Shown: positions 1 through 33,571 of the stretch, piece after piece
How the letters are laid out: each line of letters starts with the position of its first letter
Numbering within the stretch: position 1 is the stretch's first letter
Assembly (NCBI GenBank): GCA_030156895.1
Contig: JASGLP010000031.1
Span: forward strand, 1-33,571
Direction: 5' to 3'
DNA length: 33,571 nt
Source: Eubacteriaceae bacterium
GTDB taxonomy: Bacteria > Bacillota > Clostridia > Eubacteriales > Eubacteriaceae
Notes under the pieces: model-generated
What the model was told of the DNA's origin: nothing
Seen by the model: only the letters and a program-made list of their open reading frames with translations
Database searches by the model: none
Position numbers and translations under genes: made by a program

Positions 1-93
1 TTTTACTAAAATGCAAAACGAAAAAGTACGAATAGCAGGTTAAAATGTCAGCATTAAATTTCTCATTTTAATTTGTACTAAATCTTGACATAG

Positions 94-219
94 GACCAAC
101 ATGATCCCAATGGTGAATTTGAAACTTCCGAAGACAAGCTTTATGCCTTTGGTGCCGCTGTGAAGAACACATTTGATTCTTTCGCTAAGGTAATTGTTGA
201 ATTAGAAAATTCTAATTAG
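94..219 (+). pseudogene. 3' remnant of an unidentified small protein gene
   Basis: An open frame of 41 codons ends at a TAG at 217-219 and is followed at once by a good terminator, as a real gene end would be. It has no in-frame start codon, and an in-frame TAG at 91-93 closes it upstream. The C-terminus (…KLYAFGAAVKNTFDSF…) is acidic and amphipathic. It faintly recalls the ends of the small DUF1659-type proteins of Firmicutes, but I cannot assign it. I read it as a gene whose 5' part was lost or displaced, possibly by a rearrangement near base 90. Confidence 0.35.
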
Positions 220-224
220 GCATG

Positions 225-258
225 AGCCGGTAGTTCGCGCTACCGGCTTTGCTTTTGA
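225..258 (+). terminator. Rho-independent terminator
   Basis: A 9-bp perfect stem AGCCGGTAG / CTACCGGCT (225-233 and 240-248) with loop TTCGCG is followed by a T-rich tract. It sits 5 bp after the stop of the upstream remnant. Confidence 0.85.
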
Positions 259-319
259 TTTTGTTTTGTGCTAAATACTTATTAATTTTCATTACTCAAT
301 AAATTTAGCAAGACAATAA

Positions 320-514
320 TTAGAGTAGTACTTCGTATTCCTCAATTGTTCTCTTAACGACAATGTTTCTTCTTACGCCGCCTAAAACATCTCCAATTGT
401 TTCTCCATTTAGTTCTTCTTCTGAAAGTTCTTCTTTGAGAATTTTTCTTACTTTTTCTGTGATGTTATTAATTTTTTTCGTGCTAACTTGCACATCAGCT
501 CCAAAATAACCCAT
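320..514 (-). CDS. Small hypothetical protein divergent from the XRE repressor
   Basis: This 64-residue protein is not recognised. It is rich in Glu, Lys, Ile and Val, and looks helical in the middle (residues ~15-35), with no membrane segment, cysteine pairs or obvious helix-turn-helix. It is likely a real gene because the ATG is preceded by a strong AGGAGGTGA site and an apparent promoter (TTGACA at 600-595, with TTATGT 18 bp on). It is transcribed away from the XRE repressor, and its -10 region overlaps a putative operator, so it is probably under that repressor's control. The position resembles that of cro or an early gene in a phage or integrative-element switch. That role is inferred from position only. 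Confidence 0.6.
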   Translation of the reverse strand: MGYFGADVQVSTKKINNITEKVRKILKEELSEEELNGETIGDVLGGVRRNIVVKRTIEEYEVLL

Positions 515-567
515 TTCCTCTTCACCTCCTTTCTTCCCCTGCCTTTCGGCTGGTAGTGTTTCCTTTG

Positions 568-633
568 GTTACATAAGCGTTACCATAATTTACTTGTCAA
601 CTGTTTTTTTATTTTTTTGTTGACTTAGGTAAC
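568..633. promoter_or_regulatory. Operator-like repeat set between divergent promoters
   Basis: Three related decamers lie between the divergent genes: GTTACATAAG (568-577, plus), GTTACCATAA (579-588, plus) and GTTACCTAAG (633-624, minus). The first and third differ at one base and face each other. One covers the leftward -10, one the leftward spacer, and one the -35/spacer of the rightward promoter. This is the expected arrangement for binding sites of the adjacent XRE repressor. Repressor binding is inferred. Confidence 0.55.
571..600 (-). promoter_or_regulatory. Putative promoter of the small divergent gene
   Basis: On the minus strand, TTGACA (600-595) is followed after 18 bp by TTATGT (576-571). 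Two operator-like repeats (568-577 and 579-588) cover the -10 and the spacer. Confidence 0.55.
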
Positions 634-648
634 TTTTGATATTATTAT
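620..648 (+). promoter_or_regulatory. Promoter of the XRE regulator gene
   Basis: TTGACT (620-625), a 17-bp spacer and TATTAT (643-648) lie 25 bp before the chosen start codon. The repeat at 624-633 overlaps the -35, which suggests autoregulation. Confidence 0.75.
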
Positions 649-672
649 ATAAATCAAGAAAGGATGTTGAAT

Positions 673-1158
673 ATGAATTCGAGAATCAAAGAAATTAGAA
701 AAAAGCTTGGTTACTCTCAAGAGATGTTCGGTTCGCTACTTGGTGTCACAAAAGCTGCAATATCAAGAATCGAAACAGGTGAGCGAGGTACCACTGATCA
801 AATGATCCGTGCAATCGTTCGCGAGTTCAATGTTTCCGAAGATTGGTTAAGAAACGGTGGCGATCCGGATAAGATGTTTAACCCAACACCCGATGACCAG
901 ATGGCAGAACTGCGCAGCCAGTTTAACCTGGATGAACTGGATATGAAAATTGTGAATGAGTATATGAAGCTGTCGCCGGAAAACCGCACCGTCTTTAAAA
1001 GCTATTTTGTCAAAGTCTTTGGCGGTGATCTGGCTACAGAAGATGAAGAATTAGAGCTTGAAGTGGATACTTACCGGCTCGAACTCGAAGCCCAGCGTGA
1101 TTTTACAACGTCCGAAGCTTCACAGACTATAAGCGAAAAAGAGGATGAGGTGGGGTAA
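673..1158 (+). CDS. XRE-family (Cro/CI-type) transcriptional repressor
   Basis: The 161-residue protein has an N-terminal helix-turn-helix (about residues 3-58) of the Cro/CI type, with the characteristic YSQEMFGSLLGVTKAAISRIE recognition region. A linker and an acidic C-terminal part (EDEELELEVD) follow, with no protease-like domain. The ATG at 673 is chosen over the one at 664 because AAAGGA lies 9 bp upstream of 673 but would be too close to 664. It is divergent from a small gene and shares a repeat-bearing promoter region with it. It most likely sets the on/off state of the element that also carries hicAB and the recombinase. The family is clear; the target sites are inferred. Confidence 0.88.
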   Translation: MNSRIKEIRKKLGYSQEMFGSLLGVTKAAISRIETGERGTTDQMIRAIVREFNVSEDWLRNGGDPDKMFNPTPDDQMAELRSQFNLDELDMKIVNEYMKLSPENRTVFKSYFVKVFGGDLATEDEELELEVDTYRLELEAQRDFTTSEASQTISEKEDEVG

Positions 1159-1207
1159 GCATTTCATTGATGAAATCAAATACGCAATATATTACTTATT
1201 ATTTTCA

Positions 1208-1236
1208 TTGACACGTAGTATATTATGTATTATAAT
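1208..1236 (+). promoter_or_regulatory. Consensus promoter of hicAB
   Basis: A perfect TTGACA (1208-1213), exactly 17 bp, and a perfect TATAAT (1231-1236) lie 28 bp before the hicA start. Such a strong promoter fits an autorepressed toxin-antitoxin operon. Confidence 0.9.
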
Positions 1237-1264
1237 AAGGGTGTAGTAAGGAACGGAGGTAATC

Positions 1265-1462
1265 ATGAAGAGTTATTCATCAAGAGACGTCATTAAGATT
1301 TTAAAAGCGGATGGCTGGTATGAAGTTGGCTGTGATGGCGATCATCACCAGTTTAAACACCCTACCAAAATTGGGAAAGCAACTGTCACCCATCCTAAAA
1401 AGGATATTCCGCTTAAGACCTTAAAGAGCATCTCCCGGCAAACAGGGGTCGAGTTTAAATAA
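1265..1462 (+). CDS. hicA: HicA-type mRNA interferase toxin
   Basis: This 65-residue protein matches the HicA/YcfA family in length and layout. It has an N-terminal SSRDVIKILKADGW segment, then a GDHHQFKHP core holding the catalytic histidine of the dsRBD-like fold, and a C-terminal KDIPLKTLKSISRQTG helix. HicA cleaves mRNA and arrests growth when not bound by HicB. The usual serine before the histidines (GSHH) is Asp here. It has a clear GGAGG site 5 bp from the ATG. It is the first gene of the pair, with hicB 39 bp downstream, and both lie in the segment between the XRE repressor and the recombinase. This suggests an element-maintenance or defence cargo. Confidence 0.9.
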   Translation: MKSYSSRDVIKILKADGWYEVGCDGDHHQFKHPTKIGKATVTHPKKDIPLKTLKSISRQTGVEFK

Positions 1463-1501
1463 GGCCCCTGCCTTACTCAATTTATTATGGAGGTTTGTAA
1501 A

Positions 1502-1918
1502 ATGAAAAAACGTTATGAATTCATTGCCGTCTTTAATTATGCCGATGACGGTATATCCATTGAGTTTCCCGATCTTCCCGGCTGCCTGCCCTGCGCCGAT
1601 ACCACCGATGAAGCTATTAAAAATGCCAAAGAGGCTATGGGGCTGCACCTCTGGGGAATGGAACAGGACGGCGATGTTATTCCGGAACCAACACCCCTGC
1701 AGGCAATCCAACTTGAAAAAGGTGATATTCCAATTCTGATTGATGTCTTTATGCCAACTATCCGGGATCGGATGAAAACCCGTTACGTTAAAAAGACTCT
1801 GTCGCTGCCAGCCTGGCTTGCCGACCAGGCAGATGCAGAAGGCGTCAATTTTTCCAAGGTCTTCCAAAATGCTTTAATTGAATACCTTGACGCTCAAAAT
1901 CCAGGCAAAACGGCATAA
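1502..1918 (+). CDS. hicB: HicB-type antitoxin
   Basis: The 138-residue protein has the HicB layout. Residues ~5-70 form the partial RNase-H-like domain (F-D-GISIEFPDLPGCLPCADTTDEAI), which binds and blocks HicA. Residues ~95-130 (YVKKTLSLPAWLADQADAEG…) look like a ribbon-helix-helix DNA-binding tail, used to repress the hicAB promoter. An upstream in-frame ATG at 1487 is rejected because the GGAGG at 1489-1493 is ideally placed for 1502. It follows hicA in one operon. A leftward-facing terminator hairpin starts right at its stop codon. Confidence 0.9.
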   Translation: MKKRYEFIAVFNYADDGISIEFPDLPGCLPCADTTDEAIKNAKEAMGLHLWGMEQDGDVIPEPTPLQAIQLEKGDIPILIDVFMPTIRDRMKTRYVKKTLSLPAWLADQADAEGVNFSKVFQNALIEYLDAQNPGKTA

Positions 1919-1949
1919 AAAAACGCCCTCCTGTTGACGCAGGAGAGCG
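1918..1949 (-). terminator. Leftward terminator hairpin after hicB
   Basis: CGCCCTCCTG (1924-1933) pairs with CAGGAGAGCG (1940-1949) apart from one mismatch. The A-run at 1917-1923 becomes the U-tract on the minus strand. It would stop transcripts coming from the recombinase or ssrA side, antisense to hicB. On the plus strand no T-run follows. Confidence 0.55.
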
Positions 1950-1962
1950 ACATTCATTATAC
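1934..1962 (+). promoter_or_regulatory. Possible recombinase promoter
   Basis: TTGACG (1934-1939), 17 bp and TTATAC (1957-1962) form a plausible sigma-A promoter. The -35 lies in the loop of the hairpin at 1924-1949, so the hairpin and the promoter overlap. Confidence 0.45.
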
Positions 1963-2053
1963 CGGGGTAGCAACCCACACGACCCACAGTATGAAAATCT
2001 ACACCCATATTGTATCATGCTACCCGGGTTTTTACAAGATCCGGGCATTTTTT
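1962..2053 (+). promoter_or_regulatory. Recombinase leader with two competing hairpins
   Basis: CCGGGGTAGCA (1962-1972) can pair, with one mismatch, with TGCTACCCGGG (2018-2028). The same CCCGG at 2023-2027 can instead pair with CCGGG at 2041-2045, and six T follow at 2048-2053, which makes a terminator-like hairpin. The two pairings exclude each other. If the promoter at 1934-1962 is the real one, most of the first arm would lie upstream of the transcript start, so an attenuator is only one reading; an operator is the other. Confidence 0.4.
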
Positions 2054-2079
2054 ATGTCCGAAATAGGAGGATTTAAAAA

Positions 2080-3645
2080 ATGCAAACTGCTGTTATCTAT
2101 GCCCGTTACAGTTCCGACAACCAGCGTGAGGAATCAATCGAAGGCCAGGTGGAGAGCTGCACCCAGTACGCCCAAGATAATAACATCCGGATTCTTAATA
2201 CCTATGTCGATAAGGCTAAAACCGGTACCAACGATAATCGGGACGGCTTTCGTCAGATGATTAAGGACAGTGTCCGTAAACATTTTGATACTGTCCTGGT
2301 CTGGAAGCTTGACCGCTTCGGCCGTAACCGTGAAGAGATGGCCATTAACAAATCCAAGCTGCGCAAAAACGGCGTGACTGTAAAGAGCGTTAAGGAAAAT
2401 ATTCCGGATGGTCCCGAAGGGGTTTTAATCGAGTCGCTCATGGAGGGGCTGGCCGAATACTACAGCCTTAATCTGTCCCGGGATATCCGGCGCGGCATGC
2501 ATACCAACGCGACCAAGGCCAAAGCCAACGGCGGTAATGTGGCTTTTGGTTACCGGATCGGTAAAGAAAAAGATTTTGAAGTGGTGGAAGAGCTGCGCAC
2601 AGTGGTGGTAGAAATCTTCACCCTTTTTGACAATGGCTACAGTTTTGCTGAGATTACCGACATCATGAACGGCCGCGGTATAAAAACAAGCCGTGGCAAT
2701 GCCTTTAACCGCAGCACCCTGCGGCCGATGCTCAGTAACGAAAAATATATTGGTGTTTATCAGTGTATGGATATCCGAATCGAAGACGCCATTCCGGCGA
2801 TCATTGAAAAGGATCTGTTTTATCGCGTGCAATCTAAATTGGAGGATGTCAGCGTGAAATATCGAAAAAGAAAAAATAAGGCTAATGAAGACCTGGTTTT
2901 TATTTTAACAGGCAAAGTGTTCTGCAGAGAATGCGGCGGCTCTTACCGTGGCGAGAGCGGCACCAGCAAAAAGAAAAAAACATACTATTACTATGTCTGC
3001 GGCAACAGCAAACAGAAGAAAAAAGGCTGCCAGGCTAAGCGAATCGGTAAAGAAAAACTTGAAAAATTAATCATCGATGCGACCATCAAACATGTTTTAA
3101 CGCCTGACTATATCGAAAGAATTGCCAATAATGTTGTTAAGCTGTATGAAGAACATAACGAGTCCCCATACCTGGCTAAACTGATCTGTGACCGCGCAGC
3201 TGCAGAGCAGAAAATTGAGAACATGTTAAAGGCCATTGAAGAAGGGATCTTTACGCCCTCCACAAAGACGCGCCTGGAAACCCTGGAACGTGAAGTTAAT
3301 AACCTGTCTGTTTTAATTACCCGGGAACAAATAAAAAGACCGCCAATCACTAAGGATGCGGTCTTGTGGTTCTTGAATAATTTTACCCGACTTGATTACT
3401 CCGATTCTGAAAGCCAGCTGCGGCTAATCAATTCTTTAATAAACTCTGTCCTGATTGACGGAAACCAGGTCACGATTGCTTATAATTACACCAATAATGA
3501 CGGAAAACCGGCATTCGCTGAGTGTTCGACTAAATCAGATTTGGTGGAGGTGAGGGGAGTCGAACCCCTGTCCGAAAGTCCATTCACAAAAGCTTCTCCG
3601 AGCGCATTCATTGATTATTTTCTCATTTCCCTCCCCCTCCAATGA
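2080..3645 (+). CDS. Large serine recombinase
   Basis: The 521-residue protein is a large serine recombinase. Residues 1-150 form the resolvase-type catalytic domain, with nucleophile Ser11 in YARYSS and a downstream LDRFGRN arginine motif. About 165-260 is the recombinase DNA-binding domain. About 285-345 is a zinc ribbon (CRECGG … CGN … GC). About 375-430 is a predicted coiled coil. These enzymes integrate and excise elements at att sites without long homology. A strong AGGAGG precedes the ATG. Its last 34 codons read through the 3' end of ssrA in antisense (…LVEVRGVEPLSE…), so its C-terminus would probably change if the element were excised. It appears intact and is the likely integrase of the segment to its left. 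Confidence 0.93.
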   Translation: MQTAVIYARYSSDNQREESIEGQVESCTQYAQDNNIRILNTYVDKAKTGTNDNRDGFRQMIKDSVRKHFDTVLVWKLDRFGRNREEMAINKSKLRKNGVTVKSVKENIPDGPEGVLIESLMEGLAEYYSLNLSRDIRRGMHTNATKAKANGGNVAFGYRIGKEKDFEVVEELRTVVVEIFTLFDNGYSFAEITDIMNGRGIKTSRGNAFNRSTLRPMLSNEKYIGVYQCMDIRIEDAIPAIIEKDLFYRVQSKLEDVSVKYRKRKNKANEDLVFILTGKVFCRECGGSYRGESGTSKKKKTYYYYVCGNSKQKKKGCQAKRIGKEKLEKLIIDATIKHVLTPDYIERIANNVVKLYEEHNESPYLAKLICDRAAAEQKIENMLKAIEEGIFTPSTKTRLETLEREVNNLSVLITREQIKRPPITKDAVLWFLNNFTRLDYSDSESQLRLINSLINSVLIDGNQVTIAYNYTNNDGKPAFAECSTKSDLVEVRGVEPLSESPFTKASPSAFIDYFLISLPLQ

Positions 3646-3937
3646 CAAAGTGAGAAAGAAACCAGCCTCTTAGTCGTTAAGGGTGCGAGACACTACCCAA
3701 AACGGTTCCCTGCTTCAATGAACGTCTGAACCCGAAACCACAGGTTGAACCGGGAGACGTGCGGCAGTTTGTGCCGCGGTTAGCATAGAAAGCTAATAAC
3801 TGCGATTAAGCAGCTAAAGCCATTCCGTAGCTATCGTTTGTTTTTGCGTTTATATTTAGGCGCCATTTTTATCGATGATTGGCAACATCGGCTCGCTACT
3901 CAGGCTTCAAAACCCCCGTCGAAACCAGTACACCCCC
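3542..3937 (-). ncRNA. ssrA: tmRNA (ssrA)
   Basis: Both ends are recognisable on the minus strand. The 5' GGGGGUG pairs over 7 bp with CACCUCC just before the 3' ACCA, with a T-arm of the form GGGGUUCGACUCCCC. The 5' section carries the conserved UUUCGACGGGGG run. The tag reading frame (3847 down to 3806) starts at a GCA resume codon and encodes AKTNDSYGMALAA followed by TAA, ending in the usual ALAA degradation signal. The length is 396 nt and CCA is encoded. tmRNA with SmpB frees stalled ribosomes and tags the unfinished protein. The gene starts 3 nt after the smpB stop, and its 3' 104 bp overlap the recombinase coding sequence on the other strand. No terminator follows its 3' end. Confidence 0.97.
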
Positions 3938-3940
3938 AGA

Positions 3941-4399
3941 TTATATGTCACGACGAATACTTTTTTGCATCCGTCGATTGGCATCTCGTTCAGCGATGGA
4001 ATGACGTTTGTCATAATTTTTCTTGCCCTTTGCCAGGGCTAGTTCCATCTTAACCTTGCCATCCTTGAAATAAAGTTTTAAAGGTACCAGTGCATACCCT
4101 TCCCTTTGTGTCAGACCAATCAATTTTCTGATTTCCCGCTTGTGAAGCAATAATTTTCTGGTCCGAAGTGGATCCTTATTGTAAATATTGCCCTGTTCAT
4201 AAGGATTGATATGCATCTGTAAAATAAACACTTCACCATTTCGGATGTCGGCATAGCTTTCCTTAAGACTGACTTTTCCCTGGCGGATTGATTTGACTTC
4301 AGTACCGGACAGTACCAGGCCAACTTCATAGGTGTCTTCAATGAAAAAATCATGTCTGGCTTTTTTATTTTGAGCGACAATTTTAATATTTTCTGCCAT
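3941..4399 (-). CDS. smpB: SsrA-binding protein SmpB
   Basis: The 152-residue protein is a full-length SmpB. It has the [21 protein letters not shown] core and the [15 protein letters not shown]-binding segment. The basic C-terminal tail ([15 protein letters not shown]…) probes the empty mRNA channel of a stalled ribosome. It binds tmRNA and delivers it with EF-Tu. AAGGAGA precedes the ATG. It lies 51 bp downstream of rnr and directly upstream of ssrA, so protein and RNA partners are adjacent and probably share a transcript. Confidence 0.97.
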
Positions 4400-4450
4400 G
4401 GGAATCTCCTTATTTCAGGCTGGATATTAATATTACCACAGTTTCCTTAA

Positions 4451-6580
4451 TTAATCAAGGATCTCAAAATCGATTTCGCGATTTAAGACATCTGCCCGCA
4501 TCACCCGGACAGAAACCGGCTCACCAAGGCGATAAATCTTTCGCGTTCGCTCCCCTACATACTGATGCAGGTCGGGATCAAGGACATAGTAATCATCGCT
4601 TAAATCCTGCAGCCGCACCAGACCTTCGATGGTGTTGGCCAGTTCGACAAAGAGACCGAAGGAAGTCACGCCACTGATGCGGCCTTCAAAAATATCCCCC
4701 AGATGCCTGGTCATATGTTCAGTCATTTTTAGCTTGGTGATTTCCCGCTCAATGGTTTCCGCCCGTCGCTCCGTTTCAGAAGAATGCTTTGCCAACTCTT
4801 CTAAATGGTTATGCAGGTAATCTTTCGTTTTGTCACTTATACCACCATTTTTTAAAAACATTGTCAGATAACGATGAACTAATAGATCGGGATAACGTCT
4901 GATTGGTGATGTAAAATGGGTATAAAAAGGCGCCGCCAGCGCATAGTGGCCAAGATTGTGTCCTTGATAAACCGCTTGTTGCATAGTCCTGAGCATTAAA
5001 AGGGTGATGACCCGTTCTTCATCCCTTCCTTCAATTTCCTTTAAGAGATTCTGAAAATCGGTGCCGCTTGGGATCTGGTCACGACCATCCCCCAGTTTAT
5101 AACCAAAACGACCAATAAAAATCCGAAAAGCTTGAAGTTTGTCTTCATGCGGTGTGGGATGATTTCTGAAAACGAAAGGCGCATCCAGCTTTGAGACATG
5201 TTCGGCTACGGTTTCATTGGCTACCAGCATAAATTCTTCGATAATGCGGTGGGAAACCAGCCGTTCCTCCACCTCAACACTGGCTGGAAAGCCGGAGTCA
5301 TCGAGGATAATTTTAGCTTCCGGAAAATCAAAATTGATGGCGCCCCGGGCATAGCGCCGTTTATCTTTGAGAATGTGAAATAATGCTTCCATGCTACGTA
5401 GAGTTGGCCCAAAGGCCTTAATCGCTTCGGTTTCCTCGTTTTCTTCCCCGCTTAGCAAAGCACCGACCTGGTCATAATTCATCCTTGCTTTGGAACAGAT
5501 GACCGATTTAAAAATCTCGTAGTAGACAACCTGTCCTAGGTCATTAATTTCCATTTGACAGGAAAAAGTCAGCCGATCTTCATTTGCTACCAGGCTGCAG
5601 ATGCCGTTTGACAGTTTAAAAGGAAGCATTGGCACGACCCGGTCCACCACATAAACAGAGTTACCCCGCTCTGCGGCCGCATCATCAAGAGCTGTTCTGG
5701 CTTTAACATAGTGGCTGACATCGGCGATATGAACCCCCAGCAGAAAATGCCCATTAGCTAGTCTGGAAATCGAAACAGCGTCATCGAAATCCTTAGCATC
5801 TCTACCGTCGATAGTAAAAATTTCCTCCTGTCGCAAGTCCCGCCGCTTACTTAGTTCGGTATCAGAAATATAATCTGCTATACTTTTGACTTCATCGATC
5901 ACTTCGAAATTAAAGTTCATGGGAATACCGTAACCGCGGATAATTGACAGGATATCAATCCCCCTGTCTTTTTCGTTGCCCAAAATTTCGACGATTTTAC
6001 CTTCCGGATTTTTGTGATGATCCGGCCAGCAGGTAATTTCCACGACAACCTTATCGCCGGTTTGAGCCTGACATTTCTTATCAGAAGGGATATAAACGTC
6101 CTTACAGATGCGGTCATTATCCGGCGTAACAAAGCCAAAGTCGCGACTTTTTTCGTAGCGACCAACAAGCTGCTGATGGCCCCGTTCCAGGATTTCAACC
6201 ACCTGACCCTCATTTTTTTTACCGCCGCGAATCAAGCTAATACGGACTCGATCCTTATCCAATGCCCCATTTAGATGGCTGGCTGAAATATAAACATCTT
6301 CAGAGAACAAAGAATCTTCGGGAATTAAAAATGCAAAGCCTTTCTGATGCCCTTGTAGGGTCCCAATAATTTGCGGTTGTCGGTCTTTTTTGTATTGATT
6401 TCGATCATTGGATTTATTTTTCTTTTTGGAATCTGTTTCATTTAAAATATTGGAAAGCATCTGTCGTTCTTTTTTCTTTCGCAGACCGATAAAAGCCGAT
6501 AATTCATTGAAATCCATTTCCTGAAAAACCGGATCATTCATTAGTCGTCTGACAATCCGTTTGAGTTCTTTTGTTTTCAT
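4451..6580 (-). CDS. rnr: Ribonuclease R
   Basis: The 709-residue protein is a processive 3'-5' exoribonuclease of the RNB family. An N-terminal basic helical region precedes the cold-shock-like domains (about 60-200). The catalytic RNB domain contains the metal-binding DGRDAKDFDDA motif near residues 257-267. A C-terminal S1 domain (GRISGVTSFGLFVEL) binds RNA. In-frame ATGs at 6616 and 6592 are less likely than 6580, which has GGAG 6 bp upstream. RNase R degrades mRNAs released by trans-translation, which fits its place just before smpB and ssrA. It lies 103 bp after mutS, so it may have its own promoter in that gap, but I could not identify one. Confidence 0.96.
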   Translation of the reverse strand: MKTKELKRIVRRLMNDPVFQEMDFNELSAFIGLRKKKERQMLSNILNETDSKKKNKSNDRNQYKKDRQPQIIGTLQGHQKGFAFLIPEDSLFSEDVYISASHLNGALDKDRVRISLIRGGKKNEGQVVEILERGHQQLVGRYEKSRDFGFVTPDNDRICKDVYIPSDKKCQAQTGDKVVVEITCWPDHHKNPEGKIVEILGNEKDRGIDILSIIRGYGIPMNFNFEVIDEVKSIADYISDTELSKRRDLRQEEIFTIDGRDAKDFDDAVSISRLANGHFLLGVHIADVSHYVKARTALDDAAAERGNSVYVVDRVVPMLPFKLSNGICSLVANEDRLTFSCQMEINDLGQVVYYEIFKSVICSKARMNYDQVGALLSGEENEETEAIKAFGPTLRSMEALFHILKDKRRYARGAINFDFPEAKIILDDSGFPASVEVEERLVSHRIIEEFMLVANETVAEHVSKLDAPFVFRNHPTPHEDKLQAFRIFIGRFGYKLGDGRDQIPSGTDFQNLLKEIEGRDEERVITLLMLRTMQQAVYQGHNLGHYALAAPFYTHFTSPIRRYPDLLVHRYLTMFLKNGGISDKTKDYLHNHLEELAKHSSETERRAETIEREITKLKMTEHMTRHLGDIFEGRISGVTSFGLFVELANTIEGLVRLQDLSDDYYVLDPDLHQYVGERTRKIYRLGEPVSVRVMRADVLNREIDFEILD

Positions 6581-6683
6581 ATTATTCTCCATTTCACCGC
6601 CAATGTTACGGCACAATTTTCTTGAAAATGGTGTGTGTTTAAGTAGCTACAACACTTTAAAGGCACACTATATAATTACCTAT

Positions 6684-9329
6684 CTATTCGCTAATTTTTG
6701 TTCGCAGGTCGTAGATAATATTCATCACTTCCCGGGGGCTCATTTCGTCTAGTTTCAATTCTCTGAGAGTACCCAGCGCTTTTTCTTCGGCTGGCGAAAT
6801 TGCTTTGGGCAGCTCGAAAAAGCTTAATTGGCTGGCAGAGCGTTCTTCAAAATGCGGCGGTTCCAGGTTTTGCATTTCTTTGCGCACCGTTTCTTCACCG
6901 GATTCCAGATGGGTGAGGATGGTCTGTGCCTTTTTAAGCACTGATTCAGGAAAGCCGGCCAGCTTGGCCACCTCGATGCCATAGGACTGATCAGCAGCAC
7001 CGGCCTTGATCTTTCTTAAAAAGATGACACCATCGGGCGTTTCCTTTAACTGAATCGAAAAGTTCTTGATCCCTGGCTTGAGGGTTTCCAGTTCGGTCAG
7101 TTCGTGGTAATGGGTGGCAAACAGGGTTTTGGCGCCAATTACCCCATCGTCGTAGAGGTGTTCCACCACCGCCCAGGCGATACTGATTCCGTCAAAGGTT
7201 GAGGTCCCCCGCCCGATCTCGTCAAGAATAATCAGACTTTTTGCGGTGGCATTTTTTAGAATATTGGCGACTTCGGTCATTTCCACCATAAAGGTACTTT
7301 GACCACTGGCCAAATCATCGCTGGCCCCGACGCGGGTAAAAATGCGGTCAACGATTCCAATTTTGGCCGCATCCGCAGGCACAAAAGAGCCGATTTGAGC
7401 CATCAGAGTGATGATAGCCACCTGGCGGATAAAGGTTGATTTCCCCGCCATATTGGGACCGGTGATAATCAGCATTTTTTGATCCTGCCGATCGAGATAG
7501 CAGTCATTGCCGATAAAATGAGCCTGTCCAATCATTTCTTCGACCACCGGATGACGTCCATTTTGGATTTCAATTGTGTCATCATCAGTTATTTCAGGGC
7601 AAACATAGTGGTTGTTGAGAGCGGCCACAGCCAGGGAGTAAAGGGCATCAAGCTCCGCCACCTGGCTGGCTTTTTTTTGAATTCGCCCGATTTCCCGGAG
7701 TACGGCCTGGCGTATTTCCTGGAATACCTCAGTCTCACACCGCAAAAGCCCTTCCTGGGCACCGAGAATTTTGTTTTCCATCTCTTTTAGCTCCGGCGTG
7801 AAAAAACGTTCCGCATTGGCCAAGGTCTGTTTTCTGATATAGCTTTCAGGAACAGCATCCAGATAGCTTTTGGTGACTTCCAGAAAATAGCCAAAAATGC
7901 GATTGTACTTGATTTTGAGGTTTTTAATGCCGGTTTTTTGACGTTCAATGGTCTCCAGATCGCGAATCCAGTCCTGGCCATTTTCCGTGGCTTCCCGATA
8001 GCTATCGATTTCCAGATTATAACCATTTTTTATGACTTGTCCATCTTTTAATAAAAGCGGCGCATCCTCAGAAATCGATGCATTCAGCAGGTTATAAACA
8101 TCGGTCAGCAGATCTCTCTCATCAAAGACAGCATCAAGCCCCGGGCAATTTAAATCCTTTAAAAAGTCGTTGATTTGCGGCAAACTTTCCAGCGATGATT
8201 TGAGTGATAAAAGATCCTTGGGGGTTGCTGAACCGAAGGAAATTTTTCCGCAAAGCCGTTCAAAATCGTAAACCTGGGACAGGATTTTTTGAAATGATTT
8301 GAGCTTTTCCGGATGTTTATAAAAAGCAAAAACCGATACCTGACGGTTAATAATGGCTTCTTGCTTGAGTAATGGCGCTTCCACCCAGCGTCTTAGGGTT
8401 CGTCCTCCCATAGCGGTGACAGTTTTATCGAGCACACCTAATAGACTTCCCTTTTTCTCCAGTGTACGAAGGGTTTGGGTCAGTTCCAGATTTCGTCGGG
8501 TCGACAGATCCAAAAGCATAAAATCATCACTGGCATAAAACTTTAGCGTTTTGATGTGATTTAAAACCCTTTTTTGCGTTGTATCAATGTAATGAAGGAG
8601 GCCGCCGGAGGCTAAAATAGCCTGGTCACGGTTATCAATCCCCAGAGCCGCCAGAGAAAAGACCTGAAACTGTCTGGTCAAGCGCTGATCGGCATTTTTA
8701 AAGGCTTGTTCCGGCAGCAGATTCACCATGATCCCGAAACGCTTTTCGATCAGGGCCATAGCCTGGGGGCTTTCAAAGAGAGCACTGTTTAAAAGAATTT
8801 CTGAAGGTCTTAAGCGGCCAATTTCATCTGACAGTTTTTCGAGCAGGATAGCCTGATTTTTTTCGAGTATTTGAGTCACAAAAAAGTCACCGGTGGAAAT
8901 ATCAAGGCTGGCGATTCCCAGCTGATTTTCTCTGAATGAAAGAGCCATCAGGTAATTATTTTTTCCGGCTTCCAAAAGTTTTCCCTCAGAAACAGTTCCC
9001 GGAGAAATCACCCTAACAATTTCTCGCTTCACAATACCTTTGGCTTCTCTAGGATCTTCCACCTGCTCACAAATAGCCACTTTGTAGCCTTTTTCCACCA
9101 GTCGCGTGATATAGTTATTGGCCGCGTGATAAGGCACTCCGCACATTGGAGCCCGTTCTTCCAAACCGCAATCACGGCCAGTTAAAGCAATTTCCAGCTC
9201 CCGAGAGGCCTTGATGGCATCATCAAAAAACATTTCATAAAAATCACCCAGGCGAAAGAAAAGAAGCGCATCCGGCACTTCTTCATGGATTTCCAGATAT
9301 TGCAGCATCATCGGGGTCAGTTGCGCCAT
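6684..9329 (-). CDS. mutS: DNA mismatch repair protein MutS
   Basis: The 881-residue protein is full-length MutS1. The N-terminal mismatch-binding domain carries the Phe-X-Glu motif region (GDFYEMFFDDA) at residues ~28-38. Connector, lever and clamp domains follow. The C-terminal ATPase has Walker A TGPNMAGKST near residue 625 and the Walker B region LDEIGRGTSTFDG. It recognises mismatches and hands over to MutL. The start codon is separated from the miaB stop by one base, and its GGAG site overlaps the end of miaB, so the two are translationally linked. mutL, the usual next gene, is absent; rnr follows instead. Confidence 0.98.
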   Translation of the reverse strand: MAQLTPMMLQYLEIHEEVPDALLFFRLGDFYEMFFDDAIKASRELEIALTGRDCGLEERAPMCGVPYHAANNYITRLVEKGYKVAICEQVEDPREAKGIVKREIVRVISPGTVSEGKLLEAGKNNYLMALSFRENQLGIASLDISTGDFFVTQILEKNQAILLEKLSDEIGRLRPSEILLNSALFESPQAMALIEKRFGIMVNLLPEQAFKNADQRLTRQFQVFSLAALGIDNRDQAILASGGLLHYIDTTQKRVLNHIKTLKFYASDDFMLLDLSTRRNLELTQTLRTLEKKGSLLGVLDKTVTAMGGRTLRRWVEAPLLKQEAIINRQVSVFAFYKHPEKLKSFQKILSQVYDFERLCGKISFGSATPKDLLSLKSSLESLPQINDFLKDLNCPGLDAVFDERDLLTDVYNLLNASISEDAPLLLKDGQVIKNGYNLEIDSYREATENGQDWIRDLETIERQKTGIKNLKIKYNRIFGYFLEVTKSYLDAVPESYIRKQTLANAERFFTPELKEMENKILGAQEGLLRCETEVFQEIRQAVLREIGRIQKKASQVAELDALYSLAVAALNNHYVCPEITDDDTIEIQNGRHPVVEEMIGQAHFIGNDCYLDRQDQKMLIITGPNMAGKSTFIRQVAIITLMAQIGSFVPADAAKIGIVDRIFTRVGASDDLASGQSTFMVEMTEVANILKNATAKSLIILDEIGRGTSTFDGISIAWAVVEHLYDDGVIGAKTLFATHYHELTELETLKPGIKNFSIQLKETPDGVIFLRKIKAGAADQSYGIEVAKLAGFPESVLKKAQTILTHLESGEETVRKEMQNLEPPHFEERSASQLSFFELPKAISPAEEKALGTLRELKLDEMSPREVMNIIYDLRTKISE

Positions 9330-9330
9330 T

Positions 9331-10674
9331 TTAGTCTCCTTCTATCATTTCGCCATCAAGACTGAATGATTTGGCTGTGGTAATCTTAACATGAACAATT
9401 TGTCCAATGGCCTCTTGTCCGGCTGAAAAATTAACCAGTTTGCCGGTCTCTGTACGCCCGCTCAGGCGATTGGGATTGTTTTTGCTGGTTTCTTCGGCTA
9501 ATACCTTCACGATTTGATTCTGATAAAGGGCATTGCATTCATGACTCAAGTCCCGCAAGATTTCCAGGCATTCGTTTAGTCTTTGGTGCTTGATCGCATC
9601 GGGAATCTGATCGGCCATGGTCGCGGCCGGGGTACCGGTTCTGATTGAGTACATAAAGGTAAAGGCCGAGTCAAAACGGCAGGTCTTGATCAGATCGAGG
9701 GTATCCTGGTGGTCTTGGTCTGTTTCCCCGGGAAAACCAACAATAATATCGGTGGTGATGGACACGCCAGGAATCAGTTCCCGGATTTTTTCAACCCGGT
9801 TAATGACATCCTCGCGGCTGTATTTGCGATTCATCTTTTTTAGAATTCGGCTGGAACCTGATTGAATTGGCAGATGGATGTAATTGCAGATTTTGTCATA
9901 TTTGGCAATGGTTTCAATAACCTCATCCGTTAAGTCTTTGGGATGGGAAGTCATAAAGCGGATACGCTCAATGCCTTCAACCTGGCTTAAGTCTTTTAGC
10001 AGGGCGGCAAATGTAACAGTTTCTTCCAGATCGTTGCCGTATGAATTGACATTTTGTCCCAGCAAGGTTATTTCCAGGCAGCCGGAATCAGCTAAAGCCT
10101 GCACTTCTTCGATAATTTTTTCCGGCCGGCGGCTGACCTCACGACCCCGGGTATAGGGTACGATGCAATAAGTGCAGAAATTATTACAGCCATTCATGAT
10201 GGTTACAAAAGCCTTAAAAGGGTATTTATGCTGAACTGGCAGATCTTCGATGATGGTATCTGAATCTTCCCAGACTTCAATCATTCGGTTGCCGTTAAGG
10301 GAAAAATTATTTAAAAATTCCGGCAGGCGATGGATATTATGGGTACCAAAGATCAGGTCGACCTGGGGATATTTTGATTTGATTGAGGCAACAATTTCCG
10401 GCTGCTGCATCATACAGCCACAGACAGCTAAAATTAAATCCGGGTTATTTTTTTTAACTGTTTTATAAGAGCCGATAATGCCTAAAACCCGCTGATCGGC
10501 ATTTTCTCTGACTGAGCAGGTATTTAAAATGACAAGTCCCGCTTTATTTTCATCGATTTCTTCCTGGTAACCCAGGTTTTTAAGAATCCCGGCCATTTTT
10601 TCTGAGTCGTTTTCGTTCATCTGACAACCGTATGTTTTAATACAATAGGTCAAATTTCTTGTGTTTTTTTGCAT
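9331..10674 (-). CDS. miaB: tRNA-2-methylthio-N6-dimethylallyladenosine synthase MiaB
   Basis: The 447-residue radical SAM methylthiotransferase has all three expected parts. The N-terminal UPF0004 domain carries a YGCQMNENDSE cluster-binding cysteine motif. The radical SAM core has CNNFCTYC near residues 162-169. A C-terminal TRAM domain binds tRNA. It adds the methylthio group to isopentenyl-A37 in tRNAs reading UNN codons. GGAG lies 11 bp before the ATG. It leads the miaB-mutS pair. Confidence 0.96.
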   Translation of the reverse strand: MQKNTRNLTYCIKTYGCQMNENDSEKMAGILKNLGYQEEIDENKAGLVILNTCSVRENADQRVLGIIGSYKTVKKNNPDLILAVCGCMMQQPEIVASIKSKYPQVDLIFGTHNIHRLPEFLNNFSLNGNRMIEVWEDSDTIIEDLPVQHKYPFKAFVTIMNGCNNFCTYCIVPYTRGREVSRRPEKIIEEVQALADSGCLEITLLGQNVNSYGNDLEETVTFAALLKDLSQVEGIERIRFMTSHPKDLTDEVIETIAKYDKICNYIHLPIQSGSSRILKKMNRKYSREDVINRVEKIRELIPGVSITTDIIVGFPGETDQDHQDTLDLIKTCRFDSAFTFMYSIRTGTPAATMADQIPDAIKHQRLNECLEILRDLSHECNALYQNQIVKVLAEETSKNNPNRLSGRTETGKLVNFSAGQEAIGQIVHVKITTAKSFSLDGEMIEGD

Positions 10675-10773
10675 CTATATTAATTCTCCATCGTTTGTAA
10701 TCTTCAACATTCATTATACACTAAACAATTTAAATAAAAAACCATTTATCTTTTCTAAAAATAAAACAAACTC

Positions 10774-10802
10774 TAAAAAGCAGGCTAAATTAATAAGCCT
10801 GC
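10774..10802 (-). terminator. Leftward terminator hairpin
   Basis: GCAGGCT (10780-10786) pairs with AGCCTGC (10796-10802). On the minus strand it is followed by a run of T (plus-strand A at 10775-10779). Confidence 0.65.
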
Positions 10803-10832
10803 CTGATAATTGTGATATTTGTTTCCTATTTA

Positions 10833-10865
10833 AAATAAAAAACAGCGGATAGTGAGGATCCGCTG
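10833..10865 (-). terminator. Leftward terminator downstream of the nnr gene
   Basis: An 8-bp perfect stem CAGCGGAT / ATCCGCTG (10843-10850 and 10858-10865) is followed on the minus strand by TTTTTTATTTT. Confidence 0.85.
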
Positions 10866-11009
10866 CTTCATTTAAAGTGAGGAAGGTGTCCAATCTCCCT
10901 CGTGAACTAAATAATACTTAATCCGGCTTAAAATTGTCTTTAATCTTTAAAGTGATTAAGCTGTCTTCAAATTCTTTTAAGAATAAAGCTGTTTGCTGTC
11001 AGTTGGCAG

Positions 11010-12503
11010 TTATTTTAAAACATATTTAAGTGATTCGATAATCGAAGTTGCGGTCAAAGTGCTCTGACCATATTTTTCTGCATAATAATCGCCAGCAGCG
11101 CCATGATAATAGACACCAGCTTTTGCAGCCTCAAAAAGATTTACATTCTGACCGGCAATACCAGCAATCATTCCCGCCAGCACGTCGCCACTTCCGCCGG
11201 TTGCCATGCCGGGGTTACCAGTGGAATTAAACCAGACTTCCCCGTTGGTGCCAAAGATCATGGTTCGATAGCCTTTTAGGACGACAATGACCTGATATTC
11301 AATTGCAAATTTCTGAGCATAACCGATCGGGTCACAGAGAATGTCTTCCTTGGGTACATCAATCAGCTTGGAAAATTCGCCAAAATGCGGGGTGATAACA
11401 ACCGGAGTTGTGGATTTTTTCAAAGTATCCAGAACGATTTTTAAATGATGAATGCCATCCGCATCAATAACGACAGGAATTGTGCCCTCAAGAATATTTT
11501 CCATCACGACACTGTAGTTTTTAGCCCGACCGATACCAGGACCGATTAAGACTACTTTTTTGCGATCTTTTTGAATGTCCTCTGCAGTGATATTACAGTC
11601 ATAGGTTTTGATGAGTGCTTCAACAGGAGCCCGGGAAACAACGGGCAAAAATATTTCCTGTGGTACATAGCAGGTTACTAGACCGCTGCCGCTTTTTAAA
11701 GCACCTTCCATGGCCATAATGCCGGCGCCGCTCATAGATTTCGAACCAGCGATGACAACCAGCGAGCCATAATCAAATTTGTGGGTGTTTTTTTTGCGTT
11801 GATAGGGAAATTGCAGATCTTTCTGCTGAATAAAATATTTGTTATTGGGGATAGAGTCTTCATCAATACCAATATCCACAAGGGTCATTTCACCAACATA
11901 ATCCGGGCCATCGTTTAATAGACAACCGGTTTTATAGTTTTGGATAACAATGGTCTGATCGGCAAAAAAAGCATTGCCAACGGTTAAGCCCACATCTCCG
12001 CGTAAGCCTGACGGCATATCAATCGCGGTTTTATAGCCATCAAAGGTGTTTGCCAAATCAAAAATCCGATCATATTTGTCTGCTAATTCTCGCTTGTCTA
12101 GTCCTGTTCCAAAAATAGCATCAATCAGGTGGCTGCCTCTTTTTAAAATGATTTTCAGATCTTCAAACTGGACATCATTATCGATGAATTTAACGTCAAT
12201 CTGCTTATCTTTTAGTCGCAGCAAGTTGACTTTATTATTTTCAGAAACCTTATCTTCCCTTTCGGTCAAAAAAATCTGAACTTTGTAGCCCGCATCGACA
12301 AGTAAGCGGCCAATGACAAGCCCATCTCCCCCATTGTTGCCCGGACCGCATAAAATAATAATAAAAGAATCCAGATCCAATGTGTTCTTAATAACTTTGG
12401 TACAGGCGGCTCCGGCTCTTTCCATTAAATCAAGGCTTGATATGCCATTTTGAATTGTATGACGATCCATAATGACCATCTCTTTTGGTGTGACCACTTT
12501 CAT
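11010..12503 (-). CDS. nnr: Bifunctional NAD(P)H-hydrate epimerase / dehydratase
   Basis: The 497-residue fusion repairs hydrated NADH and NADPH. The N-terminal YjeF_N domain (about 1-210) has the GPGNNGGDGLVIGRLL dinucleotide loop and epimerises R- to S-NAD(P)HX. The C-terminal ribokinase-like domain (about 220-497) is the ADP- or ATP-dependent dehydratase, with TPHFGEFSKL and the anion-hole GNPGMATGGSGDVLAG motif. An in-frame ATG 90 bp upstream (12593) is rejected because GGAG sits 7 bp before 12503 and the extra residues do not match the family. It is followed by a terminator and is probably a single-gene unit. Confidence 0.95.
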   Translation of the reverse strand: MKVVTPKEMVIMDRHTIQNGISSLDLMERAGAACTKVIKNTLDLDSFIIILCGPGNNGGDGLVIGRLLVDAGYKVQIFLTEREDKVSENNKVNLLRLKDKQIDVKFIDNDVQFEDLKIILKRGSHLIDAIFGTGLDKRELADKYDRIFDLANTFDGYKTAIDMPSGLRGDVGLTVGNAFFADQTIVIQNYKTGCLLNDGPDYVGEMTLVDIGIDEDSIPNNKYFIQQKDLQFPYQRKKNTHKFDYGSLVVIAGSKSMSGAGIMAMEGALKSGSGLVTCYVPQEIFLPVVSRAPVEALIKTYDCNITAEDIQKDRKKVVLIGPGIGRAKNYSVVMENILEGTIPVVIDADGIHHLKIVLDTLKKSTTPVVITPHFGEFSKLIDVPKEDILCDPIGYAQKFAIEYQVIVVLKGYRTMIFGTNGEVWFNSTGNPGMATGGSGDVLAGMIAGIAGQNVNLFEAAKAGVYYHGAAGDYYAEKYGQSTLTATSIIESLKYVLK

Positions 12504-12602
12504 CTTTTTTCTCCATTCCCGTCGGTTTTGACAAGTTACCTGAATTATAACAGATATATGGCTTTTGTAAACCGGGAATTTATAGATAACCATTACATAA
12601 AT

Positions 12603-12630
12603 AAAAAAAGCACTGTAAACAGTGCTTTAA
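12603..12630 (-). terminator. Leftward terminator after the peptidoglycan-binding gene
   Basis: AGCACTG-TAAA-CAGTGCT (12609-12626) is followed on the minus strand by seven T. It lies 3 bp past the stop codon at 12633. Confidence 0.9.
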
Positions 12631-12632
12631 AA

Positions 12633-13313
12633 CTAGCGCAGGGCGTCCAGCGCGTCCATGGTTTTAGAATCAATTTTACCGGTTTCTTCCAGTCCATTGG
12701 CTTTTTGGAAAGCAAGGACAGCAGTTTCAGTGGATTCGCCAAAATTACCATTGGCTTCAGCCGCATCCAAATAATTTTGTGCCACTAAAATTTCCTGATA
12801 GGTTTTTAATACCTGACTGGTGTCGCCCCGTTCAAATTTGACTTCTTCAGCCAACAGTGAAATAATGGTTGACCGATCCAGTTCGCCGGTCTGATCGAGG
12901 CCTTTCATGGCCTGATAGGTTTTAATGGCGGTCTGTACTTCTTCAGTCAACTGGCTGCTGGGCGAAACGGTCATAAATCCCAGATTATAAAGAATCTGCT
13001 GATATTCAAGAATTTCAGAGCTGGTATCTCCAAGCACATATTCATTGATGACAATCGTATCACCATCATCTGTTTCAATTTCAGCCGTCTGATCATCACT
13101 TTCTTCCTCGTCCTGGGCAGTGTTAAGCGTAGTTGCAGGCATTCCAATACTAATCGCATAGACTTCGGAAATGCCAGCGGCATCCATCGTCAGATGCTCA
13201 GCTGCGGAATAAACATCTTCAATAATAAAAGATGAGGTAAGAAATATGAAACAAACTGCAAAAATAATATAAAGCAGGACGTTTTTCAGTTTTTGAAAAG
13301 GTGAATTACTCAT
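12633..13313 (-). CDS. Membrane-anchored peptidoglycan-binding protein
   Basis: The 226-residue protein has one N-terminal hydrophobic segment (about residues 11-32, [21 protein letters not shown]). An acidic linker rich in Asp and Glu follows. Two PG_binding_1 repeats come last, about 85-145 ([14 protein letters not shown]…[15 protein letters not shown]) and about 155-225 ([14 protein letters not shown]…[14 protein letters not shown]). No catalytic domain is visible. It is likely exported and anchored outside the membrane, touching the wall. The start at 13313 is chosen because GGAG lies 6 bp upstream and the ATG overlaps the yebC stop (ATGAGTAA), implying translational coupling. The functional link to yebC is unclear. 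Confidence 0.85.
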
Positions 13314-14043
13314 CGTCTTCTCCAGTCCAGTTGTGCCATACAGCCTGGACATCTTCATTATCATCAAACATATCAATCATGCGATTCATTTTTTTAATGT
13401 CTTCCGCTGTTTCCAGATTGGCATCAGTAGACGCAATCATGGCAATTTCCGCAGAAATCAGTTCATAACCCTGTTCTTTTAAAGCGTCACACACTTGTCC
13501 GAATTGTTCCGGTTCGGTGGTGATTTCAAAACCATCTTCAGAGGCCTCGAAATCTTCTGCTCCGGCCTCGAGTGCTGCCATCATTAATGTGTCTTCATCA
13601 ATACCATCGGACGTTTCAATTAAGATTTGTCCCTTTTTAGTAAATATAAATGAGACGCAACCACTGGTACCGAGGTTTCCACCATTTTTATCAAAGGCAT
13701 GACGAACATCACCCGCGGTACGATTCTTATTGTCGGTTAAGGCTTCAACGATAACGGCAACGCCGCCTGGTCCATAGCCTTCGTAAATAATTTCTTCATA
13801 AGTGTCACCTTGTAGTTCTCCGGCGCCCTTTTTAATTGCCCGGTCAATATTATCATTGGGCATATTGGCAGCTTTGGCTTTAGCAACGGCTTCTTTAAGT
13901 TTGGCGTTCATATCGGGGTCGCTACCGCCTTCACGGGCTGCAACTGCTATGTATTTTGCAAGCTTTGTGAAAATCTGACCGCGCTTGGCGTCGGCTTTTC
14001 CTTTTTTATGCTTTATGGTCGACCATTTTGAATGTCCTGACAT
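13306..14043 (-). CDS. yebC: YebC/PmpR family protein
   Basis: The 245-residue protein is a complete YebC family member, with the signature N-terminus [21 protein letters not shown], then [14 protein letters not shown] and the [14 protein letters not shown] segment. The family was first described as DNA-binding regulators. Some members have more recently been shown to help ribosomes through proline stretches. AGGAGG stands 6 bp from the ATG. It has a strong promoter at 14112-14085 and is coupled to the downstream peptidoglycan-binding gene by an 8-bp overlap. Confidence 0.95.
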
Positions 14044-14084
14044 CGACTACCTCCTAAGTGTTTTTAATATGTCTACGATGCACC

Positions 14085-14112
14085 ATTATACCACAATGGT
14101 CTTGAATGACAA
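14085..14112 (-). promoter_or_regulatory. Promoter of yebC
   Basis: On the minus strand, TTGTCA (14112-14107) is followed after 16 bp by an extended -10, TGGTATAAT (-10 at 14090-14085). The -10 lies inside an inverted repeat ACCATT-N7-AATGGT (14082-14100), which could be an operator. Confidence 0.8.
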
Positions 14113-14170
14113 GTAATTTTTAAACTTGTCGCGTGCCAATAAAGCTTAGGTCACAGCTGAATAACAAAAT

Positions 14171-14980
14171 TTATTTTTCAACCTCTGATTCAATCAGACT
14201 GACCTGAGACTCCAGTTCCTTTCTTAAAAGAATTAACTGGATAATATCTTCCTGTTCAAAGAGTTCGTCAAAGATCGCTTCGTAGTTGGCTGCTTTTTCC
14301 CCTTGATTAAGTTTATAAAGATAGCCGATATTTTCCAGAATACTGGATACCGAGCTGGATTTAAGACCAAAGAGACGCTGGGCGTTTTGAATCTCCCCGC
14401 GGATGGATGACATTTCCCGATCAATCTCGTTCACTGCCTTAGCAGCATTCTGAAGCCTTTCCTGAACTTTACTGGGGATATTCTGCTTATATTTGTAATT
14501 TAAAGAGTGCTCGATAATGGACCAGAAATTCATGGCCAGGGTTCTGATCTGAATTTCTACTAAGATATCCTTATAACCAGCAACCGAATAGACCGGATAG
14601 CGGATAATTAAGTGATAACTTTTATAGCCACTGGGTTTACTTTCGGTAAGATAATCCTTGGTTTTAATAATTTCCATATCACAGCGTTCCCGCTTCCTGA
14701 TATGTTCAACGACCTCCTGAATATCTTCCTGAAACTGACACATGATTCGAACGCCAGCAATATCTTGAATAGTTTCTTCCAGGGTATCAAATTCGACACC
14801 ATATTGCTGAATTTTTTCAAGAATACTTGAAACGCTCTTGACGCGCCCATAGACCGATTCGATCGGTGAATACTCACCAATTTTGGCATATTGTTTTTTT
14901 AAACTGTTAAATTTCAGGACAATCTCATCGACTGCCTGCTGGTAAGGAATTAATAATTCCTGCCAATACTTTGTTCCCAA
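14171..14980 (-). CDS. relQ: Small alarmone synthetase (RelQ/YjbM type)
   Basis: The 269-residue protein has only the (p)ppGpp synthetase domain. Motifs seen are the SIxxK region (VKSVSSILEK), DIAGVRIMC, the GYKSYH tyrosine that stacks on GTP, and EIQIRTLAMNFWSIIEHSLNYKYK, which holds the catalytic glutamate near residue 141. Hydrolase, TGS and ACT domains are absent, so it is a synthesis-only enzyme transferring pyrophosphate from ATP to GTP or GDP. A C-terminal helical region may support tetramer formation. The start is TTG with a GAGGGTGG site. It lies 28 bp after the radical SAM gene and probably shares its transcript. Confidence 0.88.
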   Translation of the reverse strand: MGTKYWQELLIPYQQAVDEIVLKFNSLKKQYAKIGEYSPIESVYGRVKSVSSILEKIQQYGVEFDTLEETIQDIAGVRIMCQFQEDIQEVVEHIRKRERCDMEIIKTKDYLTESKPSGYKSYHLIIRYPVYSVAGYKDILVEIQIRTLAMNFWSIIEHSLNYKYKQNIPSKVQERLQNAAKAVNEIDREMSSIRGEIQNAQRLFGLKSSSVSSILENIGYLYKLNQGEKAANYEAIFDELFEQEDIIQLILLRKELESQVSLIESEVEK

Positions 14981-15007
14981 AAAACCACCCTCTTTATTAA
15001 GTCAGTT

Positions 15008-15925
15008 TTAATATAAACGTCCCTGATATTTGTTTTCCTTGTGCATTTTTTCTTCAAGCATTTCCTTAATCTTCCACCAGCTGCTGTTCCAGTTTGTGAT
15101 GACTGTATCCGCTTCCGGCGCCCGACCGATTAATCGCTGAATGACAATATCAGGATTTAAATGCTCAAGAAAAAGGATCGCCCGATTAATATAATCTTCT
15201 TTAGTCAGCAAGCTTACTTTGCCAGCCTGATACCAGTCGCATAAAACCGTATCATGTTCAATATATAGGGCATGGCATTTGACGAAATCTGTTTGCACCG
15301 CCGATAAAAGACCGGCCGCTTTAATCATATCTGATTCCTGATCCCAGGGCAGATCAAGAATCAAATGAGTACAGGTTTTTAAATTCATTGTCCGAATATT
15401 TTTCACAGCCTGGCAGTAATCTGCCACTGTATGACAGCGGTTGAGAATCTCCAGAGTACGATCATTAATCGATTGCAAGCCTAGTTCCAAAGTAATTTCA
15501 ATGCCTTTCTCTTGCTTGAGTGCTGCCAAGAAATCTAGTTGTTCGGTGCTGATGGCATCCGGCCGGGTAGAGATGGCAATTTCGACGATGGAATCATCAA
15601 GGCTTTCAAGAATCCATCGCTTAAAATCCGAAAATTCGCAATGCGTATTGGTAAAACTCTGGAAAAAAACAATAAATTTTTTTGAATGATAACGTTTTCC
15701 TATGTAGGCAATATTCTGTTTTAATTGCTCAGAGACAGAAAGGCTTTCTGATAAGGTTTCGTTTCCCCCGCCCTTGGCACCACAATAGATGCAGCCACCG
15801 GTTCCTTTGCTACCATCACGGTTGGGACAGGTAACGGGAATGTTGATGGGGATTTTATAGACTTTTTCGCCATAAACTTCTTTCAACCATTTGGAATAAA
15901 TATGATATGGTTTTTTTGAATACAT
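15008..15925 (-). CDS. Radical SAM protein, TIGR01212/YtqA family
   Basis: The 305-residue protein binds a [4Fe-4S] cluster through an atypical motif, Cys33-X11-Cys45-X2-Cys48 (CPNRDG…GGCIYC). This spacing is characteristic of the YhcC/YtqA (TIGR01212) family. The rest is a TIM-barrel radical SAM core with a GGG-type stretch after the cysteines. The reaction of this family is not settled to my knowledge. An AGGA site precedes the ATG at 15925. It sits upstream of relQ on the same strand. Confidence 0.88.
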   Translation of the reverse strand: MYSKKPYHIYSKWLKEVYGEKVYKIPINIPVTCPNRDGSKGTGGCIYCGAKGGGNETLSESLSVSEQLKQNIAYIGKRYHSKKFIVFFQSFTNTHCEFSDFKRWILESLDDSIVEIAISTRPDAISTEQLDFLAALKQEKGIEITLELGLQSINDRTLEILNRCHTVADYCQAVKNIRTMNLKTCTHLILDLPWDQESDMIKAAGLLSAVQTDFVKCHALYIEHDTVLCDWYQAGKVSLLTKEDYINRAILFLEHLNPDIVIQRLIGRAPEADTVITNWNSSWWKIKEMLEEKMHKENKYQGRLY

Positions 15926-15948
15926 TTTTGTCCTATTCGTTTAAATAG

Positions 15949-15975
15949 ACGAACCACCTTTGGTGATTCGCCTTT
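15949..15975. other. Strong hairpin between the P-loop and radical SAM genes
   Basis: ACGAACCACC (15949-15958) pairs along its full length, with two G-U wobbles, with GGTGATTCGC (15962-15971) around a 3-nt loop. A short T run (CCTTTTAG) follows only on the plus strand, so it is a weak terminator at best. It may instead be a processing or stability element in the leftward transcript. Confidence 0.55.
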
Positions 15976-15980
15976 TAGAT

Positions 15981-16394
15981 TTAGTTAATGAGTTTTTTTA
16001 CACAAGCAGGCAATTCACTTTCGTCAATACTTAGGCTTAAAACGAATTTAATATCGTGTTTTTCCTGCAGTTTATTAATTCGCTCGATCACGTTACAAAC
16101 ATCGTCAGGTGTCTGGGCGTCAATAATTCGTAACAAATTGTCCAGTAGGATCAGTTTCACATCGTAATTTTCTGCAATCAGTCCGCTGATGAATCCAAAA
16201 AGCTGATCGGTTCCAAGTACTTCAAATTCTTCAAGGTTAATAAATCTGATTTTCGTATCGACTTTGACTCGGTATTTGTCTCTGTCATTAATAAAAATGA
16301 TATCACCATTGCAGGTCTCCAACGCGTCATTGGCCATGTCAATCATTTTTTTTGTTTTGCCGCTACCTTTAGCACCGTATACAAATTCAATCAT
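15981..16394 (-). CDS. Small P-loop ATP-binding protein
   Basis: The 137-residue protein has a Walker A motif (GAKGSGKTKKMID) at its N-terminus and a Walker B-like hydrophobic strand ending in Asp (VKLILLDNLLR). It resembles a conserved clostridial P-loop family sometimes labelled PilT-like, but it is too short for a motor ATPase and no function is established. The track-like GTG at 16403 has no ribosome site; GAGGTG lies 6-8 bp before the ATG at 16394, so I chose that. It is divergent from the phosphatase gene at 16531. Confidence 0.75.
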   Translation of the reverse strand: MIEFVYGAKGSGKTKKMIDMANDALETCNGDIIFINDRDKYRVKVDTKIRFINLEEFEVLGTDQLFGFISGLIAENYDVKLILLDNLLRIIDAQTPDDVCNVIERINKLQEKHDIKFVLSLSIDESELPACVKKLIN

Positions 16395-16493
16395 TTTAGA
16401 CACCTCATTTCATTTTGATAAGTTTATTATAAAGGGTAGTCAGAAGAATTTCAATCATTTTTGAACAAATACCTAAATCTTGACAGTCTTTTG

Positions 16494-16502
16494 TGTTATA
16501 AT
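16494..16502 (+). promoter_or_regulatory. Extended -10 promoter of the phosphatase gene
   Basis: TGTTATAAT (16494-16502) is a full extended -10. A TTGACA at 16480-16485 is only 11 bp upstream and so is not its -35. Confidence 0.65.
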
Positions 16503-16530
16503 AATTCTATTCAACAGAGGAGGTTTTTAT

Positions 16531-17313
16531 TTGAAAACGAATGACCCTTACCAGGAACTCGTCGTCTTATTTGATAAACAGCTGGAATTTGCACAAAATC
16601 TTCAAAAGAAGATTATCCCGGTTCCGGGTTCGTTTATCTCAGATGAATACCATTTTTACAGTTACTTAAGACCTTTTCGAAAAGTCGGTGGCGACTTTTA
16701 CGATTTTCATTTTATGGACGATGGCAAAATCAGCTTGATTATGGCTGATGCCGCTGGACATGGAATTGACGCAGCGATGATAACCAGCATGATTAAATTG
16801 AGTTATTCATACACAATGAAGGATAAAAGCATCAATCATTCTCCCAGCCTGATCCTTAAACAAATTGAACATGATATCAATCAACAGCTTGATAATACTT
16901 TTTTTACAGCCATCAGCATTCTATTGGATCCCCAAAGTAAAACGATATATTATGCCAATGCTGGTCATCCGGCCGCGATACTTATAAAAAGCAACCATCA
17001 TGTTCAGCACCTGCGTCCCAATTTACCCATGTTGGGGCTTCATCAGTTTTTAAACAGCATGAGTTATAACGATCTGCAGGTGAAATTTACTAAAGGTGAC
17101 AAGCTGCTCTTATTTACGGACGGCCTGGTTGATTCAAAAAATGCTGCCCGTGAAGAATTTGGCATGGATCGCATCACAAAAATTGTTAAAAATTCTTTCA
17201 ACCGACCAGTTAGTCAGATTGGCGGCAACATTATCAATGAGAGTCAGAAGTTTAGAGGTGATCAGCCATCATCAGATGACGTTTGTCTCTTGGGTCTGGA
17301 AGTCGTCGAATAA
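16531..17313 (+). CDS. SpoIIE-type PP2C serine/threonine phosphatase
   Basis: The 260-residue protein is a stand-alone PPM/SpoIIE phosphatase domain. It starts with the helical switch region (FAQNLQKKIIPVP). The metal ligands follow: Asp55 in GGDFYDF and Asp73 in MADAAGHG. Later come FTDGLVD and the C-terminal SDDVCLLGLEV aspartate. Such proteins dephosphorylate anti-sigma-factor antagonists or related partners. No sensor domain or membrane segment is present, and no antagonist or kinase gene is nearby. The start is TTG at 16531, 7 bp after a perfect AGGAGG. Confidence 0.9.
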   Translation: MKTNDPYQELVVLFDKQLEFAQNLQKKIIPVPGSFISDEYHFYSYLRPFRKVGGDFYDFHFMDDGKISLIMADAAGHGIDAAMITSMIKLSYSYTMKDKSINHSPSLILKQIEHDINQQLDNTFFTAISILLDPQSKTIYYANAGHPAAILIKSNHHVQHLRPNLPMLGLHQFLNSMSYNDLQVKFTKGDKLLLFTDGLVDSKNAAREEFGMDRITKIVKNSFNRPVSQIGGNIINESQKFRGDQPSSDDVCLLGLEVVE

Positions 17314-17378
17314 TTTATTTTAATTTCAAGTCATATCTGTTATACACTAAAATATTTTATGTAGAGAAAGGAAATATT

Positions 17379-18224
17379 TTGAAACCTCGAATAATATGTG
17401 ACAGCTCTTGTGACCTTCCTAAGGATTTTTTAATTAACGATAATATCGATTTGTCAATTGTGCCACTATCTATTAATGTCGACGGGCATGAATTTATCGA
17501 TGATGAAAACCTTGACACTTTAGAGCTTTTAAAAGCAATGAAACATTCAAAAACGGCCACATCGTCAGCTTGTCCGGCTCCAGATAAATTTGCAGTAGAA
17601 TTGCGTAAAAATCTTGAAAATTATGTCATTACCATGACTTCAGCTCTCAGCGGAACCTACAACAGTGCGCGAATAGCAAAAGAGATGGTGCTTGAAAAAA
17701 ATAAAGAGATTAAAATTGCGCTTTTTGACACCCTGTCCACCTCCCCGGCAATGATTTTGATTGTCATGAAATTGCGGGATCTGATTAAAAGCGGCAGTAT
17801 GGATTTCGAAACCATTGCTAAAAAAATTGAAGACTATCAAAAGACGCTGGAACTGCAGTTTCTCCTGCAGGATTTATCAAATTTGGTCAAAACCGGACGG
17901 ATGTCTAAAGTTGCGGGCATTGTTGCCTCCGCTTTGTCAATAAAACCGATTTGCAAAGCCGATGAACACGGCGAGATTCAGCTGTCTGATAAAGCCCGCG
18001 GCATTAAAAAGGCTTTGTCAAAAATGGCCAATATGGTCGAAGACAAACTAAAAAGCGAATCATCTTTTCCAGTTGTGATAACCCACTGCAATAACCCGGA
18101 CCATGCTCAAACGCTAAAAGAATTGCTTAATGAACGCTTTGGACTGAAAGAAATCTATATTTTCCCCATGCATGGTTTGACCACTTATTATGCCAATGAT
18201 AAGGGTCTAATTATGGCTTATTAA
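17379..18224 (+). CDS. DegV family fatty-acid-binding protein
   Basis: The 281-residue protein is a DegV/FakB-like protein. The N-terminus has the DSSCDLP motif. A serine-containing SACPAP segment and TMTSALSGTYNSA line the pocket that holds a fatty acid carboxylate. The C-terminal EDD domain follows. FakB proteins present fatty acids to the kinase FakA for phosphorylation; no fakA is seen here. The start is TTG at 17379 with AAAGGA upstream; the longer frame from 17283 overlaps the phosphatase gene and is rejected. A strong terminator follows. Confidence 0.92.
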   Translation: MKPRIICDSSCDLPKDFLINDNIDLSIVPLSINVDGHEFIDDENLDTLELLKAMKHSKTATSSACPAPDKFAVELRKNLENYVITMTSALSGTYNSARIAKEMVLEKNKEIKIALFDTLSTSPAMILIVMKLRDLIKSGSMDFETIAKKIEDYQKTLELQFLLQDLSNLVKTGRMSKVAGIVASALSIKPICKADEHGEIQLSDKARGIKKALSKMANMVEDKLKSESSFPVVITHCNNPDHAQTLKELLNERFGLKEIYIFPMHGLTTYYANDKGLIMAY

Positions 18225-18251
18225 CAGCATTGAAACCTAATAATCTATAAA

Positions 18252-18287
18252 AAACACTAACTTTACTCTTCGTTAGTGTTTTTTTAA
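18252..18287 (+). terminator. Terminator of the phosphatase-degV unit
   Basis: AAACACTAAC (18252-18261) pairs with GTTAGTGTTT (18272-18281) and a T-run follows. Confidence 0.92.
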
Positions 18288-18437
18288 ATAAAAATCAAAT
18301 CTTACTCATGGTCTCAAAAGAATTTTAGATAAGTCAATTGAAAATATTGCAACTACTAAATGTCATCCTGATTAAATGAAGCTTAGAAACTTTGTTGTGC
18401 AATTTAACCAACCTTCTCAGTTTGTATTTCTAATAGC

Positions 18438-18480
18438 AAAAAAAGTTCTATAACTCACAAAATAATTGGAATTATAGAAC
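18438..18480 (-). terminator. Leftward terminator of leuS-rnhA
   Basis: GTTCTATAA (18445-18453) pairs with TTATAGAAC (18472-18480). Seven T follow on the minus strand. It lies 16 bp past the rnhA stop. Confidence 0.85.
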
Positions 18481-18495
18481 CTGATAAATACTAAA

Positions 18496-18957
18496 CTACT
18501 GCTTTAAAAATTCATCCATGGCCTGGTTGACCAGTTCATCTGCACGATTATTATAGGGATTGTCAGCGTGACCTTTTACCTTATGAAAGGTTACTGAATG
18601 ACTATTTACCAGTTCATCCAAACTCATCCAGATTTCCCGGTTTTTTAAAGCCCCGGATTTTCCCCGGCTCCAGTTTTTGGCTTTCCAGCTGCCTACCCAG
18701 TTTTGCAGATAGGCGTTGACAACATAGGCGGAATCGCTGTAGATATGAACCTCACAGCTTTCTTTAAGCATTTTCAAACCTTCAATAACCGCCAGCAGTT
18801 CCATCTGATTATTGGTGGTATTCTCAAAAGCTTTTTTATATTCCTTTTTTACTTTTTTTTCCGGATAGATCAGGACGCCGCCAATAGCGCCCAGATTGTC
18901 CCCTTCTTTTCCGTTTCCCCGGCAACCACCATCGGTATAGAGATGAATGACTTTCAT
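18496..18957 (-). CDS. rnhA: Ribonuclease HI
   Basis: The 153-residue protein has the full RNase HI catalytic set: Asp in YTDGGCRGN, Glu in NNQMELLAV, Asp in IYSDSAYV and the last Asp in NNRADELV. The handle region (GSWKAKNWSRGKSG) is also present. It cleaves the RNA strand of RNA-DNA hybrids, removing primers and R-loops. It lies 7 bp after leuS on the same strand, with only a weak ribosome site, so it is probably expressed by coupling to leuS. Confidence 0.96.
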   Translation of the reverse strand: MKVIHLYTDGGCRGNGKEGDNLGAIGGVLIYPEKKVKKEYKKAFENTTNNQMELLAVIEGLKMLKESCEVHIYSDSAYVVNAYLQNWVGSWKAKNWSRGKSGALKNREIWMSLDELVNSHSVTFHKVKGHADNPYNNRADELVNQAMDEFLKQ

Positions 18958-18964
18958 TTAAGGC

Positions 18965-21376
18965 CTACTTAACGACAATGTTAAAGATTTTGCCGGGAAT
19001 AAATATTTCTTTGACGATCTTTTTTCCTTCGACGTGCGAACAGATATTACTCTGTTCCATGGCAATCGACTTAGCGGTCTGCTGATCAGTATCGACGGGA
19101 ATTTCTATCGTTCCACGCACTTTACCGTTAATCTGCACGGCCATTTGAATGACATTATCAACGGTTTTACTTTCATCATATGACGGCCAGTCGGCATTGT
19201 CGAGATGGCCATCAGCACCGATCTCAACCCAAATTTCTGAACTGATATGAGGTGCGACAGGATATAAAAGCTGTAAAAAAGTTTTAAAATCACCACGTGT
19301 AATCTGTGATTCTTTGTAAAAGTCATTAATTAAAGTCATCAAAGCCGCAATTGCAGTATTGAATTTCATTTCTTCATAATCACTGCTGACTTTTTTGATG
19401 GTTTTATGAATTGCTGTTTCCAGATTTGGTGAGTAGGCATCATCAGAAACCATCATATCCTGCAGTTTCCAGACACGATCCATAAAGCGTCGACAACCTT
19501 TGGCACCATTATCTGACCAGGGCGCGGATTTTTCGTAGTCACCGATAAACATAATGTAGGTTCTTAATGTATCAGCACCGTACTCATCAATAATATCATT
19601 TGGGTTGACCACGTTACCCTTGGATTTTGACATTTTTTCGCCGTCATTTCCAAGGATCAGACCCTGGGCGGTTCGTTTGGCGTAGGGTTCTTTGGTCGGT
19701 ACACAGCCGATATCGTATAGGAACTGATGCCAGAAACGTGAGTAAAGAAGATGTCGGGTTACATGTTCCATTCCCCCGTTATACCAGTCAACGGGTAACC
19801 AGTATTTAAGCTTTTCTTTAGAAGCAAATGCCTGGTCATTTTTATTATCAAAATATCGCAGAAAATACCAGCTTGAGCCCGCCCATTGGGGCATTGTATC
19901 TGTTTCTCGTTTGGCGGCATGTCCACACTGGGGGCAGGTCGTTTCATACCATTCCGGAATATTGGCCAGGGGTGATTCACCGGTATCTGTGGGTTCATAG
20001 CTTTCCACTTTTGGCAGCTCTAAGGGCAGGTCTTCTTCCGGCACAGGCACCATCCCGCAAACAGGACAGTGAACAATGGGAATAGGTTCTCCCCAGTAAC
20101 GCTGACGATTAAAAGCCCAGTCTTTCATTTTATAATTGATGGTTTTTTGCCCTAAGCCTTCTTTTTCCAGGTGTTCAATGGTTTTGGCAATCGCTTCCTT
20201 GACCTGTAAACCATTTAGGAAGCCGGAATTAACCATTTGGCCAGAATCGGTATTGGTATAGGCTTCTTTTGTCACATCGCCGCCTTTGATGACTTCAATA
20301 ATCGGCAGACTAAATTTTTGAGCAAATTCCCAGTCACGGCCATCATGTCCAGGCACCGCCATAATTGCGCCTGTTCCATAACCCATCATGACGTAATCGG
20401 CAATAAAAATTGGAATTTCTTCAAGGGTTAAGGGGTTAATGGCACGAATCCCATCAATACATACGCCGGTTTTTTCTTTGGCCAGTTGAACGCGCTCAAA
20501 TTCAGTTTTTCTTTTTGCAGCTTCCTGATAAGAGATAATTGCTTCCATATTTGTAATCAGATCAGACAGATTTTCAATCAAAGGATGTTCTGGCGCGATG
20601 ACCATAAAAGTAGCGCCAAAGAGTGTGTCAGGGCGGGTTGTAAAGACTCGCAATGTCTGATTCTGACCAGCTATATTAAAATCAACTTCAGCGCCAACTG
20701 ATTTACCAATCCAGTTTTCCTGCTCAAGTCTGATTCTAGGCAGATAATCTACGTCATCCAAGCCAGCCAATAGTTTTTCTGCGTAATTGCGGATTTTTAA
20801 AAACCAGACGTCTTTTTCCAGCTGGACAACCTCGCTGCCACAGCGGTCACAGTGACCGTCACGGAAATCTTCATTGGCTAAAACAACTTTACAGCCATTA
20901 CAAAAATTAACGTAGCTGCGATCTCTAAACGCCAGTCCGTGCTTAAAGAGCTGCAAAAAAATCCACTGGGTCCATTTATAGTAGTTGGGATCGGTTGTAT
21001 CAATTTCTTTGTCCCAGTCAAAAGCATAGCCGATGCGTTTAAGCTGCTCAGTAAAGACCGCAATATTTTCGTCGGTTACCTGACGGGGATGACGACCAGT
21101 TTGAATGGCGTAATTCTCGGTGGGCAGACCGAAAGCATCCCAGCCAATTGGAAACAGCACATTATAGCCTTCCATGCGGCGTTTTCTGGCAATCACCTCC
21201 AGGGAGGTGTAAGCTCGGACGTGGCCAACATGGAGTCCTACACCAGAAGGATAGGGAAACTCGACTAGTCCATAAAACTTTTCCTTTTGCGAGTTTTCTT
21301 CCATTCGAAAGGTTTCATTTTCCTCCCAGCGCTTTTGCCAGCGTTTTTCAATTTCATCATGATTATAATGCGACAT
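18965..21376 (-). CDS. leuS: Leucyl-tRNA synthetase
   Basis: The 803-residue protein is a complete class I bacterial LeuRS. It has the HIGH-type motif HVGH (about residues 47-50) after FPYPSG, the CP1 editing domain with TRPDTLFGATF, a zinc-like cysteine cluster (CPVCG and CPQCG), KMSKSK near residue 580, and the anticodon-binding and C-terminal domains. It charges tRNA-Leu. The ATG at 21376 has GGGAGG 4 bp upstream and matches the usual N-terminus. A second in-frame ATG at 21439, with AGGAG 5 bp upstream and just after the likely transcript start, would add 21 residues. No T-box is seen. Confidence 0.96.
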   Translation of the reverse strand: MSHYNHDEIEKRWQKRWEENETFRMEENSQKEKFYGLVEFPYPSGVGLHVGHVRAYTSLEVIARKRRMEGYNVLFPIGWDAFGLPTENYAIQTGRHPRQVTDENIAVFTEQLKRIGYAFDWDKEIDTTDPNYYKWTQWIFLQLFKHGLAFRDRSYVNFCNGCKVVLANEDFRDGHCDRCGSEVVQLEKDVWFLKIRNYAEKLLAGLDDVDYLPRIRLEQENWIGKSVGAEVDFNIAGQNQTLRVFTTRPDTLFGATFMVIAPEHPLIENLSDLITNMEAIISYQEAAKRKTEFERVQLAKEKTGVCIDGIRAINPLTLEEIPIFIADYVMMGYGTGAIMAVPGHDGRDWEFAQKFSLPIIEVIKGGDVTKEAYTNTDSGQMVNSGFLNGLQVKEAIAKTIEHLEKEGLGQKTINYKMKDWAFNRQRYWGEPIPIVHCPVCGMVPVPEEDLPLELPKVESYEPTDTGESPLANIPEWYETTCPQCGHAAKRETDTMPQWAGSSWYFLRYFDNKNDQAFASKEKLKYWLPVDWYNGGMEHVTRHLLYSRFWHQFLYDIGCVPTKEPYAKRTAQGLILGNDGEKMSKSKGNVVNPNDIIDEYGADTLRTYIMFIGDYEKSAPWSDNGAKGCRRFMDRVWKLQDMMVSDDAYSPNLETAIHKTIKKVSSDYEEMKFNTAIAALMTLINDFYKESQITRGDFKTFLQLLYPVAPHISSEIWVEIGADGHLDNADWPSYDESKTVDNVIQMAVQINGKVRGTIEIPVDTDQQTAKSIAMEQSNICSHVEGKKIVKEIFIPGKIFNIVVK

Positions 21377-21409
21377 ATTTCCTCCCAAATAACGGTTATA
21401 TTTGACAAC

Positions 21410-21433
21410 AAAAAAATCCGACCCCATGGGACG
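21410..21433 (-). terminator. Attenuator-like hairpin in the leuS leader
   Basis: On the minus strand, CGTCCC (21433-21428) pairs with GGGTCG (21424-21419) apart from one mismatch. GGA and seven T follow (21416-21410). The stem is short, so termination would be partial. It lies between the two possible leuS starts. Confidence 0.4.
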
Positions 21434-21465
21434 AATCATTCTGTCTCCTAATGTTCTTCATCATT

Positions 21466-21494
21466 ATTATAAAGAAGGGGCGCTTTGATGTCAA
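21466..21494 (-). promoter_or_regulatory. Consensus promoter of leuS-rnhA
   Basis: A perfect TTGACA (21494-21489), 17 bp, and a perfect TATAAT (21471-21466) lie on the minus strand. Transcription should start near 21459, about 80 nt before the leuS ATG. Confidence 0.9.
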
Positions 21495-21661
21495 TGATTT
21501 AGCACCTTTTTCAGTTTTTTAACGATACAAGTGTCTTAGAAAAAATAATTGTTGGTATTCAGGGAATAGCATTAAAATATTATACAGTTTGTGAAAAGTT
21601 AAATAAGGCATGTGATAAAAGAGACATTATTGATACTCGCTATCCTAATCAGCTATTCTTG

Positions 21662-21670
21662 TGTTATACT
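21662..21670 (+). promoter_or_regulatory. Extended -10 promoter of the racemase gene
   Basis: TGTTATACT (21662-21670) lies 43 bp before the start codon. The bases ~17 bp upstream give no strong -35, as is common for extended -10 promoters. Confidence 0.6.
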
Positions 21671-21713
21671 ATAGCAGATTGAAAAAATGCTTTGATTTTA
21701 TGAAGGGAGACAT

Positions 21714-22826
21714 ATGGTTCCACAATTAAAAATTAATCTCAATAAAATATACGAAAACACCAAAGCCATTGTCGCAAAGGCTCAGAGTCAGGGGATTTCA
21801 GTTACAGCTATTAGCAAACTGACTGGTGGTGAACCCGGGGTCGCCCAGGTCTATCTCGATGCCGGTATTACTGCTATAGGAGATTCCAGAATCATAAATC
21901 TTAAAAAAATGGCTGCTTTGTCCTGTGAAAAATGGCTGATCCGATTACCGGCTCCAGGGGAAGTTGCCGATGTCGTTGAATACGCCGATATTTCTTTAAA
22001 TAGTGAAATAAAAACCATCAGTCTTTTAAATGAAGCGGCTGCCGGCAAAAATAAAAAGCATGGTATCTTGTATATGGTTGACCTGGGGGATTTAAGAGAA
22101 GGCTTATTCCTAGGAGACGGGCGACAGTCTTCTCCCCAAAATGAAAAGCTGATTGCCGATAATTTTAAAAAACTTTCAGCTGATATTGAGGCAATTAAAA
22201 AAATGCCTCATATTAATTTTAAGGGGCTGGCGACCAACGCCACCTGTGTAGGTGCGACAATACCAAGGCCGGAGACCTTTGGAGCCCTTGAACGAGCGGC
22301 AAAACTGATTTACGAAGAACACCAGCTGCCCCTCGAAATTATTTCCGGCGGCAATTCCAGCGCCTGGCATCTGGTTAATCAGCAGGCTCTCCCCCCCTAC
22401 ATCAATAACCTGCGTCTAGGTGAATTGATCCTGCTGGGCCGGGAAACAGCCTATGGTGAAATCTTTCCCGACCTCAATCAGGATATCTTTCATCTCGAAG
22501 TGGAAATTATTGAAATTCAGGAAAAGCCCACCTATCCATTGGGAGAAATTGGACTCAATGCATTCGGTGAAAAGCCAGTCTTTATTGATAAAGGAATCAG
22601 AAAAAGAGCTATTTGTGCTCTAGGCCGGCAGGATACCGATACCGACCATATCTTCCCCCTTGATCCAGGAATTACTGTTGAAGGGTCCAGTTCCGACCAT
22701 CTGGTCCTAGACATTACCGATTCAAAAAAGCCATTGGATATTGGTGACCGTCTGAATTTTCGTTGCGACTATTCTGGCGCCTTACATGCCGCAACCACAG
22801 AATACGTTAAAAAAGTATTAGTATAA
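21714..22826 (+). CDS. orr: Ornithine/alanine racemase family PLP enzyme
   Basis: The 370-residue protein has an alanine-racemase-type barrel. Lys35 (ISKLTGG) is the expected PLP lysine. GDSRIINLKKM, VDLGDLREG, the phosphate-binding ISGGNSSAWHL and GRETAYGEIF follow. The C-terminal half has KPTYPLGEIGLNAFGEKP and GIRKRAICALGRQDTD. These match the clostridial ornithine racemase (Orr) type more closely than biosynthetic alanine racemase. Orr converts L- to D-ornithine in ornithine fermentation, but no other genes of that pathway are next to it, so the substrate is open. GGGAG precedes the ATG. Confidence 0.82.
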   Translation: MVPQLKINLNKIYENTKAIVAKAQSQGISVTAISKLTGGEPGVAQVYLDAGITAIGDSRIINLKKMAALSCEKWLIRLPAPGEVADVVEYADISLNSEIKTISLLNEAAAGKNKKHGILYMVDLGDLREGLFLGDGRQSSPQNEKLIADNFKKLSADIEAIKKMPHINFKGLATNATCVGATIPRPETFGALERAAKLIYEEHQLPLEIISGGNSSAWHLVNQQALPPYINNLRLGELILLGRETAYGEIFPDLNQDIFHLEVEIIEIQEKPTYPLGEIGLNAFGEKPVFIDKGIRKRAICALGRQDTDTDHIFPLDPGITVEGSSSDHLVLDITDSKKPLDIGDRLNFRCDYSGALHAATTEYVKKVLV

Positions 22827-22827
22827 A

Positions 22828-23044
22828 AAACGCTTTATAAAGCGTCAGTGCGTAGACAAACCCCGCACCGACCAATTGAATTTCGCAGTCTGCGCGCGGA
22901 TTCGTACAGTTGCCCAATTTGAAATTGCTAATTATAGGCATTTGCAAGCCAACTGTTCGCCCCGAGGCAGACAGCTGAAAAGCCAATTGTCGGTGCTCAG
23001 GTATTAAAAATTACTTTGTCTTAAGTCTGAAACGCTTTATAAAG
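22828..23044. repeat. Palindromic MITE-like element with flanking direct repeats
   Basis: A 187-bp sequence is flanked by 15-bp perfect direct repeats, AAACGCTTTATAAAG (22828-22842 and 23030-23044). Inside, helices nest one within another: AGACAAA/TTTGTCT (22854-22860, 23015-23021); GCACCGACCAATTG/CAATTGTCGGTGC with one bulge (22865-22878, 22984-22996); GTCTGC/GCAGAC (22888-22893, 22967-22972); ACAGTTG/CAACTGT (22906-22912, 22950-22956). It has no open frame. It looks like a non-autonomous inserted element or a structured RNA. The flanking repeats are themselves palindromic, so paired operators are an alternative. Confidence 0.6.
23016..23043 (+). promoter_or_regulatory. Possible promoter of the dehydrogenase gene
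   Basis: TTGTCT (23016-23021), 16 bp and TATAAA (23038-23043) lie 29 bp before the ATG. The -10 sits within the near-palindrome ACGCTTTATAAAGTGT (23032-23047). Confidence 0.5.
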
Positions 23045-23072
23045 TGTATTACAACATTAAAAGGAGAAAACA

Positions 23073-24185
23073 ATGGAAAGTAAGTATTATATCCCGTTTG
23101 ATAAACTAGAAGCCTTTATGACCGATGCCTTAAAAGGAATCGGCGTGCCGGAAGAAGATGCTAAAATTTGTGCTGATATCCTGATCACCTCGGATAAACG
23201 TGGGATTGACTCCCACGGTATAGGCAGACTAAAACCGATTTATTATGATCGTATTAAAAAGGGAATTCAAAATCCAGTAACTGAGTTTGAAATTGTCAAA
23301 GATGTATGTGCAACAGCTGTAATTGATGGTCATGATGGAATGGGACATGTTATTGCCAAACGTGCCATGCAAATGGCTATTGATAAAGCAAAAGTGTATG
23401 GCATGGGAATGACTGTTGTTAGAAATTCCACCCACTATGGTTTTGCTGGTTACTATCCGCTAATGGCAATTGACAATAATATGATTGGAATGACGGGAAC
23501 CAATGCCAGACCATCCATCGCCCCAACCTTTGGTGTTGAAAATATGTTGGGAACGAATCCCATTACAATTGGCCTGCCAACCGATGAAGCCTTTCCATTT
23601 GTCTTAGATTGTGCCACATCAGTTTCTCAGCGCGGCAAGATTGAAGTGTATGACCGCGAAAATAAGCCCCTACCCGAAGGCTGGGTAATTGACCGAGATG
23701 GCAATACTCGCACCGATACTAAACAGATTTTGATCGATCTGGTTAAGGGTAACGCCGCCCTCACACCCCTTGGTGGGATTGGCGAAGAAACCGGTGGCTA
23801 TAAAGGCTATGGATATGCGACTTTTGTCGAAATCATGTCAGCCGCACTACAGGGTGGTTCCTTTTTAAAGGGGCTTTTGGGATTTGATGCTAACGGCAAC
23901 CCTCAACCCTATCACCTGGGACATTTCTTTATTGCCATTAATATCGAGAACTTTATAGAAGCTGACCAATTTAAAAAGATCTCTGGCAACATTTTAAGAG
24001 ATTTAAGAAATTCTGATAAAATGCCAGGTCAAGATCGCATTTATACGGCCGGAGAAAAAGAGTATGATGCCTGGTGCCAAAGAAAAGATAAAGGTGCTCC
24101 GGTCAATGATGCCTTAATTAAAGATATTCTAGATATTAAAGCTGAATTGGGTCTAAGCCAGTATCAGTTTCCTTTCGAAAAATAA
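23073..24185 (+). CDS. Ldh-family (malate/L-lactate-type) NAD(P)H dehydrogenase
   Basis: The 370-residue protein belongs to the Ldh_2 family, which is unrelated in fold to the classical Rossmann lactate/malate dehydrogenases. Visible features are ITSDKRGIDSHGIGRL (substrate-binding region), the NSTHYGFAGYY catalytic histidine segment, NMLGTNPITIG and the ETGGYKGYGYATFVEI stretch. Members reduce or oxidise malate, lactate, ureidoglycolate and similar 2-hydroxyacids; the substrate cannot be read from sequence alone. AAGGAG precedes the ATG. The EAL-domain gene starts 24 bp downstream, so both may share a transcript. Confidence 0.88.
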   Translation: MESKYYIPFDKLEAFMTDALKGIGVPEEDAKICADILITSDKRGIDSHGIGRLKPIYYDRIKKGIQNPVTEFEIVKDVCATAVIDGHDGMGHVIAKRAMQMAIDKAKVYGMGMTVVRNSTHYGFAGYYPLMAIDNNMIGMTGTNARPSIAPTFGVENMLGTNPITIGLPTDEAFPFVLDCATSVSQRGKIEVYDRENKPLPEGWVIDRDGNTRTDTKQILIDLVKGNAALTPLGGIGEETGGYKGYGYATFVEIMSAALQGGSFLKGLLGFDANGNPQPYHLGHFFIAINIENFIEADQFKKISGNILRDLRNSDKMPGQDRIYTAGEKEYDAWCQRKDKGAPVNDALIKDILDIKAELGLSQYQFPFEK

Positions 24186-24209
24186 AATTAGTTATAAGGA
24201 AATGATCTA

Positions 24210-27026
24210 TTGAAGTGGTATAAAAAAAGCCTGATCCGAAGGATCGGAACAATTGTAATTGGCATGCTTGGTTTGACTTTTTTGATTTTCGGACTCCTGT
24301 CGGCGGTAATGATGAGTGACTTTTTCGAAGCTGAAAGCAAGTCGGAACTGCAAAAAGATGCCCGGCGAATCGCCACTGAAATCGACCGATTCATTGAGAA
24401 AAATATTGTGATCGTTGATGAAATGAAAACCAATTCTGATTATGTAAATATCATTGCATCTTTAAACAGCCGTGCTGAAAAAAGACAGCACCCGCAGTTT
24501 GACACCATTTCCAATGAATTGCTGGCGATTAAAGCGATGGATCAAAATATTTCGCTCGCATACTTAGCCGTTACTAAAACCAATGATATTATTACTTCCA
24601 AATATGATTTTGATCCGGCTCCCGATTATGATCTTAATAATCGAACCTGGTATACAGAAACAGTCAACGCCGGAAAAACAATCGTAACCAACCCTTACCT
24701 AGACGTGGTTACGCAAAATATGGTTGTAACCATTGCAACGCCAGTGAAAAAAGATGGTACATTAATCGGAGCCATGGCGCTTGATCTTCAAGTCTCGGAC
24801 ATCTCAAATTTAATGGATAATTATAAAGTTGGTAATAGCGGCTATACGCTTTTATTGAATAAAGATGGTTCGATTTTTTATCAGCCTGATGAACTGGAAA
24901 TCTATAAAACGGAAGGGGTTGACCCCTTTGCATATCTCGATAAGTATATGACAGAGCTGACCTCGGGAGGAGCGGGGATCATTGACTATCTGTTGGGAAA
25001 TAATGCCAAATATATCGCTTATGTCCCTACCCAATCATCGAATTGGATTGTGGTCACGGTTATTCCCAAATCTGAGGTCATGGCGCCGGTCAATCAGTTT
25101 ATCCTCTTGCTATCGTCCATTATGCTGGCACTGCTGCTTTTTTTAGTTGTATTTATCAGAAGAATGACAAAACAGATTTCTGAGCCGATTGTCGAAATTG
25201 CGCAATCCGTTTCCCGTTTCAGTGAAGACAATTCGCAAATAAATCTTCCTGATCACTACTATATCCGGGAGGATGAGATCGGCATACTGTCGCATGGTCT
25301 TCATCAAATGAGCTATCGCTTACAAGCGTATTTTGCTGAAATAAAAGAGAGTAATGAAAATCTCAATCAGGAAATCGAAAAACGTAAGGCCATCCAGTCT
25401 CGTCATGAAATGATTTTAAATCTTTTATCACGTACAAATGAAGGTATTTTTATTTTGGATCAGCATTTCAATTGCATTTATCAGAACGCTGCTTTCACTC
25501 AGCTGATAGAAACGCATGAAAATGTAAATTTTCTTGCTAATAATATTCTGATCAATCAGGAGATCGCCGATAGTCTGGCTTTTAATCCAATCTGGACAGG
25601 GGAACTAAAATACCAAAATAAATTGATTCTGGTTATGCGTCTTACTTTAATAAAAGAAGAGAGTTTATATTACTATATTGGCAATATCACTGACGTCACA
25701 GCTTTTAGGGAGATTGAACAGGATATTTACTTTCTTAAATACTATGATCATCTGACTAAGCTAAACAACAAACAATATCTGGATGAAAGCTGTATACAAT
25801 TGATTGCGAAAGATCACGATGGCAGCAATCGCTTTGCCTTAATTCTTATTAATATTGATGATTTTCGGATTATCAATGAAGCGAAAGGTTTTGAATATGG
25901 CAACCTCGTTTTAATAGCGCTTGCAAATCGGCTTAAAAGCCTGGTCAGTGAAGAGGATATCCTGGTTCGTTTGGGTAATGATGAATTTGGCATTCTCAAA
26001 AAAAATATTACTTCAAATACAGACTTCTATGATTATATGCTTGATTTTTCCAGAAATTTGACGCAAAAAATTATGATTGAGGACGAATCGCAAATTCTTG
26101 GCTTTAGCATTGGCATCAGTCTTTATCCGGGTGACGCAAATCAATATTCAGCCCTGCTTAAGTGTGCAATCTCCGCGCTTAATAATGTGAAATCGAAGAA
26201 GGGTCTACTTTTCGAGTTTTATGATCGAGAAATTAACAGGTTATCCATTCAGAAATATAAAATTCAGAATATGCTTAGAGAAGCACTGAATCGCCAGGAA
26301 TTCGTGCTTTATTATCAGCCACAAGTTGATATTATCAACCATAAGATTATTGGCTTAGAGGCTCTGATTCGCTGGAACAGTCCGGAAGGCATGATGCCAC
26401 CTTCGTTTTTTATCAAAATCGCAGAAGAATCTGGCCAAATTTTACCGATTGGTGAGTGGGTTCTGGAACAGGCTTGTTATTTTGGCAGAAAATTAGAGCA
26501 GATGGGATATGACATACCAATTGCTGTTAATCTGTCCTCACTCCAATTTAAAAGACCCTACATTACAGAACTGATTTCTTCAACACTTACGGCGACAAGA
26601 TTTGCACCAGAGCGTCTGGAATTAGAGATTACAGAAGGCATTTTAATGTCAAATGAGGAGGAATGTGAAGAAATCCTAAAAATATTCAAAAAAATGGGTA
26701 TTCAGGTGTCCATTGATGATTTTGGAACAGGTTATTCCTCATTAAATTATCTTAAAAATTTTGCAGTCGATAAAATAAAGATCGATCGTTCTTTTATTAA
26801 GGGCGTGCCTGATTTTGATAATGGTACAATTGCAAAGGTAATTATTGAGCTGGCTGAAAATTTTGGCCTGCAAGTAATTGCTGAAGGTGTGGAAACTAAA
26901 GAACAAATAGCTTTTTTAAAAGAAAATAATTGCTTTGCGGTACAAGGATATTATTTTTCGTGTCCTTTACCTGAAGAACGTTTAATGTCATGGATTGAAG
27001 ATTTTAAATCTCAAAATTTGTTATAG
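24210..27026 (+). CDS. Membrane Cache-HAMP-PAS-GGDEF-EAL protein, probable c-di-GMP phosphodiesterase
   Basis: The 938-residue protein has TM1 (about 12-34), an extracellular Cache domain (about 40-290; RTWYTETVNAGKTIVTNPYLD), TM2 (about 296-316), HAMP (about 317-375), PAS (about 400-500), GGDEF (about 510-680) and EAL (about 690-938). The GGDEF site is GNDEF (589-593) and the upstream DHLTKLNNK is also off consensus, so cyclase activity is doubtful. The EAL site looks complete: EAL 717-719, VNLSS, ELEITEG, DD 836-837 in IDDFGTGYSS, KIKIDRS, AEGVET and Q in VQGYYFS. It likely hydrolyses c-di-GMP in response to a small extracellular ligand. Start TTG with AAGGA 9 bp upstream. Confidence 0.92.
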   Translation: MKWYKKSLIRRIGTIVIGMLGLTFLIFGLLSAVMMSDFFEAESKSELQKDARRIATEIDRFIEKNIVIVDEMKTNSDYVNIIASLNSRAEKRQHPQFDTISNELLAIKAMDQNISLAYLAVTKTNDIITSKYDFDPAPDYDLNNRTWYTETVNAGKTIVTNPYLDVVTQNMVVTIATPVKKDGTLIGAMALDLQVSDISNLMDNYKVGNSGYTLLLNKDGSIFYQPDELEIYKTEGVDPFAYLDKYMTELTSGGAGIIDYLLGNNAKYIAYVPTQSSNWIVVTVIPKSEVMAPVNQFILLLSSIMLALLLFLVVFIRRMTKQISEPIVEIAQSVSRFSEDNSQINLPDHYYIREDEIGILSHGLHQMSYRLQAYFAEIKESNENLNQEIEKRKAIQSRHEMILNLLSRTNEGIFILDQHFNCIYQNAAFTQLIETHENVNFLANNILINQEIADSLAFNPIWTGELKYQNKLILVMRLTLIKEESLYYYIGNITDVTAFREIEQDIYFLKYYDHLTKLNNKQYLDESCIQLIAKDHDGSNRFALILINIDDFRIINEAKGFEYGNLVLIALANRLKSLVSEEDILVRLGNDEFGILKKNITSNTDFYDYMLDFSRNLTQKIMIEDESQILGFSIGISLYPGDANQYSALLKCAISALNNVKSKKGLLFEFYDREINRLSIQKYKIQNMLREALNRQEFVLYYQPQVDIINHKIIGLEALIRWNSPEGMMPPSFFIKIAEESGQILPIGEWVLEQACYFGRKLEQMGYDIPIAVNLSSLQFKRPYITELISSTLTATRFAPERLELEITEGILMSNEEECEEILKIFKKMGIQVSIDDFGTGYSSLNYLKNFAVDKIKIDRSFIKGVPDFDNGTIAKVIIELAENFGLQVIAEGVETKEQIAFLKENNCFAVQGYYFSCPLPEERLMSWIEDFKSQNLL

Positions 27027-27105
27027 GATTAACTAAGACGCAATTTTAACTTTGTTAGAGAACGATACTTTTGAAAATTAGAATAGCAAATGATTGCTGA
27101 AAGAC

Positions 27106-27154
27106 GGCAAAAAACAACCCGAGAAAAGATATATCTCTTTCTCGGGTTGTTTGC
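27106..27154. terminator. Bidirectional terminator between the EAL gene and rubrerythrin
   Basis: A 15-bp perfect stem AAACAACCCGAGAAA / TTTCTCGGGTTGTTT (27112-27126 and 27138-27152) ends both convergent genes. The A-run before it supplies the U-tract on the minus strand. Confidence 0.92.
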
Positions 27155-27164
27155 ATAAGAATAA

Positions 27165-27761
27165 TTAATATGCTTCGACGAATAGCTCAAAGTAAGCTTT
27201 TGCGTGTTTACATGCAGGACATTCATCGGGTGCTTCTGAACCATCAAAAACATAACCGCAATTGCCGCATTTCCATTTGACATCACCAAAGCGTTTGAAA
27301 ACGCGATTTAACTCGAAGTTAGCTGCCAATTTTAGATAACGGGTTTCGTGAGCTTTTTCAGCGACACAAACCTGTAGCCAGGTTTCAGCGATTTCCGGGA
27401 ATCCTTCTTGTTTGGCAATTTCCGCAAATTTTGGGTATAAAACACTCCATTCCTCATTTTCACCAGAAGCGGCGTGCAATAAGTTGTTTTTAGTATCGCC
27501 AAATGCGACCGGGAAAGTGGCATCTACAGGAATTTCTACAGCTTCACCCATTTTATATTCATTGGCGGCAATATGTTTATAGAATAATTCTCCATGTTCT
27601 TTTTCATTATCGGCAGTTTCTGTAAAAATATTGCTGATCTGTACATAGCCTTCTTTTTTTGCGATGGAGGCAAAATACGTGTAGCGCATTCTGGCCTGAC
27701 ATTCACCCACAAAAGATTCCATCAAGTTTTTCAAAGTTTGCGTTCCTTCTAATTTACCCAT
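27165..27761 (-). CDS. rbr: Rubrerythrin
   Basis: The 198-residue protein has an N-terminal four-helix ferritin-like diiron domain with Glu ligands in FVGECQARMRY, ETADNEKEHGELF and AEKAHETRY, and a C-terminal rubredoxin-like domain with CGNCGYVF and CPAC holding one iron. It reduces hydrogen peroxide to water in anaerobes, fed by rubredoxin. A strong AAGGAG precedes the ATG. The leader carries a perfect PerR box, so it is probably induced by peroxide. Confidence 0.97.
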   Translation of the reverse strand: MGKLEGTQTLKNLMESFVGECQARMRYTYFASIAKKEGYVQISNIFTETADNEKEHGELFYKHIAANEYKMGEAVEIPVDATFPVAFGDTKNNLLHAASGENEEWSVLYPKFAEIAKQEGFPEIAETWLQVCVAEKAHETRYLKLAANFELNRVFKRFGDVKWKCGNCGYVFDGSEAPDECPACKHAKAYFELFVEAY

Positions 27762-27779
27762 TTTTACTCCTTATCTCCT

Positions 27780-27794
27780 TTATAATGATTATAA
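27780..27794. promoter_or_regulatory. PerR box
   Basis: TTATAATGATTATAA exactly fits the Bacillus PerR consensus TTATAATnATTATAA. It lies just downstream of the -10 of the rubrerythrin promoter, where bound PerR would block transcription. Confidence 0.85.
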
Positions 27795-27802
27795 ACACAT
27801 TT

Positions 27803-27831
27803 ATTATACCTGATTTTAGGTATAATTGAAA
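27803..27831 (-). promoter_or_regulatory. Promoter of rubrerythrin with inverted repeat
   Basis: On the minus strand, TTTCAA (27831-27826), 17 bp and TATAAT (27808-27803). A perfect 9-bp inverted repeat, ATTATACCT-N6-AGGTATAAT (27803-27826), spans the -10 and spacer and may be a second operator. Confidence 0.7.
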
Positions 27832-27839
27832 TGGTTATT

Positions 27840-29612
27840 TTATTTAAATTCCTGAATAAATGAAACGAGTGCTTTAGCGGCTTCAAAGGGACCATCCTGT
27901 TCGAAACCCTGTATTCCTAATTGAGTTCTGATCATCCCGATTCGAACGCCCCCTTCCGCCATTTTTTCAAAAGTCTGTTTGGCGATTTTTTCATGTTCAT
28001 TTTTTTTCTGAACGGCGCCAAAGGGATTGGCAAAATAAGTTGTCGTAATACCGACCTCGCCCGTAGTTCCTTTGGCCATACGTTTTCCTTCAGAAAAAAC
28101 AGCATATGCGGTATCAAGGTTATCAAATAATTCAATCACCGGCACCGATTCATTGATTGTTTCATAATTGTTGATATAAAAAACAAAGTCTACACGGCTT
28201 GACTTTGAGATTTCTTCATAAGTCATTTGGGGAACGATAACGCGGGCATTGACAATATTCGGGTTCATAAAAATACTGCGATCCATGGTGCTGTAAGCAT
28301 AACCAGGCTGGAGATCATCAAGCCTGACAAATGCTCCGATTTCAGTACCGACAGCATTTAATTTGCCAGATTCATCAAAATGAAGAGAGCCCATATCATC
28401 AATTAAGATATCCACTTCACAAGCGAGCTCTTTTGGCAACTTATTAATGGCTTCTAATGTTTCTGATTTGCCTGCTCCACTGTCTCCGATCAGCATAATA
28501 TTGACTGATTTACTGCCAGCAATTCTGATTTTTGCAAAAGCGCCATGTACTGGTAAGTTACCCTGCTCAATCTGAATCAGATTATGTAAGGTCAGCATCA
28601 TTTTCTTCATATAACCAAAATAATCAACTTCAGCATCATGGGGAATCAAACCGTAATAAATACCATCTTCTTTGGCAACAAAACCCTTCATTTCATCCTT
28701 TTCAAAGAGTGTTCTGGGCAGTCCGAAAAATACGATTGAATCCGGTTTTTGACGGGTGAATTCTTCAGGACTTGCCAGTTCAAAGAGATTGAAAAGGCCA
28801 GTCCCTAAGGCCAAAAATTCCTTGTGGACATAAACAAGTGATAAGAGCCGGCCCACTTTCACCGGTATGGCAAACCATTCTTCTGCATCAAGGTAGAAGT
28901 TCTTTAGGATTTTCTTTTCTTTGACCGGAAAAATACCAACTCTTTTATTTGCTTGTGTATAAAAGATGACAGGCGGTTCAAAAATCGCTTCCCAGACAAA
29001 GTTTACCTGATATAAAGATTCATTTTTGATTTTAATATCCCTGCTGAATTCAAATTTATCGGCTAAAAAAGCGACTTGCGCACCACTGGGAAGTTGACGA
29101 TATATATTAAAACTCTTTCCGGTTACGTTAAAATGAATATTGCGATAAAGGTCAAGGATCATTTTTTTAAAAGTGTCATTATTGGAAGCCAGGGAAAAGG
29201 CTTTCGACCGCTTGACATTTTCATCGGGACTGTAGGAATCGGTTTTAACCATAAATCGCTGAATCGAACGCCAGTAGTTATAAAAGCCTTCCAGGAAACC
29301 GACAAAAAGACTGGAATATTCTTCATAAGATACTTTTATATCAAAATATCCTGACTGCATAATTTCTTCAAGACGATTGATATTTAACAGATAAATAAAA
29401 TCAAAAAATGCATCTTCCAGAAATTCGCCATCATCATTGTAAAATGGTTCAATGGCAAGAACCAGAGAAGATTTTTTCACTTCCAGTTCTTTGACAAAAG
29501 TTTTCATCAGCTTTCTAAAAAGCGTTGATTTTATAATTTGTCCGAATCGGGTAAAATGCAAGTCACCTTTAATCAGGGCAGTTCTTTCCAGAGTTGTGTT
29601 ATATGATTTCAT
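27840..29612 (-). CDS. HPr-kinase/PEPCK-like P-loop protein of unknown function
   Basis: The 590-residue protein has no recognised family in its first ~350 residues, which are mixed alpha/beta with no membrane segment. Near residues 375-385 lies GDSGAGKSETLEAI, very close to the Walker A of HPr kinase (GDSGxGKSE). DILIDDMGSL, in the place of the HprK VADD motif, follows, then a TEIGAFVRLDDL segment. This points to the HprK/PEP-carboxykinase nucleotide-binding fold. It is not HprK itself: it is nearly twice as long and lacks the HprK C-terminal region I would expect. Substrate and partners are unknown. AGAGG precedes the ATG. It lies between the HAD phosphatase and rubrerythrin genes on the same strand. 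Confidence 0.7.
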   Translation of the reverse strand: MKSYNTTLERTALIKGDLHFTRFGQIIKSTLFRKLMKTFVKELEVKKSSLVLAIEPFYNDDGEFLEDAFFDFIYLLNINRLEEIMQSGYFDIKVSYEEYSSLFVGFLEGFYNYWRSIQRFMVKTDSYSPDENVKRSKAFSLASNNDTFKKMILDLYRNIHFNVTGKSFNIYRQLPSGAQVAFLADKFEFSRDIKIKNESLYQVNFVWEAIFEPPVIFYTQANKRVGIFPVKEKKILKNFYLDAEEWFAIPVKVGRLLSLVYVHKEFLALGTGLFNLFELASPEEFTRQKPDSIVFFGLPRTLFEKDEMKGFVAKEDGIYYGLIPHDAEVDYFGYMKKMMLTLHNLIQIEQGNLPVHGAFAKIRIAGSKSVNIMLIGDSGAGKSETLEAINKLPKELACEVDILIDDMGSLHFDESGKLNAVGTEIGAFVRLDDLQPGYAYSTMDRSIFMNPNIVNARVIVPQMTYEEISKSSRVDFVFYINNYETINESVPVIELFDNLDTAYAVFSEGKRMAKGTTGEVGITTTYFANPFGAVQKKNEHEKIAKQTFEKMAEGGVRIGMIRTQLGIQGFEQDGPFEAAKALVSFIQEFK

Positions 29613-29702
29613 AGCCTACCTCTCATAATATTTTTTCTCGACTACACAAAATCTTATGCTGATATTATTTGAACCTGCAGGATCCGATTGGAAAAATATC
29701 AA

Positions 29703-29728
29703 CAAAAAGATCAAACCTTTGTTTTGAT
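29703..29728 (-). terminator. Weak leftward terminator after the HAD gene
   Basis: ATCAAA (29710-29715) pairs with TTTGAT (29723-29728), with CTTTTTG following on the minus strand. The stem is only 6 A/T-rich pairs. Confidence 0.45.
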
Positions 29729-29738
29729 TAATCACTGA

Positions 29739-30395
29739 CTAATCTTCAATTTTCAGGATATTAATTAATTCGGAAATATGATCAATCAGAAATGTTGCAT
29801 TATTTGTTATAGCGTCAGGACATCCAAAACCATATGATACCCATACGGAATCGACATCAGCATCATGAGCACCCGCTATATCAAAATGAGTATCCCCGAT
29901 CATTAAAACCTCAGATTTGTCTTTTATATGATGATCTGAGAGAAAATCATTAATCAGGGCTTTTTTGTCACTGCGGCTGCCGTCATTACGAGTACCGTAA
30001 ATGCTATCTTCATCAATTTTAATATTGAGGTGCTTAATAATTTTGCGGGCTAGAGCCTGATTTTTAGTGGTTGCTACCCCAATCAGTGTCCCGGCTTGTG
30101 ACAGTTTTGAAATCGTTTCGTCAACACCAGGATAAAGAACAGATGAGTACATCTGACCATTTTCATTATATTCCTGACGATAATAAGAATAGGCCTGATT
30201 GGCTTCCTCAGGATTGTAACCAAAAACCTTTTGAAAACTCTCAAGAATTGGTGGACCGATAAGATCATCAGGGTTAAAAACGGGATCTTTGGGAAAGCCC
30301 ATCTTACCGATGGCATATTTAAAAGACTTTATAACACTTTCTTTTGAATTGATTAAGGTTCCGTCCAAATCAAATAGTATTGTTTTATATTTCAC
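29739..30395 (-). CDS. HAD-superfamily phosphatase (Gph/PpaX-like)
   Basis: The 218-residue protein is a subfamily IA HAD hydrolase. It has motif I DLDGTL at residues 9-14, with the two catalytic aspartates, an inserted helical cap (about 17-80), motif II near VATTKNQ, the motif III lysine in DKKALI and motif IV GDTHFDIAGAHDAD. It resembles phosphoglycolate phosphatase and PpaX. The substrate is not determined. The start is GTG at 30395, with AGGAGG 5 bp upstream. Confidence 0.9.
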   Translation of the reverse strand: MKYKTILFDLDGTLINSKESVIKSFKYAIGKMGFPKDPVFNPDDLIGPPILESFQKVFGYNPEEANQAYSYYRQEYNENGQMYSSVLYPGVDETISKLSQAGTLIGVATTKNQALARKIIKHLNIKIDEDSIYGTRNDGSRSDKKALINDFLSDHHIKDKSEVLMIGDTHFDIAGAHDADVDSVWVSYGFGCPDAITNNATFLIDHISELINILKIED

Positions 30396-30563
30396 GAATC
30401 CTCCTTAATGTGACTTGATATTATATATTCATTATAATCTAGATACAATTGGGTAACAAGTTAAAATATTATCCCATAAATGTATTTTATCTATCTTACT
30501 GCTTGTTAAATCTTTCAAGTTAAGCCAATCATCGACAATTTGATTGTTGACACTCCCTGTCCA

Positions 30564-30572
30564 TGCTATAAT
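30564..30572 (+). promoter_or_regulatory. Extended -10 promoter of lemA
   Basis: TGCTATAAT (30564-30572) is an extended -10. The TTGACA at 30547-30552 is only 14 bp upstream, a short spacing for a -35. Confidence 0.65.
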
Positions 30573-30586
30573 AAATATAAATATAC

Positions 30587-30602
30587 TTTCCGAATTCGGA
30601 AA
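30587..30602. promoter_or_regulatory. 16-bp perfect palindrome in the lemA leader
   Basis: TTTCCGAATTCGGAAA (30587-30602) is a perfect palindrome just past the expected transcript start and 8 bp before the GGAGG site. It suits an operator for an unknown dimeric repressor. Confidence 0.5.
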
Positions 30603-30620
30603 TAAAAATGGAGGTTTATT

Positions 30621-31181
30621 ATGTTAATCGGATTACTGATAGTCCTGGGACTCATTATTGTTTTTCTGCTTTGGCTTGTTTCAACCCGAAACAGCTTTGT
30701 CAAAATTAAAAATCAGGTTGAAGAAGCTTTTTCCACCATGGATGTCTATTTAAAGAAACGATATGATTTGATTCCCAATCTTGTTGAAACCGTTAAAGGT
30801 TATGCTAGCCATGAATCAGAGACTTTTCAGAAGGTTACTGCAGCGCGTACGGCAGCAATGAATGCCGGCTCGATTGATGAGAAAATTGCCAATGAAAATG
30901 CTTTGAGTGGGACCCTTAAAAGTCTGTTCGCAGTTGCCGAGGCTTATCCGCAATTACAGGCAAACACCAATTTTCTTGATTTACAGAATCAATTGAAAAT
31001 GATTGAGGACGACATTGCCAATGCGCGTAAATATTACAATGCCAATGTTCGGGAAATGAATACAAAAGTCGAAATGTTCCCAAGCAATATTGTTGCCGGA
31101 ATGTTTAATTTCAAAAAACAGCCTTTCTTTGAAGTAGGCAATGAAGCAGAAAGAGAAAACGTTCAGGTAAAATTCAATTAA
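30621..31181 (+). CDS. lemA: LemA family protein
   Basis: The 186-residue protein has an N-terminal membrane helix (residues 2-21) followed by the long-helix LemA domain, with NQVEEAFSTMDVYLKKRYDLIPNLVETVKGYASHE and the C-terminal YYNANVREMNTKVEMFPSNIVAGMF signature. The helices face the outside or lie close to the membrane. Its biochemical role is unknown, although it is often paired with DUF2207 or TPM-domain proteins. GGAGG precedes the ATG. The DUF2207 gene starts 16 bp downstream, so the two form an operon. Confidence 0.93.
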   Translation: MLIGLLIVLGLIIVFLLWLVSTRNSFVKIKNQVEEAFSTMDVYLKKRYDLIPNLVETVKGYASHESETFQKVTAARTAAMNAGSIDEKIANENALSGTLKSLFAVAEAYPQLQANTNFLDLQNQLKMIEDDIANARKYYNANVREMNTKVEMFPSNIVAGMFNFKKQPFFEVGNEAERENVQVKFN

Positions 31182-31197
31182 AGAAAGTGGGCCACTC

Positions 31198-33114
31198 ATG
31201 AAAAAAAAGTATATTCTTTTTCTAATCAGTTTTATTTTTCTGATTATATCGCCCACCAGTGTTTCAGCGGCTGAGTATTTTGATATTAGCAGCTATGATG
31301 TTATCATGAACGTCTCTGAGAACCATGCCTATCAAATTGAAGAAACCTTAACGGTTGAATATTCAGAACCACGACATGGAATCTATCGGTATGTCCCCTA
31401 CAAAGGTACTTTTTACCGAAACATCGATGGACAAAATGTCGCAAGCTCTTATACAGCCAAAATAACTGATACAGATGTCCCAGGCTGGAAGTATGAAACT
31501 TACACGGAAAACGATAATTTTGTTTTTCAGATTGGGGATGGCGATCAATATATTGACGGAAGACAGACATTTCCAATTCATTTCACATGGGATCCTGGGG
31601 ATGATAAGATTGATGCCATGGATGATGTTTACTATAATATTATTGGAACCCAGTGGGATACGTCGATCGCAAATGCAATTTTCACTATCACCATGCCGAA
31701 GGATTTCGATTCCACTCAGATTGAGTTTATTACCGGTGCTTATGGTGCCACTGACACCAGCTCAGTTGATTTTACAGTTGATGGCAATACCATTCATGCT
31801 AAACTTAACCGTGCACTATCTCCTAATGAAGGGGTTACTTTAAATATCAGATTGCCTGAAGGCTATTTTGTCGGTGCTTTTACAGGTGACGAATACCAGC
31901 CAATATTTTATATCATCACTATATTGGCCTTGCTTGTCTCAGCACTCCTGTGGTTTTTTTATGGTCGCGATTTAAAACCGGTTGAGCCAGTTGCCTTTTA
32001 TCCGCCTAGAAATTTCACACCATCGCAAATCGGCTATATCATTGATGATGCTGTCGATAAAAAAGACGTTCTGGCACTGATCATGTACTGGGCTGATAAA
32101 GGTTATCTAAAAATTGAGCAGGTCAGCAAGAAACGCTTCACTTTTCATAAAATAAGTGACCTTCCGGCCAATGCCCTTGATTTTGAAAAAACATTTTTCA
32201 ATGGCATGTTTGATGGGAAATCAACATTCTCGACTGCCAAAGTGCCTTCTGATTTTTATGAAACCTATCAGGCAACTCTAAGTCAGATTACTGATTATTT
32301 TGACACGGATGAAAACAGAATTTTTACCGTAAGCTCTCAAGTTAGCTGGGTAATAACCTTAGTTTTGATGTGCTTTCCGGTTATGGCCTTGCTTCTTAAT
32401 GGCTTGCTGAAAGATAATGAATTTACGGTGTTTTGGGATGGTATGTTCTTCTGGGGGATATGCGCTGCCTTTACGGTAGTCCCTTTAATTGTTGGTCTGC
32501 AGATTATCATTTCAGCAATCAGAAAGAGAGAGAGTTCATCGGCGCCTAAAACCACCGCGAAAATAATTGGCGGCGTCGTCATGACCGCATTTTTCTCGCT
32601 GATTATTATTTTTGTCAATTACGGCTTATTTGAAGTAGATTCGCTTTTAATTCCGCTTGTCGCACTGCTGGCAACTTATCTGATTGCTTATTTTAATATT
32701 TTTATGCATAAGCGTACAGAAAATGGAAGACTTTGGTTTGGCGAAGTGCTGGGCTTTAAGAATTTTCTTGAAAAAGCTGAAAAAGATCGCATTCTAAAGC
32801 TGGTTGATGAAAACCCGGAATATTATTTTAATATTCTCCCCTACGCCTATGTAATGGGTGTCACTGATAAATGGGCGAAAAAGTTTGAGTCAATCAATAT
32901 CAAAGAACCAAGCTGGTATTATGGTAATACCACCTATAATACATTTTCATCAATTTATTTTACGACCGCTTTGATGAACTCTATGAATCATATTTCTTCG
33001 GATATGATTGTCACCCCCAAATCTGGATCAGATGGTTTTGGCGGTGGCGGATTTTCCGGCGGCGGTGGCTTCTCCGGCGGCGGAGGAGGCGGTGGCGGCG
33101 GAGGAAGCTGGTAA
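31198..33114 (+). CDS. DUF2207 membrane protein with glycine-rich tail
   Basis: The 638-residue protein has a signal peptide (about 1-25, ending SVSAA) and an extracellular beta-rich DUF2207 domain (about 26-235; YDVIMNVSENHAYQIEETLTVEY). One TM helix (about 236-253) follows, then a cytoplasmic section. Two to four further TM helices lie at about 380-500 (VITLVLMCFPVMALLL, IIGGVVMTAFFSLIIIF, LIPLVALLATYLIAYF). The C-terminus is GGGGFSGGGGFSGGGG… and ends in SW, a common tail in this family. Function is unknown. It is the second gene of the lemA operon and is followed by a terminator. Confidence 0.92.
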   Translation: MKKKYILFLISFIFLIISPTSVSAAEYFDISSYDVIMNVSENHAYQIEETLTVEYSEPRHGIYRYVPYKGTFYRNIDGQNVASSYTAKITDTDVPGWKYETYTENDNFVFQIGDGDQYIDGRQTFPIHFTWDPGDDKIDAMDDVYYNIIGTQWDTSIANAIFTITMPKDFDSTQIEFITGAYGATDTSSVDFTVDGNTIHAKLNRALSPNEGVTLNIRLPEGYFVGAFTGDEYQPIFYIITILALLVSALLWFFYGRDLKPVEPVAFYPPRNFTPSQIGYIIDDAVDKKDVLALIMYWADKGYLKIEQVSKKRFTFHKISDLPANALDFEKTFFNGMFDGKSTFSTAKVPSDFYETYQATLSQITDYFDTDENRIFTVSSQVSWVITLVLMCFPVMALLLNGLLKDNEFTVFWDGMFFWGICAAFTVVPLIVGLQIIISAIRKRESSSAPKTTAKIIGGVVMTAFFSLIIIFVNYGLFEVDSLLIPLVALLATYLIAYFNIFMHKRTENGRLWFGEVLGFKNFLEKAEKDRILKLVDENPEYYFNILPYAYVMGVTDKWAKKFESINIKEPSWYYGNTTYNTFSSIYFTTALMNSMNHISSDMIVTPKSGSDGFGGGGFSGGGGFSGGGGGGGGGGSW

Positions 33115-33165
33115 AGCTTCTGATAAATACTGAGTTCCATGCTTGTTGCTGATTCTCTGAATTTT

Positions 33166-33205
33166 TAAAAAAGACTATGGTTGCTTTCAACAGCCATAGT
33201 CTTTT
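33166..33205 (+). terminator. Terminator of lemA-DUF2207
   Basis: AAGACTATGG (33171-33180) pairs with CCATAGTCTT (33194-33203) and TTAAT follows. An inner TTG/CAA extends the stem. Confidence 0.85.
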
Positions 33206-33532
33206 AATGATTTAAATTATTTTTCGCTATCAGTATAAAATAGCAGAAATATTTTGGGAAAATTTTAAAACTAGTCTTATGTTCTTGATCTATCGATTTT
33301 CAAAATATAAAAATTATTATGCTTGTACGCCATTAAAAAAGATTGACAGATAATTGGCAAATTATTACAAAATTTCTTTTTACGGAATTCCTCATAAAGA
33401 GAGATAACCGACAAATTTAAATTGAACCCAAATTATTCACAAAACCATTTTCACTAAAAAAATGACCAGTATAAAAGCATACTATAGAATTAATCAGTTA
33501 AAAAAGCAAAAAGAGCTGATTATCCATGGTAT
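33206..33532. other. Intergenic region at the right side
   Basis: About 330 bp of AT-rich sequence without a convincing gene. A TTGACA near 33343 with TACAAA 17 bp on is a weak promoter candidate for a gene beyond the edge. Confidence 0.5.
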
Positions 33533-33571
33533 ATGAGCAATTTTTATGAAGATAACTTTAATAATCACCCC
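33533..33571 (+). CDS. Possible start of a gene running off the window
   Basis: From the ATG at 33533, 13 codons (MSNFYEDNFNNHP) stay open to the edge. The Asn-rich start recalls the low-complexity N-termini of some Firmicute small membrane proteins. No clear ribosome site precedes it, so this is uncertain. Confidence 0.35.
   Translation, partial: MSNFYEDNFNNHP

What the first reader, a model, noticed from the sequence alone, without database searches (positions are those of the whole stretch)
22828..23044. A 187-bp nested-palindrome element bounded by 15-bp direct repeats
Four helices of 6-14 bp nest in order inside each other, and the whole is framed by identical AAACGCTTTATAAAG copies. 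Two readings fit. One is a non-autonomous transposable element with an unusually long target duplication, inserted into a palindromic site downstream of orr. The other is a structured RNA lying in the orr-dehydrogenase gap. I recognise no known family. The element also supplies TTGTCT, the likely -35 of the dehydrogenase, so it may have rewired expression of that gene.
Basis: partly seen in the sequence, partly recalled or inferred. Interest (0 to 1): 0.75.

Follow-up and report, generated by a model that had tools for sequence, protein, structure and literature searches.

The report
Miniature transposon that duplicates terminator hairpins
The element is one copy of a small jumping DNA, repeated about a hundred times in this Acetobacterium genome, that inserts into the hairpins found at the ends of genes and leaves a whole copy of the hairpin on each side, which may let it multiply with little harm to its host.

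Summary
The element (22845-23030, 186 bp) is a MITE in an Acetobacterium genome with 101 matches to its core. The framing 15-mers are not part of it; they are two copies of this locus's target palindrome. Other copies have other palindromes, duplicated whole: 43 of 46 examined copies exceed the control, with repeats of 14-24 nt, up to about 30 nt in congeners. 41 of 46 have a T run behind or an A run before the hairpin, as in intrinsic terminators. Empty sites show it directly: between rpsO and pnp, 17 of 18 congeners show one hairpin GGCGGAATACTCCGCC; this genome has two around the element. A second site agrees. Sister MITEs share ends with complete IS1182-family elements that also duplicate hairpins. 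Likely mechanism: an IS1182-family transposase, acting in trans, joins the ends at the two feet of a hairpin or cruciform, and repair duplicates it. The characterised relative IS1272 deletes the hairpin instead. The core's fold is conserved, but 14:15 gene orientation argues against a strand-specific RNA. The promoter idea is unsupported.

The parts
22845..23030 (+). MITE body, 186 bp (orientation arbitrary; boundaries +/-1 nt)
   Evidence: Alignment with other own-genome copies; 101 matches to its 26-base core at up to 3 mismatches in the genome, control 0
22845..22860 (+). left terminal inverted repeat TCAGTGCGTAGACAAA
   Evidence: pattern TCAGNNTGNAGACAAA, up to 1 mismatch: 67+61 hits in the genome against 1+2 for the reversed control
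23015..23030 (-). right terminal inverted repeat TCAGACTTAAGACAAA (read on the - strand)
   Evidence: MITE right ends of congeners read TCAGACTGTCAAAAAA, identical to ends of complete IS1182-family elements
22828..22845 (.). left copy of the target palindrome AAACGCTTTATAAAGCGT (target duplication, not part of the element)
   Evidence: other copies carry other palindromes in this place; on the - strand it meets the terminator pattern (1 found, 0.5 expected)
23030..23047 (.). right copy of the target palindrome AAACGCTTTATAAAGTGT
22865..22996 (+). conserved nested-hairpin core: helix 1 22865-22879/22983-22996, helix 2 22881-22893/22967-22979, helix 3 22903-22913/22948-22959
   Evidence: 98.2% of 1424 cells paired; 66 cells with changes on both sides, 0 of 500 shuffles as high
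21714..22826 (+). orr-like gene (ornithine racemase Orr model NF040742, 423.8 bits, below its cut-off of 480)
23073..24185 (+). malate/lactate/sulfolactate-type dehydrogenase gene downstream (best model NF040650, 259.3 bits, below its cut-off of 500)

Best explanation
The element is a MITE mobilised in trans by an IS1182-family (DDE) transposase recognising its ends. The transposase chooses targets by structure: a palindrome able to form a hairpin or cruciform, in practice mostly at the ends of genes. It joins the element to the two 5' feet of the stem, so that gap repair copies the whole hairpin to both sides. SHOWN here: high copy number, inverted-repeat ends, locus-specific palindromes duplicated whole, two empty sites with one hairpin, and complete IS1182-family elements with matching or similar ends and the same duplications. 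INFERRED: that such a transposase moved this very family, that the target is recognised as an extruded hairpin or cruciform, and that the duplication makes insertion nearly harmless by leaving both neighbouring genes a terminator.
For: Copies: besides itself, 39 long matches at 85-93% identity (40 of 171 candidates scored); 101 matches to a 26-base core at up to 3 mismatches, control 0. Ends: 128 terminal-repeat hits against 3 in the control. Duplications: of 46 full-length copies examined, 43 have left/right flank similarity above the 99th percentile of mismatched flank pairs; 14 of 46 are exact; 37 of the 43 abut both element ends within 1 nt; lengths 14 to 24. A palindrome scoring 6 or more abuts at least one end in 35 of 46 (28 left, 27 right), against 1.85% of 2000 random positions tested on one side. 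A T run follows the right hairpin copy in 31 of 46, an A run precedes the left copy in 28, either in 41; random positions 11.8%. Congeners: 44 of 170 related cores have both terminal repeats, and 31 of these 44 have duplicated flanks, up to about 30 nt (copies from related genomes are not all independent). Empty sites: rpsO-pnp, one hairpin GGCGGAATACTCCGCC in 17 of 18 congeners, two here; second locus L012, both flanks overlap by 23 nt on one hairpin AAGCCCCTGCTTTTGCAGGGGCTT in the closest congener. Window locus: gap 246 bp = 44 + 202, against 32-45 bp in 14 of 18 congeners. Context: 43 of 44 classifiable copies have at least one gene pointing into the element. Autonomous relatives: L153, L154, L155, L166 with ends TCAGACTGTC.. 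or TCAGACTGTTG.., flanked by whole palindromes; the two transposases tested exceed the IS1182 model's cut-off (362.5 and 410.9 bits, cut-off 270). A truncated DUF772 transposase in G009 starts behind TCAGACTGAAGACGAA at a hairpin.
Against: No matching transposase was found in this genome: PF13751 gives 0 hits, and the only PF05598 hit is an IS5-type transposase without these ends; the assembly is a 101-contig draft, 85% complete. The nearest intact IS1182 elements share only the first 8 bases (TCAGACTG) with the own-genome right end; the GACAAA part was seen beside transposases only in broken remnants of G009 (one end each). 3 of 46 copies do not exceed the duplication control. At the window locus no congener shows the single palindrome; the right copy has no T run, so on the + strand it is not a clear terminator. 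13 of 44 congener MITEs with both ends lack an above-control duplication, and 126 of 170 cores lack one or both ends. In 13 of the 17 congeners at rpsO-pnp the left-flank alignment stops before the hairpin.
Confidence: 0.88

Rival explanations
1. A structured RNA (3' UTR element or small RNA) is the selected function, and the terminal repeats are only the vehicle that spread it.
For: Nested helices conserved over 42 copies of the genus, with changes on both sides in 66 cells of 6 pairs and covariation score 0.143 against 0.068 in shuffles. Cores without any recognised terminal repeat are common: 85 of 170 examined. The type-B core occurs in 16 of 19 genus genomes, up to 105 copies.
Against: Orientation to co-directional genes is 14 to 15, and 14 more copies lie between convergent genes. 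No Rfam family reaches threshold at the element. The apical part varies freely. The number of pairs with double changes (6) is not above shuffles (165 of 500 as high). A palindrome that must form in DNA would show the same covariation.
Confidence: 0.12
2. A transposon with a long duplication of fixed length, from another family known for long duplications (recalled: IS1202/ISTde1 group), that merely prefers dyad-symmetric DNA.
For: Long direct repeats are typical there (recalled, not tested).
Against: Duplication length is not fixed: 14 to 24 nt here, up to about 30 nt in congeners. The transposases found with like ends belong to IS1182.
Confidence: 0.04
3. A REP/BIME- or PATE-like palindrome moved by a single-strand (HUH, IS200/IS605 or RAYT) transposase.
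For: Palindromic, intergenic, high copy number.
Against: It has terminal inverted repeats and target duplications, which PATEs and IS605-type elements lack (PMC3119063, passages). No HUH transposase was looked for.
Confidence: 0.02

Closest known systems
IS1272 / TnSha1 (IS1182 family, Staphylococcus; PMC5678879 abstract and passages; PMC4923244 passages)
   Same: IS1182-family transposase; target is a hairpin without sequence consensus; some targets are terminators. Both papers cite a review saying that some IS1182 members target palindromic sequences.
   Different: IS1272 replaces or deletes the hairpin and makes no duplication, whereas here the whole hairpin is duplicated. The 2017 paper drew this outcome as an alternative in its model (pathway b). 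IS1272 carries its own transposase.
   Same: Ends start TCAGACTG or TGAGGTTG; flanked by direct copies of whole palindromes
   Different: About 1.5 kb with a transposase gene (frameshifted in L155); end sequence differs from this MITE after the first 8 bases
Bacterial MITEs in general (review PMC10969869, passages)
   Same: Short, terminal inverted repeats, direct repeats, stem-loop forming, often intergenic
   Different: Target is a structure, and duplication length follows the hairpin; the review text has no occurrence of IS1182 or hairpin
REP sequences as targets of insertion sequences (PMC1525189, search listing only)
   Same: Insertion into extragenic palindromes
   Different: There the target is a repeat family; here unrelated hairpins, duplicated whole

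Membership tests
MITE | short, multicopy, no transposase gene | tested here: met
   186 bp; no ORF of 80 aa or more overlaps it; 101 core matches
MITE | terminal inverted repeats | tested here: met
   imperfect 16-bp repeats; 67+61 hits against 1+2 control
MITE | target site duplication | tested here: met
   43 of 46 above control; empty sites
MITE | ends shared with an autonomous element | tested here: inconclusive
   exact for sister MITEs of congeners (TCAGACTGTCAAAAAA in MITE and IS); for the own-genome end only beside broken transposases in G009
IS1182 family (as source of the transposase) | IS1182-type DDE transposase between the ends | tested here: met
   for L153 and L166: NF033551 over cut-off, PF13751, PF05598; the MITE itself encodes none, and no such gene was found in its genome
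IS1272-type hairpin replacement | target hairpin removed, no duplication | tested here: not met
   hairpin present at both ends
Rfam structured RNA family | match above a family's gathering score | tested here: not met
   only tmRNA in the window; best sub-threshold match near the element 20.9 bits against 47
functional RNA | strand preference or effect on expression | tested here: inconclusive
   14:15 orientation; no expression data

The most novel reading that the evidence does not exclude
A clade of IS1182-family transposases reads DNA secondary structure, not sequence, and joins at the two feet of whatever hairpin it meets, so the length of the target duplication is set by the target. Because the target is usually a terminator and both neighbours keep a copy, insertion is self-repairing, which would explain about a hundred copies per genome. 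The nested palindromic cores of the genus may themselves have grown by insertions into one another's hairpins.
Probability: 0.5. Interest if true: 0.72.

Novelty: new variant of a known kind. Interest (0 to 1): 0.6.

Why it matters
It would be a natural, many-times-replicated record of an outcome that the IS1272 authors drew only as an alternative branch of their model: duplication of a whole target hairpin. It makes structure-guided target choice testable, since the duplication length reports where the joints fell. It also suggests why a mobile element can reach a hundred copies: it lands on gene ends and leaves each neighbour a terminator.

Tried and rejected
Rejected: (a) promoter rewiring. 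The scan of 22780-23090 found no + strand site. By eye TTGTCT 23016-23021 and TATAAA 23038-23043 are 16 nt apart, but the first is the common terminal repeat. (b) Plasmids or phages: no match. (c) An autonomous copy in the own genome among end hits without a partner: 20 stretches were fetched; the hits there proved to be full, shortened or fragmentary MITE copies or unrelated, and no transposase was recognised by eye in the ORF lists of two of them. The hit list was cut, so not every end was looked at. (d) Other IS1182-type elements of the genus whose ends I compared (L129, L130, L133, L131, L132, L134): other ends, no whole-hairpin duplication seen; L132 lies between the arms of a palindrome without duplication, as IS1272 does. 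The remaining PF13751 loci were not resolved. (e) Integron attC sites were considered for the modular cores and dropped by eye (recalled consensus; no call). (f) The own-type core in named genomes: 0 stretches, but records of the own genome may be left out there. (g) Literature: the search listings showed no title or abstract start about a MITE with whole-hairpin duplication. A 2025 paper (PMC12056078, passages) says that IS1182-related transposases act with or without target duplication and by target sequence or structure. ISfinder and most subscription papers could not be searched, so this is not a claim that none is in print.

Limits: the 46 copies examined for duplications are those read full-length from fetched loci, out of at least 101. 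In the gene-context count 2 of 46 were dropped: one with a short flank, and one (L055, also divergent) whose right ORF was too short; the ORF calls are crude. The 42 sequences of the covariation alignment were hand-picked: 22 of 46 own copies and 20 of 28 relatives listed, chosen for near-full-length matches, which favours a conserved structure. The number of further pair types was below shuffles (13 against 15.1).

Full report
Observation. One Rfam family, tmRNA, reaches threshold in the window, at 3542-3937, and none at the element.

Copies. The window is contig 32 of a 3.0-Mb draft (101 contigs, 85% complete). A search with 22800-23070 gave, besides itself, 39 long matches at 85-93% identity and 4 short ones (40 of 171 candidates scored); most long matches cover about 22842-23032. 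A 26-base core at up to 3 mismatches occurs 101 times, reversed control 0. The end motif TCAGNNTGNAGACAAA at up to 1 mismatch occurs 128 times, control 3. There is no match in the plasmid and phage collections. Of 41 genomes searched, 15 matched: the own genome and 14 of 18 congeners; 0 of 22 genomes of other genera.

What frames each copy. Aligning copies with their flanks shows that the framing repeat differs from copy to copy and is usually a palindrome, for example GGCGGAGTATTCCGCC, GACTTCACGATTGTGAAGTC or GCCCATGAATTTCATGGGC, repeated directly on both sides. Of 46 distinct full-length copies, 43 exceed the 99th percentile of mismatched flank pairs, 14 are exact, and lengths spread from 14 to 24 nt. 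A palindrome scoring 6 or more touches at least one end in 35 of 46, against 1.85% of 2000 random positions tested on one side. A T run follows the right hairpin copy in 31 of 46, an A run precedes the left copy in 28, and at least one of the two in 41; random positions 11.8%. Of 44 copies with readable neighbours, 14 and 15 lie in tandem contexts of the two orientations, 14 between convergent genes and 1 between divergent genes; 2 of 46 were dropped, one of them apparently divergent too. This is what insertion at the ends of transcription units predicts, without strand preference.

Empty sites. Copy L011 lies between rpsO and pnp (gene names recognised by eye, not from a call). In the closest congener, G014 (orr protein 82% identical), left and right flanks align to one place and overlap by 17 nt on a single hairpin. 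In all, 17 of 18 congeners show one GGCGGAATACTCCGCC in the stretch between the flank matches; in 4 of them the flanks align straight through, in 13 the left-flank alignment stops 53-113 nt before. G018 gave no flank match. The own genome has two exact copies with the element between them. At a second locus (L012) the flanks overlap by 23 nt on one hairpin in G014; the two own copies there differ by an indel. At the window locus the orr-dehydrogenase gap is 32-45 bp in 14 of 18 congeners, 115-200 bp in three, and not measurable in one. It is 246 bp here, which is 44 plus 202. No congener shows the single AAACGCTTTATAAAG, so the ancestral target at this locus is inferred. On the - strand the left copy meets the terminator pattern (1 found, 0.5 expected).

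Source of mobility. No PF13751 transposase was found in the own genome. The single PF05598 hit is an IS5-type transposase without these ends. In the genus and order, four elements with such ends (L153, L154, L155, L166; L155 frameshifted) are flanked by palindromes. The duplication is exact in L166 (GCCAATTTTATAAAATTGGC) and L154 (CACTAATATATATATTAGT), one mismatch off in L153, and diverged in L155. The L153 and L166 transposases pass the IS1182 model's cut-off. Sister MITEs of congeners end in TCAGACTGTCAAAAAA, the same 16 letters as the ends of L153 and L154. In G009 a broken DUF772 transposase begins behind TCAGACTGAAGACGAA at a hairpin, and a PF13751 remnant lies beside TCAGACTGTAGACAAA; only one end of each was seen. 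Of 170 type-B cores examined, 44 have both ends, 41 one and 85 none; 31 of the 44 have duplicated flanks, the longest about 30 nt.

Mechanism. [quoted passage not shown] Wan et al. 2017 (PMC5678879; abstract and passages) drew this as an alternative (pathway b) to the replacement seen for IS1272. Furi et al. 2016 (PMC4923244; passages) also report deletion and no duplication. Both mention a review in which some IS1182 members target palindromes; I have not seen that review. The present family and its IS relatives show the duplication outcome. That a hairpin or cruciform, rather than duplex dyad symmetry, is recognised is inference.

The core. Across 42 hand-picked copies, 34 pairs are formed in 98.2% of cells; 66 cells are changed on both sides, against 22.2 in shuffles, with 0 of 500 as high; slid controls fall to at most 49.8% paired. 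However, the number of pairs with double changes (6) is not above shuffles (165 of 500 as high), further pair types are below shuffles (13 against 15.1), and many changes separate only a few sequence groups. So the fold is kept by selection or by palindrome-preserving DNA processes; the data do not decide between DNA and RNA. Core interiors in congeners are modular: inner hairpins are swapped or inserted.

Verdict. A known class (MITE) with an unusual target and duplication rule that is well supported by empty sites. New variant of a known kind.

Noticed in passing
L078 (G004:C189) versus L076 (G003:C81): With near-identical left flanks, the core in L078 carries an extra segment of about 88 nt (by eye) with its own palindromes inside one arm that L076 lacks; similar modules recur in L096, L192 and L205. 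This looks like nested growth of palindromes.
   Followed up: partly
type-B cores in congeners, e.g. L082, L095, L098, L191: 85 of 170 examined cores have no recognised terminal repeat, yet keep the nested hairpin, so the core may be an independent unit.
   Followed up: partly
L132 (G011:C1:2960500-2966500), IS at about 2710-4780: A different IS1182-type element (584-aa frame) sits between two arms of a palindrome (GATGGCCGGAAT / ATTCCGGCCATT) without duplication, resembling IS1272 hairpin replacement; two targeting outcomes may coexist in one genus.
   Followed up: partly
orr-dehydrogenase gap in L170 (G005), L179 (G009), L182 (G004), L184 (G008): Three congeners have longer gaps (200, 115, 151 bp) with other, partly repeat-like sequence, and in one the dehydrogenase was not in the fetched stretch; the gap may be an insertion hot spot.
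   Followed up: no
L124, L125, L128 (G009): Another repeat family in the 4,044,777-bp genome with ends like TCAGACTGT.GA.AAA next to hairpins; L124/L125 82% alike over 148 nt, L125/L128 94% over 72 nt.
   Followed up: no
L055:4378-4463 and L060:2127-2213 (own genome): Shortened copies of about 86 bp keep both end motifs.
   Followed up: no
window 3542-3937, - strand: tmRNA gene.
   Followed up: no
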